Under the pieces are notes generated by a model. It was not told the origin of the DNA. It saw only the letters and a program-made list of their open reading frames with translations, and ran no database searches. Positions 1 through 55,142 of a stretch of DNA of 55,142 nucleotides are shown here, piece after piece. Position numbers and translations under genes: made by a program. The DNA is from Meira nashicola. Taxonomy: Eukaryota; Basidiomycota; Exobasidiomycetes; Exobasidiales; Brachybasidiaceae. The DNA lies in contig BCJU01000003.1 of assembly GCA_001600355.1 (NCBI GenBank), positions 566,089 through 621,230 of the forward strand, written 5' to 3'. Numbering within the stretch: position 1 is the first letter of the stretch; each line of letters begins with the position of its first letter.

Positions 1-127
1 TGTTGGTCGTAGGTACAATAGATTAAATAAGCAGACAACACAATCGGTGCGCTATGTATATATGTATGCATGCATGCATATACGTATACGTGTCAACACG
101 ACAGTCATTCAACAAATCTTCGCGAAG
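1..127 (+). repeat. Left copy of long-distance inverted repeat
   Basis: This stretch matches the reverse complement of 54498-54619 from end to end. The two copies differ by about six substitutions and two small gaps. The block holds a TGCATGCATGCA palindromic core, a TATACGTATACG stretch, and ends with the perfect palindrome CTTCGCGAAG at 118-127. It begins at base 1, so its outer limit is not visible. No coding potential is seen. It could be a dispersed repeat or a MITE-like element, but I see no target-site duplication to prove that. Confidence 0.8.
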
Positions 128-207
128 TAATACCGAATATTCTTAGCAGGCATGGTCACGATAGGGATGGGAAGAGATTGATAAAATGAAGTAAAATAAT
201 TTCTCTT

Positions 208-1644
208 TTATGGCCTTTGTGCATCGCCAATATTTTCAATTATGATACAGTTTGACACTTCGGGATGTCCATCATCTGTTGGAAGAAGTACAATTTGCCA
301 TCCAGAAGCAATAGCAATCGAATTTTCCTTTCTGAATTGATGACCTTGTTGATTTGGATTGATATGACTGCGCTTCTTTCGGCTTTTGTTTCGCTTCCTT
401 CTTGCTTTTGGACCTGTTTGGTTCATTCCATCGGACTCAGACTGGGATGATGAACTTGTCAAGGGTACAAATGTACTCTTTTGCATCATATTCGATGACG
501 CAGAAGTACATAAAGACCAACAGACAGGTGCATCAGCAAAACCTACAGTTTGAATCACACCAAAAGGGATTAGATTCATATTATCAGTAACTTTATCAAC
601 AATAAACTTCCCCAGAGATGATGGCAAAAAACCAGAGTAGGTAAATTTGATCAACTTTCCGGGCTCGTATGATTGCCTTTCTTGATCCGAGTGTAGTCCA
701 TCCGATCGCCAAAAAGTACGGATGCAATCACAGTCCAAAACATTCATAGAAGCCCATTCCAGTTGTTCCTCAAGAGCATTACACCATTCCGCCCATTGTA
801 TCATGCCCTGTCCAATTGATTCAGACCATCCTTTTGCAAGATATTCCGTTTCCTTTTGCGTGGGCAGCCAAACGTCCGTAACAATTTGATGAGAAAGAGT
901 GATTGGTACTTGCTTTACACTACCACAGGTAACATTCTTTTTGGGAAATTCAATCTTGTCACCAAACGAATTTTCATCTTTACACCAATTCATCACTACC
1001 TTCCAGCTCCCATTTTGATCAGAGGCACCTCTTTTAAAGTCCCATGCATTTAAGCGAGAGGAGATACGTTCGTATCCAGCTGTTCCCGGCTCGAATGAAG
1101 GAGCAAGAAGATCAATAATGACCACATATCTTTCTGGTTCGCCACTCCTTCTATCGGCAGCCCTTCCGCTTGTGCCTTTTGATGCTTTCAATTCTTGACC
1201 TTGAAGACCTAATTCACAGTATGTTTCTTTGCAAATCGATAAAAAAAGTTTACCTTTCCCATCGATGCAAATCACATCATCACAATCAAGATTTCCTACG
1301 CTCAAAACTGAAAGCGTACCTGTTTTGATGTAAGAGATCACAAACAAAGGATCGAAAAAAAGTTTTAGATTTATTCTAGCAGAATAAGAAACGATATTTT
1401 CACTAGATGGAAGAACGTGATCGATATTTTGTGTAAATGGTAAAATGACGTTCGTTTGATGATTGAAGATGTGCGAGCGAATAACTTGTTTGAGCTTTTC
1501 CCTTCCTGAATCTGATGAATCAATTCCTCTTGCCTCTTCTTTGCATAATGATACGATGGAACGATTAATAGCTATACCTTTTCGCGCTATATCACGACGG
1601 GCTGCGCTTCTTTTACGTTTATGAGTCGATGTTGATGCAAACAT
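208..1644 (-). CDS. RNase P/MRP subunit Rpp40-like protein
   Basis: Single-exon gene of 478 residues starting at ATG (1642-1644). Residues about 108-150 (leucine-rich, 'LSVGNLD', then an IDGKGKLFLS-like strand and an ETYCELGLQGQ motif) resemble the Rpp40 domain. So does the following YVVIIDLLAPSF...GYERI segment near residue 172. Rpp40 is a protein subunit of nuclear RNase P and RNase MRP, which process tRNA and rRNA precursors. The N-terminus is strongly basic (KRKRSAARR), and a second basic tract (ARRKRNKSRKKR) lies near residue 420, consistent with nuclear or nucleolar location and RNA binding. The protein is longer than typical family members because of the basic C-terminal insertion. It is divergent from the citrate carrier gene, with 248 bp between starts. 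The assignment rests on motif recall, not on a search. Confidence 0.72.
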   Translation of the reverse strand: MFASTSTHKRKRSAARRDIARKGIAINRSIVSLCKEEARGIDSSDSGREKLKQVIRSHIFNHQTNVILPFTQNIDHVLPSSENIVSYSARINLKLFFDPLFVISYIKTGTLSVLSVGNLDCDDVICIDGKGKLFLSICKETYCELGLQGQELKASKGTSGRAADRRSGEPERYVVIIDLLAPSFEPGTAGYERISSRLNAWDFKRGASDQNGSWKVVMNWCKDENSFGDKIEFPKKNVTCGSVKQVPITLSHQIVTDVWLPTQKETEYLAKGWSESIGQGMIQWAEWCNALEEQLEWASMNVLDCDCIRTFWRSDGLHSDQERQSYEPGKLIKFTYSGFLPSSLGKFIVDKVTDNMNLIPFGVIQTVGFADAPVCWSLCTSASSNMMQKSTFVPLTSSSSQSESDGMNQTGPKARRKRNKSRKKRSHINPNQQGHQFRKENSIAIASGWQIVLLPTDDGHPEVSNCIIIENIGDAQRP

Positions 1645-1892
1645 AAAGTGTATGCATATCGTTCAAGAGCCTTCCTTGAATGATGATGACCGAAGAGAAG
1701 CTAAAAGAAAAGATGATTAAGAAAATTGGTTAGTAAGCAGATTACTAGACTATAGACTATGTAGACTATTATGATTTATGCATAGTACTAGTCTATACAC
1801 ACGCGTCGAGTAGCGCGACCAACCTCGGCCTTAACGGAATAAAGGTTAAGAAGAAGTGTTATCATCACCATCTGTACATTTCAAAAGTAGTG

Positions 1893-3022
1893 ATGGCATC
1901 AAAAAAGAGACAAGAAAAGCCATTCAATTCTTTATTTGCAGGCGCTCTTGCAGGTGCTATAGAAGGTTTTGTCACTTATCCGACCGAATTTGTAAAGGTG
2001 AGTAAGCAGAGATGATGGGTTAGATTCAGAAATGTGTATATGTTAATAGGGGTTCAGAAACACATGAAGCAAAAAAAGCAGGGTTGAATTCATTTCAAGG
2101 GGCCATGTGCCCAAAAAAGATACGACTAAAATCCTTCAAATCATTATTAACAAGCTTAAACATGCATACATCCTACCTTTCTCTTTTCCAGACACAAGCA
2201 CAATTTGCTGCATCACAAGGTCAAAAGCCACCTGGTCCGATTACGATTGTTCGAAATACTTTAGCTCAAAATGGATTTCGTGGTTTGTACGCAGGTTGTT
2301 CGGCTTTGGTCACAGGAAATGCATTGAAAGCTGGAGTTCGCTTCTTATCTTACGATAGTATCAAATTGGCAGTAGCTGATAGTAACACTGGCCAACTTTC
2401 ATTACCTCGTTCAATCGCTGCTGGTTTTTTAGCCGGATTGTGTGAAGGTGCTTTTGCAGTAACACCATCTGAAGCGATCAAAACTCGTCTGATAGAAGAT
2501 GGAAAACGACCTAAAGCTGAACGACATTATAAAGGTCTCATAAGCGGATCTGCGGCAATTATACGTAAAGAGGGTATCTCGGGCATTTATCGTGGTTTAG
2601 GTCCAACGATGATGAGACAAGGAGCCAATTCTGCTGTTCGATTGACAACATATTCTGCTTTACGCACAATCGCAACAAAGGATGGACGTAAACCTGGAGC
2701 GATTGAGACTTTTGCCATGGGATCTATTGCAGGTATTGTGACAGTGTATACAACCATGCCATTTGACGTCGTAAAGACAAGGATGCAATCTGAAAGGGCG
2801 ACTCAATATCGTGGAGTTGTAGATTGCACAATTCAAATTGCAAAGAATGAAGGAATACGAAACTTTTGGAAAGGAACTACTCCTAGATTGGTTCGATTGA
2901 TAATGAGCGGAGGAATTGTGTTTAGCATTTATGAAGCAACGCTTGATGCTCTCAACGTTTTGGAGAACAAAGTTGACAAGGATATCAAGACAAAAGCCAA
3001 AGAGACTATTTCGACAACGTAA
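1893..3022 (+). CDS. CTP1: Mitochondrial tricarboxylate (citrate) carrier, Ctp1 type
   Basis: Two exons: 1893-1997 and 2192-3022, with a 194-bp intron (donor GTGAGT, acceptor TTTCCAG). They join in frame to a 311-residue protein. Exon 1 supplies the first half of the first carrier repeat, ending in PTEFVK at the splice. The three mitochondrial-carrier signatures are visible: PTEFVKT across the splice, PSEAIKT near residue 132, and PFDVVKT near 225. Each repeat also has a G...F/Y-x-G motif (GFRGLYAG, GISGIYRGLG, GIRNFWKGTTPRL). The repeat spacing and the sequence around them match yeast Ctp1, which exchanges citrate for malate or other tricarboxylates across the inner membrane and so exports citrate for cytosolic acetyl-CoA. 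The ORF can also be read upstream from a TTG at 2084, but the spliced model restores the full first repeat and is preferred. Confidence 0.93.
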
Positions 3023-5770
3023 AGTAAAGGAGATTTCAATATTTTGTTTGTTCAGAGTGAGGCTTAAGATTCCTAGAGAAGAACGATTGAAAATTATTAA
3101 AGCAATGTGATCAATTTAATAAATTGCGATCAGCACTTCAATATTATCAGGAAAGTTATCGAAGAATGAGGGAAAGATATTTCTTGCTTTCCTGTGCCGA
3201 CAAAATTGTATTGAAGTACTATGTATGTACATACATACACACTTGTTGCATCATGCCATACGAATTGAGTGCATAGAATCTGAACATGCAGACACAGGGT
3301 AGAATGCCACCATGCAGATGATACCTGCATACGAATATCTTTTAGCGTCAAACCTTAATCTACTTTTTGTTTTTCTTCCAAAACAAGTAAAAATGTGCGT
3401 CACGATTTAGCTGCAGAAAGTGTATTCACATTTTCTTTATTTTTTCGCTTTTCATTCTGAGATTATGCTAAGTTTCATATACATATGCACATACCTTTTC
3501 GACCTGAAAGAGCTGATATCCTACTGTATACAGCATTTCATTTCAAAAAAAAGCATTACGCCGATTCGCATACTAATTTTAACAGGGTCATCAATATAGT
3601 CCGTATTTAAAAAGGCACTAATAAAAGAGTCTGGTTTCATTTATCTCAGAAAAAAAGAGGAAAGAAAGCAAAGGTAGAATATATATATATATTTTATGTA
3701 GTATGTACTACGGTAATATCAGATGGCTGTCTAAGTTAGAATACCTGAAAGATCCTCAACAAAGGGATCATTGGTAAATTACACACGCTAATAAAAGTAA
3801 ATGTGTTGGATTTAGGTACACTGGAAAAGAAATCAAAAAGGTTTAAAGCTAGCTAGGATGAATGAAAGATCAATTCTAAGTGGTACGATAAAAGAAAAAA
3901 AACAATCAATTTAATATATACATGAACGTGCTAAATGAATGTCAATAGCTTCATTCTTTTCTTATAGTGAGATAATTTATAACCATTCCCATTGTTCTTC
4001 AAGAAGCTTTTAAAGCAGCTATTTATTCTACTCATAAATTCTATTATAGAATTGAAATGTGTTTCTGATTTTTAACTCCTTTTCCTAGGTGAATTTGAAA
4101 ATTAGAACATTGTAGTGTGATTTGATTTTTGGGAAGGTAGGAATGGACGATTATGAATAAAGTGCAAATAAAGAGAACCTCTTTTCAAGTCGGATGGATG
4201 TACCAACAGGATCATATAAAATCTTTTATACCTACATATATGTTTACCTATACTCTAAAAAAATCCGCTCAGAATTTACTCTAGATAGATTTTAATCAGC
4301 ATGCGGGTAAAAGTAAAATTTAATGTATATATGATCAATACATCTTTTGCCCGGACAATATACCTAGCATTCAATCGATAGACAAAAAATTGGACCGATC
4401 CCAATTTTTGACTGCATGACGCTAGGCGAATATATACGATTATACTTAGACGCGCTGCGCACGTCCTAACTTAAGTGCAGTTGAATTGAAATTAGGTTGT
4501 AAAGTAATAGAAGCAGCAGCAGTCAAACCTTGCTTTGCATGTTGAACAAAAAATAAAAAAGTTGAATTCCGACAAGGCATCATCACACTACCATTGAGAT
4601 TGTGCATGATGCACACACATACATTAGCAGTAGAAGTAAGAGTGAGAAGATGTACATACATACAATAAGTACTTTTTACGATATTCTCTCATATTTTCAC
4701 TTAATACCAAAATACATCCATCCCATACCTTAATTCTCGGCAAAAATAGAAGATCCTTCTTACACATTTACACACATTTTACCTTTCAATGTTCAACATC
4801 GATTAACGATTATTTTGTCAACTTTCATTATTCGTCATCAGTGACTTGAAGAAGACTTGATTGATTCAGTCTGAAATAACTGGTGGTGACCGTTTCTGAT
4901 CTGGTATCTGGTGTATTTAAAAAGAAGGAGTCTTTACGATTCAAAAACGATTACCATCCACTTTTTATCATCATCTCAATTCATTTCGATTCACGTATCC
5001 GTTTCTTTCCTTTTTTTTTTTTGATCAGCATCCTTTGCATCGCCATCGCCTTTGTTTTGTAATGATCTCTCGGTCTATTCTCGGCTAACGCCAACAAAAA
5101 AGGGTACTCATTCGGTCATCTTCGGCAACAATACGCGGCGATCGTGTTCAGAACGGCACGCAATTTGGTTGGTGGGTGGATTTCGAACAGTAAATTCTCA
5201 TATAGAAGGTTTAAAGAAGAGATTTTCTTTTCTTTTTTTCGAACGAGAGAGCATTCAATTCATCTTTTGATTTAAAAGATTAGGGTTTTTGCAAGGTAAG
5301 TTTCAGTAAAAGAGTACAACAATCCATCATCATCTTGTCAAATTTGATTGAATGCCGACGATTATATGCAAAGCGCCCCGCATTGATTTGCGTTCGAGAT
5401 ATGTAATGGCGTTCATGAAGAAGAGGCAACCATGAAAGCGGTACGCTTAATACCTTTTTCCTTCAAACTTGAACGAAACAGTTCATTTTATTATCGTTCA
5501 AATTTTGGCGCTCTTGCCGAAATTGAATGTTGTTCTGTCTTCTTGGTTTGGCTGAATGCACTGCCGAAGTGACGTGATTTGATTGACGGAGTGAAAAAAG
5601 AGTAAACTCTTTACCGAATACTTACCCTTTTTTTTTCTCTCTTTATTTTTTCCTTTACACAAACTTTACATCATGCGGACTTTTTTTTTCTTTTTTTTTT
5701 CTTTCTCCCTTTTACTCTCTTCCATCTTCCATTCAACTTTTATTGGTGGATACAATAGCCAATCGAAAAT
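3023..5770 (+). promoter_or_regulatory. 2.7-kb gene-free region upstream of the WOPR gene
   Basis: No convincing gene is present in this unusually long intergenic stretch. It is AT-rich and contains pyrimidine tracts close to the WOPR start (about 5620-5720, long T and CT runs). A GTAAGT donor-like site at 5296 could begin a leader intron. Short upstream reading frames occur before the main ATG, including a 46-codon one from ATG 5432 to TGA 5572. Long, complex upstream regions and long leaders are known for WOPR regulators such as Candida WOR1. That this stretch plays the same part here is inference. Confidence 0.5.
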
Positions 5771-8098
5771 ATGGCTGATACGATTGAGAGCTCTTTTCAA
5801 GGCTACGTGTGAGTATTGATTGATTTTTCCTTCTTCTCTTTCTTTTTGCATCCTTTTCACTCACATCATCTTTCTCTTTTCTTTTTTGTCAAAATGAAAA
5901 GATCAAGTACTCATGACGCTCTATTGATCTTTGAATGTGTACGAAGAGGAGTGATGCCTAAAGTCAAGAGGAGGTTACGTGATGATGAAAGAAAGTTGAT
6001 AAAAAGCGGACAAGTGTTTGTATTTGATGAGAAAGAGAGTGGGATAAAGAGATGGACTGATGGTCTTTTATGGAGTCCAAGTCGCATTTTGTTCAACTTT
6101 CTCGTTTATCGTCAAGTAGAAAAGAAAGCGACTACGACTACTGCCACCACCACCACCACCACCACCACCACCACTTCAGCAGCAGCAGCAGCAGCAAGAA
6201 GTGTATCTCAACAAGGAAACAATTCTCCTTCTAATCCAAGTGGATCAACAGAACAGCTCAATTCACTTGCTTTAGGTGCAATAGGATTCGCAGATCCTTC
6301 TTTTTCTTCGCCTTCCAACATGAATACTACTCCAGAAGTAAATCGGATAAGATCATCAAGTGCAGCATCCGATACATTTTCCGGATGGGAATCACTTTCG
6401 ATGCTTGAAGGTTTCAACGTCGCTCCAACTCAATCAACATCTTCAGCAAACGTTCAATCTGGCTTATTAGGTCAAAATGATAGAAGAAATGATAGAAGTT
6501 TAGTAGGTAGTTTAACAACTTCTTATCCTTTTGCCAAAGGCGGTTTGTGCAAAAAAACTATTTCTATTCAGGTAGAAAATTCTACTCAACATTTAATATC
6601 TTATTATACTGTTGAAGATGTCCGTTCAGGACGTTTACGAACACCTTCTTCTTTACCCGAGATTGCATCTTTGGCAATTTCTCCAATCTTTTTGACAAAA
6701 ACTTCTTTTCGTTTTCCACCTTCGATACGGTACGGATTAGATGGAATACCGCGATTTGATGGAGAAGATGAATCTACACTTTTATCGCGAAGGGAAGGTC
6801 AAGAATCTAGCGGTGAAGGAACAAGTTCAGGTAGCGAAGCACAACAATTTCAAAGACAACATCAAGCCAGACCTCATTCTATGCAAGGTCATTCACGTGG
6901 AAGATCGTTCGGAAGCGGTACATCTAGAGGACGTGCTATGACTTTAGCAGGTCAAACGCAAGGTCAAAATTTCAACACAATCGTCTCTTCTTCTTCTCAA
7001 CCTTTGATAAGAGCTCCTCCATTACCACATCAAATTGGAGGTTCAGGAAATTTGGCTTCTTCTAGAAGATCGTTTGACGCAATTTCTAGATCTACCAGAA
7101 ATCGATATGAACCTTATCCTGGTAGTACAATAGGAACAACATTTTCTAATTTACCTTTTGGACAAGATCAAATACAAAATGACTTTTTCGGTTCAGGAGG
7201 AATGCAAAATGGAACCTTACGGATAGGTGGAGATTCAAACGGAATGTTTACTGCGATGAGCATGTCTCCTTCTCCAACTGGGGCAAATATATCTTCTATG
7301 ATGGCACCACAACACCAGCAACAGCAACAACAACAAAATTTCGCAACAAACGATCATGCAAATCCAGCAATCTTTTCTACTTTTCCAGAATTGAATTCGT
7401 TTGATGTTCAATCGACACAGCCTATGAATTTAACAAGTATACATAATCATTGGCAAGATGATAATGTACCGAATCAATCTTCTTTCATTCCGATTGGCTC
7501 TTCTGATCCTTCATCAACACAACAGCCAATATCGTCTTTGCAACATCCATCTGTTTCTCGCGTACGATATCCGACAAATAATATACAAAATACGGGAATT
7601 GAGTTTGATACTGATCATCATCATCATCATCATCAACAACAGCAAATTCCATTTAACATGACTCATGAAGCGCAATCGGTCACAGCACCTAGTGTTAGTG
7701 GAACTGTAATTTATCCTTATAATCAATTAACGGATAATGACAACGTACAACCTTCAGGAATGCCATCTGATTCTTTAATATCACCATTTACAAACACAAT
7801 AACAACTGGTGACGTATTGATTGAACAAGAAAGAATATCTTCACCTAGGAAGCAAATCTTCCATAGAGCACGTGAATCACAACATTTCCAAAACCATCTT
7901 CAACAAGAGCAACAACACCAACACAATCAGCAACAACAACAACAACAACATTCTCGCCAGCCACATTTTCAATATCAACAATTTCATCAAGAACAAGGAC
8001 AAGCACAATCGCCAAATGAAAATTTGCATGGGCAGGCCCAAGCCCAAACTTCGTATTCTGGGATGAATAGCATCTTTTTGTCAAAACCAGAACAATAA
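5771..8098 (+). CDS. WOPR-domain transcription regulator (Gti1/Pac2/Wor1/Sge1 family)
   Basis: Two exons, 5771-5808 and 5902-8098, joined in frame by a 93-bp intron (GTGAGT...AAAAG), give 744 residues. Exon 1 is tiny but supplies the SSFQGYV strand that begins the WOPR domain. WOPR box a runs to about residue 83 (DALLIFECVRRG, FDEKESGIKRWTDGLLWSPSR). Box b is at about 225-295 (KKTISIQV, SYYTVEDVRSGRLRTPSS). A Thr/Ala/Ser-rich low-complexity linker separates the boxes, and the C-terminal half is rich in Gln, His and Asn, as is usual for the family. Members bind DNA through the WOPR fold and act as master switches for morphology, conidiation or effector expression (Wor1, Ryp1, Sge1). The gene lies downstream of an exceptionally long upstream region. 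Which ortholog group it belongs to cannot be told by eye. Confidence 0.92.
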
Positions 8099-8473
8099 GG
8101 CAAGCTACATTACGTTACACCATACATGTCTTCATATTACACTGGCAAACTTTTACGACAAGGACTTTACCCTACCTTTGAGCGTCACCAAACATCATTC
8201 CTTATGCCATCTTCGATCTTGGTTCAAATAACTTTCTTTATTATGCTTCGCTTCTGCATCGATTCAAACCTTGCTTTTTTTCATCATTTTGGGCATTTTT
8301 ATTATTTCATTCCCCCCCCCCAATGTCATCTGATACAGAACTTGCATGTATTCTCATAAGCATCATCGCTCACACGATCGTTAACAGGCTATATTAACAG
8401 CATTTCATTTTATAGTATGCGTATGTACTAATTCTTGGTGAACTACAAAACTAAAAATACATTCTTTTCCGTT
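8099..8473. other. Convergent 3' region, WOPR gene and PRP46
   Basis: 375 bp between two converging stop codons. It holds T-rich and A-rich stretches and a C9 run near 8313-8321. It most likely carries the two overlapping 3' untranslated regions. I see no gene. Confidence 0.5.
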
Positions 8474-9958
8474 TCAAGATGTTTCTTTATACATCTTTAT
8501 CGTCTTATCTGATCCTCCAGTCAAAAGACGAGTACCTGTTTGATCAAAAGAGGAACAAAAGATTCCCGCTTCAGCTTCTAAAGACCCTGGTTGAGGAATG
8601 TCCAATGATGATTGAAATGCAACGCCAGAATCATAATCAAAAAATTTCATCGATCCATCATCACCACCAGAAAATAAAACGCCATCGGGATTAACACTTA
8701 AAGTGTTCACGATGCTGTCATGGGTCATATTGTTCATTAGAGTGCCTTCAGGGCATCTCCAAGTTTTTATATTTCGTCCGCCTGATGAGCCAGAAGCAAA
8801 AGAAAATTGTTGTGGATGTGAACTTAAAGCACGAACGGACTTTTTGTGATGTGTTAAAGTAGAGATTGATTTCCCTGCTGCCAAATCCCAAAGTCTAACG
8901 GTAGCATCCATACTTCCAGTTATCACTTGAGGATCACTCTCTTGACATATTACGCTGGCAACCGTACCTTTATGACCGGATAAAACGTGAATTTGAGCTT
9001 TTGTTCGCATATCCCATACTCGTGCTACAGCATCCCTTCCGGCAGTGATTAAGACATCCAAAGTTGGATGTAAGGCTAAACAATAGACACCTGACAAATG
9101 GCCGTGATATTGACGAATGACTTTATTCGTTTCCAAATCCCAGCATTTTACCATCTTATCTTCACCGCATGAAAACATGTATGGATGTCGAGAAGATATT
9201 GCTAAGCCGCGAACGGTAGAAATATGACCTGTTAAACTTAACTTTAGTTCGCCCGATGCTAAATCCCATATTTTGATCATCCTATCGCCCGCTCCTGTAG
9301 CAAACCATTTATTATTCGGCTCAACAGCAATGCAACGTACCCAGCCCAAATGACCACTAATCACCCTGGAAAGTTTCCATTGAGGATGAAAGGTTGGCTT
9401 AGCTATTCTATTTGCTGCATCTTTCTTTTTCACCAATGCAGAAGATAACAAGCTTTGTTGACCATTCGAATTTGTTTTATTTCGTTCATCTGATTTTCTC
9501 AATGCAACAATGTTATTTTGTTGATTTATTTGATTATCATTCGCCAATGTCAAACCATTTGTTTGATTTTTCACTTTTAATTCTTCAATATAGCTTTCCG
9601 TTAGAGAAGATGAAATGCTCGATCCTGCTTTTCGCTTTTGTCCTGCCAATGTGCGTGTATCCTCTCCGTTTCCAATAGTTTTTGTTGGACCTGCATTGAT
9701 CTGTTGTTGTGAAGAGATAGATTTTGGAAGTTGCTTTGCATATCTATACTCACTTTCCATCTTTGATGAAAGTCTTGATTTTAACATGGTCTCGTAAGGA
9801 TCAATGATCGATCTTGAAGATAAGAAAGGTGACAATGCAGATGATGCATCATCATTTTGAAAAACATACTTTACCTTTTGCGTTGTCAAAAGGTTCGAAA
9901 GTGTTTCTAATTGAACCTTGGAAGAGGATGCATGCGATTCTTTTATGCCATTCGTCAT
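8474..9958 (-). CDS. PRP46: Pre-mRNA-splicing WD40 protein Prp46/PLRG1
   Basis: Single-exon gene of 494 residues from ATG 9958; an in-frame TTG slightly upstream is not needed. The N-terminal ~190 residues are polar and low in complexity. The C-terminal ~300 residues form seven WD40 repeats, starting at [18 protein letters not shown]. They include [29 protein letters not shown] and [11 protein letters not shown], and end at IKMYKE. This repeat order and the GHLGWVR opening are characteristic of PLRG1/Prp46, a core member of the NineTeen/Prp19-Cdc5 complex needed for spliceosome activation. It is nuclear and binds Cdc5. Its start region is divergent from the coiled-coil gene at 10355. Confidence 0.95.
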
Positions 9959-10354
9959 TTCCTTATTCAAAGTCAAATGATTGATGATGCAGAATGAAGA
10001 AATAAAGTTTAGAAGAGTGGAGTGAGTGCTTTAAATGGCGTACACAAAATGCATTATTATTATTATTCTATTATTATTATTGTTTTTCACGTGATATTAC
10101 GCGCCGGCGCACGCTACAAAATGTAGGCTTTAATTGGTGTACAAAACGCGCTCTCGCCCTGTAAAATTCCCACATCAACATTCAGAGTATGTACGGTATG
10201 GTATGGATGAATGCATGCGTATGTCCATCCACCATACATACATACATACATACCTGTACCTACATGCATAACCCAACACACTTTGCCTGTCATCATTACG
10301 ATTGCTTGCGATCATACGTCAAAATTTGATGTGGTAAGAAAAAATATCAGCAGA
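9959..10354. promoter_or_regulatory. Divergent promoter, PRP46 and coiled-coil gene
   Basis: 396 bp between two divergent starts. It contains an ATT-repeat microsatellite (10053-10081), a CACGTG E-box (10088-10093), a CG-rich palindromic GCGCCGGCGC patch near 10101-10110, and a CATA repeat near 10236-10252. The reading frame of the coiled-coil gene is open upstream to 10211, but that extension is CATA-repeat-derived and unlikely to be translated. Confidence 0.4.
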
Positions 10355-13300
10355 ATGGAATTTTCGCAAGATGAAAGCGAAGAAGTGATCAAGCTGAAAA
10401 AGCAACTTATCGAAGAGAGATTGCATTTATCGCAATTACGACAAACACAAAGTAAGATCACAGAAGAAAATAAAAATTTCAAGGAAAAGATAAAACAATG
10501 TCAATCTTCATTGGATGAGAGTGTAGCTCGACTAGATCGATCGGAAAGGGATAGAGAGTTAATTCAAAGTGAACGTGATCGATTTAGAGTATCAAATGCA
10601 AATTTAGATCAAGCTTTATCACAAGCTAAAGCACAATTATTACAAAAATCCAAATTAGATCGTTTAAACGATGATGCAAGGGAAGATGCGATGAGTAGAC
10701 GTGAGAATGAAATGATCAAAGAGATGAAAGAATGGCAAGAAAAGTGTAAGGCGCTCGAAATACGGCTGAAAGATGTCCAATCGATGACGAACGCGGGATC
10801 TTCTTCTGTTTCATCGGACGCAAAAAGTATATTAGCCAAATTACTATCATTAGAAAATGAAAATACAGCACTCAAAGCTGATAATCAAAAATTACGTCAA
10901 AGTAGCACATTGAACAATCATTCAAATCTTGATTCAAATACGAGCAACATCAACGCAATGGGAAGTGAGGAACAACAATTGCGTGAATTAAACGGCGAAT
11001 TGAATCAACAGATCGAAGCGGCCAAGGAACGAGCCTTACGAGCTGAACGTGAAGTTTTGATTGCCTCCAATGAACGTTTAGCAAACGAAAAGCGAACGAA
11101 AAGTGCAATCGAATCACTAGAAGCTTCTCGTGACGATCTGAAGGACGAAGTGAAAGTACGTGAGGTTCACATCAACGAGCTAGAAAAACAATTGCAAGGA
11201 ATTCACGTTTTGTTGGAAAATGAATCCGGTTCGCCTATCAATGATTCAGAAGAAAAGATCCGTAAATTGATTCAAGATGGCAAAGATGTACTATCTATTC
11301 GTACAATCTTGATGAAATGGCGAGCTGGCAATGTAAACGTTGCAAATACAGCCGATTTGCCAAAGTCAGCGAACGATTTAGCATTACAAATTGTGAAAGC
11401 GTATTCAGAGCTAGACACTGCTTATCAAACAACAAAAAGGGTTTCAGAAACAAATCTACTTCATGTTCAAGATCTCCAAAAAGAATTACAGCAATCATCA
11501 CATGCTTCAAAAGCACTCAAAATGCGCGAGAAAGAGATGGTCAAAGCTAAAGGAAGATTGAAGATGTTATCTGGATCTCTACAAAAAGCTCTACCATTGG
11601 CTGCTGGCTTGCAATCTGTTATGGGTGATGCTAGCATGAGCGGAGCGGGTGGCGTCTCATTCTCGTCGATAGGCGATGAGACAGCTACCGGAGGAAATGA
11701 AAGTACGATAGGCGGCTTTCGTGGTTTCGAAGCGGATTTAGTTGATGAGATGGAACAATTGATCACGTATGTGGAAGATTTGGATAATCGATTGGAATTT
11801 CAAAGGGTTGAACAAGAAATTCGAGAAATGAGTGCAATTGGCGAGCGAGACAGATTGAGAAATGAACTTTCAATCTTGGAGCGAGAATTATTGGAAGTCA
11901 GAGCTTCAATGCAAAATGCGACTGAAAGCCATCAGAACGAGGTAAATCAATTGCAAGAAAAGATGCGTATGGAAGTAGAAAAAGCCGAAGTATCTTGTGC
12001 GATTGCACAACAGCAAGAGAATGCTTGTATTCAAATGGAAAAGAAATTAGCCCACCATGAACTACTTGCTAATCAAGATGTTGACAATCTACTGCAACTT
12101 TTGGACAAATTTTATCAAGCACTTCAGGATGAAGGATTGAGATGGCAGACCATGTCAAAATTGCAATCTGTCGATATGACACAATTCGCAGCTAATCTTA
12201 TCAAGAGAAGTGCAGAATGTGATACTCTACAAAGGGCAGAAATTGGTTCAGAGCGTGAAAAGGTTTGTCAATTGGAAGCTGCATTGTCCGATCAACGAGA
12301 ACAAAACCAAGCAGAAAAGCAAAGACTTGACACTGAGAACCAAAATCTAATTGATTCAATGAGAGAGGAGATGGAGTATTGGAGAGCTCAAATTGAGAAA
12401 AAGGCAAAGAAGGAAGAAGAACAAGGAAAGATTATTGAAGAAAATGACTTACTGATTATCGATCTACGAGAAGAAAATACTAAAGAACGTTCAAAGGCTG
12501 AAGTACTTCGAAAAGAATTAATAGCCCTCGAATCGGAATTATTGGAAGCCAATGCTATCAAAGATGAAAAACTTGAAGAAGCGCAAAGGGAAATTGATGC
12601 CTTTAGAATGCGCGACACTGGCACACATAATATAGCAAGAGAGAGAGAGCTGATTGAAGCCTTGACCGTTGCTCAAAGTACGATTGAACATTTAGAGCAT
12701 GAATTAACAATCAAGGCGCAAGAATGCGAAGATGCAGATGACAAAGAGATTGCATTACGCAAGGACAACAAACGTTTGCTATCACGAATCGCTACAATGC
12801 AAACTCGACTTGAGAAATTGCAAGAGCAATTACAGCAAAGTAAAGCATTGGATACTTTACACTCTAATCTTCCGACTTCAAATTCTTCAACCAGTCTGAC
12901 GCCCTCACATTCGACCGGATTATCGAAAGATCAACCTATGACACGAAAGCGACGTAATTCAGATATGGAAAAAAATCATGTCAATGAAGAGAAGATAATG
13001 GTCAGGGATGCAGAAAAGGTCTCTTCCTCAAAAGTGGATCGTGCATACATTTACGCTCCCGGTCCAACTTCAATGACTATAGATTCAAGTCAACAAAATG
13101 CTTTTGATCGTTCTAGTACCGCTTTCAAGATAGAACAGCACGACAATCATTCGATGAGAAAGACTTCAAGTGGCACTCCTAGTGATAAAACAGGCTTAAA
13201 GCAGAAAGTATCTTCTTCAGATGAAATTGCTATAAATGCGCCCGGGTCAGAAGGACAAATGTCATTAAATCGTTCACAAGGTCGATCAGGCGGATCATCA

Positions 13301-13606
13301 AAGCCAAGTGATTTGGTTGCCATGCGATTACAGCAAAAGATAGCCAATGAAGCCAATACCGTTCATCCACATACAGCAAATGTGAATCCTGTCCGGATCA
13401 AAGATCGAACCAACAAACCACGTGAAAACGTAAACGGGAAGCCAACCGTCACTTCTATACACAAAGATTCTAACCAGACTGAAAAATCTTTGAATGATAA
13501 CAATTTCATGGCAAAGTTGAATCGGTATCGAACGCCGTCGAACGGACTCTCAGGAACTAAAACCACAGCAATGCAAGATTATTCTCGCCCACCTTTGAGA
13601 GGATGA
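10355..13606 (+). CDS. Large coiled-coil protein, function not recognised
   Basis: Single exon of 1083 residues if translation begins at ATG 10355; the open frame extends further 5' through simple-repeat DNA, which I do not count. About residues 5-840 are dominated by heptad-like Leu/Glu/Lys/Gln segments, broken near residue 420-460 by a Gly/Ser/Ala-rich hinge (SGAGGVSFSS). The C-terminal ~230 residues are polar, basic and rich in Ser/Asn, with MTRKRRNS and an AMRLQQKIANEAN segment. This shape fits a cytoskeletal, spindle-pole or tethering protein, but no diagnostic motif (PACT, CM1, GRIP or motor domain) was seen. It lies between PRP46 and the convergent RVS167 gene; nothing in the context indicates a pathway. 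Confidence 0.85.
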   Translation: MEFSQDESEEVIKLKKQLIEERLHLSQLRQTQSKITEENKNFKEKIKQCQSSLDESVARLDRSERDRELIQSERDRFRVSNANLDQALSQAKAQLLQKSKLDRLNDDAREDAMSRRENEMIKEMKEWQEKCKALEIRLKDVQSMTNAGSSSVSSDAKSILAKLLSLENENTALKADNQKLRQSSTLNNHSNLDSNTSNINAMGSEEQQLRELNGELNQQIEAAKERALRAEREVLIASNERLANEKRTKSAIESLEASRDDLKDEVKVREVHINELEKQLQGIHVLLENESGSPINDSEEKIRKLIQDGKDVLSIRTILMKWRAGNVNVANTADLPKSANDLALQIVKAYSELDTAYQTTKRVSETNLLHVQDLQKELQQSSHASKALKMREKEMVKAKGRLKMLSGSLQKALPLAAGLQSVMGDASMSGAGGVSFSSIGDETATGGNESTIGGFRGFEADLVDEMEQLITYVEDLDNRLEFQRVEQEIREMSAIGERDRLRNELSILERELLEVRASMQNATESHQNEVNQLQEKMRMEVEKAEVSCAIAQQQENACIQMEKKLAHHELLANQDVDNLLQLLDKFYQALQDEGLRWQTMSKLQSVDMTQFAANLIKRSAECDTLQRAEIGSEREKVCQLEAALSDQREQNQAEKQRLDTENQNLIDSMREEMEYWRAQIEKKAKKEEEQGKIIEENDLLIIDLREENTKERSKAEVLRKELIALESELLEANAIKDEKLEEAQREIDAFRMRDTGTHNIARERELIEALTVAQSTIEHLEHELTIKAQECEDADDKEIALRKDNKRLLSRIATMQTRLEKLQEQLQQSKALDTLHSNLPTSNSSTSLTPSHSTGLSKDQPMTRKRRNSDMEKNHVNEEKIMVRDAEKVSSSKVDRAYIYAPGPTSMTIDSSQQNAFDRSSTAFKIEQHDNHSMRKTSSGTPSDKTGLKQKVSSSDEIAINAPGSEGQMSLNRSQGRSGGSSKPSDLVAMRLQQKIANEANTVHPHTANVNPVRIKDRTNKPRENVNGKPTVTSIHKDSNQTEKSLNDNNFMAKLNRYRTPSNGLSGTKTTAMQDYSRPPLRG

Positions 13607-13777
13607 ATATGCACTTCTTCATACCTATCTTTCACATCATTTGTACATTAGCACAATCGCATCATTCGTTTACAACTTAGGATATATATTTTTTATAGTA
13701 AAAATCAAATATCAATGTAATCTACAATTGCACTTATCGTACGATATTGTTACCCAATCGCAATCTGCAAAGACTGA

Positions 13778-15184
13778 TCATTCATCTCGAACATAATTTC
13801 CTGGAAATACGCCTTGAACGCCATTCAATCTTCCTGTCCACCAATCTTCAGTGCTAGCAGTCCTTTCGACAACTTCGATTCGATCTCCTGCATTGAAAGT
13901 AATGTCTCCATCTGCTTGTGCTGTATAATCGTAAAGAGCCACAACGTATTGAATAGCAGGCTTTGCCGCAATGCCAGGTTTTCCAGGAATTGGCGGCGGT
14001 GCTCGTTTAGTGGCAGCAGCGGCGGCGGATGTTCCACCTGCACTGTACGATGGCGGTGGTGCAGCGGATGCAGTTGATGCAGATCTTCCTAAGCTTGCTT
14101 TTGATCCGAGAGTAGAAGTTGGGCTTCCAGGTCCTGTGCCTGAGCTCGTTCGTGCTTGTTGCAATAATCTTGCAGTTGGCATTGCTGGCTTTCGAATAGT
14201 TAGAGCTTCTAATCGTTCCGAAGCATCATTTAATTGAGAAACATAATCTTGTTCCAATCTTGCAACACTTTCTGCAGAGATGTCATATCTACCATTTGCA
14301 AAATTTTGTAATTTGTCCAAAGTTAGATAATAAACATTAAGTTGCATGTAATAAAACGAATGGAACAAGGGTGTCATAAATCGAGTTGCCATTTCGAAGA
14401 ATCTGGGCAATTCTTCCTTCATCAAATTGTTGTAATGCTCATAATCTGCTGCAGCCGTTTCGTAATCTTGTTCAACTTTGAACAAATTTTGTTCATCTTT
14501 AAGTGTCTTTTCTTTCTTATCGCGTAATTTGGTATATGCGTTATTATGACGATCATAATCGACCAATTTGTGATCTCTCTTTGTTATATTTTTGCGAATT
14601 GTTTTGCAAATAGAGATGAATTCATGAACTGGTTGTAAGATTCTTGATTCGATTAATTCAACTTCAGGTGTCAAAATCTCACGTAATTCGTCCAGAGATT
14701 GTTGAAAATAGCTAGCATTGACAATCGTATTTGTTGCTTCAGGATGTGCACGTTCGATATCAATCTCGTTTCCCATAGGCCTGAACAAGATTCCATAATG
14801 TTCACAAAATCCCGATCCGCTCATTAACATCGCTTTAACAGCATCTCGAAATGTTGTTGAATCTTTTTGCAATTTTTCAGAATACTTTTCAATAATACCA
14901 AATCGTCTATTGAGATCATCAAAAACAGCATCATTTGACTTTTGCGAAAGACCTACTTTGCTTCCCATCATTTGGGGAGCACGTTTGACGAATTTTCCGA
15001 TTCCCTTCATTGTGAATTCGCTTAAACGTGTGGAAAGTGTAGAAGGAGTGGTTGTGGTAAGAGTAGAGGAATCAGATTGTAATTCGGTTCCTTGATCCGT
15101 CGATTGAATGCTATCTCTTGCCGCTCTTTGTCTAATCCGATTTGGTGGTGGAGCTGTATATTTGTCCTCCGCGTACGGCATCAT
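13778..15184 (-). CDS. RVS167: BAR-SH3 endocytosis protein, Rvs167/Hob1 family
   Basis: 468 residues, single exon. The BAR domain starts near residue 59 (MKGIGKFVKRAPQMMGSKVG, the amphipathic first helix) and runs to about residue 330. It includes DDLNRRFGIIEKYSEKL and the long helix with MKEELPRFFEMATRFMTPLF. A Ser/Ala/Pro-rich linker with APPPIPGKPG follows, then an SH3 domain over the last ~58 residues (ALYDYTAQADGDITF, EDWWTGRLNG, GVFPGNYV). Rvs167 forms a dimer with Rvs161 at endocytic vesicle necks and links membrane scission to actin. The 58-residue stretch before MKGIG is not typical of the family. Translation may start at ATG 15010 instead of ATG 15184. The gene converges on the coiled-coil gene with 171 bp between stops. 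Confidence 0.93.
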   Translation of the reverse strand: MMPYAEDKYTAPPPNRIRQRAARDSIQSTDQGTELQSDSSTLTTTTPSTLSTRLSEFTMKGIGKFVKRAPQMMGSKVGLSQKSNDAVFDDLNRRFGIIEKYSEKLQKDSTTFRDAVKAMLMSGSGFCEHYGILFRPMGNEIDIERAHPEATNTIVNASYFQQSLDELREILTPEVELIESRILQPVHEFISICKTIRKNITKRDHKLVDYDRHNNAYTKLRDKKEKTLKDEQNLFKVEQDYETAAADYEHYNNLMKEELPRFFEMATRFMTPLFHSFYYMQLNVYYLTLDKLQNFANGRYDISAESVARLEQDYVSQLNDASERLEALTIRKPAMPTARLLQQARTSSGTGPGSPTSTLGSKASLGRSASTASAAPPPSYSAGGTSAAAAATKRAPPPIPGKPGIAAKPAIQYVVALYDYTAQADGDITFNAGDRIEVVERTASTEDWWTGRLNGVQGVFPGNYVRDE

Positions 15185-15823
15185 GCATGCATGCTTAACG
15201 GGCTTTGGGCTGTGCTGGCTTTTCCCTTCCGTGCAGGATGATTTAGAGAGAGGGCAGGGCGCTAGCGCGTGTAAGTATATAAAATCGAATCAGTTCTGCC
15301 TCTTGGCTCTTTTCCTACCAAGATGCCGTCCGTGTTCCTTAGTGTCGTGCCTTTGTGAGTAGTTCCTCAAGAAAGTAAGAGTTGCTTGGTGAATCGTGTT
15401 GAAGTGATGATTAAATGAAGCCAATTAATGATGAGAGACAAGAAAGTAAAAAGAGAGAGAGAGAGAGAGGTAGGGCATACATTATTCGATTTATAACCAG
15501 CGCAATAAAGAAAAAAGCAAATTCAAACGCCCTTTCTTCAGCCCATTCAAGGCGGTCCGAAGCGGTGTTTCGATGAAATCATTCGTGGCAAGCCACGTAA
15601 AGGATCAATAATTGACATGTAAGATTGAAAATCGATTTAAATACATTAATCAAGACAACAATAATCCATTTTTGATTATTGAAGAGTGAAACTTTTCTAA
15701 ACTTTATGAAATTCGATTAACATCTTTTGCCAATTATATATTCTTTTAAAATGATTAAAGTAGAAATACAACTTTTGTACAATGTCCGTAACTCTTCCTA
15801 CTGTATGTATCTCTCCCTCCTTC
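15185..15823. other. Spacer between RVS167 and DST1
   Basis: 639 bp that must contain the RVS167 promoter and the DST1 3' end, both on the minus strand. It carries a GA microsatellite (15452-15470). On the plus strand there is a TATATAAAA box (15276-15284), 39 bp before a short ATG frame at 15323. That frame runs into a GTGAGT donor at 15355 and could join a downstream acceptor at 15541 to encode about 33 residues. This tiny spliced frame matches nothing I know and is reported only as a possibility. Confidence 0.35.
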
Positions 15824-16696
15824 TCAAGAAAACTTCCAACGGTTTCCACAATTAGTACATTGAACGAATGTCGTCATCGGTTCATCGGCTGAACGTGTTT
15901 GCTTTTGATAATATCTACATTTGCGTTTCTTGCACTTTCCACATTCGAATGCATCCGTTTCTGCTTCTTGTGCTTCTGCTCCTTTTGCGTTAAACAAATT
16001 CTGCATTTGCAATGCATTCCTTTCAGCTTTTTGCTCTTCTGATGCCATCTCTTCGGCGGACATGGTAACGAGTTGATCGCTTGCAATTGAACCGGAAATC
16101 ACATTTGCACGTAATGCAGGATTCTTTTTATCCTTCAAATTTAACGTTAGACTACGAACTTTTGAACGATATTCTCCCGTTATTTGACCTTTTCCGATAA
16201 TCTTTAAAACTGATGCTTCGATCGCCATTGCCCTTTCGTACACTAATTGAGAATCGGAAGAATCAATCTCTAGAGATTGAAAGATCAATTTTAGACATGC
16301 ATCGCGTGTACGATCATTAAGGATTTCAAAGTTCAATGTCGTTTTATTGCTTGAAGTAGGTACAACAGGTGTTGCGGGCGATGCGACGGCAGTGGAGGGA
16401 GAAGTAGATGCGATAGGTGAATCCTTCTTTTTTGCTTCTCGTTGTGAATCAACTTTACTTTTCCACGTTCGTACTAACTCTTTTGCTAATTGAGAAATAG
16501 ATTTATCATCTGCAGAACGTATTTTTGCAACCGCTTGTCCAATCTTTGTCGCTCTGATAACTTCTTCCGTCGGTTTCACACCTTTTTGTAATTGTTCCAA
16601 AATTTTAAGAGCATCTTTTGAGCGATTCTCAGATACGGCTACTGATAGATTTTTACCGAGATCTTTGATTTCCGTATTGCTCAAAAAGGATGGCAT
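15824..16696 (-). CDS. DST1: Transcription elongation factor TFIIS
   Basis: 290 residues, single exon, ATG at 16694-16696. All three TFIIS parts are present. These are the N-terminal LW helical domain (residues ~1-85, with KPTEEVIRATKIGQAVAKIR), the central RNA polymerase II-binding domain (~125-240, with YRSKVRSLTLNLKDKKNPALR), and the C-terminal zinc ribbon (~250-290). The ribbon has CGKC...QCTNCG and the catalytic acidic pair in RSADEPMT. TFIIS reactivates backtracked RNA polymerase II by stimulating cleavage of the nascent RNA. The length is normal for a fungal Dst1. Its start is 207 bp from the divergent RPC53 start, so two transcription genes may share a promoter. Confidence 0.97.
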   Translation of the reverse strand: MPSFLSNTEIKDLGKNLSVAVSENRSKDALKILEQLQKGVKPTEEVIRATKIGQAVAKIRSADDKSISQLAKELVRTWKSKVDSQREAKKKDSPIASTSPSTAVASPATPVVPTSSNKTTLNFEILNDRTRDACLKLIFQSLEIDSSDSQLVYERAMAIEASVLKIIGKGQITGEYRSKVRSLTLNLKDKKNPALRANVISGSIASDQLVTMSAEEMASEEQKAERNALQMQNLFNAKGAEAQEAETDAFECGKCKKRKCRYYQKQTRSADEPMTTFVQCTNCGNRWKFS

Positions 16697-16903
16697 GCTG
16701 AAACGATATGGAAAGAGAAGAAGAAAAGGAAGTTCTCCCGGTGGTCTGACGACGCGCCTAAACTTTAATCGCAGATATAGTGTAGACTATGGGGAAGATT
16801 ACCTAATCTCACGCGAAGAAATATTTTTTTTTGGTTCGGACAAGCTAAAAATGTTCAACGCAACAATGTTCAAAAACAACCATCATCCTTTTCTTCGCTT
16901 AGT

Positions 16904-18442
16904 ATGTCCTCCTCACAGGGAAGACCACCACCTTCAGGCTCTACTCCATCAAGAAGAATAGGTCGTCCGCCAGCAATAAGACCTCAAAATGAGAGTAATT
17001 CAACATCAATAACCGGTACTAGAACGTCATCATCTTCAACCACCCCAATTTCTCGAAGTGCTTCAGTTTCAGGGCAAACACAATCTCTGATTCCATCTTC
17101 ATCATCAATGTCAGCTAGACCATCAAGACCGGGTCAAAAACTTCTTTTTAGACCAAAACAACCTCCACGTAGGCCAATTAAAGAAGATCCAGACGGACCA
17201 ACTTCTCGTTCTGCTTCGCCTGCAGGTAGTTTGACATTAGGCGGAAATGGTACACCTTCTGCATCACTTTCTCCTTCTGTACAAACTTCAAATTCCATTC
17301 GACCGCCAAAAAGGTTTAATGGACCAAATGCAAATACAGCCAGACCTCCTCGCGGACAATCTACTATGATCGCTTCTGGACCATTTGCTCAAGGCTCAGG
17401 TGCTGCAAGTCGTCGTGATCACAGTCGAAATGGAAATACAGTTGGCGGTACTGGTGGTCCCAGACATGGTTTATTGGCCAACATTTCTATGGAAAGCATG
17501 CAACCTTCATCGTCTCGCTTGGATTATCGCGAACCTGATCGAGCAACAAAGAAGGAAAGAGAAGATTACAGTGATCCAGAAGATGCAGGGATTGAAATAA
17601 TTGATTTAGAAGATGTCGATCAATTGGATGAATTAGCACCTAGATCTTTGCCAAGAATGATCAAAAAGGAAGAACGTAAACGTGATGCCAGGTCACATAC
17701 ACCTCATCACATTGACGAAAAGGAATCCAGTCGAACCTCTTCACGAGAAACAAGCACGATTCCCGGCAAAGATGCCGATTCACGTCAAGCAGATGCACTC
17801 GACCTTAGTGCAAGTGAAGAAGAGGAAGTGATGGATGATCTCTTGGATGATTTCGTGTCCAGGCAGGATGGATTTGATGATGATGAGCCGAACGATCGTC
17901 TTTATTTGTTCCAATTCCCACCTTTGTTTCCAACATTTGAACTGCCTCCTGCGCAAGAAAGAAATCAAAGTACACAAGAAGAAAAGGAGATAACCAACCC
18001 AAAGCCAAGGCGATCGGTCGCTTTTGCTGATGATACTGTTGGTGGAGGAGGAGCGGCAGGAATTTCACCGCGTGATTCGCCCGTATCAAAGGCGAAGAAT
18101 GAAAATCAGACGAAAACAGAGATTGACTTGGATGGATTGGAAGATGAAAAACAAGGGCCTAAGGAAGGTCAAATTGGACGATTAGATATTTACCGTGATG
18201 GAAGGGTACAATTCAATTTTGGTAACGGCTTGGTGATGGATGTTACAGGAGGTTCTCAATCTAGCTTCTTACAACAAATTATGATCTTGGATCCACGTCA
18301 ACAAAAAGCTACCACGATTGGCGAAATTGACCGAAAATTTGTCGCTGCTCCAGAGATTACGTCGATGCTGGATGATGCAACTTTGGCGGAAAGTGAGGCA
18401 AATGTATTGGCCGATCCAGAGGGAATGGAGAGGGTGAAATAA
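16904..18442 (+). CDS. RPC53: RNA polymerase III subunit RPC4 (Rpc53)
   Basis: 512 residues from ATG 16904, single exon. The N-terminal ~200 residues are a basic, Ser/Pro/Arg-rich tail with GRPP repeats, followed by an acidic region with DIIDLEDVDQLDELAPRSLP-like character. The C-terminal ~130 residues carry the RPC4 fold (GQIGRLDIYRDGRVQFNFGN, LQQIMILDP, IGEIDRKFVAAPEITSML). Rpc53 pairs with Rpc37 in the Pol III TFIIF-like module for termination and reinitiation. The C-terminal match is clear; the tail length is variable in the family. It is divergent from TFIIS and converges on the SDR gene, with 92 bp between stops. Confidence 0.88.
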   Translation: MSSSQGRPPPSGSTPSRRIGRPPAIRPQNESNSTSITGTRTSSSSTTPISRSASVSGQTQSLIPSSSSMSARPSRPGQKLLFRPKQPPRRPIKEDPDGPTSRSASPAGSLTLGGNGTPSASLSPSVQTSNSIRPPKRFNGPNANTARPPRGQSTMIASGPFAQGSGAASRRDHSRNGNTVGGTGGPRHGLLANISMESMQPSSSRLDYREPDRATKKEREDYSDPEDAGIEIIDLEDVDQLDELAPRSLPRMIKKEERKRDARSHTPHHIDEKESSRTSSRETSTIPGKDADSRQADALDLSASEEEEVMDDLLDDFVSRQDGFDDDEPNDRLYLFQFPPLFPTFELPPAQERNQSTQEEKEITNPKPRRSVAFADDTVGGGGAAGISPRDSPVSKAKNENQTKTEIDLDGLEDEKQGPKEGQIGRLDIYRDGRVQFNFGNGLVMDVTGGSQSSFLQQIMILDPRQQKATTIGEIDRKFVAAPEITSMLDDATLAESEANVLADPEGMERVK

Positions 18443-18534
18443 TTTAATTCAATTTTGTACATCACAATATCAATTCAATCTATGCAAATTCTTATCTTGT
18501 CAATGAAATACATGAAAAAAAATCGAATCTCTTT

Positions 18535-19653
18535 TTAAACGGCAGAATAGCCACCGTCAACGATTATATCGCTTGAAGTGACATATTTGCTTGCATCAGA
18601 TGCTAAAAAGATTGCTGCACCTTTGAGATCTTCTGGTAAGCCCATTCTGCCCATAGGGGTACGTCTTTCCCATTCATTGCGTAAAGCTTTACCTTCTTCG
18701 GTGGATTCGATCATCACCTTTGTCAAATTGGTGTACATGTAACCTGGCGATAAAGAATTGACTCTGATATTATATTGAGCCCATTCTACTCCCATGCTAG
18801 AAGCCATATGTTTAACGGCAGCTTTACTGAAATTATAAGGTGCTTGTACTTGTGGAACATTGACAACAGAAGCGCTCATACTTGCTACTAAAACGATTGA
18901 GCCATCTTTAGTGCCATCAGCGATCATTCTGCGTGCTGCTTCATTTGCAACGAACCAAGAACCATCTACATTAATTCCCATCAATTTACGGTACTTTTCC
19001 GTTGGATATTGTTCTGCCGGAAAATTTTCAACAATTCCGGCCGAATTGATGACAGTATTAATCCTACCCCATCTAGAATGAATGAGATCAAAAGCGTCTT
19101 TTACACTTTTTTCGTTTGCCACATCACAAGAAATACCAATTGTATCTAAAATTCCTTTTTCAACTTGACCATGTTCTTCGAACCATTGAGCGGCTTCTTT
19201 TGCTGCTTGATCAGCAGCTTCTTGATTTAAATCGAGAAAAGCAACTTGATTGGCACCTGATTCGATCAAAGTACGTGCCATCAAATTTCCCAAACCACGA
19301 GCTGCACCCGTAACAACGCAAACTTTATTTTCCATAGAGAAGGATGCTAAAGTTCTTTTTGAATGTGGTCCAACTTTACCTCCTGTCAAATTATGTCCAA
19401 CATCTTGAGAATCTTGAAGCTTCTCCAATTTTTCCAATGGAATTTTAATCCTTTCCAAATCTTCTTCAGATGTTTTACCTTTAGAAGAAGAAGGAGATGA
19501 AGTTGAAAAAGGTTGAACGTTACCTAAATAAGTTGAAGATGATCCTAAAACGTGACGAGAAGTTGATGCAATGCAAGCAGGGTTGGATTGTCTCATAATA
19601 TTTGATCCAAAAGACGATTGAATGCCACGAATAAATGTACGAGACACAGCCAT
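18535..19653 (-). CDS. Short-chain dehydrogenase/reductase with probable mitochondrial presequence
   Basis: 372 residues if ATG 19653 is used. The frame also has an upstream ATG at 19794, but the 47 extra residues are not presequence-like, and the 19653 start opens with a typical matrix-targeting stretch (AVSRTFIRGIQSSFGS, Arg/Ser-rich, no acids). A 110-residue leader precedes the SDR core. The core has the cofactor motif TGAARGLG (~115-122), an acidic LDLN at the end of strand 2 (NAD preference likely), NSAG (~203), the catalytic Ser region VASMSAS, Tyr273 and Lys277 in YNFSK, and NSLSPGYMYT. The architecture resembles fungal polyol dehydrogenases (D-arabinitol 2-dehydrogenase, sorbose reductase group). 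The substrate is inferred and uncertain; the SDR class itself is certain. Confidence 0.9.
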   Translation of the reverse strand: MAVSRTFIRGIQSSFGSNIMRQSNPACIASTSRHVLGSSSTYLGNVQPFSTSSPSSSKGKTSEEDLERIKIPLEKLEKLQDSQDVGHNLTGGKVGPHSKRTLASFSMENKVCVVTGAARGLGNLMARTLIESGANQVAFLDLNQEAADQAAKEAAQWFEEHGQVEKGILDTIGISCDVANEKSVKDAFDLIHSRWGRINTVINSAGIVENFPAEQYPTEKYRKLMGINVDGSWFVANEAARRMIADGTKDGSIVLVASMSASVVNVPQVQAPYNFSKAAVKHMASSMGVEWAQYNIRVNSLSPGYMYTNLTKVMIESTEEGKALRNEWERRTPMGRMGLPEDLKGAAIFLASDASKYVTSSDIIVDGGYSAV

Positions 19654-20657
19654 TTTTGATGTATATTTGTTAGAAAAGTGAATGAAAAGTATGATGGTTA
19701 TTGATGAAGGATGAAAGTTCGAGTGAACTCTTATTTCGGGGTGCAAGAGCCCGTCCAAATCTTCTTCGTTAACCTTCTTTCGGATATCCGACATTAATCA
19801 AAATTCTTACAGCATTTCGGCGCCGGAATCAAACTCGCACGGCCTAAGAGAATCTTCACTCTGCACATTGAATAGCGGCGCCACACGAAGAAAATTTCTC
19901 GCGATAAGCGTGGGGGGAAGAAAATTCTTTTCGGCCCCCCTCTATCAATTGGCGTTTGTGCATCATACAAAGGCTTCAAAAGCTAATCTTTTTGCTGGTT
20001 AGTAATGATGAACCTTGAGAGATCACGAATTAAAAGATCATAAACGACGACAATAAGATCTTCAATTACAATAATGGTAGACAAGATTGAGTAGATAACA
20101 TATTCGCTACAACCCTGGCACACGCGCCAGAAAAGTTTCACTTTATATTGTACAAATCAAAACTCAAGCTTGGATGACATAATCTCAATATCCATTGTTG
20201 TTGTGTTAACACTGCACTTGGAACAAAGGCCAAGCGCAGCGCGCGAGTTGAAGCTGCCAGATTAGCCAGCCCATTCGCACGCGTGATGCATTGTATACAA
20301 GAGACACAAAAAAAACAATATGGGCGTTGATTTGCCTAGAACTAGAATTGCACTGCCGCACAGGTGCATAGAAAAAGAGCCGCTAGCCAATGTAGGATCG
20401 TCTCGTAAAATTGCGCGACAGATTTAGTGCCCATTTATTATTCATTACCCAAACAACAAAGTATCGGTTCTTGCAAAGACGGGGTTTACCATCAAAAAGG
20501 ATTCTAGCTCTGTTTGGCTACCATCACAAAATCTCTTCCCGGGTAGTATTTGATCCTTTCGTCATACCTTCAAGATTGAACTTTGCAAGAGCTTCAACAG
20601 TTCTATTTCGAGTTCAAAAAGAGAATAGAATATCAATAAAGCTAATTGTTCATCACA
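19654..20657. promoter_or_regulatory. Divergent 1-kb promoter region, SDR and WHI2 genes
   Basis: This kilobase holds GC-rich islands in otherwise AT-rich DNA: TTCGGCGCCGGA at 19816-19827 (also found at 25881-25892) and GCGCAGCGCGCGAG near 20233. An A-rich tract lies at about 20308. Open frames inside it (such as the one starting at 20411) run into the WHI2 gene in another frame and look like chance. Confidence 0.4.
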
Positions 20658-21866
20658 ATGGAAGATATAAGTGCAATAGAAGATACGCCTGCCACCAGAT
20701 TGACTCTCGATTTGAGAGGTTCACGCTTTACGATCGAACAAGCAATGTTGATGAATTTGCCAGAATCTGTACTTTTATGTCTATTTCCTAATGGTCTCGT
20801 CTTAAGTAGACAATCTTCTGCGGGCGGTATAGCAGGACCATCATCAAATACAAACGGAGAAGGAAATGAAGAAGGTGCAACTGAAGCAGATGAAGATGAA
20901 GAAGTATACATGGTAGACTTTGATCCAGCTTGTCTTTCTTACGTTTTACGATTTTTCAAAGGAGCTCAAGAAGATTTTTATGGCTTACCAGGAAAGCCAT
21001 CTAAACGGGCACAATTTGCACAATCTCATGCTAATCAACATCAATTTGGCGTCGATGGTGATTATGATGCGTTTGGAGGTGTACCTGGAGCAATGCCTTT
21101 GATGAGCAAACAAGCTATTATTGTGTTGAGAGAAGAATTAGAGTATTTCAGTATACCTCCAAAAAGTTTGCAAAATGGCATCGGAATTTCAGCAGGAAGG
21201 AAATCAACAGATTCAAAAGGTAATCCTTTACCAGAAGTGCCAGCCAATACGGTCACAACGCCGGCTTTACTCGATCTCAAACAAGAATGTGGATCTGCTT
21301 TATTGGAACGTAAACAAATCTTTACAGCATTACAAAGGAACGTGAATAAGGAAAACAATATGGCTGAACAGCATTTGATCGATATGCTGTGTATGAGCGG
21401 ATTTGATCGTGATGATACGTGGGGTTTCAGAGCTTTGGAGCCGAACAGATGTTGTATAACTTCGATTGCGCTTGTTTTGCTCAAGACAGGTATCACATTT
21501 AATGAAGCAAACGTAGAGGGAAAGCGAACTTCAGATGCACAATCAAGTGCCAATGCAAATGAAAATACATCAGGCGAAGGAGAAGTTGAAATTGATCAAC
21601 AACAATTGAACACAGCACAAAAGTTGTTACTCTTTTGGAGAAAACCGGCGAGAAAGTGCTGGTGGGACGGTGTGGACGTCATCTTACCATTATTGGAAGG
21701 CGAGCAAGCCGTTTCGGAATCAGAAAAGAATGTACCTTCGGAGGATACATTGAACAGCTCAGGTGGAATGACGACTGCAGAACAAGAACTTCTACGATCA
21801 GGAAAAGGAAGAAGAACAAGAGTATGGGCAAGAAGGGTATGGACGCTAGAATTAAGCTTGATATGA
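20658..21866 (+). CDS. WHI2: Whi2-like stress-response protein with BTB fold
   Basis: 402 residues from ATG 20658, single exon. The N-terminus has the Whi2/KCTD-type BTB opening: LTLDLRGSRFTIEQAMLM, then NLPESVLLCLFPNGLVL. An acidic insertion follows (~75-95), and BTB strands VDFDPACLSYVLRFF and IIVLREELEYFSIPP come after it. The C-terminus ends with RRVWTLELSLI, a segment I recall from fungal Whi2 proteins. In yeast Whi2 works with the phosphatases Psr1/Psr2 to activate the general stress response and to restrain TORC1 under amino-acid limitation. The assignment is based on the BTB motif and tail. The gene converges on the PX protein. Confidence 0.75.
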   Translation: MEDISAIEDTPATRLTLDLRGSRFTIEQAMLMNLPESVLLCLFPNGLVLSRQSSAGGIAGPSSNTNGEGNEEGATEADEDEEVYMVDFDPACLSYVLRFFKGAQEDFYGLPGKPSKRAQFAQSHANQHQFGVDGDYDAFGGVPGAMPLMSKQAIIVLREELEYFSIPPKSLQNGIGISAGRKSTDSKGNPLPEVPANTVTTPALLDLKQECGSALLERKQIFTALQRNVNKENNMAEQHLIDMLCMSGFDRDDTWGFRALEPNRCCITSIALVLLKTGITFNEANVEGKRTSDAQSSANANENTSGEGEVEIDQQQLNTAQKLLLFWRKPARKCWWDGVDVILPLLEGEQAVSESEKNVPSEDTLNSSGGMTTAEQELLRSGKGRRTRVWARRVWTLELSLI

Positions 21867-22173
21867 GCTATTTTCTACGACATCATCTTAAGTCTTCAAT
21901 TTTACAGACTACGTGCACTTCTGTTTTTTTTTTCTTGGTGCAACCAACCCAGCTCAATCATGCAACATACCCAAAGCTGCTTTGTGATACCATTCAACCA
22001 AGAAGCTGCCTACTTTCCCTCCTTGCATGATCCAATTTAACTAACCACAATCTCTTCAATTCTCATTACACATATCGGCCACAAACATTTTGCTTGCACT
22101 TCTTTATGGACCTTATTCATTTGCATACTCTTTCAATCCATTCATAGCCTCATACAAACCCATACATCATTTT

Positions 22174-22205
<32 letters not shown>

Positions 22206-22350
22206 CTAAATACAAAAGCATTCTCTTTTCATTGGATGTGTCACTTCCATTCTCTTTTTATATTTTTCTTTGTAAAGCTGATTCGATTCACAAAGGTTTG
22301 CTAATGATACATGAATTAATATCACATCTCTTTTGCCCTTGTCTGATTCT
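21867..22350. repeat. Convergent 3' region with CA/TA microsatellite
   Basis: 484 bp between the converging WHI2 and PX-protein stop codons. A compound microsatellite, (CA)n followed by (TA)n, occupies about 22174-22206. No gene is seen. Confidence 0.6.
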
Positions 22351-23982
22351 TTAAACATCATCTGTTCCAACAACGAATTGACGTACTGCATGCGTTGTTC
22401 CCCACATCGGATCGAGCATAACAATCGCTAACCATTTCTGCAATGCCCTTCTACGTTTTTCTAGATGATCGGAAGCATACTTTTGCAGGATACCTGACCT
22501 TCTTGGTGGAAGTTGTGGTATAGGTCTATGTTGCCCTTTAGATTTCAAATTCCCTCCTGTATTTCTCATAGATGTATTTAAATCTTTTGATGTGAGCTTA
22601 ATTCTGCATTCCTCCATCAATGCTTTTCGAAGATTAACAAATGCACTGAATCTCTTAAGAACACCAATCGTGGATCCAGCATGCGTTACAATTCGAACAT
22701 CGTAGGCTACATAACCACGTGCTCTTTCGCCAACGATGCTAAAACCACGTATATGAACATCTCGTGCGAAAGGAGATATTGAAGTTTCGGAATTTAAGCC
22801 ATCTTCTCCACTTCCTCCTGTCATGTATGACTGACTGCCATTTGATCTCCTTCTTGCTAAGCTTCTTCTACGACGTGCACTTGATGTATTGCTCGAAGAG
22901 GTCATCGTTGTAGCAGGCAAACTCATTAAGGAAGTATTGTCATCATTAGTCGGATTTGGTGCGATCTCTTGAATTGGGGAAGAGGACGACGGATTCGAGG
23001 AAGCCAAAATTGTTTGGCCGGTAAAATATTGATCATCTTCAATAGGAGCTCCATTCAGCATTGCTTGCCTTTCAGCCCTTTTGTTGCCATGTAATTTTAC
23101 TGTTACGGATGTTTGCGTTGCAATTGCACTTGATGGTTGCGATAAACGCAAGCGATGTCCAGGTACACCATGTGATGGTGAAACTTCCGACGTACTTGAT
23201 TCGATCTCCCTCTTTTTTGGGGATGACGGAAGATCATCTTGCTGTGGAATTTCCCCATTATTTACCCATTCAGGAAATGATTCTTGAAAGAAAGCAGGAA
23301 TATGATCTTGCTGTGATCCTCGGGAAAGATTAAGACCTGCAGATTCTGATCCCTTTGTGAGATCTATAATTCCTCTTTTTGATTCGCTCGGTCCAGCAGA
23401 TGCAGGATAAACACGTGCATTAAAAAGGTCCATTCTTCTTTCTATTTTGCCTTGTGATGTGATACGTTCACCGTATTGATTCAACCATGAATGTTGCCGA
23501 AGTGTATCTTGAACGGCTTGTAGGCCAGGAGAAGATGTAGCACTCTTTCGAACAAGGGGCGCCAAAAGGTCTGCAGAGACAGACTTGACACTTCCATGTA
23601 AATTGGATGAGGGAAGGTTTTCATCCCTGATTTGTGATTGAGAGGGATTTTTGAAATCTAAAGAATTAAGAAATCTTTCCTGCGTTCTTTCTTTTTCTAA
23701 TTTCAAATTGTCTTGCTTTCCTTGTAAAATATTATCATCGTGAATAGGTGTTAATCGTGCGTTTGGGTCGATAGAAAGTGCTTTGCTTACATCTAGCCGA
23801 TTACTAGATCCGGGTCTACTTAAAAATAAAGGACTTGGAGATGGTAAAGGAAGATTTTCATTCTTGATCAATTTAGTGACTGCTTGCTTTGAATTGCCTA
23901 AATCCAATAAATCTTTTGTAGCCTCTGCCAATTCATCCTCTAATGAAATTCCTGTTTCGTGAATGGAAGCGGATAAAGCCAT
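22351..23982 (-). CDS. PX-domain protein
   Basis: 543 residues from ATG 23982. The first ~390 residues are polar and probably disordered. The C-terminal ~125 residues form a PX domain: RDVHIRGFSIVGERARGYVAYDVRI, VLKRFSAFVNLRKALMEE, then a basic Pro-rich loop with PIPQLPPRR and a final helix with KRRRALQKWLAIVML. PX domains bind phosphoinositides, usually PI3P on endosomes. The RFSAF motif matches the RYSEF-type box, and the basic residues after it fit lipid binding. An upstream exon is possible: 24277-24207 joined to 24016 across a 190-bp intron stays in frame and gives 578 residues. It would put its ATG only 31 bp from the divergent SET5 start, so I keep the simpler model. Confidence 0.82.
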   Translation of the reverse strand: MALSASIHETGISLEDELAEATKDLLDLGNSKQAVTKLIKNENLPLPSPSPLFLSRPGSSNRLDVSKALSIDPNARLTPIHDDNILQGKQDNLKLEKERTQERFLNSLDFKNPSQSQIRDENLPSSNLHGSVKSVSADLLAPLVRKSATSSPGLQAVQDTLRQHSWLNQYGERITSQGKIERRMDLFNARVYPASAGPSESKRGIIDLTKGSESAGLNLSRGSQQDHIPAFFQESFPEWVNNGEIPQQDDLPSSPKKREIESSTSEVSPSHGVPGHRLRLSQPSSAIATQTSVTVKLHGNKRAERQAMLNGAPIEDDQYFTGQTILASSNPSSSSPIQEIAPNPTNDDNTSLMSLPATTMTSSSNTSSARRRRSLARRRSNGSQSYMTGGSGEDGLNSETSISPFARDVHIRGFSIVGERARGYVAYDVRIVTHAGSTIGVLKRFSAFVNLRKALMEECRIKLTSKDLNTSMRNTGGNLKSKGQHRPIPQLPPRRSGILQKYASDHLEKRRRALQKWLAIVMLDPMWGTTHAVRQFVVGTDDV

Positions 23983-24308
23983 AACGCTCAACCAATAAAG
24001 TATAGCATCATCTCTTCTCAAATTTATGTTTCAAGATAAATAATAACCTTTGATTAAAATTCACAAAGGTTGATGATGGATGAATGAATGCACGAATTAT
24101 ACACTTAGAATCTTTACCCCATATCATGCATGTCGCGCGTCCGTGCGGCCTGCATGCTCGGAAAAACGTGATTCCAAAAAAAAAGTAAAATAGCCGATTA
24201 GCGTACTTTGAACCGTCAGGAAGTTTTTTAAATAAAGTTTGCTCCACTCCAATTGGATTTTTCTCCTCGTACGACATCCTGCTTTACAACAATAGATTTT
24301 CTCTTATC

Positions 24309-25793
24309 ATGTCTGTCACAGAAAACGAGAAGCAGATACCATCTGAAGAACAAATTATTGAAGCATCTCAGGTCAAATTAAAACAATCACCCACTCTAGG
24401 TATAGCAAAATTGCTTATCCAATTGCAAACAGAAAATCAATGGTCTCTCAGCGAAAAGAGATTAAAAACGATTTTAGTGAAAGCTAATTTACGACAATCA
24501 AAGACATATGTTGATGGAAAGCAAGATGATGTACCTTCATACGTTCCATTATCTCATTTGGATACAAATTTAAACATTCCAGAAGGAATAAAAGCTGTTT
24601 ATTTTGATCGTATAAAAGGCAAAGGATTGATTGCCGATCGAGATTTCAAAGAAGGACAAACTATTTTCAACGAAGATGCATTCGTTGCTTCTGCTCCTTC
24701 ACAAGCAATGCGTCAAGTTGAACAAGGTGAATTATGTTCAAATTGTTTCGCTCCTTTGGCTGGTTCTTTAGTTGTACGATGCGGCCAGAAGGATTGCGAA
24801 TCTCGATTTTGTACAAGACTTTGTCAAACCAGAGCACAATCTACTCATCACGCTCTTCTTTGCATCGGTCAAAATCCTTCGATAAAACCTTTCAATAAAT
24901 TTTTATCAATACAAAAATGGCTTTCACTCGCTATTGTCGCGAAAACGTTGGCAAGGATTTTATTGACACATTCCAATCATGCTCCTGTCAGTTTACGTTT
25001 TCAACAAACCAACAATCGATCTGAAGAACAACCAAAAGCTTCACTTGAAGAAATTTTATCACATTTTGATGCATTTGCTACTGTTTCAGAATTGGAAAGA
25101 AGAGCGCGTAATCCTGGATGGGAAGTAGAACGTTCAGCCTTTTTGACGAGTATGAAAGAAGCGCATTCATTGTTATGCAAAGGTATGGATCCAAGATTAG
25201 ATCGAAAAAAGTGGCCTTTATGGAAAGATTTTCCGGTAAAAGTTGCTGAAAAGTTGTTTACTTGGGATAATTTTATTTTATTATTAGGTCGCGCAAATAT
25301 CAATACTGAAGCGCAAGGAGGAATGTACCTTGTTCATAGTCATTTGAATCATTCTTGTTCACCAAACGTTTCAATTCGTCATCCACCCTCAAGACATGGA
25401 GTTCGTCAAGCAACAAAGATTATAGCTTTAGCTAAAAATGAAATCAAGAAAGGAGATGAATTAGTAATCACTTATCAAGATCCATCATTGGAATTATCAA
25501 GGAGAAGAATGTTATTATGGCGAGAGTATATGTTTGGACCATGTGAATGTCAAAGATGTTTAGGAGAATTAAACGATTTAAATGAAGATCAAAAGAAAGA
25601 AATGGAAAGTGGATCATGGAAAGTAGACGTGAATGAAGAACAAGAAATTCAAAAACGTAAAGAGCATGCAGAAATGTTAAACGAATTGGAGAAACAAAGA
25701 AAGGAAAAGTTACGATCGGAAGGCAAAGATGTAGAAGATGAGAAAGATATGAAGGGTATAGAAGAAGAATTACGAACTCACCTTGGTTTCTGA
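24309..25793 (+). CDS. SET5: SET-domain lysine methyltransferase, Set5 family
   Basis: 494 residues from ATG 24309, single exon. The SET domain is split by a cysteine-rich insert, as in the SMYD/Set5 group. The SET-N strand begins near residue 94 (IKAVYFDRIKGKGLIADRDF). The zinc insert spans about 143-185 (CSNC...CGQKDCESRFC...C). The catalytic core has HLNHSCSPN (~346-353) and DELVITYQ (~383-390), and a post-SET CECQRC (~412-417) follows. The C-terminus is a charged coil. Yeast Set5 methylates histone H4 on Lys5, 8 and 12. The N-H-S-C and Tyr residues needed for catalysis are all present. Length and layout agree with fungal Set5. Confidence 0.88.
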   Translation: MSVTENEKQIPSEEQIIEASQVKLKQSPTLGIAKLLIQLQTENQWSLSEKRLKTILVKANLRQSKTYVDGKQDDVPSYVPLSHLDTNLNIPEGIKAVYFDRIKGKGLIADRDFKEGQTIFNEDAFVASAPSQAMRQVEQGELCSNCFAPLAGSLVVRCGQKDCESRFCTRLCQTRAQSTHHALLCIGQNPSIKPFNKFLSIQKWLSLAIVAKTLARILLTHSNHAPVSLRFQQTNNRSEEQPKASLEEILSHFDAFATVSELERRARNPGWEVERSAFLTSMKEAHSLLCKGMDPRLDRKKWPLWKDFPVKVAEKLFTWDNFILLLGRANINTEAQGGMYLVHSHLNHSCSPNVSIRHPPSRHGVRQATKIIALAKNEIKKGDELVITYQDPSLELSRRRMLLWREYMFGPCECQRCLGELNDLNEDQKKEMESGSWKVDVNEEQEIQKRKEHAEMLNELEKQRKEKLRSEGKDVEDEKDMKGIEEELRTHLGF

Positions 25794-26255
25794 TTTGATT
25801 TGTAGATGAGATTTGGCAGTAAGAAGCGCGGAGCAAAATAAAAAAGGGTCAAGAGCGAATTTGTACACATACAATACAATTTCGGCGCCGGACATAACAT
25901 TCACTTCATTTATCATTTCCATAGTACTTCAATATTACAATTCGGACGTCCGTGCGCCGCATTAGATGACGGTGATTCAATTCTTCCCCTCTCAAAGGAC
26001 TTGGTGATATATCCCTTTCTTCCTTCTTGTCCAAATCAAATTTGCGCATAATTGCAGTGAGAATAGGCTAGACGTGCGTTTTTTTTTCTCAATCGGACCT
26101 GATTGCAGTACTCAACAAAAATACGGAGGATTGGATTTTTGACATAATTACTGCAGTTCAGAAGAAAGTTGAAATTGTTGTATCAAAGCATCCTTCCTTC
26201 CATCATATCCAAAGAGAAGAACGTATTCTCCTTTGAAAAAGATCTAGAATCGATA
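25794..26255 (+). promoter_or_regulatory. Promoter region of the acidic-protein gene
   Basis: 462 bp between SET5 and the next same-strand gene. It contains TTCGGCGCCGGA (25881-25892), a 12-bp palindromic word identical to the one in the SDR/WHI2 promoter region. A second CG-rich patch (GGACGTCCGTGCGCCG) lies near 25943-25958. No gene is seen. Confidence 0.35.
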
Positions 26256-27902
26256 ATGAATGAACAAGAAATGAAAAAGAATTTCAGCTCATTTGAAGCT
26301 CAACATCAACAATTATCAAATGAATGCACTCCTATAGTTAATGGAAACAATGTTCAAGCAAATGACATCGACAGGCAAATTGTACCTTTTGATCTTCAAA
26401 AGGATACTTTCATCATCACAGACGATAGTGGAGTAGGAATGACAAAGAAGACATTGAGCATATTGCAACACACCGCCAAGTCTTCAAACGAGAAAAGACG
26501 ATTAAGCGATCACGAACATTCTGACCATTCTCGGTATCAAAGCCCTCAATTGATCGAAGATGAAATTTCAATCGAAGCTCAGGAAGATGCATACAATGTC
26601 TTTCAAGTGCGTGATGCAGTTGAAGATTTAGATGAAGGTCAAACACAATCCTTTTCCTTTCCTTCCTCTGAAGAATTGCAAAGTAACATTCATGAAGATG
26701 GGGCTGAAGAAGATGAAGCTTCTTCAAATGATTCGACAGATGTACAAATTAATTGCCGTAAAGTGCAAGAAATTTGTACACCTTTTGCACTGCAAGAAAA
26801 TTTGTTGCAAGGTGATACGCTCATCGATGGCGTTCATTCTACTACTTCAAATTCATCAACAATCACATCTGATATTGATGATGATGATGACGCAAGCTCA
26901 AATTCTGCTTTTGAAAATTCGGAAGAGCAAGAAGGTTCAGTAAATGAAGAAGAGGAAGAGGATGAAGATGAAAGTTTGAATTTACCGAAAAGTAGAGGCA
27001 AAAAACGCGCCCAAAGTGACAACACCTCACATGATGACACTGACGTTCGCAGCAAATTCAATCCCATCTTTTCCGCTGAAGATGAAGAAGCGAAGGTTAA
27101 ATCAACTGCATTGCGTATTGTAAAAGGATCTCAAAGACGATCTTACTATCCTGAATGGTTGAGTCATGTTTTTCATGCCTCGAAAGAAGATTGGGATCGA
27201 AAGCCAACGCAGGCGCAATTAGAATTGCTCGAAGCTGCTATTTTGCAGAGTCAACCTGACTTTCACCTCTTTCTGCAACTGTTTCAACACGTTTTTGGAC
27301 CTTGTTTATGTTACAAACGCGAAAATGATGTGATTCAAAGTATACGTAACCTCTACCACTTACACGGTCAAACTCAACATTGGGCAATCAAAAGTGGAAG
27401 AATTCGCAGTCCTGCCGTGCACGAATTGACAAGTACAGACGACTTTATTTTCATTTATCTCAGTTCATTCACCAGTTCTGAAGAGTTCTTCAATTACGAT
27501 TGTTCACTACAAGAATTATTTCCTGAAGACGTTTTGCATTCTTTGCATAATAGGATGGCAAAATTTCATGGCAAGACTCCAGCTTCCGGATACGATTACT
27601 GGGCATATGCAAGAGCAAAGTATTTGGATGACTTCTATGTACGTCCTATGAAGCCGGAAGATTTGACGGTTGACGAACGTAAAGAATGGATTCAAGAATT
27701 GGAAGAATGTAGGTCATTTCAAGAAGCAACGGCTGTGACTGAAGGTGTGTTTGGTCCTCTTTTGAATTATGATGATCTTCCTGCGCCACAAGTGGATATT
27801 GATAGATATTGGAGTCCGTGTGAATGCAGTATTTGTCTGCGATCGAACAAAAGAATCAAGCTGGACAACGCTAACAATGACTCTAAAGTCATTACAATGT
27901 AG
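26256..27902 (+). CDS. Acidic protein of unrecognised family
   Basis: 548 residues from ATG 26256; the frame is open further upstream but without an ATG. Residues ~1-270 are acidic and Ser-rich, with long Asp/Glu runs (DIDDDDDASS, EEEEEDEDES) and then a nuclear-localisation-like SRGKKRAQ. The C-terminal ~250 residues are ordered and rich in aromatics (SQRRSYYPEWLSHVFHASKEDW; SGYDYWAYARAKYLDDFYVRP), with a Cys pair in CECSIC near the end. That end could bind metal but is too short to call. I do not recognise the family. The acidic N-half with a compact C-half suggests a nuclear protein, which is inference only. Confidence 0.8.
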   Translation: MNEQEMKKNFSSFEAQHQQLSNECTPIVNGNNVQANDIDRQIVPFDLQKDTFIITDDSGVGMTKKTLSILQHTAKSSNEKRRLSDHEHSDHSRYQSPQLIEDEISIEAQEDAYNVFQVRDAVEDLDEGQTQSFSFPSSEELQSNIHEDGAEEDEASSNDSTDVQINCRKVQEICTPFALQENLLQGDTLIDGVHSTTSNSSTITSDIDDDDDASSNSAFENSEEQEGSVNEEEEEDEDESLNLPKSRGKKRAQSDNTSHDDTDVRSKFNPIFSAEDEEAKVKSTALRIVKGSQRRSYYPEWLSHVFHASKEDWDRKPTQAQLELLEAAILQSQPDFHLFLQLFQHVFGPCLCYKRENDVIQSIRNLYHLHGQTQHWAIKSGRIRSPAVHELTSTDDFIFIYLSSFTSSEEFFNYDCSLQELFPEDVLHSLHNRMAKFHGKTPASGYDYWAYARAKYLDDFYVRPMKPEDLTVDERKEWIQELEECRSFQEATAVTEGVFGPLLNYDDLPAPQVDIDRYWSPCECSICLRSNKRIKLDNANNDSKVITM

Positions 27903-28098
27903 CAGTAGCTATAGTCATTGGAACAGCTGGATCTGTTCACAAGATGGTCAAACTGTCATTGATTCAAATCGATTGATTGATAGATATAATACATGATTGT
28001 AAATTGTAAATGAAGCACTCAATGAATAAAAAGAAACTCAAAAAAGACACAGCAAGCTTGGCATCCATGTATTTACTTACTGTATTCAGACGAAGTTG

Positions 28099-30309
28099 TT
28101 ATTCATTCGATTGTCCTTGCATTCGTGCTTTGAAAAGTGAAGTCTTTTTAGTAGATTTAGGAGCGCTCTTTTCACCTGGGATAGAAATAATTTCGGGAGG
28201 TTTGTGTTCCGTTGCTGATTGTTGCTTGATGCCTTCCTTTTTGTTCAACTCTCTCTGTTCTAGCCTAGCACGCATAACGTTTTCCAAACGATCATCTTCT
28301 TCATCACTTTGACCGTCAAGTTCGATCTCGTTTGCAGAAGTGGGAATCGTTCCATCTTCTTTTTGTTTGGGAAAGCGAACGTTGGCCAAAGCAGGAATTA
28401 GCATGCTAGGACCAACATTATGCGCACCTCTTAAAGTAGAGCTCGCATCAGTAGTGCTAGATGATGTTCCTGAACCCAATTCACGAGAAACGGGTTTCTT
28501 ATTCATCATTGCACGATGTAGACGTTCTCTTCGAAAACGGCTCAAATTTGCATTTTGATCGGTACCTCCATCGATCAAACTCAAATCTTGTCCGTCTTCT
28601 AATCCCTCCATAGTGTCTGATGGCATTACATCTTCTCTGCTCCTTTGACCTTCAGATAAAATGCTAGGATGAAAGCCGTTTTGTTGCACCAGACTAGCCT
28701 TAATTCTTTCATATTCTTGTCGTAATTCATCATTGTTTATTTCACCAACATCAGAATCAAATTGTGGCGGAACGATTGCTTCTATCATATCATCGCTGTC
28801 GAAACCTATATCTGGATCTGCATCCTCATCGGAAAAGTATCCTAGAGCGTCTACCTGATCTTCGTCCAGCTCTTCATCATACACTTCCAAGCCTAATTCT
28901 GCCATTACATCATCATCATCATCTTCGTCGCTATCGTCATCATTTACAATTCCGGCCATTTGATCATCTTGAGATCTATCAGTAGCTTCTGTGGCAGCCG
29001 TACCAACTTTAACATCGACTTTGCCATCATTCGATTCTCCAAAACGCACTTTGCTCATCTTCACTGGTTTTTCATCATCGTCATCAGCGTTAAGATCGTC
29101 AGATTTGTTCGAAATTGTTTCTCCTCTTTTACGTGCTTCTATCTTTTCTGCAAATGCTTTGCTAGGACGAGCATGAGGGACACTTGGCGTAAGACCTTGC
29201 TTTATCCTTTCTTCTGATATAATTTCATCACGATTTGTTGCTCGTTCTAAAGCAGATATACCTTGGGTTGTTTTGGGTCCTACGGGTAAAGGTGGCAAAG
29301 GAGGTTTTGTGAATTGCTTTGGCTTGACGTTCAAGAATCCTTTCTTGAACACACTAGAATCTTTTCTCGAATTTGACGGCTGCAATGGTATAGAAGCACC
29401 TGGTATATGTTCAATCACTTCTTTACGAACAGAAGGGCCATTATCACCCGTCTTGCTTGTCGTTTGATAGCTTGCATTTGCTTGTTCGGCCGATCTTATC
29501 GCTTCTTCTTTTTGTGCATTCATGCTTTGTTTTATAGACTCGTATTGAGGATGACCTTTGATTGCATCAATTCCTAGTAATTCAACAATCATTTTTGCTT
29601 CTTCTTCGTTTCCTTCATCTTCAATATCTCTTCCGATCTTATTTGTTTCACGTATAGGTCCGACTAACTCTTCACGTACACTTTTACTTTCACGCACACC
29701 TTCTGGACTTTGAATACGTACTGTCTTTTTCTTCTTTTTTAATTTACCGCCAATCTCACCGCTTCTTGACATTCTTTCATCGCCATTCGTCATTTGATCT
29801 ACCATACTGCCTAATGAACTCGTACTTGCACTCATATTATCATCGGCTGCCATCCAACGTACTTGTTCGATGGGATCGCTGCTATGCTCAGCTGCTGGAC
29901 TGCTAGGGTTCATATTCAAGAATCCTTTACGCATGCCTGAAGCGCCAAATTTTGGATCTGGCGAAACATTGTGAAAAGTGTGTTTCAAGACTGACTTTGG
30001 TGGTAATGGTCGATCGGCAGAAGAAACGCGGGCATGCGAACTTTTTTGAGAATCTTGATCGCTTTGAGATTGTTTTAAATTAACTAAATTTTCCTCTCCT
30101 TCATCTTGTTCAAGTTCATTTAGAATAGAATTCATCCATTTTTTCCTTTCTTCTTTACTTTTTTCTTCTGCAGGTTTAAAAGTTTGAACTACACCTTTTC
30201 CAAACGTATCATCTTGCTCTGCTATCGTTTCCGTAACATTGACAAACGGCAATCCTTCTTCATTTAATGCTTGCCCGTTTTCGTTTATAGTTTGACCATT
30301 CTCGTTCAT
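28099..30309 (-). CDS. Acidic DUF3835/Bud27-URI-like protein without visible prefoldin domain
   Basis: 736 residues from ATG 30309, single exon, acidic and largely disordered. Two copies of a KGFLN motif occur (MRKGFLNMNP, FKKGFLNVKP). A strongly acidic block (DDDSDEDDDDD) lies near residue 450, and the basic tail ends in KKTSLFKARMQGQ. That tail and the KGFL motifs resemble the DUF3835 region at the C-terminus of Bud27/URI proteins, which act in polymerase assembly with R2TP and in translation. The N-terminal prefoldin helices of Bud27 are absent, and the 286-bp space to the divergent RRM gene leaves little room for them. It is either a diverged Bud27 or an unrelated acidic protein. Confidence 0.55.
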   Translation of the reverse strand: MNENGQTINENGQALNEEGLPFVNVTETIAEQDDTFGKGVVQTFKPAEEKSKEERKKWMNSILNELEQDEGEENLVNLKQSQSDQDSQKSSHARVSSADRPLPPKSVLKHTFHNVSPDPKFGASGMRKGFLNMNPSSPAAEHSSDPIEQVRWMAADDNMSASTSSLGSMVDQMTNGDERMSRSGEIGGKLKKKKKTVRIQSPEGVRESKSVREELVGPIRETNKIGRDIEDEGNEEEAKMIVELLGIDAIKGHPQYESIKQSMNAQKEEAIRSAEQANASYQTTSKTGDNGPSVRKEVIEHIPGASIPLQPSNSRKDSSVFKKGFLNVKPKQFTKPPLPPLPVGPKTTQGISALERATNRDEIISEERIKQGLTPSVPHARPSKAFAEKIEARKRGETISNKSDDLNADDDDEKPVKMSKVRFGESNDGKVDVKVGTAATEATDRSQDDQMAGIVNDDDSDEDDDDDVMAELGLEVYDEELDEDQVDALGYFSDEDADPDIGFDSDDMIEAIVPPQFDSDVGEINNDELRQEYERIKASLVQQNGFHPSILSEGQRSREDVMPSDTMEGLEDGQDLSLIDGGTDQNANLSRFRRERLHRAMMNKKPVSRELGSGTSSSTTDASSTLRGAHNVGPSMLIPALANVRFPKQKEDGTIPTSANEIELDGQSDEEDDRLENVMRARLEQRELNKKEGIKQQSATEHKPPEIISIPGEKSAPKSTKKTSLFKARMQGQSNE

Positions 30310-30595
30310 TGGCGCAACATATAAGGCAATGTAAGTTATAGAGAAGAACGTAAAAATAAAAAGTCAAATGATAGATGGTTGGTTCAATTGATCTCCGTCC
30401 GATTTTATATACGCGAGTGGAGAATATATGCAAAGCATTATTTTTTTGGAAAGAGAGAGTGAATACCCACACGTGTAGTGTTGCGCGTAGGCCAGGCTGC
30501 ACATAATGATCATGTGTACAACTTTGTCAAAAGATGGTCTTACACTCTTTAACGGATTACCGTCACTTCTTTTCTGCAATCTCTTCCTTTAAAAT

Positions 30596-31574
30596 ATGAG
30601 CAGAAGACCAAGTAACGGAAACGGACGTGCTCAAACGCAAAGAATTGCGTCAGGAGCACGAGCCAATCCATATTCTGTAAGTGCGGTGAAAAGATTTTGG
30701 AATCGATCATTGTGGCTGACCTACCTTGTAATTTTTGGCAAAACAGCGACCAGATAATGCATCCAGACAAACATCACAACAATTTCCGCCTAATCAATTA
30801 TCCATTCGTGGCTCTTCCGGTCCAACATGGATCGTGATTAATAATTTATTAAGAGGAACATCAGAAGCAGATATTCAATCCACTTTTCAACAATTTGGAA
30901 GTATTGAAGCCGTTCGATCTCATCGTTCTTCCGGTTCAGATCAATCTTTAAGCTTTGAAGTCGCATTCACTCATTCGACTTCTGCTCAAGGTGCTATCGA
31001 TAAATTAAATGGAGCTTTAGCAGATGGTCGTGTTTTGAGCGTTCGTTTGAGGGATAGTGTTCCTAATAAACCTGCAAATGCTTCTGGTAGCAAAGCAAGT
31101 AATCCTATTCAACCACCTCGTGCACCAGCTCGCGATCTTGCTGCTGCTGCTGCAAAACAGAAGAACGGCAAAGAATTATTACCTGAAAAGGCAATGGTAA
31201 ACAAAGCAGGAACAAAGAATGCATCTAATCCTCTTGGTTCACGTTTGATGAGTGCAACAGAATTAAAGGCATTATCCAAAAAGCAAGCACAACAGAAAAA
31301 GAAAGCTGCTACTCCTGAAGGTGCTCTTTCTGCTCCTGGTTTTAATCAAGTTAGTCCTTCTTCGGCTGTTGCACTTTCAAAGAGGATTGGTAGTTTACCA
31401 TTAGCATTACGTTTGGCCGAAGCAAATGCAGGAAGTACTGCAAACGGAAAGAAAAAGGGAACCGAGATTACAACGGGTGCAAGTTTGACTGCATCGCAAA
31501 AGAAGAGAAAGAGAGTAAGAGCTAAGGCAGCAGCAGCATCAGCATCAAATTCCACTGGAATGCAATTGGATTAG
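30596..31574 (+). CDS. RRM RNA-binding protein
   Basis: Two exons, 30596-30676 and 30747-31574, flank a 70-bp intron (GTAAGT...AACAG) and join in phase to 302 residues. Residues ~45-125 form one RRM: TWIVINNLLRGTSEADIQSTF (first strand and helix), then SLSFEVAFTHSTSAQGAIDKL and the last strand GRVLSVRLRDS. The RNP1 position (LSFEVAF) lacks the usual Gly/aromatic consensus, so RNA binding may be atypical or the fold may serve protein contact. The rest is Lys/Ala-rich, ending in a basic KKRKRVRAKAAAA tail, suggesting a nuclear or nucleolar protein. An Aly/Yra1-like export adaptor is possible but not shown. Confidence 0.82.
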
Positions 31575-31779
31575 TATTTTAATCAGAACCTTGTATCTTG
31601 TATAAGAGATTTCTAGCAATTCATAACATATTATAACTTATTCTTAATTCATTTCGGAAAAGATTATCAGAAGTACGGCCCCTTTTTTCGTAATGAACGC
31701 GCTGCGCAGCCGTTTCCGGAGGTACAATGGACATTTCTATTTCTAGATCATAACACCATCTGTTGTTTTAAAATTCAAG

Positions 31780-32712
31780 ATGAATCAAGTTTCTACTAAA
31801 GATCAGTTTGAAGTTGGAAGGAGACAAACTTTGCCTTCGATTCCATTACCAAAAGAGACTCGTTCTCTATTTGAATTTTGCAATTGCACCAAATTCAAAG
31901 CAATGAATGATGAATCTTTGGCAAAACATATTCAAAAAGTTCGAGCTAAGATTGAATCGATTACACCTTGGCCATGTTTATATTGGTATTCATTTCTTCC
32001 ACATGCTGGAAGTATACGAAATGTAAGCTTACCTTCCACTTATAAGCGCATTCTCGCTCATCTTCATGCAAATCCTCAAGCAAAAATTTTGGATATGGCA
32101 TGCATGATAGGACATGATAGTCGAATTTTACTACAAGATGGCGTTAGACCAAATCAAATCATTTCTTCAGATTTATTTCCAAAACTTTTTGATTTAGGTA
32201 ATGAAATGTTTGCAGATTCTATGCAAGATGATCATCTTTACGGTTCCCAATGGAAAGTGATTGATATCTTTGATCAATCAATGGTCGATACTTTACGTAT
32301 TCCTGGAGGATTTTATGCAATTTATGCGGCTAAATTTATTCATTTATTCACAAAAACACAACAAGTACAAGTAGTTGCTACTTTGAAAAGTCTTTTGAGC
32401 AAAGAATCCGGAGCGACTTTATTCGGAACAGATTGTGGTCGTAAAGAAGGTCAAGAAGGTTTATTTGACCTTAAAAGTGGTATGAAGATGGGACCGATCA
32501 GTAGCGTTGATGCAACAGAAGCAAATGAAATGTTTCATCATAGCTGTTCATCTTTTCAAATATTGATGACTGAAGGCGAAACATCAGATTGGAACGTTGA
32601 AGTAGAATTCAAAGAGACTGATCCTCCAAAAGGTGACGGAGAGATTGTATGTGATCCTGAACATAGTCGATCTTTATGTGAACATCTTCGATGGAGTGTG
32701 ATTCGCAAATGA
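31780..32712 (+). CDS. Class I SAM-dependent methyltransferase
   Basis: 310 residues from ATG 31780, single exon. The fold is recognisable from motif I (ILDMACMIGHDSR, residues ~103-115, a variant of the usual D-x-G-C-G-x-G), the acidic end of strand 2 (ISSDLFPKLFDLG), and a motif-II-like strand GGFYAIYAAKFIHLF. The overall pattern, including PWPCLYWYSFLPHAG before motif I, recalls small fungal methyltransferases seen in secondary-metabolite clusters. No such cluster is present here. The glycine loop is altered (ACMIGH), which is worth noting but does not exclude activity. The substrate is unknown. It converges on the Hikeshi gene, with 70 bp between stops. Confidence 0.85.
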   Translation: MNQVSTKDQFEVGRRQTLPSIPLPKETRSLFEFCNCTKFKAMNDESLAKHIQKVRAKIESITPWPCLYWYSFLPHAGSIRNVSLPSTYKRILAHLHANPQAKILDMACMIGHDSRILLQDGVRPNQIISSDLFPKLFDLGNEMFADSMQDDHLYGSQWKVIDIFDQSMVDTLRIPGGFYAIYAAKFIHLFTKTQQVQVVATLKSLLSKESGATLFGTDCGRKEGQEGLFDLKSGMKMGPISSVDATEANEMFHHSCSSFQILMTEGETSDWNVEVEFKETDPPKGDGEIVCDPEHSRSLCEHLRWSVIRK

Positions 32713-32782
32713 AAGCGATTCATAGATTAGCTTCCAATTTATTGATCTTAAAATACAAATGTTGTGTTTACTTGCATCGCTT

Positions 32783-33566
32783 TTACTCTGCTTCAGCTCG
32801 TGCCAAGAATCCGATCCCTTGTGCTCTTAACTTTCTTTCAAATTGCTCTAGCCATCTTTTTAAAAGAGGAACAGTTTGTGGTGCACTATCTGGTGCGAAA
32901 GAAGAAAGATAGGAAAAGATGTTGGACGCTAAAGAAAAAAGGGCTTTAGGTTAGTGATTAATGAGTAAAACATCTTTCTCATTAATTTACTCACCAATTT
33001 TTGGTGCCATTGCAAGTGCTAATTGAGTTTGTGTAGCTTCATCAATTTGTCCAAATTTCACCAAAGCTCCCCCTACATTTGAAACGGAAGATTCAGTTTG
33101 CATTCCATCTACATCTGCCGTGTTTGAAGATCCTGCTCGATTCTTATTCGCCATTTGTGCTTCAACGTCTGCATTTGATTCAATACTAATCCCGATTGCG
33201 GCTGTATTTGGCATTGCTGCACCACTGCTTTGCTGTGTAAGCCCCTTTAATCGATAAATAGCCGAAGGTTTTTCATTTTTGAGGCTGTTTATGAATTTAT
33301 TATGATGAGCGTTTGAAAATACAACCACAACAAAAATAAACACACATTACTCACCATCCTAGCAGAATCCATTTATCTTCACCATTTGCTTTCCAATTCA
33401 AATGAACTGTAGCTGCGAAACCTGGAGGAAATGCTTGTTGACCAGTCATGAAAACTGTAACATGATTAATATTTGTAGCATCTTCCAATGCGAAAATTGC
33501 ATGCGTTTCATCAATTTGTTGAGGTGCAGGTAGGGGCAATCTACCTGCAATTACCACCGAAAACAT
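32783..33566 (-). CDS. OPI10: Hikeshi/Opi10 family protein (Hsp70 nuclear import)
   Basis: Three exons on the minus strand, 33566-33355, 33284-32995 and 32928-32783, join in frame to 215 residues. Both introns (70 and 66 bp) begin GTGAGT and end CAG or TAG. Exon 1 encodes the family opening (MFSVVIAGRLPLPAPQQID, then NINHVTVFMTGQQAFPPGF and KWILLG). Exon 2 continues with NEKPSAIYRLKGL, and exon 3 supplies the C-terminal helices (FSYLSSFAPD, VPLLKRWLEQFERKL). Hikeshi carries ATP-bound Hsp70 into the nucleus in heat stress; yeast Opi10 is its relative, with an inositol phenotype. All family blocks are present in order, so the gene looks intact. Confidence 0.93.
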
Positions 33567-34235
33567 TCCAAGCCCCCTCTTTTCTTTTCGATTATTATCG
33601 CCTCAATTTTCGTTTTTTGATTACTTTTGCGTATATCTATGTATCTGGGAAGCCGCGATAATGAAGGCAGTGAGGATGGCAATGAAAATGACGTTTGTTC
33701 TTGTCAAGATATTGTAGTTTATATACTTTATGCACCCAAGTTAATTTTTCCGCTTTTTTCTCCACTTTTACACGCGCGAAGATTCTCGAATGCATGCATG
33801 CATGCACCTCTTCCTTTTCCGATAAAGCTAGCAAAAAAAAGTGTTTGTTCAAAGGATGTTGCGATCACACATATCAGCATTTATTCTTGTCATCTTAATT
33901 CGCTTTCTTCCATAAAAGGCCCCGAAATGTGATACAAAGATGGCTATGCTAACAATTAAAAAATCTTGTTCGTGGCTATACGATTCGGGGCAATGGAGGT
34001 TTAATTCTTTGCCCAGACTGTGGCAGTGAAATGGTATCATTGAAGTCCTCTTTTTTGCATTTGACCAAAATGCATATAAACGGCTTCAGGTAAGCACATT
34101 TTGTGCGTACTTTTTTCCCACCTTTAATTTGGTGATCTTAAATCTTTTTTCTTCTTTATCTCATTAATACATTGCCAAAGAGCTGCACTCTATTTATTCT
34201 TTATTCATCCAACATTCTCTGCCTTTGCCATCACC
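33567..34235. promoter_or_regulatory. Promoter region, Hikeshi and polyprotein genes
   Basis: 669 bp between the divergent Hikeshi and polyprotein starts. A TGCATGCATGCATGCA palindromic repeat lies at about 33790-33806. Short frames on both strands overlap one another and look like chance. The dyad found before the smaller peptide genes is not present here. Confidence 0.4.
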
Positions 34236-37223
34236 ATGAGATGTGCAACGGTGGCGATTATACTTGTTGCTATTTTGCAGCAAGTACCTTATAATCATGC
34301 AAACGTCTTGAATTCTAATGATGATGAACTTGAACAAACATGGCAAAAACGCTTACAAGGAAATTCAGCAGGAGCAGCATCTTCAGCTGCTGAGAAAGTT
34401 GCTGAAGCAGGTGTAAAAGTTGCGAAAAGCCCTATGCAAATTTCAAAACCTGTCGCTGCTGCAATTACTGCTACTGCTGCTACACTCGGTGTTGGTGGTG
34501 GAATTCTAGCTCACAAATATCATCAAGACAGAAAGCAAGCTCAAAAGCTCGGTTTATACAATGCACCTCCGATGAAACGTAACGATGATGTACAATTTGT
34601 AAAACGTGGTAAATCGATTCCTCTCAATAAAGTGATTGCTATCGCTGGCGGATCGGCTGCAGGTGGTGCAGTAGTTGGAGCTTTGGGTCATTCTCTCTAT
34701 GTAAAAGATAAAGAGAGAAGGAAAGAAATCGCAGCTGCTCAATCTGAATCGCCTATGATGAAAAAGCGAACGATTACGAAAGGAGCTGCTTCTTTGATTG
34801 GAATTGGTGGTGCTGCTGTTGGCGCTACAGGAGGTATTTACGGTTACAAAGCACATTTGGCAAATAAAGCAGCTGCTTCTGCAGAGAATCCTGGACCTGT
34901 AAAGCGATCAGAATCAGTCGTGCCTTTTGAAAAGCGTGCTGGGCCAATTTCAGGAAGGCAAGCTGCTGCAATTGCAGGTGCAAGTATGGCAGTTGGAACT
35001 GTTACTGGTATTGGTATTCATACAATGGCTCAAGATCATAGTACTGTTAGACAAGTTCGAAATGGCGAATTACCGATGAAACGATCAGAGAAAGAAGAAC
35101 GAGAAAATGTCTTACTCAAACGTAATAATTTTCACTCGTTCTTGAGTCCTAAAGCTGCTGGTGTCATCGGAGTAGCATCATTTGCTTCAGGTGCAGCTAT
35201 TGGCGGCTTAGGTCATAAAGCTTATAGCGGTCCACATCAAAGTATGCCAATGGGTATCTCACAAGGACCTCCTCCGATTGAACGTGATTTGGAGGATTCC
35301 GAACAACTCGTACGTAGAGAGATAGCACCAGGTCTCAAGGCACTCGGGACAAATTTTAAGAAATTCGTTTCAACCAAACATGGGGCTGCAATCGCAGGAG
35401 GTGTAGCATCGGCTGGTATTGCAGGAGCAAGTCTTGTAGGTGGACATGCATGGGGTCAACATAGTGAACGCAAACGTATTCAAAGATTCCAAGCCGAACA
35501 ACAAGGTGGTGGCGGTGAAGGCGCAATGATGATGGTCAAACGTGCTGGATTAACTGAAGCATTTGGACATGCGAGTTCATCTATGAAAGGAGGTGTTCAA
35601 GCCTTGCAAGGTAAAGTAGGCAAGAACGGTGTAATTGCGATTGGAGCTGGTGCTGGAGCAGCAGCTCTTGCAGGTATCTCTTATGCAGCTGGACATCATC
35701 AAGGTAAAATTAGCAACATTGATGATCATAAGAATTCAATGCGTCCTTCTGCAGGCGGTGGATCTTCTATGATGTACAAGAGAAGCTTTATTAAAACACA
35801 TCCTAAGACTGTACTTGCTGCTGGAGCAGTTACTGGAACAGTTGCAACGCTTTTTGCAAAATTAGGTTCAAGTAACGCAAAATTACGCGAACAACGTAAG
35901 CTCAATGGAATGGATCGTCGTCCATCATCATCATCAATGAACTCAGCACCTATGGGTTTATCAGGAGGAGGTGGAGCCGAAGGGCAAATGATGAAGCGTG
36001 GAATGGAAGACCAAGGTACGCATGTTCCATCAATGTCTGACGTTGAACGTGAAGTGAAGAAAAATAAGCCAAGACGATCGCAAGCAAAGCAACCATATGG
36101 AGGTGTAGAAAGCCACATCACACCTCCCACCAGTCCATCTCCAAGTAATTCAGGCAATTCTGTAAGTCATCATTCTGAAGCATCTTCAAGTCATTTAAGC
36201 GGCGGCAAAGTTCTCGAACATCAACACTCTACAGCTTCCTCCAAAGGTCTTTCAGACGTCGCACATCATGCCGAACACGCAAGTAGCGGATCAGCAGCTG
36301 TCAAAGCAGGCGAAAATGCTGCTGGACATTCTTTGAAAAATTTTCATGTGACAGGTAAGCAAGCTGCTGTAGTCGGTGGTGCTTTGGCTGCTGTAGGTGG
36401 TGCAACATTATTGGTTCATCATATCACAAAACCGAAAAACCAAAAGAGAAATGAAATTTTCGATGATACTGCTATGCAAAAGAGAAATGATTTTTCTGAC
36501 AAGAGTAGCTTGCAAAAACGTGATCCAGCAGGCCATTTAAATAATGCTTTGGTAGCAGTTGGAACAGTTGCCCTTGGAGCTGGAGGTTATTTGGCCGGTT
36601 ATTCGACAGGAAAGTCAGCAGGAGTTTCTAATATCGCAAAATATGAATCAAAGATGCGCAGTTCATCTGGAATGGGCGGTGGCATGTACAAGCGTGCAAT
36701 TTCTGAAGCAGAAGCAGAAATGACAAAGAGGGACATAACGGCAAAAGCTGCTCAAAGAGCTGTGATGGGAGTTGGTGCTGCAGGTCTCTTAGCTGGTGGC
36801 TTCCTTCTTGGTAGAAAGCATGGCCAAGAACGAGGTGAAGCAGATTATTCGCTTCAAAAAATTCAACGTGGTAGTGGCGGTGGATATTATAAGCGTTCTT
36901 TTGATGATGCTGAAGAAGTGCAAATGATGAAACGTAAACCGCCCATGAGTTTGAACAAGAAAACTCTTCTTGCTGCTGGTGTTGCCACTTTGGGTGCAGT
37001 TGTCACTATACCTGCTTATAAAATGGGAAAAAAGGATGGCAAATATTCTGCTCGAAAGGCAAGAAATGCATCTATGCAAGAGATGTCCATGTCATCACCA
37101 TCAATGGATAACAGTTCCGGTCATATGCAAAAGAGAGCATACAAATTGGGAGAACCACAACATTTTGGTAAAGGAAACAAGATTCCTTTACGTTCCGAAG
37201 TTGATGATAAGATGTTGTATTGA
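34236..37223 (+). CDS. Secreted Kex2-processed polyprotein with twelve glycine-zipper cassettes
   Basis: 995 residues, single exon. A signal peptide covers residues 1-~22, with its only cysteine (C3) and QQ at 15-16. About 20 KR dibasic sites follow, most preceded by Met, Gln or Val (at 38-39, 114-115, 123-124, 177-178, 223-224, 233-234, 282-283, 295-296, 435-436, 515-516, 587-588, 737-738, 749-750, 761-762, 819-820, 831-832, 886-887, 899-900, 966-967). Between them lie twelve Gly/Ala-rich hydrophobic segments of 20-25 residues with GxxxG/AxxxG spacing (about 72-93, 132-154, 183-205, 241-264, 306-329, 382-404, 463-486, 523-542, 707-728, 770-790, 838-859, 908-929), each with a basic or His-rich tail. 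Short acidic peptides of about 9-13 residues sit between several cassettes. Expected fate: entry to the secretory pathway and cleavage by Kex2 into many different peptides. Function unknown; fungal parallels are Ustilago Rep1 and Candida Ece1, without clear similarity. Confidence 0.93.
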   Translation: MRCATVAIILVAILQQVPYNHANVLNSNDDELEQTWQKRLQGNSAGAASSAAEKVAEAGVKVAKSPMQISKPVAAAITATAATLGVGGGILAHKYHQDRKQAQKLGLYNAPPMKRNDDVQFVKRGKSIPLNKVIAIAGGSAAGGAVVGALGHSLYVKDKERRKEIAAAQSESPMMKKRTITKGAASLIGIGGAAVGATGGIYGYKAHLANKAAASAENPGPVKRSESVVPFEKRAGPISGRQAAAIAGASMAVGTVTGIGIHTMAQDHSTVRQVRNGELPMKRSEKEERENVLLKRNNFHSFLSPKAAGVIGVASFASGAAIGGLGHKAYSGPHQSMPMGISQGPPPIERDLEDSEQLVRREIAPGLKALGTNFKKFVSTKHGAAIAGGVASAGIAGASLVGGHAWGQHSERKRIQRFQAEQQGGGGEGAMMMVKRAGLTEAFGHASSSMKGGVQALQGKVGKNGVIAIGAGAGAAALAGISYAAGHHQGKISNIDDHKNSMRPSAGGGSSMMYKRSFIKTHPKTVLAAGAVTGTVATLFAKLGSSNAKLREQRKLNGMDRRPSSSSMNSAPMGLSGGGGAEGQMMKRGMEDQGTHVPSMSDVEREVKKNKPRRSQAKQPYGGVESHITPPTSPSPSNSGNSVSHHSEASSSHLSGGKVLEHQHSTASSKGLSDVAHHAEHASSGSAAVKAGENAAGHSLKNFHVTGKQAAVVGGALAAVGGATLLVHHITKPKNQKRNEIFDDTAMQKRNDFSDKSSLQKRDPAGHLNNALVAVGTVALGAGGYLAGYSTGKSAGVSNIAKYESKMRSSSGMGGGMYKRAISEAEAEMTKRDITAKAAQRAVMGVGAAGLLAGGFLLGRKHGQERGEADYSLQKIQRGSGGGYYKRSFDDAEEVQMMKRKPPMSLNKKTLLAAGVATLGAVVTIPAYKMGKKDGKYSARKARNASMQEMSMSSPSMDNSSGHMQKRAYKLGEPQHFGKGNKIPLRSEVDDKMLY

Positions 37224-37694
37224 AAGCTATGTTTGGTATCGTAACCCCTATTGTTTTTATTGTCTATTTTTCAACACATTTTCACCTCTGTTCGTTTTTT
37301 CACATTCTTCTTCTCATGATTTGTAAACTTTAGATTATGATTTCTTTGTTCAATATATTTCATCTTTCCAATTATGTTACTTTTTTTGGCTGAATTATCG
37401 CTCACCAACTATGTATGTATTGTACTGCATTCGGTTACAATGTAAATTATTGCGGAGCGGTGCTAAAAGACGCCATAGTCCTCTACGGAAATGATTAAGA
37501 TGCCAAAAAGGCCCGAGGACAATTTTTCAAGCCTTATAGCCACATTTATTGGCTTCAAGACCCGATGGCAATGGGGGCTAAGGGTATGTATGACTTTTGT
37601 ATTTTATGGGCTGCTAGATGAAAAATATAAAAAGGGCCATTTATTTTACAAAGTGTGTACTCTTTTACCAACTACATCATCAATCTTTTTAACG
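37224..37694 (+). promoter_or_regulatory. Spacer upstream of second peptide-precursor gene
   Basis: 471 bp holding the 3' end of the polyprotein gene and the next promoter. The following frame is open from 37491, but that stretch contains no signal peptide and reads as leader. A GACGCC word at about 37469-37474 resembles half of the dyad seen before later genes. Confidence 0.35.
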
Positions 37695-38495
37695 ATGAAG
37701 TGTACACAGCTGGCTGTGATTATTTTTGTTGTAATTCAACAATCTTTGTGCATCATTGAAGAAGACTATCAAAAGCCTTTATTATTTAAAGATGCATCTC
37801 TAAAAATGATGGAAAAAGAGGAAAATATTCTTCATGAATTAGAATCAAATCAAATTCAACGTTCTTTTTCAACTTTATACAATGATAATAAAGGTCATTG
37901 TCCAAATCATAAAAAGATGAAAAAAGTTATGGAAATTAATCTTTACTTAAATGATAACAAAGAACAAGAAAATATTTTGGAAAAGCGACAAAATAAACCT
38001 AAATTGACAAGAAGTGCTAGCGCACCTGCTTCTATTACACATGAAGCAAGTTCTGCTGTTACAAAAGCTAAACCTACTAAGATTGGATTTAGACTTGGAA
38101 AAGGTGGAAAAATTGCAGCAGGAGCTGTTTTAGCTACCGCAGCAACGGGAGCAATTATTAGTGGTGGAGTTGCAATTCATCATAGAATGAAGAAACAACA
38201 ACAACAACAAGATCAAGAAAGTCAAATGGTAAAACGTCAAAATGTAGTTTTTTATCCTAAACATAAAAAGATGGCAAGAATTATCGAAATGAATGATAAC
38301 ATGATTGATGATATTAAAGTTCAAATTGATGAGAACGAAGAAGTACAATTACAAAAGAGAGGAAAAGGAAAGATGGCTCTTTTGTTCGGAGGTGGTGCAG
38401 TTGTTGGTGCTTTGGGTATGAAGCATTTCAGTAATAAATCTGGTGGAGGTGCACCTCCTGCTGATCCAAATGCAGGTGGTGCTCCTGCTAAATAG
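37695..38495 (+). CDS. Secreted Kex2-processed glycine-zipper protein, 266 residues
   Basis: I start at ATG 37695 because it opens a clear signal peptide (MKCTQLAVIIFVVIQQ, cleavage near residue 19). The frame's earlier ATGs would bury it. KR sites are at about 97-98, 180-181 and 221-222. There are two zipper segments. One at ~138-160 (Gly/Ala/Ile-rich, followed by HHRMKK and a Gln run) precedes the second site. The other, at ~225-242, forms the C-terminal peptide with GGGAVVGALG and a DPNAGGAPAK tail. Kex2 cleavage would free a C-terminal peptide of about 44 residues. It shares the signal-peptide pattern and the tail with the next three genes. One cysteine in the mature region (residue 69) makes it slightly unlike the others. 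Function unknown. Confidence 0.88.
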   Translation: MKCTQLAVIIFVVIQQSLCIIEEDYQKPLLFKDASLKMMEKEENILHELESNQIQRSFSTLYNDNKGHCPNHKKMKKVMEINLYLNDNKEQENILEKRQNKPKLTRSASAPASITHEASSAVTKAKPTKIGFRLGKGGKIAAGAVLATAATGAIISGGVAIHHRMKKQQQQQDQESQMVKRQNVVFYPKHKKMARIIEMNDNMIDDIKVQIDENEEVQLQKRGKGKMALLFGGGAVVGALGMKHFSNKSGGGAPPADPNAGGAPAK

Positions 38496-38938
38496 GCAAT
38501 ATAAAGACCTAAGGTGGTTTTACACACACACACACACACATATGTATATATTCTTTGTTTTTATCATTGTACATATTGTTGTTATTATTATTCAGGTCAA
38601 TTTCATGTTCATTATTTTGTATAAACTCTTAGAACTAAGATCATCACTTGCCAAGAAGATGTGTGAAAGCTGGCACTATTCATAACAGCCAAGATCCTAT
38701 TGGGGCTAAATAGAAAAAACAGCCACACATTGTTCGGGGGCTAAAAAGAAGAAGATGGAGGCAAACTGATTTCATTCAGCCAGATCACTTTATGCCCCAC
38801 GTTCTGCCTTATATATTACGCCAAAGCTTATGGTGAGAGAAATAGAAGTTATTTAAAGATTGACTTTGAGATTGAAATGTTTTCTTTCCTTCATTTAACG
38901 ATAAACAATCACTTTGATAGTAGACTGTTTAACTAAAA
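38496..38938 (+). promoter_or_regulatory. Spacer and promoter of the third peptide-precursor gene
   Basis: 443 bp. A CA microsatellite (38521-38541) lies in the 3' end of the previous gene. Two related GGGGCTAAA words occur near 38703 and 38737, a TATATATTACGCC stretch near 38811, and the dyad motif sits at 38907-38927, just before the start codon. Confidence 0.45.
38907..38927 (+). promoter_or_regulatory. Dyad motif ACTTTGATAGT before a peptide gene
   Basis: AATCACTTTGATAGTAGACTG lies 12 bp before ATG 38939. The arms TCACT and AGT(A)GA flank a TTGAT loop. The same core recurs before the next two genes. Confidence 0.6.
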
Positions 38939-39376
38939 ATGAAACGTGCTCAGGTAGCCGCTTATTTTATTTTTGCACTTCAACAAAGTCATGCTGCACA
39001 TATTTATTGGAAGCCAAATCAATCTGAATTAAACGCTAAAGATGATACGGAAATGATTAAAACATTTCCTATTATTAATTTAAACGATTATAAAAATGAA
39101 CAAGAACAAGAAGAAATTCAATTATTATTTAAACGAGGTAGAGGAGCAGGAAGAGCGAAAAGAAGAGCAGAAAGAAAAGCTCAAAGAGCTGCAGAAAATG
39201 GACAACCTCACGTACAACACCAAGAAGCACCTAATCATCCGCCAGCAAAAGGTGGTATTAGCAAAACGAAAGCTGGTCTTATGATTGCAGGAGGTGCGGT
39301 TGCTGGAGTTGTAGCTACAAAAGCACTTAGCGGTGGTGGTGGCGGTGGTGACCCAAATGCAGCACCACCAGCTTAG
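38939..39376 (+). CDS. Secreted Kex2-processed glycine-zipper protein, 145 residues
   Basis: ATG 38939, single exon. Signal peptide MKRAQVAAYFIFALQQ and onward to about residue 20, with the shared QQ at 15-16. An acidic pro-region follows (~30-62), then KR at 65-66. The released C-terminal part (~79 residues) starts with a highly basic Arg/Ala region (GRAKRRAERKAQR), then SKTKAG and a zipper segment (~111-130). It ends in six glycines and DPNAAPPA. No cysteine. The acidic pro-region followed by a cationic, hydrophobic peptide is the layout of many membrane-active peptide precursors; whether that applies here is inference. Its C-terminal 45 residues are nearly the same as those of the next two genes. 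Confidence 0.88.
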   Translation: MKRAQVAAYFIFALQQSHAAHIYWKPNQSELNAKDDTEMIKTFPIINLNDYKNEQEQEEIQLLFKRGRGAGRAKRRAERKAQRAAENGQPHVQHQEAPNHPPAKGGISKTKAGLMIAGGAVAGVVATKALSGGGGGGDPNAAPPA

Positions 39377-39582
39377 TGTCTTGTTTTGTACTCCCATATA
39401 AATTCCTAAATACATAGAATAGAAATATAACAATTTATCATATTATGCTATTGTTCTGAGTATTATTGGCTAAATGATGACATTTCTTTTGATCACTTTT
39501 TTACGCCCCAGAGATATGATGCGGCTTAGATTTCAGCCTTTAAATGATCACAAAAGATTTCAAAAAAGAAGTCATGACGAAA

Positions 39583-39598
39583 GGCGTCAATTCACGCC
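39583..39598 (+). promoter_or_regulatory. GGCGT-N6-ACGCC dyad
   Basis: Perfect 5-bp inverted arms around CAATTC, about 135 bp before the ATG and just upstream of the TATA-like stretch. It is matched in position by 40631-40648. Likely a protein-binding site; the binder is unknown. Confidence 0.5.
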
Positions 39599-39670
39599 AC
39601 TTGAAAGATGATATGTTTATAAAGTCATACATTTTGTTCAGATATCCTATTTATTCTCTATCAAGTCAAA

Positions 39671-39722
39671 GTTACTTTGATAGTAAACTTTAACGAATCC
39701 AATAGTCACTTTGATAGTGAAC
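39671..39722 (+). promoter_or_regulatory. Paired ACTTTGATAGT dyads
   Basis: Two copies: GTTACTTTGATAGTAAACTT (39671-39690) and AGTCACTTTGATAGTGAAC (39704-39722), the second 10 bp before ATG 39733. The arms covary (TTACT/AGTAA and TCACT/AGTGA) around a constant TTGAT, so pairing or two-fold symmetry seems to be maintained. Confidence 0.65.
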
Positions 39723-39732
39723 TATACAAAAG

Positions 39733-40389
39733 ATGAAGTATACTCAATTAACTGTTTTTATCTCTTTAGCACTTCAACAAGTTAATTTTATTCAAGCATA
39801 TGTTATAGATTATTCAAATTCAAATTCTTTAGACCCAAGATCGTTAGAAGAAGAAGAAGATCAAGCACCTGTTTTACAAAAACGTTTAGATTCAGTAACA
39901 GGTGCAATTGTACCATATAAAGGTGCAGGTGCAATTGTACCACATCAAAGTGCAGGTGGTGGGCATACAAGTGGACCAGCACCACGTAAAGGTATGGGAA
40001 GAAATGCAAAAATTGTTGCAGGTGTTGGTGGAGCAATAGCAGTTGCAGGCGCAGTTGGAGGAGCAATAGGATTAACAAAGCATATAAAAAATAAAAAGAA
40101 TAATGATAAAAATGCTCAAAATGGACAAGTTCAATTAGTTAAACGTGGTGGTAGAAGAGGAGCAGGTAGAACAAGAGCTGCTCGTGAAAGAAGGGCTGAA
40201 GCAAAAGCACGTGGAGCAGGTGGTGGTGGTGGTGGTGCACAAGGAGGAATGAGTAAAACAAAAGCTGGTCTTATTGTAGCAGGAGGTGTGGCTGCAGGTG
40301 CTGTAGCAATGAAAGCACTCGGTGGTGGAGGTGGTGGTGGTGGCGGAGGCGGCGGTGGTGGCGATCCAAATGCCGCACCAGCAGCATAA
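39733..40389 (+). CDS. Secreted Kex2-processed glycine-zipper protein, 218 residues
   Basis: ATG 39733, single exon. Signal peptide MKYTQLTVFISLALQQ and onward to about residue 22. An acidic EEEED stretch leads to KR at 50-51, and a second KR is at 137-138. The middle peptide contains a GAIVP duplication (~57-70) and a zipper segment (~92-114) with a basic KHIKNKKNN tail. The C-terminal peptide has an Arg-rich region (RRGAGRTRAARERR), SKTKAG, a second zipper (~176-196), a run of 14 glycines (197-210) and DPNAAPAA. Both mature parts are cysteine-free and cationic. The Gly run is coded by mixed GGT/GGA/GGC codons. This is the closest relative of the CTG-start copy downstream. Confidence 0.88.
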   Translation: MKYTQLTVFISLALQQVNFIQAYVIDYSNSNSLDPRSLEEEEDQAPVLQKRLDSVTGAIVPYKGAGAIVPHQSAGGGHTSGPAPRKGMGRNAKIVAGVGGAIAVAGAVGGAIGLTKHIKNKKNNDKNAQNGQVQLVKRGGRRGAGRTRAARERRAEAKARGAGGGGGGAQGGMSKTKAGLIVAGGVAAGAVAMKALGGGGGGGGGGGGGGDPNAAPAA

Positions 40390-40630
40390 TATCTTTTATC
40401 GTGTATATAGCCAATATCCATTTTGTTCAATTTCCAATTGTATATGTTACCATCTATAAATTCATAACATAGTGAGTCATCATATGCTGAATACTATCAA
40501 CTCTTCAGACCACTAGGGGCGTAGTAGCATAACTTCAGAGTAGACGTCAGCCTTAAGTAATCAAAAAGGACGATAAGCCCCTCCTTCTCCCCGTTAAATG
40601 AAAGCTTTTCCAATTATTCTTAACGTCAAT

Positions 40631-40648
40631 AGGCGTAAAGTAACGCCT
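40631..40648 (+). promoter_or_regulatory. AGGCGT-N6-ACGCCT dyad
   Basis: Perfect 6-bp inverted arms around AAAGTA. It sits just upstream of the TATA-like stretch, as does its counterpart at 39583-39598. Confidence 0.5.
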
Positions 40649-40720
40649 CTTAAAAGATGATAATATATATAAAAAGCTATTATCATTCGTAAAATAATCT
40701 TAATTATGCTCCATCAAATT

Positions 40721-40778
40721 AAAGTCACTTTGATAGTAGACTTGAAAAACGAATTCAGCAATCACTTTGATAGTGAGC
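40721..40778 (+). promoter_or_regulatory. Paired ACTTTGATAGT dyads
   Basis: AAAGTCACTTTGATAGTAGAC (40721-40741) and ATCACTTTGATAGTGAGC (40761-40778), the second 10 bp before the CTG that replaces the start codon. Same pairing and similar spacing as at 39671-39722. Confidence 0.65.
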
Positions 40779-40788
40779 AAAATAAACG

Positions 40789-41211
40789 CTGAAGTATACT
40801 CAATTAATTGTGCTTATCTCTTTAACACTTCAACAAGCTAATTTTATTCAAGCATATCCACATTATAGTCATAATTTAGAGGAAATTACTCTATTTGAAG
40901 ATGAAATGAAAATCATTGACTCTAACAGCACAAATGGAAATGAACAAATTCAATTAGTCAAACGTTCAGGAACAAGAGGAGGTAGAAGAAAAAGAATTGC
41001 AGCACAAAATAGAGCAATGGAAGCAAAAACACAAGGAGGAAATCAAGGTTCAAACAGAGTTGCTGCAAAAGGTGGTATAAGTAAAACAAAAGCTGGTCTT
41101 ATGATTGCAGGAGGTGTGGCTGCAGGTGCTGTAGCTGTGAAGGCACTTAGCGGTGGCGGTGGCAGCGGTGGCGGTGGTGACCCAAATGCTGCACCACCAC
41201 CAGCCAAATGA
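40789..41211 (+). pseudogene. Glycine-zipper peptide precursor copy with ATG changed to CTG
   Basis: Alignment by eye to the gene at 39733 shows GATGAAGTATACTC there and GCTGAAGTATACTC here, so the ATG has become CTG (40789-40791). The frame stays open for 140 codons with an intact signal peptide (KYTQLIVLISLTLQQ), an acidic pro-region, a KR site in IQLVKRSG, an Arg/Lys-rich region, a zipper segment, a Gly/Ser tract and DPNAAPPPAK. An in-frame TAA lies just upstream at 40783, and the next in-frame ATG is inside the pro-region, past the signal peptide. Either it is a recently silenced copy or it starts at CUG. The intact downstream frame argues that the change is recent or tolerated. An assembly error is also possible. 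Confidence 0.7.
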
Positions 41212-41518
41212 TCATTCTGTACCATTTATATTTAATTCATCATTCTATCTTTTAAGCTAATTAAATCTAAAGAATTGGGCTGTATCATCTTACGAAAAGG
41301 ATAGGAATTGAAACAGGGTAATTTATATAAGCCCCGAATGAAAAAGATTGCCCATAATTCATAGCCAATCTTTACGCCCTTTATTTTAGATGGCGATAAA
41401 TTTGGGTAGCCCTAAAAGGTAATAATTAATCGTATATTTATACATTTCAAGTCATTTGTTCCCACTGTCACCTTTTACCATAATCATCAACGCTGGCTCG
41501 CTGATATTATTCAAAAAA
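41212..41518 (+). promoter_or_regulatory. Spacer before the sixth peptide gene
   Basis: 307 bp with a TTTACGCCC half-site near 41372-41380 and AT-rich DNA. The ACTTTGATAGT dyad is absent, matching the more diverged protein downstream. Confidence 0.35.
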
Positions 41519-41815
41519 ATGCATTTCTTCGTATTAGCTTTTATAATCGTTATCTTTAAATCAAACATTATCAATGCTGTGCCGATCGAAAGCGATGAAA
41601 ATCTCTCACAACAATTTCAAAAGAGAAGCCGAGGAGTGGCGGCTCTAGGAATGGCAGCAGCAGGTGTAGTTGGAGCAGCAGGTTTAGGTGTTTCCGCACG
41701 GGCAGAACATAAATATATGCAAAGAACAGGTAATCCTGTTCCTCCATCATTGCATGATTATGATTCAAGATCATCTCGTCAAAGAAGAGAAGATAGAAAA
41801 AAGAATCGTCTTTGA
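41519..41815 (+). CDS. Small secreted Kex2-site zipper protein, 98 residues
   Basis: Start taken at ATG 41519, which opens a hydrophobic signal peptide (MHFFVLAFIIVIFKS, cleavage near residue 20); the frame upstream is leader. A short acidic pro-segment (ESDENLS) leads to KR at 35-36. The mature part has one Ala/Gly zipper segment (~40-60, VAALGMAAAGVVGAAGLGV) followed by a basic, Arg/Ser/Asp-rich tail. No cysteine. It lacks the QQ signature and the DPNA tail, so it is a diverged family member or a convergent design. Confidence 0.8.
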   Translation: MHFFVLAFIIVIFKSNIINAVPIESDENLSQQFQKRSRGVAALGMAAAGVVGAAGLGVSARAEHKYMQRTGNPVPPSLHDYDSRSSRQRREDRKKNRL

Positions 41816-41996
41816 ACTAATTGAACATAGCATTACATCATTCAAGATATCCGATCAAGGCGATGATAGCAAACAAACCCCGCATCAACCCCACAAATTA
41901 TCCGAATAAAGGGCGTCAAAGTAGATTGGAAAAAGGTTTAAATATCAATCAGCTGTCCTTTGATTTTCTCCCTTCTTGAAATCTATACCTCCAACT

Positions 41997-42557
41997 ATGC
42001 ATCAATTCTTATCTAAACTTTGGATTCTTTTCCCGTTTTTCTTCTTGATGACAGTAAGCGCATCACCAATCGCCAATCTTCCCCACGCTATCTTGCCTAG
42101 TCATGATGAGAAAACAATGAAGACCGAAGCCGAGATGCATACAACAAGAAAGTCTTCCCTCGGTCATGCCAAATCTTCCCTCGGTCTCACAAAGCGTTCC
42201 TATTTGACCGAAGCCGAGGTTGAATCAAATTATAATTATTATTCTCGTTCTCGTGCCTTACCTATGATGATGATGATAAAAAGATCCATTAATACGGAAG
42301 CATCAATAGCAGCAGCAGAAGCAGCTTCAAGTGCTGCATCTAGTACAACAAAAGAAATTCTTCATCAAATTGCAAATAGTCATCCAAATACTGGAATGAA
42401 TGCGCCCAAAACATATAATGCAAAACAAGTAGGCGGTTTAGCAACAATTGCAGGTTTAACTGGAATCGGTTTAGGTTCAAGTGCACATGCTGGAATGACT
42501 AAAGTTCCAAAACATTTTGTTCATCATCATCATTATTCTGCCCATCGTAATTATTGA
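41997..42557 (+). CDS. Secreted protein with KR sites and C-terminal zipper, 186 residues
   Basis: Start at ATG 41997; signal peptide of about 23 residues (LWILFPFFFLMTVSAS). It contains a duplicated KSSLGHA/KSSLGLT pair ending in KR at 66-67, then a second KR at 95-96 after a run of methionines (ALPMMMMIKR; compare MMVKR in the polyprotein). An Ala/Ser-rich helix (~100-118), a zipper segment (~144-163, GGLATIAGLTGIGLGSS) and a His/Tyr-rich end (HFVHHHHYSAHRNY) complete it. No cysteine. Seventh and last gene of the series. It is the least similar, but it shares the overall plan. Confidence 0.8.
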   Translation: MHQFLSKLWILFPFFFLMTVSASPIANLPHAILPSHDEKTMKTEAEMHTTRKSSLGHAKSSLGLTKRSYLTEAEVESNYNYYSRSRALPMMMMIKRSINTEASIAAAEAASSAASSTTKEILHQIANSHPNTGMNAPKTYNAKQVGGLATIAGLTGIGLGSSAHAGMTKVPKHFVHHHHYSAHRNY

Positions 42558-43269
42558 AGATCATCCCTTGGTCATAATACGCCTTGTTTTCTTTCCCCAA
42601 TCTGATGGATGGATGTATACGTATATGCAATACCTTTTCTCGGTTGCCTACGTGTCTGACCCGCTTCTTGGTAAGAACCGGAAAAAGTTTTGCTTTAAAC
42701 ACTGTATGAATTAGTCTAAAAATATTTCTATGCATCATCCGGCAAATGCACAGATTTTTGATTTTTGATTTTTGACAGTGAGGAAATGCTCCCACGCCAT
42801 AAAGTCCTCCACTCAAGCAAGTACATGCACATAAAAGTGTACCCCACATTCTCTCTCTTTCTGTAGAGTGGGGAAGTTTGATTGATTTGGAAGATAAGAG
42901 TCGTATCATCTTTTTCCTTTATAAAAAGACGGTTATGCGGTCAACCGAGAAGGAAAATAAAATGTGACTGGATCCATGTACAAATAAATACTAACTTGTA
43001 AGGTCCGTAAAAATTTTAACCGGGTCTGTGCATGAAATAAGGCAAATTAACAGTCTTCTTCTTTTTTTTCTTCTTCATTCAATTTCGTTTTCCAGAATAA
43101 ATGCGGATCACATCTTAACAAACAAACGGAATGAATGGAATACGTTCCCTAAAATAAAAGATCTTGTATGAACAATTTTCATTTTTATCTTCTTTACGAT
43201 CATTATCCTTTTTCTTTAAATTTTGAACGTACCCAAACTTCTTCTTCTTCTTCGTTTTCTCATTCAATC
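42558..43269 (+). promoter_or_regulatory. Promoter region of the Csr1-like gene
   Basis: 712 bp between the last peptide gene and the Sec14-family gene. Pyrimidine tracts (TTCTTC repeats, about 43056-43078 and 43231-43256) lie close to the start. The frame is open from 43168, but the first ATG with normal context is 43270. No other gene is seen. Confidence 0.4.
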
Positions 43270-45300
43270 ATGTCTTCAAATAATATCGAAGAAATGTCAG
43301 CAGCCGACATTCCTCTACAGGAAGGCTACGTTGGCAATCTTACAGAAGATCAACATAGTGCTTTAGTAAGAATGTGGGAATCATATTTTGACATTTGTGA
43401 TCGTGCAAGAGGAAATGCATCAAAAGGTCAAGGGTTCACAGAAGATAAAACAGGAGGAGATTTGAAAAAGAGTGGTATTCCGGATGATGATAAAGCAAAA
43501 GATGAAGCAAAGCGATTACAAGAACAACAAGGTATGAACGCTTTAATGGAAGAATACGGTCCTGAAGCTTTACGTGATTCTTGGTGGAATTTCGTTCGAG
43601 GTGATAATCCAGACGGAAATATGTTACGTTTCATTCGTGCACGTAAAGGAGATGTTGAACGCGGTTTAGCAATGATGGCAACTTGCTTGAAATGGCGTTT
43701 AGATACTGACGTTGAAAGTTTCATCCTTAAAGGTGATCTTGTCAATTCAGAAGAAATTCCAAAGTTTATCGAACAACAAAAATCCGGTAAAGTTTTCTCT
43801 TTAGGTTGCACAGTGAAAGAACAACCAATCTGTTACGTAATTATGGCCAAACATAGTGTTTTCGGTCAACCTGCCGCTTCAATGCAAAAGTTCATCGTCA
43901 CTCAAATGGAAACATTCCGTTTGCTAATGCATCCTCCAAACGATAAAGCAACAATCTTTTTCGACTTAAAAGGTTTCGGTGTTAAACAGATGGACTTTGT
44001 CAGTTTATTATACCTTGTCAAGGTTTTGGAATCTTATTATCCCGAATCTTTGGGTACAATGTACGTTTCAAACGCTCCTTGGATCTTCTGGGGCTTCTGG
44101 CGTGCAGTAAAGAACCTTTTGGATCCTGTTGTACGTAACAAGATCAAATTTATCGCTAAACCTGAAGATACAGAAGGTGACGTTCCAGAAGATATGATGA
44201 TCGAATATTGCGGAGGAAAGGTTTCAACAGATTTCGAATTCGTTGATCCACGTAAAGGAGAAAATGATCCTCAACAAGATAAAGAAGCGAAAGAAAAACT
44301 TTTGAAACGTCATCGTGCTTTGACAGATAAATACGAAGAAGTTACACGTGAATGGTGCAAAGCAGGAGGAAAAGATGATCAACTTCAAGAGAAACGTGAT
44401 GTGTTGGTAAAGAAATTACGTTTAAGTCAATTTGAACTTGAACCATACACTCGTGGTTTGACTGCATATCATCGTAATGGTGTCTTACCACCTGAAAATG
44501 CAGGTACTTCCGTTTTTGATTATGAACAAAAGAATGGTCCAACACGTCGTCAAGTTTTAGGTCGTAAATCTTGTCGTAAATCAATCGAACAACAATTGTA
44601 TGCAATCGCAAAAGAAGGCAAAACAGTTAAAGAAGCTGAACAACAAACTTCTTCTGCTTTGAAAGATGGTTCTTGGGGCCAATGGCGTGTAAATGATAAT
44701 TCTGAAGAAATCAAAAAGACTGCTTTGGCAAGTTTATTGGATTTGGATAACACCGGTAAAGTAGACCTTGATGCGATTGAAAACCCAAACGGAACACAAC
44801 AGATCGCTGCCGAACAAAGTCCTGCTAATATCGTTAAAGAACATCGTGAAGCAGCAGGCATTGCTGGTGGTCTTGCTGCTGCAGGTGCTGGAGCAGGTGC
44901 AGCAGCTGGAGCAGCAACTTCTTCATCCAAAGAAGCACAACCTACGTCTAATGGACATGCTCCTGCTGCTGCTGCTAATGGAGAAAATTTCTCTGATGCA
45001 CCACCTGCTTCGCAATCACAAGTTAATGGAGCAGTAAATGGTAATCATGTTCAAGATTCATCATCAACTCCAAACCAAAACGGCACTTCTCCACAACAAA
45101 ACGGAAAGTTGAACGGTAATGCGGCAAATCATAACGATCAACCTACTTTAGATGGCGGTAATAACGCTCCTCGTCCACGAGGTCAAAGTGCTTCTCAAGG
45201 TCCACAAAGTGGTGGAGCAACAAATTATAAAGGACAAGAAAGTCCATCAGGAAAAAAGACTGGATTGTTTGGATCCATTAAAAGAAAATTGGTTGCTTAA
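43270..45300 (+). CDS. CSR1: Sec14/CRAL-TRIO phosphatidylinositol transfer protein, Csr1-like
   Basis: 676 residues from ATG 43270. The CRAL-TRIO N-terminal helices are at ~100-150 (GNMLRFIRARKGDVERGLAMM, LKWRLDTDVESF). The lipid-binding Sec14 domain spans ~165-325 (IFFDLKGFGVKQMDFVSLLYLVK, YYPESLGTMYVSNAPWIFWGFW, IKFIAKPED). A charged helical region with HRALTDKYEEVTREWC follows. The C-terminal ~170 residues are Ala/Asn/Gln/Ser-rich and disordered, ending in a basic KKTGLFGSIKRKLVA. The layout matches fungal Csr1/Sfh2, a non-canonical Sec14 homologue involved in phosphatidylinositol exchange and lipid regulation. Strongly coding-like codon use. The basic amphipathic tail could help membrane attachment (inference). 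Confidence 0.88.
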   Translation: MSSNNIEEMSAADIPLQEGYVGNLTEDQHSALVRMWESYFDICDRARGNASKGQGFTEDKTGGDLKKSGIPDDDKAKDEAKRLQEQQGMNALMEEYGPEALRDSWWNFVRGDNPDGNMLRFIRARKGDVERGLAMMATCLKWRLDTDVESFILKGDLVNSEEIPKFIEQQKSGKVFSLGCTVKEQPICYVIMAKHSVFGQPAASMQKFIVTQMETFRLLMHPPNDKATIFFDLKGFGVKQMDFVSLLYLVKVLESYYPESLGTMYVSNAPWIFWGFWRAVKNLLDPVVRNKIKFIAKPEDTEGDVPEDMMIEYCGGKVSTDFEFVDPRKGENDPQQDKEAKEKLLKRHRALTDKYEEVTREWCKAGGKDDQLQEKRDVLVKKLRLSQFELEPYTRGLTAYHRNGVLPPENAGTSVFDYEQKNGPTRRQVLGRKSCRKSIEQQLYAIAKEGKTVKEAEQQTSSALKDGSWGQWRVNDNSEEIKKTALASLLDLDNTGKVDLDAIENPNGTQQIAAEQSPANIVKEHREAAGIAGGLAAAGAGAGAAAGAATSSSKEAQPTSNGHAPAAAANGENFSDAPPASQSQVNGAVNGNHVQDSSSTPNQNGTSPQQNGKLNGNAANHNDQPTLDGGNNAPRPRGQSASQGPQSGGATNYKGQESPSGKKTGLFGSIKRKLVA

Positions 45301-46061
45301 AACATATATGTGTAAAAGAGATTGATTCTCTACCTTTCTCCTTTTCTCTCTCTAATTTCTTCTGTTTCCCTTTTTCTTTGATACCGCTGCGTGCTTTATT
45401 CTTTTGTCTCATGAGCAAATGCCATCATCATATCTTATCTTATTTGTGGTTGTGATGACTTATTGTTGAAAAGGTTCTTTGGGTGTATGCATGTCAAAAA
45501 TCTATGCCCGAGGCCACGTGGGGTGCACAAGCAATTGACCCCAGTTTTGGAACAAAGACACGCCTAAGTGAATTGATACAGTCTGACTAATGAAAAACGT
45601 TGAGCACAAATGCACAAGGTGTGTGGCACTTTGACACACAATTATTTTTCTTTGCTTCAGGCTTGCACGAAAAGTTTAAGTTGAAACTAAACTAGAATTC
45701 AACTAACTGCACACACACTCACGCTCATGCAAACAAAAAAAAAAAAATCAATCCACACTGTTCCGGTGCTAATGGCATTTTTTATTTGAGAATCTTCCAA
45801 AATTTGCATGCAGGTGCGCACGAGCATGGTAACGACAGACGACCCGAACGAATAATCATCTTTCTTCTGAATACCAACATCTTGTAATCGATATAGGACA
45901 ATTCTCTTTTCTTCCCAAGACATCTCTCTACCATCAAGAACGGAGGGCTAGAAAGATTTCTTCTCCTTTTCTTAGGAGGTTCCTTCATTTCTTTATTTCA
46001 ACAAGTGTCATCACATCTACTTTGAATCTTTTCTTTTTTCTTCGCATATATCCTTGTAAAG
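45301..46061 (+). promoter_or_regulatory. Promoter region of the MTHFR gene
   Basis: 761 bp. A CACGTG box (45515-45520), within CCACGTGG, lies about 540 bp before the start. Such boxes bind Cbf1-type factors that drive methionine genes in fungi. CACGTG also occurs near 10088, 50804 and 54174, so the site is suggestive only. An A-rich run is at about 45736-45747. Confidence 0.4.
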
Positions 46062-47945
46062 ATGGCAATCGCACCATCTACAACGCCGCCTTTGCAAATT
46101 GGTGCAGCTCATCAAAGAGAATCAAGCGTTGACAAATCAACAAGTTGGAAAATTACAACAAAGATTGCTAAAGCACAACAAGAAGGTAGAATTTGGTGGT
46201 CATTCGAATACTTTCCTCCAAGAACGCCACAAGGTTTAACAAATTTATATGATCGTATAGAACGTATGTCAGGCTTAGGTCCTGAATTTGTCGATATCAC
46301 TTGGAATGCAGGAGGTCGTACATCAGATTTAACTGCACAATTGGTCAAAACTGTTCATACATACATGGGTTTAGAAACATGTATGCATTTAACGTGTACA
46401 AATATGCCTCGCGAAAAAGTTGATACTGCTTTACGAGAGGCAAAAAAGTTTGGTTGTAGAAACATTTTGGCTTTGCGTGGTGATCCACCTGCCGGTTCTA
46501 CAGAATGGGAACCTCATGCAGCTGGTTTCATGTATGCAAAAGAGTTGGTAGAATATATCCGTGAAGGATACGGTGATTATTTCGCAATCGCCGTTGCCGG
46601 TTTCCCAGAAGGTCATCCTGAAGCCAAAGATGGCGTTGATTTGGAAATGAAAAGATTAAAAGACAAAATTGATGCAGGTGCCGATTTCATCTTTACACAA
46701 ATGTTTTACGATTATGATATTTTTGCCAGATGGGTAAAAGATGTACGTGCAGCTGGAATTGATGTACCCATCGTTCCAGGTGTAATGCCAATTCAAAATT
46801 ATGGTGGTTATCAACGTGCAACAGCAAGATTCCGTACCATCGTTCCAGAAAGTTTCAAGCAAGCGTTAGATCCGATCAAGGATGACGATCAAAAGGTACG
46901 AGAAGTAGGAACACAATTGGTAGGTGATCTATGCAAAAAGATCATTGATCCCGCCAATGGACTAGGGATCAGCGGTTTACACGTTTATACTATGAATTTG
47001 GAGCGTGGATCACGCATGTTACTCGAATACCTTAACTTACAACCATCCGTACAACAAGTCAAGCAATTACCATGGACGCCAAGCCTAACGCCAAAAAGAC
47101 GTGATGAAGGAATTCGTCCAATCTTTTGGGCCAATCGGGCAAAGAGTTATGTCGATCGCACAGAGACATGGGACGAATTCCCAAACGGAAGATGGGGAGA
47201 TGCACGTAGTCCTGCATATGGTGATGTAGATGCTTATGGTGTCAAATTACGTTATACTCCAGAAGAAGGAAGAGAATTGTGGGGCGAACCAACAGATTTA
47301 GATGCAGTAAAAGAATTATTTTGCAATTTCTGTCGAGGCAAGGTTACAGCATTACCCTGGAGTGAAACACCGATCGCAAAAGAAACAACTGTGATTGATG
47401 AAATGCTTCAAAAGCTCAATTCGCTTGGTTTCCTTACGATCAACAGTCAGCCAGCCGTTGATGGTGCACCGAGTGATGATCCTGTGCACGGATGGGGACC
47501 AAAGCATGGCTATGTTTACCAAAAAGCTTATTTGGAATTTTTTTGTGCACCTGAACAATTGGATGCTTTGATAACACGCATAGAAGCCGATCCAAGGATG
47601 ACTTACCATGCAGTAAATGCACAAGGTGATATGCGGACAAACACTACAAGCGATTCACCCAATGCTGTTACATGGGGTTGTTTCCCACATTGTGAAATCA
47701 TTCAACCAACAATTGTAGAAACGATTTCCTTCTTAGCATGGAAAGATGAAGCATACGAAATTGGACGTCATTGGGCCAGAGTATATGCACCTGATTCACC
47801 TGCACGTAAATTATTGGACGAAATGTTCAAATCATACGTTTTGGTTAATGTTGTCCATAACGATTTCAAAGATCGTCATGGAATCTTCCAACCATTCTTG
47901 GACGTTGCTGGTCAAAAAGGCACCAAAATCAATGGATCAGCGTAA
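46062..47945 (+). CDS. Methylenetetrahydrofolate reductase
   Basis: 627 residues from ATG 46062, single exon. The catalytic (beta-alpha)8 domain occupies ~35-330: WWSFEYFPPRTPQG with the catalytic Glu, VDITWNAGGRTSD, MHLTCTNM, NILALRGDPP, and FIFTQMFYDYD. A linker with PWTPSLTPKRRDE leads to the regulatory domain (~370-620), with WGDARSPAYGDVDAYG and VTWGCFPHCEIIQPT. The enzyme reduces 5,10-methylene-THF to 5-methyl-THF with FAD and a nicotinamide cofactor, supplying methyl groups for methionine. The full two-domain eukaryotic form is intact. Yeast has two (Met12 and Met13); this resembles the Met13 class in completeness, but I cannot separate them by eye. Confidence 0.97.
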   Translation: MAIAPSTTPPLQIGAAHQRESSVDKSTSWKITTKIAKAQQEGRIWWSFEYFPPRTPQGLTNLYDRIERMSGLGPEFVDITWNAGGRTSDLTAQLVKTVHTYMGLETCMHLTCTNMPREKVDTALREAKKFGCRNILALRGDPPAGSTEWEPHAAGFMYAKELVEYIREGYGDYFAIAVAGFPEGHPEAKDGVDLEMKRLKDKIDAGADFIFTQMFYDYDIFARWVKDVRAAGIDVPIVPGVMPIQNYGGYQRATARFRTIVPESFKQALDPIKDDDQKVREVGTQLVGDLCKKIIDPANGLGISGLHVYTMNLERGSRMLLEYLNLQPSVQQVKQLPWTPSLTPKRRDEGIRPIFWANRAKSYVDRTETWDEFPNGRWGDARSPAYGDVDAYGVKLRYTPEEGRELWGEPTDLDAVKELFCNFCRGKVTALPWSETPIAKETTVIDEMLQKLNSLGFLTINSQPAVDGAPSDDPVHGWGPKHGYVYQKAYLEFFCAPEQLDALITRIEADPRMTYHAVNAQGDMRTNTTSDSPNAVTWGCFPHCEIIQPTIVETISFLAWKDEAYEIGRHWARVYAPDSPARKLLDEMFKSYVLVNVVHNDFKDRHGIFQPFLDVAGQKGTKINGSA

Positions 47946-48280
47946 TTCACTTCTGATTCACATTCAAATCTACGCATACGTTAGCATCAACTGCAAACGT
48001 CTTTAAAGCACATTTTACTCACACATGAGTCTCCTTTCATTCAACATTGTACTCTATCATTCAATCCCATCAAAGCCAATTACAGGCCAGAATCCTTCCA
48101 CAGGATACCCAAAAAAACATTGTACTCTACATCGCTTCATTCACGAATCACTCTTACGATAAAACGATCCAACATCGTTGACATAACCCAAGAAAGGTCT
48201 ATAATGGATCATTCTAATCTTTCACAAATATTTCCTGTTAAATGTGTGATTGAATTGACACTATACATACATGCTTTAAA
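47946..48280. other. Convergent 3' region, MTHFR and SNX41
   Basis: 335 bp between converging stop codons. AT-rich, with no gene seen. Confidence 0.5.
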
Positions 48281-50419
48281 TCATCTTGAAACGGGGGTAG
48301 AATTACTGCCACCAGAAATTGTAGCCTGATGACGAGCAAGATTACTTTCGGGTACAGGAGTATGATCGCTAATGGCATCAATTTCTTGTTTTGCCTCTTT
48401 CCAAGTTTCCAAACCTGCTTTGCAATAATCACGATGTAATTGAGCAAATGCTAAAGTCATCGAACGAAAATCACGAATCTTTTGTCGTTGAAATCGATCA
48501 AGATCAGATTGAATTGCCAAAGTTGCATTACGTAAATCTTTATCGGTTAATTCTAAAGCTTCATCCAATTGAGCACAATTATCTTTCAAACGAGAAATTG
48601 TATTGCGCCTTGTAGCTTCAGGATCGACATCCATCACTGATTGCAATGTATGACTCAAAGCACCCAATAAGCCACCTCCACCGCTACTACTATTACCACT
48701 TCCTAAAGAACTCGTTCCAGGCGTTCGTCTTGCTTGTCTTACTGTTCCATTACGATTATTTGGTTGTTGTCTCGATTGTGGTCCACCAAATGCATTTCCG
48801 CCATTTGTAGCCGTTGGAGGTGATGTTGGTCTTGAAGGACTATTAGATCCAGTCATGCTGGGATCTGTCCATTCTTCGCTATCTGCTAACCTTTCCGAAG
48901 ATGCATCTATTCCACTTGGTGGCTTGTTTGCTGAATCACTTTCTGTTTCAGCTGCTGATCCATATACACTCTTACGCATCGTACTTGCACGAGAGTTGAC
49001 CGAATCCCAAACGCCTTCTCTTGATTGACCTGGAACATTGACTTTATTATATGTTGCTGCATTACCACCATTATTTGTCACCAATCCTCTTCCACCGCTC
49101 TCTAATGCTCTGTTTAATCTTGTCGCTTCAGCTTCTACTCTTTCCAAGTCTTCCAATTGTAATCTTTTTGCTTCTAATGCATCTTGTGCCATCTCAAGTT
49201 GTAAATGCTTTTGATGTCTCCATCTCAATAACTTTTGAAGTATTGATGCAAATTGAGAATATTCATTCAAAGGTTCAGTAAATTGAGTTTCCCAATCATG
49301 TAACATTGTACCGATTGCCATAAATGTTTGATCAGATGCCTGACCAGTTCTTTCGATTGCACTTGCTAATGCACCACCTTCTGAAAGACTAAATTCGTTC
49401 AAAACAGCTCCTAATTCTGCATAATCATTTGATGCTTCTGTCCACCTTTTCATTACTCTTCTGTTTGTCTTTTCGAGGCTTCCTTGGATATGATTACGAA
49501 AACGTTCTGTGAAAGCCTCACTGTCGACAAATCGTTGATTAGGATTCTTTAGAGGCGTTGAACCATTAGAAGGAGGGAGAGGCAATGCTAAATAAGCAGG
49601 TGATGCATGAGGTGATGCAGGATCCAATGAAGGTGCACGTAAATTGGATTTAGGTAGCATAGAAAGAGGAGGAGATGATGTGATCTCATGCCAGCTCCAT
49701 CTTCCGTCTAAAAATCTTCGAAAGACAACGCTTCTGCTCAACTTTTCATGATCTTTGACACGATTTAAGAATACCTGTAACATTCGTTTTCTACGCGCAA
49801 TTATCGTTGCATCCTCTTTTGCCTTTGATTGACGAGCAGCATAATCTGTTAAGGTGTGCTTGGAAGGAATTGGTGGAATGATCAAAGTGGGATGTAAGGC
49901 GACGAGAGCTTCACGCAATGATGCGAATTCACTATAACGTCTCTTTGCACTTAAGGTACCACATTGAATAAGATAAGCAATATAATGACTTGCACCAACG
50001 CCATCAGATGTTTTTTGAGCGTCAATAATTTGAATCGTATCTTCGCCTAATTCAGGCGCAGCACTTGGTTCAACAAATGTGGAACTGTGTAATGTCGTTT
50101 GAGCTCCACGTTCGCTCATTTGTCCGGTTGAAGGTGAAAATGATCGATTACGTTCCATATTTGTATTTTGTCCATCAATTTCACCACTTACACCAGATAT
50201 TGTGATCCCACTTTCATTTTCATCTGATCCACCTCCTGGTATATTGTATGCATCCACACCTTCTTCGCTTGAAGTACCGATCGCTGAATCTACTTTAATC
50301 TTTTCTTGTCCTGTTGGAGTTGTACTTAATTCTGATTGAGGTGTTTCTGTATTTTCGATTGCAAATGGATCTGATTGAGGTTCTTTACTCTGTTTCTTCT
50401 TTTGCGATTTGTTCGCCAT
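48281..50419 (-). CDS. SNX41: Sorting nexin Snx41/Atg20 family, PX-BAR
   Basis: 712 residues, ATG at 50417-50419. The PX domain covers ~118-240: IQIIDAQKTSDGVGASHYIAYLI, then the phosphoinositide box KRRYSEFASLREALVALHP, IPPIPSKHTLTDYAARQ and RRKRMLQVFLNRV. A BAR-like coiled-coil region follows (~310-440 and ~610-700), interrupted by a long Ser/Asn/Gly-rich insertion (~450-600). This split BAR with PX is the layout of fungal Snx41 and Atg20, which act with Snx4 in endosomal recycling and selective autophagy. Which of the two paralogues it is cannot be fixed here. It converges on MTHFR and is divergent from the gene at 51012. Confidence 0.9.
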   Translation of the reverse strand: MANKSQKKKQSKEPQSDPFAIENTETPQSELSTTPTGQEKIKVDSAIGTSSEEGVDAYNIPGGGSDENESGITISGVSGEIDGQNTNMERNRSFSPSTGQMSERGAQTTLHSSTFVEPSAAPELGEDTIQIIDAQKTSDGVGASHYIAYLIQCGTLSAKRRYSEFASLREALVALHPTLIIPPIPSKHTLTDYAARQSKAKEDATIIARRKRMLQVFLNRVKDHEKLSRSVVFRRFLDGRWSWHEITSSPPLSMLPKSNLRAPSLDPASPHASPAYLALPLPPSNGSTPLKNPNQRFVDSEAFTERFRNHIQGSLEKTNRRVMKRWTEASNDYAELGAVLNEFSLSEGGALASAIERTGQASDQTFMAIGTMLHDWETQFTEPLNEYSQFASILQKLLRWRHQKHLQLEMAQDALEAKRLQLEDLERVEAEATRLNRALESGGRGLVTNNGGNAATYNKVNVPGQSREGVWDSVNSRASTMRKSVYGSAAETESDSANKPPSGIDASSERLADSEEWTDPSMTGSNSPSRPTSPPTATNGGNAFGGPQSRQQPNNRNGTVRQARRTPGTSSLGSGNSSSGGGGLLGALSHTLQSVMDVDPEATRRNTISRLKDNCAQLDEALELTDKDLRNATLAIQSDLDRFQRQKIRDFRSMTLAFAQLHRDYCKAGLETWKEAKQEIDAISDHTPVPESNLARHQATISGGSNSTPVSR

Positions 50420-51011
50420 CTTGACCTGTTACTCTCTTTTCTTTCGCTTTGTTTCAATCAATCTTGTGTAATTTGTGAAACATTGAATCTCCCCAATACG
50501 GAGTAGTAAAACAATGATGTGATGATGATTCCTCAATATTGAACGATCGGCTGAGTTGATTGCGTAGTAATAATGTACCTTTTTAATCGTAATGGCAAAT
50601 GCATTGACTACATGCACACACAAGCACAATTCAACGGCACCCCCATGCACACACACATAAATTACGTTCATGCACATACCCCCCACGACCCAGGGCTCAC
50701 CGTACAGCACAGCCTACACAATCGAATCGCTCCTGAAACAAATCCAAAATAAGTGGAGTCTTTTCTACGCGTTAAAGATAATAATGTAAATAGAATAGCA
50801 CAATCACGTGTCCAAAAAAAGTCCAACCTTTCAGTGCTAGTGAGGGGAAGGCCGAGAAGAAAGTGAATGCTATCGGAAATGCAAAGTCAATCAAAATGAA
50901 CATTTAGTGTTTCTTTCTTTCAACGACATCACTCAGCGAAAATGAATTCAAGACGGTAGAATACATCATGAACGAATAAAAGTACTGTACTTTATCCAAA
51001 ATATAAAGACG
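50420..51011. promoter_or_regulatory. Divergent promoter, SNX41 and gene at 51012
   Basis: 592 bp with a CACGTG box (about 50804-50809) and several ACACAC stretches (about 50618-50658). No gene is seen. Confidence 0.4.
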
Positions 51012-52793
51012 ATGGCATCCATATGGCGTTGTCGATCCAGGGTCAGGCTACGGCATATAGTATCAAATGAAACATCAATACTCTTTCGACGTACTTTTTC
51101 GTTCACTTTTCCACATCATCGGCGCATATACTTATCAGAAGCAAGCTCAATAGAACATGCAACAATTTGGCAAAAACGCTCCGAATTACTACTTACAGCT
51201 CATTCGATAAACAATACCATTGTTAAGGATGAAGAAAGGCCAGATATAAAGCTTCTCAAAGCTGCAATTTGGCATGATCTAGACCAAATTGACACCAATG
51301 AGAATTTCTTTGCCGATAAAGAACACACGGATCGAATATTAAGGAGAATTACCGATTTGTATGATGAGATGACATCAAATGGCATCTCAATCGACAATAG
51401 ATGGTGTAAAATAATGATAACCACTTTTGGCAGCATTCTTACTCGAAGGTCCAGGAATCGGGAAGGAATGCCTTATACGGAGATGCTTCAATTTTTACAA
51501 CTTGCAAGAAAGGTTTTTCTTCAAGTTTCTTCGGAATTAGACGAACCTTTATTCACCAATACTGCTGTCATTCATAGCATCTTAGACCTTGAAATGCAAG
51601 TAGCAATGGCGCTTATTCGAGAGGCGAATGATGATTTGGATATAGACCGAAATCGCATCAATGAACATCTTCGTTGGGTAACGGAGATGGCAAACATGAT
51701 GGCAAAAAGACGAATAACAATTTTACCAAAGTCAACTTTCAGTGCGGCCGAAGATGAAGCATATCAACAAGATCTAATAAGCTTGTCTTCAACCAAAGCT
51801 GGTACTACGACTATCAATCTTTACCTTCTTCGTAATGATTACGCTCGTGCGATAGAGGCTTTACGAAAATTATTGAAGCATTCTGCAAATATACCCAAAA
51901 ACACAAAAGTCAAACGAAAGGCAAAATTGCAACATCTTCGTCGTGTTGGTCAGAATCATACTATCGCTCGGGGTGCACTGATCAATGTTTTAGTTGTGCT
52001 TTGCAAAAATGTTCGTAAAGAAGGTGGTCCCCTTCGATCTCTGATTATGGAAGTGATCGAGTTAGCACGCACGAGTATCGAAGAAGGATTATGGGATACA
52101 ATGGCTGGCGATCAACAATCTCGATCTGAATTGAGCAGTCGCGAATGTGAAGGACCTTCGTATGATTTTGTAAGGCTTTGTTCAAGAGCAATAAGTGCCG
52201 TTTCGCCTGCTACGACTAAGAACAGAAGAGCCAAAGATGGCGTAAGGTTTGAGATGATTCCAGGCGACGAGAAACGACATCAAGAAGATTTTTTCGATCT
52301 CTTGAAAATAATTATCGACATTCGTTCTTCTGCTGTTGCACGCGAGCTTGTACAAACACTTCGACAAACTACTTCTGACCAGCCAATATCTTCACTGGAG
52401 CCGATTCCCAACCCATGGAGAAGATCATTTCGCGAAATTTTCGATGTTAATCGAGAAATGTCTGCGCGGATTGTATGGTGTTTATTTTCCTCGTGGTCTC
52501 GGGTAGAGATGCGGATAAGTAAGGAACAACAGAAACAAGATGAAGAGGCTCGATTACGTACACAACAAGAAACAGATTTGTTCCTAAAAAGATTAGCTTT
52601 CATCTTGAACGATTTCATGATTTCATTCGGAATGAGTGAACCGAGTTGGCGAGCAGTTGCAATCGCTCTTCGAAAAACCTTACATTTGTCACCATCTCAA
52701 GAAGGGCGAAAAGAGGCAATGGAAATGTTTGAAGAAGCATATGAGAAAGCAAAAAGCGGTAATTTTGGCGCTATACCATCACACAAGAAATGA
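51012..52793 (+). CDS. Probable mitochondrial helical protein, family not recognised
   Basis: 593 residues from ATG 51012, single exon. The first ~40 residues are rich in Arg, Ser and His and lack acids apart from one Glu (ASIWRCRSRVRLRHIVS), which suggests a mitochondrial presequence. The remainder appears all-helical with many Leu/Ile/Arg/Glu segments. Examples are TDRILRRITDLYDEMTSNGISIDNRWCKIMI and NDYARAIEALRKLLKHS, the second pair resembling the helix-turn-helix units of PPR- or TPR-like repeats. No enzyme motif was seen. A mitochondrial RNA- or ribosome-related factor is possible, but I cannot name the family. Confidence 0.82.
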   Translation: MASIWRCRSRVRLRHIVSNETSILFRRTFSFTFPHHRRIYLSEASSIEHATIWQKRSELLLTAHSINNTIVKDEERPDIKLLKAAIWHDLDQIDTNENFFADKEHTDRILRRITDLYDEMTSNGISIDNRWCKIMITTFGSILTRRSRNREGMPYTEMLQFLQLARKVFLQVSSELDEPLFTNTAVIHSILDLEMQVAMALIREANDDLDIDRNRINEHLRWVTEMANMMAKRRITILPKSTFSAAEDEAYQQDLISLSSTKAGTTTINLYLLRNDYARAIEALRKLLKHSANIPKNTKVKRKAKLQHLRRVGQNHTIARGALINVLVVLCKNVRKEGGPLRSLIMEVIELARTSIEEGLWDTMAGDQQSRSELSSRECEGPSYDFVRLCSRAISAVSPATTKNRRAKDGVRFEMIPGDEKRHQEDFFDLLKIIIDIRSSAVARELVQTLRQTTSDQPISSLEPIPNPWRRSFREIFDVNREMSARIVWCLFSSWSRVEMRISKEQQKQDEEARLRTQQETDLFLKRLAFILNDFMISFGMSEPSWRAVAIALRKTLHLSPSQEGRKEAMEMFEEAYEKAKSGNFGAIPSHKK

Positions 52794-52922
52794 TTCACAG
52801 TCATCATGTACTATTATTATCAAAAGAAGCATTGTACACTACACACAGGATTATATATTTTTAGAGCATAATAGCATTGCATAATGTACATTGTGTGACT
52901 AGATATCTACATTAATTGCAGA

Positions 52923-54005
52923 TTATGGGCAGATGGATTTGATTTGATCAATGACGTGCATGTATGCCTTACTTGCAGGACTTTCGGGATATTCGTCAAC
53001 AAAACTTTCCCCTAAATCGCAGCATCGTCCGATACGAGGATCAAGCGGTACACTTCCCAAGAAAGGTATATTTAATTCTTCACAAAGTGCTTTAGCTCCA
53101 CCTGTAGAAGGATAAAAGATATCACTTTGACCATGACAAGCAGGACAAACAAAACCTGCCATATTTTCGACTATTCCTAAAATTGGAACATTGACTTTGC
53201 GACAGAATGAGATCTCTTTGCGAACATCTTGCAATGAAACTTCTTGTGGTGTTGTTAGTAGAACTGCACCATCCAAGCCTCCCGAATCACGTAAAAGTGA
53301 AACGATTGACAAGTGTTCGTCAGATGTTCCTGGCGGTGTATCGATGAGCATATAATCTAATAAAGGTTTTTTCGAATTATTCTCTTCCTCCTCCTCTTCT
53401 TCCAATCCACCAGTCCAATCTACATCAAGCAAGAATTGTTTTATCAAACCATTCTTTTTTGGTCCACGCCAAATTACTGCACTTGTAGCTGAAGGTAACA
53501 AAAAGCCGATTGACATTGCACAAAAGTTATCACTAACGTAAACGGGTGACCAACCAGTAGAAGAAGTATGAATTGAAGCATTTGATAATCCTAGAATTGT
53601 TGGAATACTTGGACCACAAATATCAATATCCATAATTGCCGTATTCTTTTCTTTTTCTCTAGCGCATGCCCATCCTAACATTGATGTAAATGTACTTTTT
53701 CCAACTCCACCTTTTCCGCTCATGATTAAAATCTTTCTTTTTACCCTTTCCATTCTTGCTGCAATTTTAGGTAAATCTGGATCAGGTCCTTTTGGCGTAC
53801 TTGCACAAACGGATTGATTTGGGCAACCATCACATGCTGATGCCTTTCCTGCATCTTCAGATTCCGTTCCTGGACAATGTGCTGGTGCATTTTCGGGTAC
53901 ATTATCTGGTAAAGCTCTAGCGATACTTTCGGGTGGTAAGACGCTTGAATTTATTGCTGATAGTACACCATCTGGTGGTATCGGATTTGGTGAGATGATT
54001 GCCAT
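52923..54005 (-). CDS. NBP35: Cytosolic Fe-S cluster assembly ATPase Nbp35
   Basis: 360 residues, ATG at 54003-54005. The N-terminal ferredoxin-like cluster motif that separates Nbp35 from Cfd1 is present: C44, C58, C61, C67 (CX13CX2CX5C). The deviant Walker A GKGGVGKS is at 97-104. The catalytic [11 protein letters not shown], the switch [11 protein letters not shown] (~221-231), and the C-terminal bridging CPAC (C287, C290) follow. Nbp35 forms a heterotetramer with Cfd1 that scaffolds 4Fe-4S clusters for cytosolic and nuclear proteins. An acidic loop of seven Glu (202-208) between the ATPase motifs is a local expansion. Everything needed for function is in place. Confidence 0.97.
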
Positions 54006-54497
54006 ATTTTTATTTCATCGGTGATGGCAGTAAGAAAAGAAAATATTCACGGATGTGGCAACCCTTTAACGGCCGTAAGCCACTATTAATGCATGCATAT
54101 GATAATCTTATCCAAATTCCAAAACGCGACTTTTTTTTCGGTTCCTTATCTGACTCTTGCCCTGCGCCGGCTCACGTGAAACAAAAAGCCATATGAATAT
54201 TCTAGAATAGAATAATAAGTCTCACTAAGGTATTCTAATAACAATAATCATACTTAGTCACTTGCCATCGCCATCATCATCATCACCATCACCAACCAAA
54301 TGACCATTGATGACTTGACCTTAGACTGATTGGGTGCAGTATTCACTAATAGACTGCCAACTTGATCTATCTTACAACAGCAGAATGAGGTTTAGCTCGC
54401 TCAAGGAAGCATTCTTTGCTCAAATCAATTGATGTACAGAAGATATGACGACCACCACAATCACCACCACAATCATCGAAAACGAATCGAGATCACG
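54006..54497 (-). promoter_or_regulatory. Upstream region of NBP35
   Basis: 492 bp between the NBP35 start and the right repeat. It contains a CACGTG box (about 54174-54179), a GCGCCGG word, and a CATCATCATCACCATCACC simple stretch near 54272. No gene is seen. Confidence 0.35.
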
Positions 54498-54619
54498 CTT
54501 CGCGAAGATTTGTTAATGACTATCGTGCTGACACGTATACGTATATGCATGCATGCATGCATATATAGCGCACCGATTGTGTTGTCTGCTCATTTAATCT
54601 ATTATACCTACGACCAACA
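54498..54619 (-). repeat. Right copy of long-distance inverted repeat
   Basis: Reverse complement of 1-127, with about six substitutions, a 4-bp gap in the ATGC-repeat core and a 1-bp gap. It begins with CTTCGCGAAG (54498-54507), contains ATGCATGCATGCATGCAT, and ends at CGACCAACA. On this side the sequence continues past the homologous block, so the left copy may extend outside the window. Confidence 0.8.
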
Positions 54620-55142
54620 ACAGCGTTCCAATGAAAATGTCAATCCGGACTTGTCCAATGTGTTACTGAATCCTATTCGACGGGTATAGCATCGAACGGT
54701 CAGCGAACGTTAGCAGTAGATTTTGAGTGATGTTGATCGATATATGCTACTGTCTAGCCTGCGGAAGGTATTGGATCCTGCTCTATCATTTTCGATATGG
54801 TTCTTTGGATGATCATATTCTCATCAGCCCTACTACGTTTCGTCCTATTGGACAGTCGATTAATACTCTTACAGGATAAGCACAATGACGGGGCAGGCTT
54901 ATATGCTCTCAAATTACTAAAAGAAGCCTTGTTTCCGAGAATTGATTCCATTCTTCCCCCCCTCACAAGCATTTTCACTATTCCCTTCTTCCACACCACC
55001 ATTCTTTCCACACCATTACTCCTTCACCCTCACACCCTCTGATCCTCTCCAAGTCCAACACCTGACCAAGTCTTCTGAGCTTGATACTCCGGAATGGGAC
55101 CGAGGAGACTCGCCCTGAGATGGAAAGCAGTATCTTGCAAGG
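54620..55142. other. Right-hand end of window, unassigned
   Basis: 523 bp with overlapping open frames on both strands (54797-55042 plus and 54754-55011 minus), neither with a recognisable domain. The plus frame has a hydrophobic start and then a helix-like LYALKLLKEALFPRI. A pyrimidine-rich CTTCCACACC region follows, as is usual before fungal starts. It may hold the promoter or part of a gene continuing to the right. Confidence 0.3.

Follow-up and report, generated by a model that had tools for sequence, protein, structure and literature searches.

Seven neighbouring genes encoding predicted secreted precursors (g1-g7) lie at 34236-42557 on the + strand of the window, i.e. the whole stretch of 55,142 nt of Meira nashicola DNA that was analysed. 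They are consecutive and on the same strand, as an earlier note had described them from the sequence, with intergenic gaps of 181-471 nt. Their 2048 amino acids hold 33 Lys-Arg (KR) sites, 20 Gly/Ala-rich apolar cores and one poly-Gly run. The Gly/Ala-rich hydrophobic segments reported earlier are thus present, with lengths of 16-22 instead of 20-25 residues. We screened the whole window, which has 40 ATG ORFs reaching 90 aa or more, for a hydrophobic N-terminus followed by KR and a Gly/Ala apolar stretch of at least 15 residues, with thresholds set by ourselves. Six ORFs have this plan and all six are cluster genes, one as a longer 334-aa reading of g2; g5, which has no ATG in its CTG form, stands outside the 40 in that form.

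The largest precursor, g1 (34236..37223, + strand, 995 aa), carries 20 KR sites, 12 apolar cores and eight short acidic spacers. Converted from residue numbers to window coordinates, the cores span 34452..37010 on the + strand and lie at 34452-34511, 34632-34688, 34782-34847, 34962-35018, 35154-35213, 35382-35444, 35628-35693, 35808-35858, 36363-36416, 36546-36611, 36759-36812 and 36963-37010. The next precursor, g2 (37695..38495, + strand, 266 aa), has three KR sites, cores at 38112-38177 and 38373-38420 and a DPNA-type C-terminus, with a TATAAA 69 nt upstream of its ATG at 37695. One core, at 39272-39319, is found in g3 (38939..39376, + strand, 145 aa), which ends in GGDPNAAPPA, while g4 (39733..40389, + strand, 218 aa) has two KR sites, cores at 40012-40077 and 40264-40311, a poly-Gly run and the end GGDPNAAPAA. 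A tandem duplicate of g4, g5 (40789..41211, + strand; core at 41092-41139) shares 86% DNA identity with it over 110 nt and has 140 codons from a CTG; this CTG, at 40789, aligns with the g4 ATG, and the first in-frame ATG (40906) lies downstream of the signal region. The last two precursors are g6 (41519..41815, + strand, 98 aa), with one KR, a core at 41633-41698 and a basic tail, and g7 (41997..42557, + strand, 186 aa), with two KR, a core at 42429-42485 and a His-rich tail. The basic or His-rich tails that had been described for all seven genes hold for these two; the last core of g2, g3, g4 and g5 runs into a Gly-rich end with DPNA.

Candidate stem-loops are found in the leaders of g3-g5, all on the + strand: one in g3 (38904..38929, with a UUGAU loop), two in g4 (39667-39692 and 39701-39726, spanning 39667..39726) and two copies in g5 (spanning 40720..40782), of which 40720-40745 has a good stem and 40757-40782 has only 5 bp left. 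A genome scan for the element with at most one mismatch gave 55 sites, of which five lie in the cluster, and the reversed control pattern gave 40. We rejected a genome-wide regulon, as the element is near chance level outside the cluster; it may have spread inside the cluster through duplication. These hairpins and the CTG of g5 go beyond the earlier note, as do the alternation of acidic spacers and cationic cores and the divergence of cores that are conserved across species.

A putative signal peptide is apparent in the cluster proteins by hydropathy and inspection, the only means used here: the N-termini are hydrophobic, and small residues stand where a signal peptidase could plausibly cut. 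The earlier assignment of a signal peptide to each gene is plausible on this basis; the h-region of g3 is weak and g5 requires the CTG start. Cysteine occurs once in g1 (residue 3), three times in g2, all upstream of the first KR, and in none of the other five, so the predicted released parts have no cysteine; they had been called nearly cysteine-free. With 0-3 cysteines per protein, where hydrophobins have eight conserved ones or a Pfam domain, and with no hydrophobin match at E <= 1, the proteins are neither hydrophobins nor cystine toxins, as proposed before.

KR sites are strongly enriched in the cluster. The 33 sites compare with a mean of 8.1 (sd 2.6, maximum 17) in 2000 shuffles, which bears out the KR sites noted earlier. 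The P4 position is hydrophobic at 28 of 32 KR sites vs 58 of 199 other basic residues in g1-g7, and at 65 of 77 KR sites vs 118 of 461 elsewhere when ten relatives are summed, the preference being weaker in certain small relatives (2/5 in P0011, 3/7 in P0013). Between g1 and three orthologues KR is retained in 52 of 58 aligned cells; outside the KR sites of this alignment K is retained in 129 of 179 and R in 57 of 84. The genome has one Kex2-type P_proprotein match. The earlier proposal of secreted Kex2-type multi-peptide precursors is supported, with the cleavage itself predicted.

The net charge alternates along g1 and its orthologues. All eight short peptides of g1 are negative and all 11 long ones positive, and none of 20000 shuffles made all the short peptides negative. 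In the orthologues P0003-P0005 the core peptides are positive in 31 of 31 cases and the scored spacers negative in 18 of 18, four fragments being left unscored. Across g1-g7 all 19 core peptides, with predicted lengths of 44-148 residues, are positive. In the small relatives the charge is negative for just six of the 11 spacers scored, and short positive peptides are present between KR sites of g3 and g5. The plan of acidic spacer, dibasic site and cationic peptide is therefore found in g1 and its orthologues and partially in g3, g5 and g7.

The glycine zipper that had been proposed for the apolar cores lacks statistical support as a spacing, although glycine itself is well kept in the cores of g1. 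GxxxG pairs number 31 vs 28.6 +- 3.4 in composition-matched shuffles, 595 of 2000 being as high or higher, and 21 vs 19.3 +- 3.5 without the poly-Gly run (743 of 2000), so we rejected a zipper in the strict sense. Invariant glycines at i+4 in g1 number 9 vs 6.1 +- 2.0. Glycine is conserved in 149 of 164 cells of the g1 cores, vs 25 of 82 for valine and 139 of 189 for glycine outside the cores. Mean identity is 25% among the 12 g1 cores (maximum 41%, 66 pairs), yet 65% between each core and its counterparts in other species, so that shape and composition are kept and not one shared sequence. They are too dissimilar for repeat expansion as their origin, which we rejected.

The amphipathicity check suggested in the earlier note shows almost no moment in the cores: over 21 apolar stretches the helix moment is 0.02-0.13 and the strand moment 0.02-0.16. 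Two AlphaFold2 models, with mean pLDDT of 48 and 29, are too weak to inform; at very low confidence they show 11 of the 12 g1 cores, as well as the two g4 cores, as wholly or partly helical. In g1 the N-flank is net positive and the C-flank net non-negative at all 12 cores, a uniformity that gives no signal of alternating (inside/outside) topology. A multi-span membrane protein was set aside on this ground, although a crude insertion score is compatible with it: the cores score +2 to +6, and the corresponding signal regions, taken over 19 residues, +2 to +9. Since the score fails to separate the two, membrane anchoring stays compatible.

Relatives were found for g1, g2-g5 and g7, with which we searched a protein database; the g1 and g2-g5 searches were capped, with 7991 and 7987 candidates scored, and the numbers of relatives are to be read as at least those given. 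They comprise full-length orthologues of g1 at 57-66% identity (P0003, P0004 and P0005), relatives of g2 (P0007, P0014), g3 (P0009) and g4 (P0010, P0011, P0012, P0013), and orthologues of g7 (P0016, P0017). The segment directly after KR in g7 is invariant in four alignment rows, and 10 of the 11 rows aligned for g2-g5 contain DPN. Ustilago is absent among the four matches of these searches that bear organism names. UniRef names P0003 a DUF3824 protein, which we rejected: the highest PF12868 scores, 12.1 bits in P0004 and 7.4 in P0005, lie below the cut-off of 22.7, and no match is reported for g1 or P0003. No Pfam or NCBIfam model exceeds its cut-off in the cluster proteins (g5 entered from its ATG for Pfam), no PDB chain matches g1 at E <= 1, and our literature search found no described family with this plan, in agreement with the earlier note. 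The cassette profile search that it advised, run with 19 cassettes, had its best match at E 0.0067; of the 31 distinct sequences with E <= 1, 30 are prion protein, matched across its short Gly/Ala apolar segment, and we read this match as shared composition and set kinship aside. Genome searches with g1, g6, g7 and one g1 cassette gave no copy outside the cluster. Such searches are of low sensitivity for sequence of this kind, the cassette search having missed even the remaining g1 cassettes. The g4 search had one weak match (E 0.09), which lies on C5 in a frame of 1916 codons.

Several known systems share part of this plan, among them those of Ustilago, which is in the same subphylum as Meira. 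Rep1 of Ustilago maydis, like the cluster, is a secreted precursor with many KR-bounded peptides. According to PMC4617103, its 12 repeats of 34-55 aa yield ten peptides of 35-53 aa and one of 228 aa, which form surface-active amyloid-like fibrils on hyphae. Compared by description, these are amphipathic imperfect repeats between Kex2 sites, whereas the cluster cores are uniformly apolar and those of g1 barely alike. Hum3 and Rsp1 of the same fungus are given there as repetitive proteins that are secreted and bear putative Kex2 sites, the former with a hydrophobin domain after the repeats and the latter with hydrophilic repeats; the cluster proteins have neither. Ece1 of Candida albicans, the candidalysin precursor, has several non-identical peptides between Kex2 sites, one of them membrane-damaging, according to PMC5784256, PMC2515848 and PMC6339444; it is described as 271 aa long with a single active peptide, in contrast to the 995 aa of g1 and its cores conserved one by one.

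KEX2-processed repeat proteins (KEPs) and dikaritin/ustiloxin precursors likewise have a signal region and Kex2-bounded peptides, and several such fragments are found here (KR sites number 20 in g1, three in g2, two each in g4 and g7, and one in g6). The KEP definitions, however, need similar repeats, e.g. a similarity over 0.6 in 40-residue seeds (Umemura 2020) or 70% identity in proteins of at most 800 aa (Vogt 2022), a length that g1 exceeds and g2-g7 do not reach. In tests that approximate the methods of Le Marquer 2019, Umemura 2020 and Vogt 2022, the best ungapped 40-mer self identity of g1 is 16/40 (40%), no fragment pair has >=70% identity over 60% of the shorter, and one pair has E <= 0.001. 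Under the lenient Vogt rule (<20 residues, 40% identity, at least two partners) the 15 short g1 fragments form 14 pairs, mostly of acidic spacers and not cores, with up to five partners per fragment when the dibasic end common to them is included, and none without it; g2 and g4 form none either way. The TMHMM filter of Le Marquer would likely remove the cluster proteins, given their 20 apolar cores. As far as these definitions could be approximated, g1 appears to fall outside them.

The explanation that we propose builds on what the sequences establish, namely the architecture, the enrichment and conservation of KR, the P4 preference, the charge alternation of g1 and its orthologues, the glycine conservation of g1, and the relatives that g1, g2-g5 and g7 have in other genomes. 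We tentatively suggest, with somewhat less than even confidence, that the cluster encodes Kex2-released, self-assembling cationic peptides, most likely with a Rep1-like role at the cell or hyphal surface. Each gene would give a secreted precursor, which a Kex2-type protease in the Golgi would cut after hydrophobic-x-Lys-Arg into cationic block-amphiphile peptides with one, at times two, Gly/Ala apolar segments of 16-22 residues and basic ends. The acidic spacers and pro-regions would balance the cationic charge until cleavage parts them. The mature peptides may then work through physical assembly, packed closely via the fixed glycines and with no receptor, and the most likely site would be the cell or hyphal surface, as with Ustilago Rep1. 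The same genome has two hydrophobin matches, another candidate for surface hydrophobicity that counts against the surface reading, and the near-zero core moments, unlike the reported amphipathic Rep1 repeats, count against a Rep1-like one.

The main rival to the surface reading is membrane-active defence, which we consider rather unlikely: the peptides would enter the membranes of competing bacteria, fungi or mites and form pores packed via their glycines, the acidic spacers shielding the producer. The cationic core peptides and acidic g1 spacers follow the plan of animal antimicrobial precursors of the frog skin type, i.e. acidic propiece, KR and cationic peptide, usually one amphipathic helix each; the cluster cores are non-amphipathic and up to 12 per precursor. 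The g2-g5 relatives are of unequal length from one source to another and seem to differ in number too, the counts being minimum values; such variation is frequent in defence genes. The full-length conservation of g1, with its cores conserved singly, would be less expected in an arms race than for a role on the surface of the fungus itself.

It seems improbable that the proteins are secreted uncut as Gly-rich wall or membrane proteins, with KR merely the basic flank of apolar segments. Such flanks are typical of membrane anchors, the low-confidence AlphaFold2 helices over the cores fit, and the insertion score, no worse in cores than in signal regions, shifts weight slightly from the Kex2-released reading towards uncut proteins. 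However, conservation falls on KR beyond K or R in general, the P4 preference marks the KR sites, and the core flanks lack inside/outside alternation. Receptor-specific signalling peptides, pheromone- or quorum-like, are very unlikely in our view, although Kex2 multi-peptide precursors are commonly pheromones according to PMC6339444 and the invariant g7 segment and the DPN motif would suit a signal. The alpha-type pheromone precursors described there carry near-identical short peptide copies, whereas the g1 cores are so little alike that a sequence-specific signal is the least likely of the three roles proposed earlier, and core peptides of this length are long for a pheromone.

We speculate, with considerable doubt, that the cluster represents a secreted system of a class new for fungi. 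Its polyprotein would be non-repetitive, a dozen distinct, singly conserved Gly-packed apolar peptides alternating with acidic spacers that act like chaperones, and satellite precursors that change faster would stand beside it in the cluster. The peptides would co-assemble, either as a surface coat of mixed composition or as a membrane pore. The Kex2-peptide screens of Le Marquer 2019, Umemura 2020 and Vogt 2022 all require similar repeats, and one drops predicted membrane proteins (Le Marquer) and another anything over 800 aa (Vogt), so a precursor such as g1, with 20 KR sites and dissimilar cores, would probably escape them. Should these peptides exist, the design of the screens has left out a class of peptides with surface or defence roles in fungi, for which the charge alternation together with the P4-KR rule offers a way to search. 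A further question is why twelve different versions of one physical object are kept, each conserved singly. Non-repetitive systems of this kind may be common, overlooked because such screens ask for repeats.

The seven frames are consecutive and share one strand, as the earlier note had described them; all are on the + strand, at 34236-37223 (g1), 37695-38495 (g2), 38939-39376 (g3), 39733-40389 (g4), 40789-41211 (g5, without an ATG at its start), 41519-41815 (g6) and 41997-42557 (g7), with intergenic gaps of 181-471 nt. A TATA-like word lies within 200 nt of the start in six of the seven genes, and hence each gene probably has its own transcript. The window holds 40 ATG frames with 90 or more aa, and six of these show the plan of a hydrophobic N-terminus, a KR site and a Gly/Ala-rich apolar stretch. 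All six are cluster genes; g5 is absent from this screen since it has no ATG. The neighbours are ordinary, i.e. an RRM protein upstream and a CRAL/TRIO protein and MTHFR downstream. The CTG of g5 at 40789-40791 occupies the position of the ATG in its duplicate g4 and has an A at -3, and the frame is open upstream only to 40786. g5 may start at this CTG, or at the ATG at 40906 without a signal peptide, or it may be a decaying copy.

There are 33 KR sites, the predicted cleavage sites, in the 2048 aa of g1-g7, against 8.1 ± 2.6 (maximum 17) in 2000 shuffles. A hydrophobic residue (M, L, I, V, F, Y, W or P) at P4, the fourth residue ahead of the predicted cut, is found in 28 of 32 KR sites versus 58 of 199 other basic residues, one site within the first three residues of g3 having been dropped. 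Kex2 prefers hydrophobic P4 residues of this kind, and the genome (17.9 Mb, 20 contigs) has one Kex2-type P_proprotein match. Summed over ten relatives the figures are 65/77 and 118/461, the preference being weak in the relatives P0011 (2/5) and P0013 (3/7). The g1 orthologues P0003-P0005 retain KR in 52 of the 58 aligned cells (near-identical P0002 left out; two cells are gaps). Inside these sites K is kept in 54/58 and R in 55/58, versus 129/179 and 57/84 outside them.

We found relatives of g1, g2-g5 and g7 in other genomes. g1 matches FA14DRAFT_87783 (P0003) of Meira miltonrushii, a basidiomycete of the Exobasidiales, Brachybasidiaceae, with 61% identity over its entire length, and its full-length orthologues P0003, P0004 and P0005 are 57-66% identical. 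Relatives of g2-g5 among the matches listed are P0007 and P0009-P0014, and those of g7 are P0016 and P0017. Since the best 7991 and best 7987 candidates were scored in the g1 and g2-g5 protein searches, further, more distant relatives of these genes may exist. The organism-named matches are M. miltonrushii (P0003, P0010, P0017) and a fern record (P0002), a near-identical g1 filed under Adiantum nelumboides on a 3.75 Mb contig. The simplest reading of P0002 is that it is probably a fungal contaminant in the plant assembly, which would make it a helpful second genome from this strain or one close to it. The longest contig is 27,556 bases for each of P0004, P0011, P0012 and P0016, and 1,273,998 bases for each of P0003, P0010 and P0017. 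Judged by these equal lengths, the first four very probably share one contig and the other three another, so that g1, g2-g5-like genes and g7 would appear together in two other genomes. Over the C-terminal 26 codons, pairwise comparisons of g3, g4 and g5 give pS of 0.29-0.45 versus pN of 0.09-0.15; between g4 and g5 the opening 23 codons lack this difference (0.07 vs 0.09).

Five copies of a candidate stem-loop with a constant loop UUGAU lie in what are presumably the 5' leaders of g3-g5, at 38904-38929 (g3, one copy), 39667-39726 (g4, two) and 40720-40782 (g5, two). Of the six exact occurrences of TCACTTTGATAGTR across the genome, four fall in these leaders, and the element contains TGATAG, a GATA-type motif. 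Nine of ten positions are paired around one bulged base in four of the five copies, and the fifth keeps five. Two stem pairs are changed on both sides, which was equalled by 183 of 500 shuffles; for covariation and for the percentage of paired positions, the observed score was reached by 26 of 500 in each case. Compared with shuffles, whole leaders have only a slight folding advantage (z -1.0 to -1.7), and single hairpins have z of -1.0 to -3.4. The evidence for a leader stem-loop in g3-g5 is suggestive only. One leader-motif copy adjoins, in the opposite sense, two related secreted-looking KR-rich precursor ORFs on the - strand (288-962 and 1558-2118 of locus L010, contig C1 ~6.567 Mb), a separate Kex2-type precursor pair carrying SLFTAIQxIWKRC segments.

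The predicted KR-bounded peptides alternate in charge, firmly in g1 and its orthologues and partially elsewhere. All 19 core-bearing peptides of g1-g7 are net positive, while 10 of the 13 other predicted peptides are net negative. The three exceptions are the C-terminal peptide of g1, a short peptide of g3 and a short peptide of g5. The N-terminal regions are negative in six of the seven precursors (g7, +2). In g1 all eight short peptides are negative and all eleven long ones positive, at a length limit of 22 chosen after data inspection, and none of 20000 shuffles with KR fixed gave all short peptides negative. In P0003-P0005 the core peptides are positive in 31/31 cases and the scored spacers negative in 18/18, leaving unscored three C-terminal ends (+2, +2, -1) and a 69-residue inner fragment of P0005, coreless by the rule used (+4). 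In seven g2-g5-like relatives the core peptides are positive in 13/13 and the scored spacers negative in only 6/11.

Gly/Ala-rich segments were reported earlier with a length of 20-25 residues; the segments stand, and their measured length is 16-22 residues over 20 apolar cores, 12 of them in g1, in addition to a poly-Gly run in g4. The g1 cores are on average only 25% alike (maximum 41%, 66 pairs), whereas the same core is 65% alike between species (from the 34 usable comparisons out of 36). Among eight residues tested in these cores, Gly is the best conserved (149/164 cells, against 139/189 outside them), with Ala kept in 132/197 and Val in 25/82. The proposed glycine zipper is not supported as strict GxxxG spacing, since such pairs are no more frequent than composition predicts (31 vs 28.6 ± 3.4; without the poly-Gly run 21 vs 19.3 ± 3.5), and invariant Gly four apart in g1 cores is in slight excess only (9 vs 6.1 ± 2.0). 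The hydrophobic moments are near zero (0.02-0.16), indicating that the cores are uniformly apolar and not amphipathic. On a residue scale free of position weights, their membrane-insertion score is nominally unfavourable (+2 to +6); but at equal length the precursors' own signal regions give +2 to +9, and the scale had no known anchor as reference, so that the score decides neither luminal passage nor anchoring. AlphaFold2 predicted helices and no strands, with mean pLDDT (48 for g4, 29 for g1) too low as fold evidence. A profile of 19 cassettes, i.e. core-bearing units, has a weak similarity to prion protein in its Gly/Ala apolar segment (best E 0.0067), which we read as convergence in composition.

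The earlier note knew of no described family with this plan, and our searches agree: Pfam and NCBIfam gave no match above cut-off (with the ATG form of g5 as query), and a PDB search with g1 found no matching chain. DUF3824, the UniRef name of P0003, is unsupported by the Pfam comparison. The published Kex2-repeat screens require repeats that resemble each other: a motif shared by three or more fragments in proteins that pass a TMHMM filter (PMC6339444), a repeat score >0.6 in 40-residue seeds (PMC7329392), or 70% identity, 40% for short fragments, in proteins not over 800 aa (PMC9769878). Precursors other than these were expressed in Pichia pastoris in PMC9769878. By our approximations of these criteria, which are not the original scripts, g1 falls short on two similarity criteria, with a best 40-mer self-match of 40% and no fragment pair reaching 70%, and its short acidic spacers give 14 pairs under the 40% rule with the shared dibasic end counted and 0 without it; g1, at 995 aa, also exceeds the length limit.

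We propose that the precursors would traverse the secretory pathway with the acidic spacers offsetting the cationic apolar blocks, that Kex2 would separate the two, and that the freed peptides might assemble via Gly-rich packing. Since g1 conserves each of its twelve dissimilar cores, the peptides are likely to act physically and unlikely to have a receptor in common. The main rival holds that the products are membrane-active defence peptides, for which the cationic charge of the peptides and the apparent turnover of g2-g5 speak. The conservation of g1 and the subphylum lead us to favour a surface coat like that of Rep1, the Ustilago maydis repellent. Two hydrophobin matches are found in the genome, divergent and ~2 kb apart at 28-31 kb of contig C4 (loci L016 and L017), one of them with three stops in frame, perhaps introns. 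With these two matches, the Rep1-like coat would not be the sole surface-active system of Meira nashicola.
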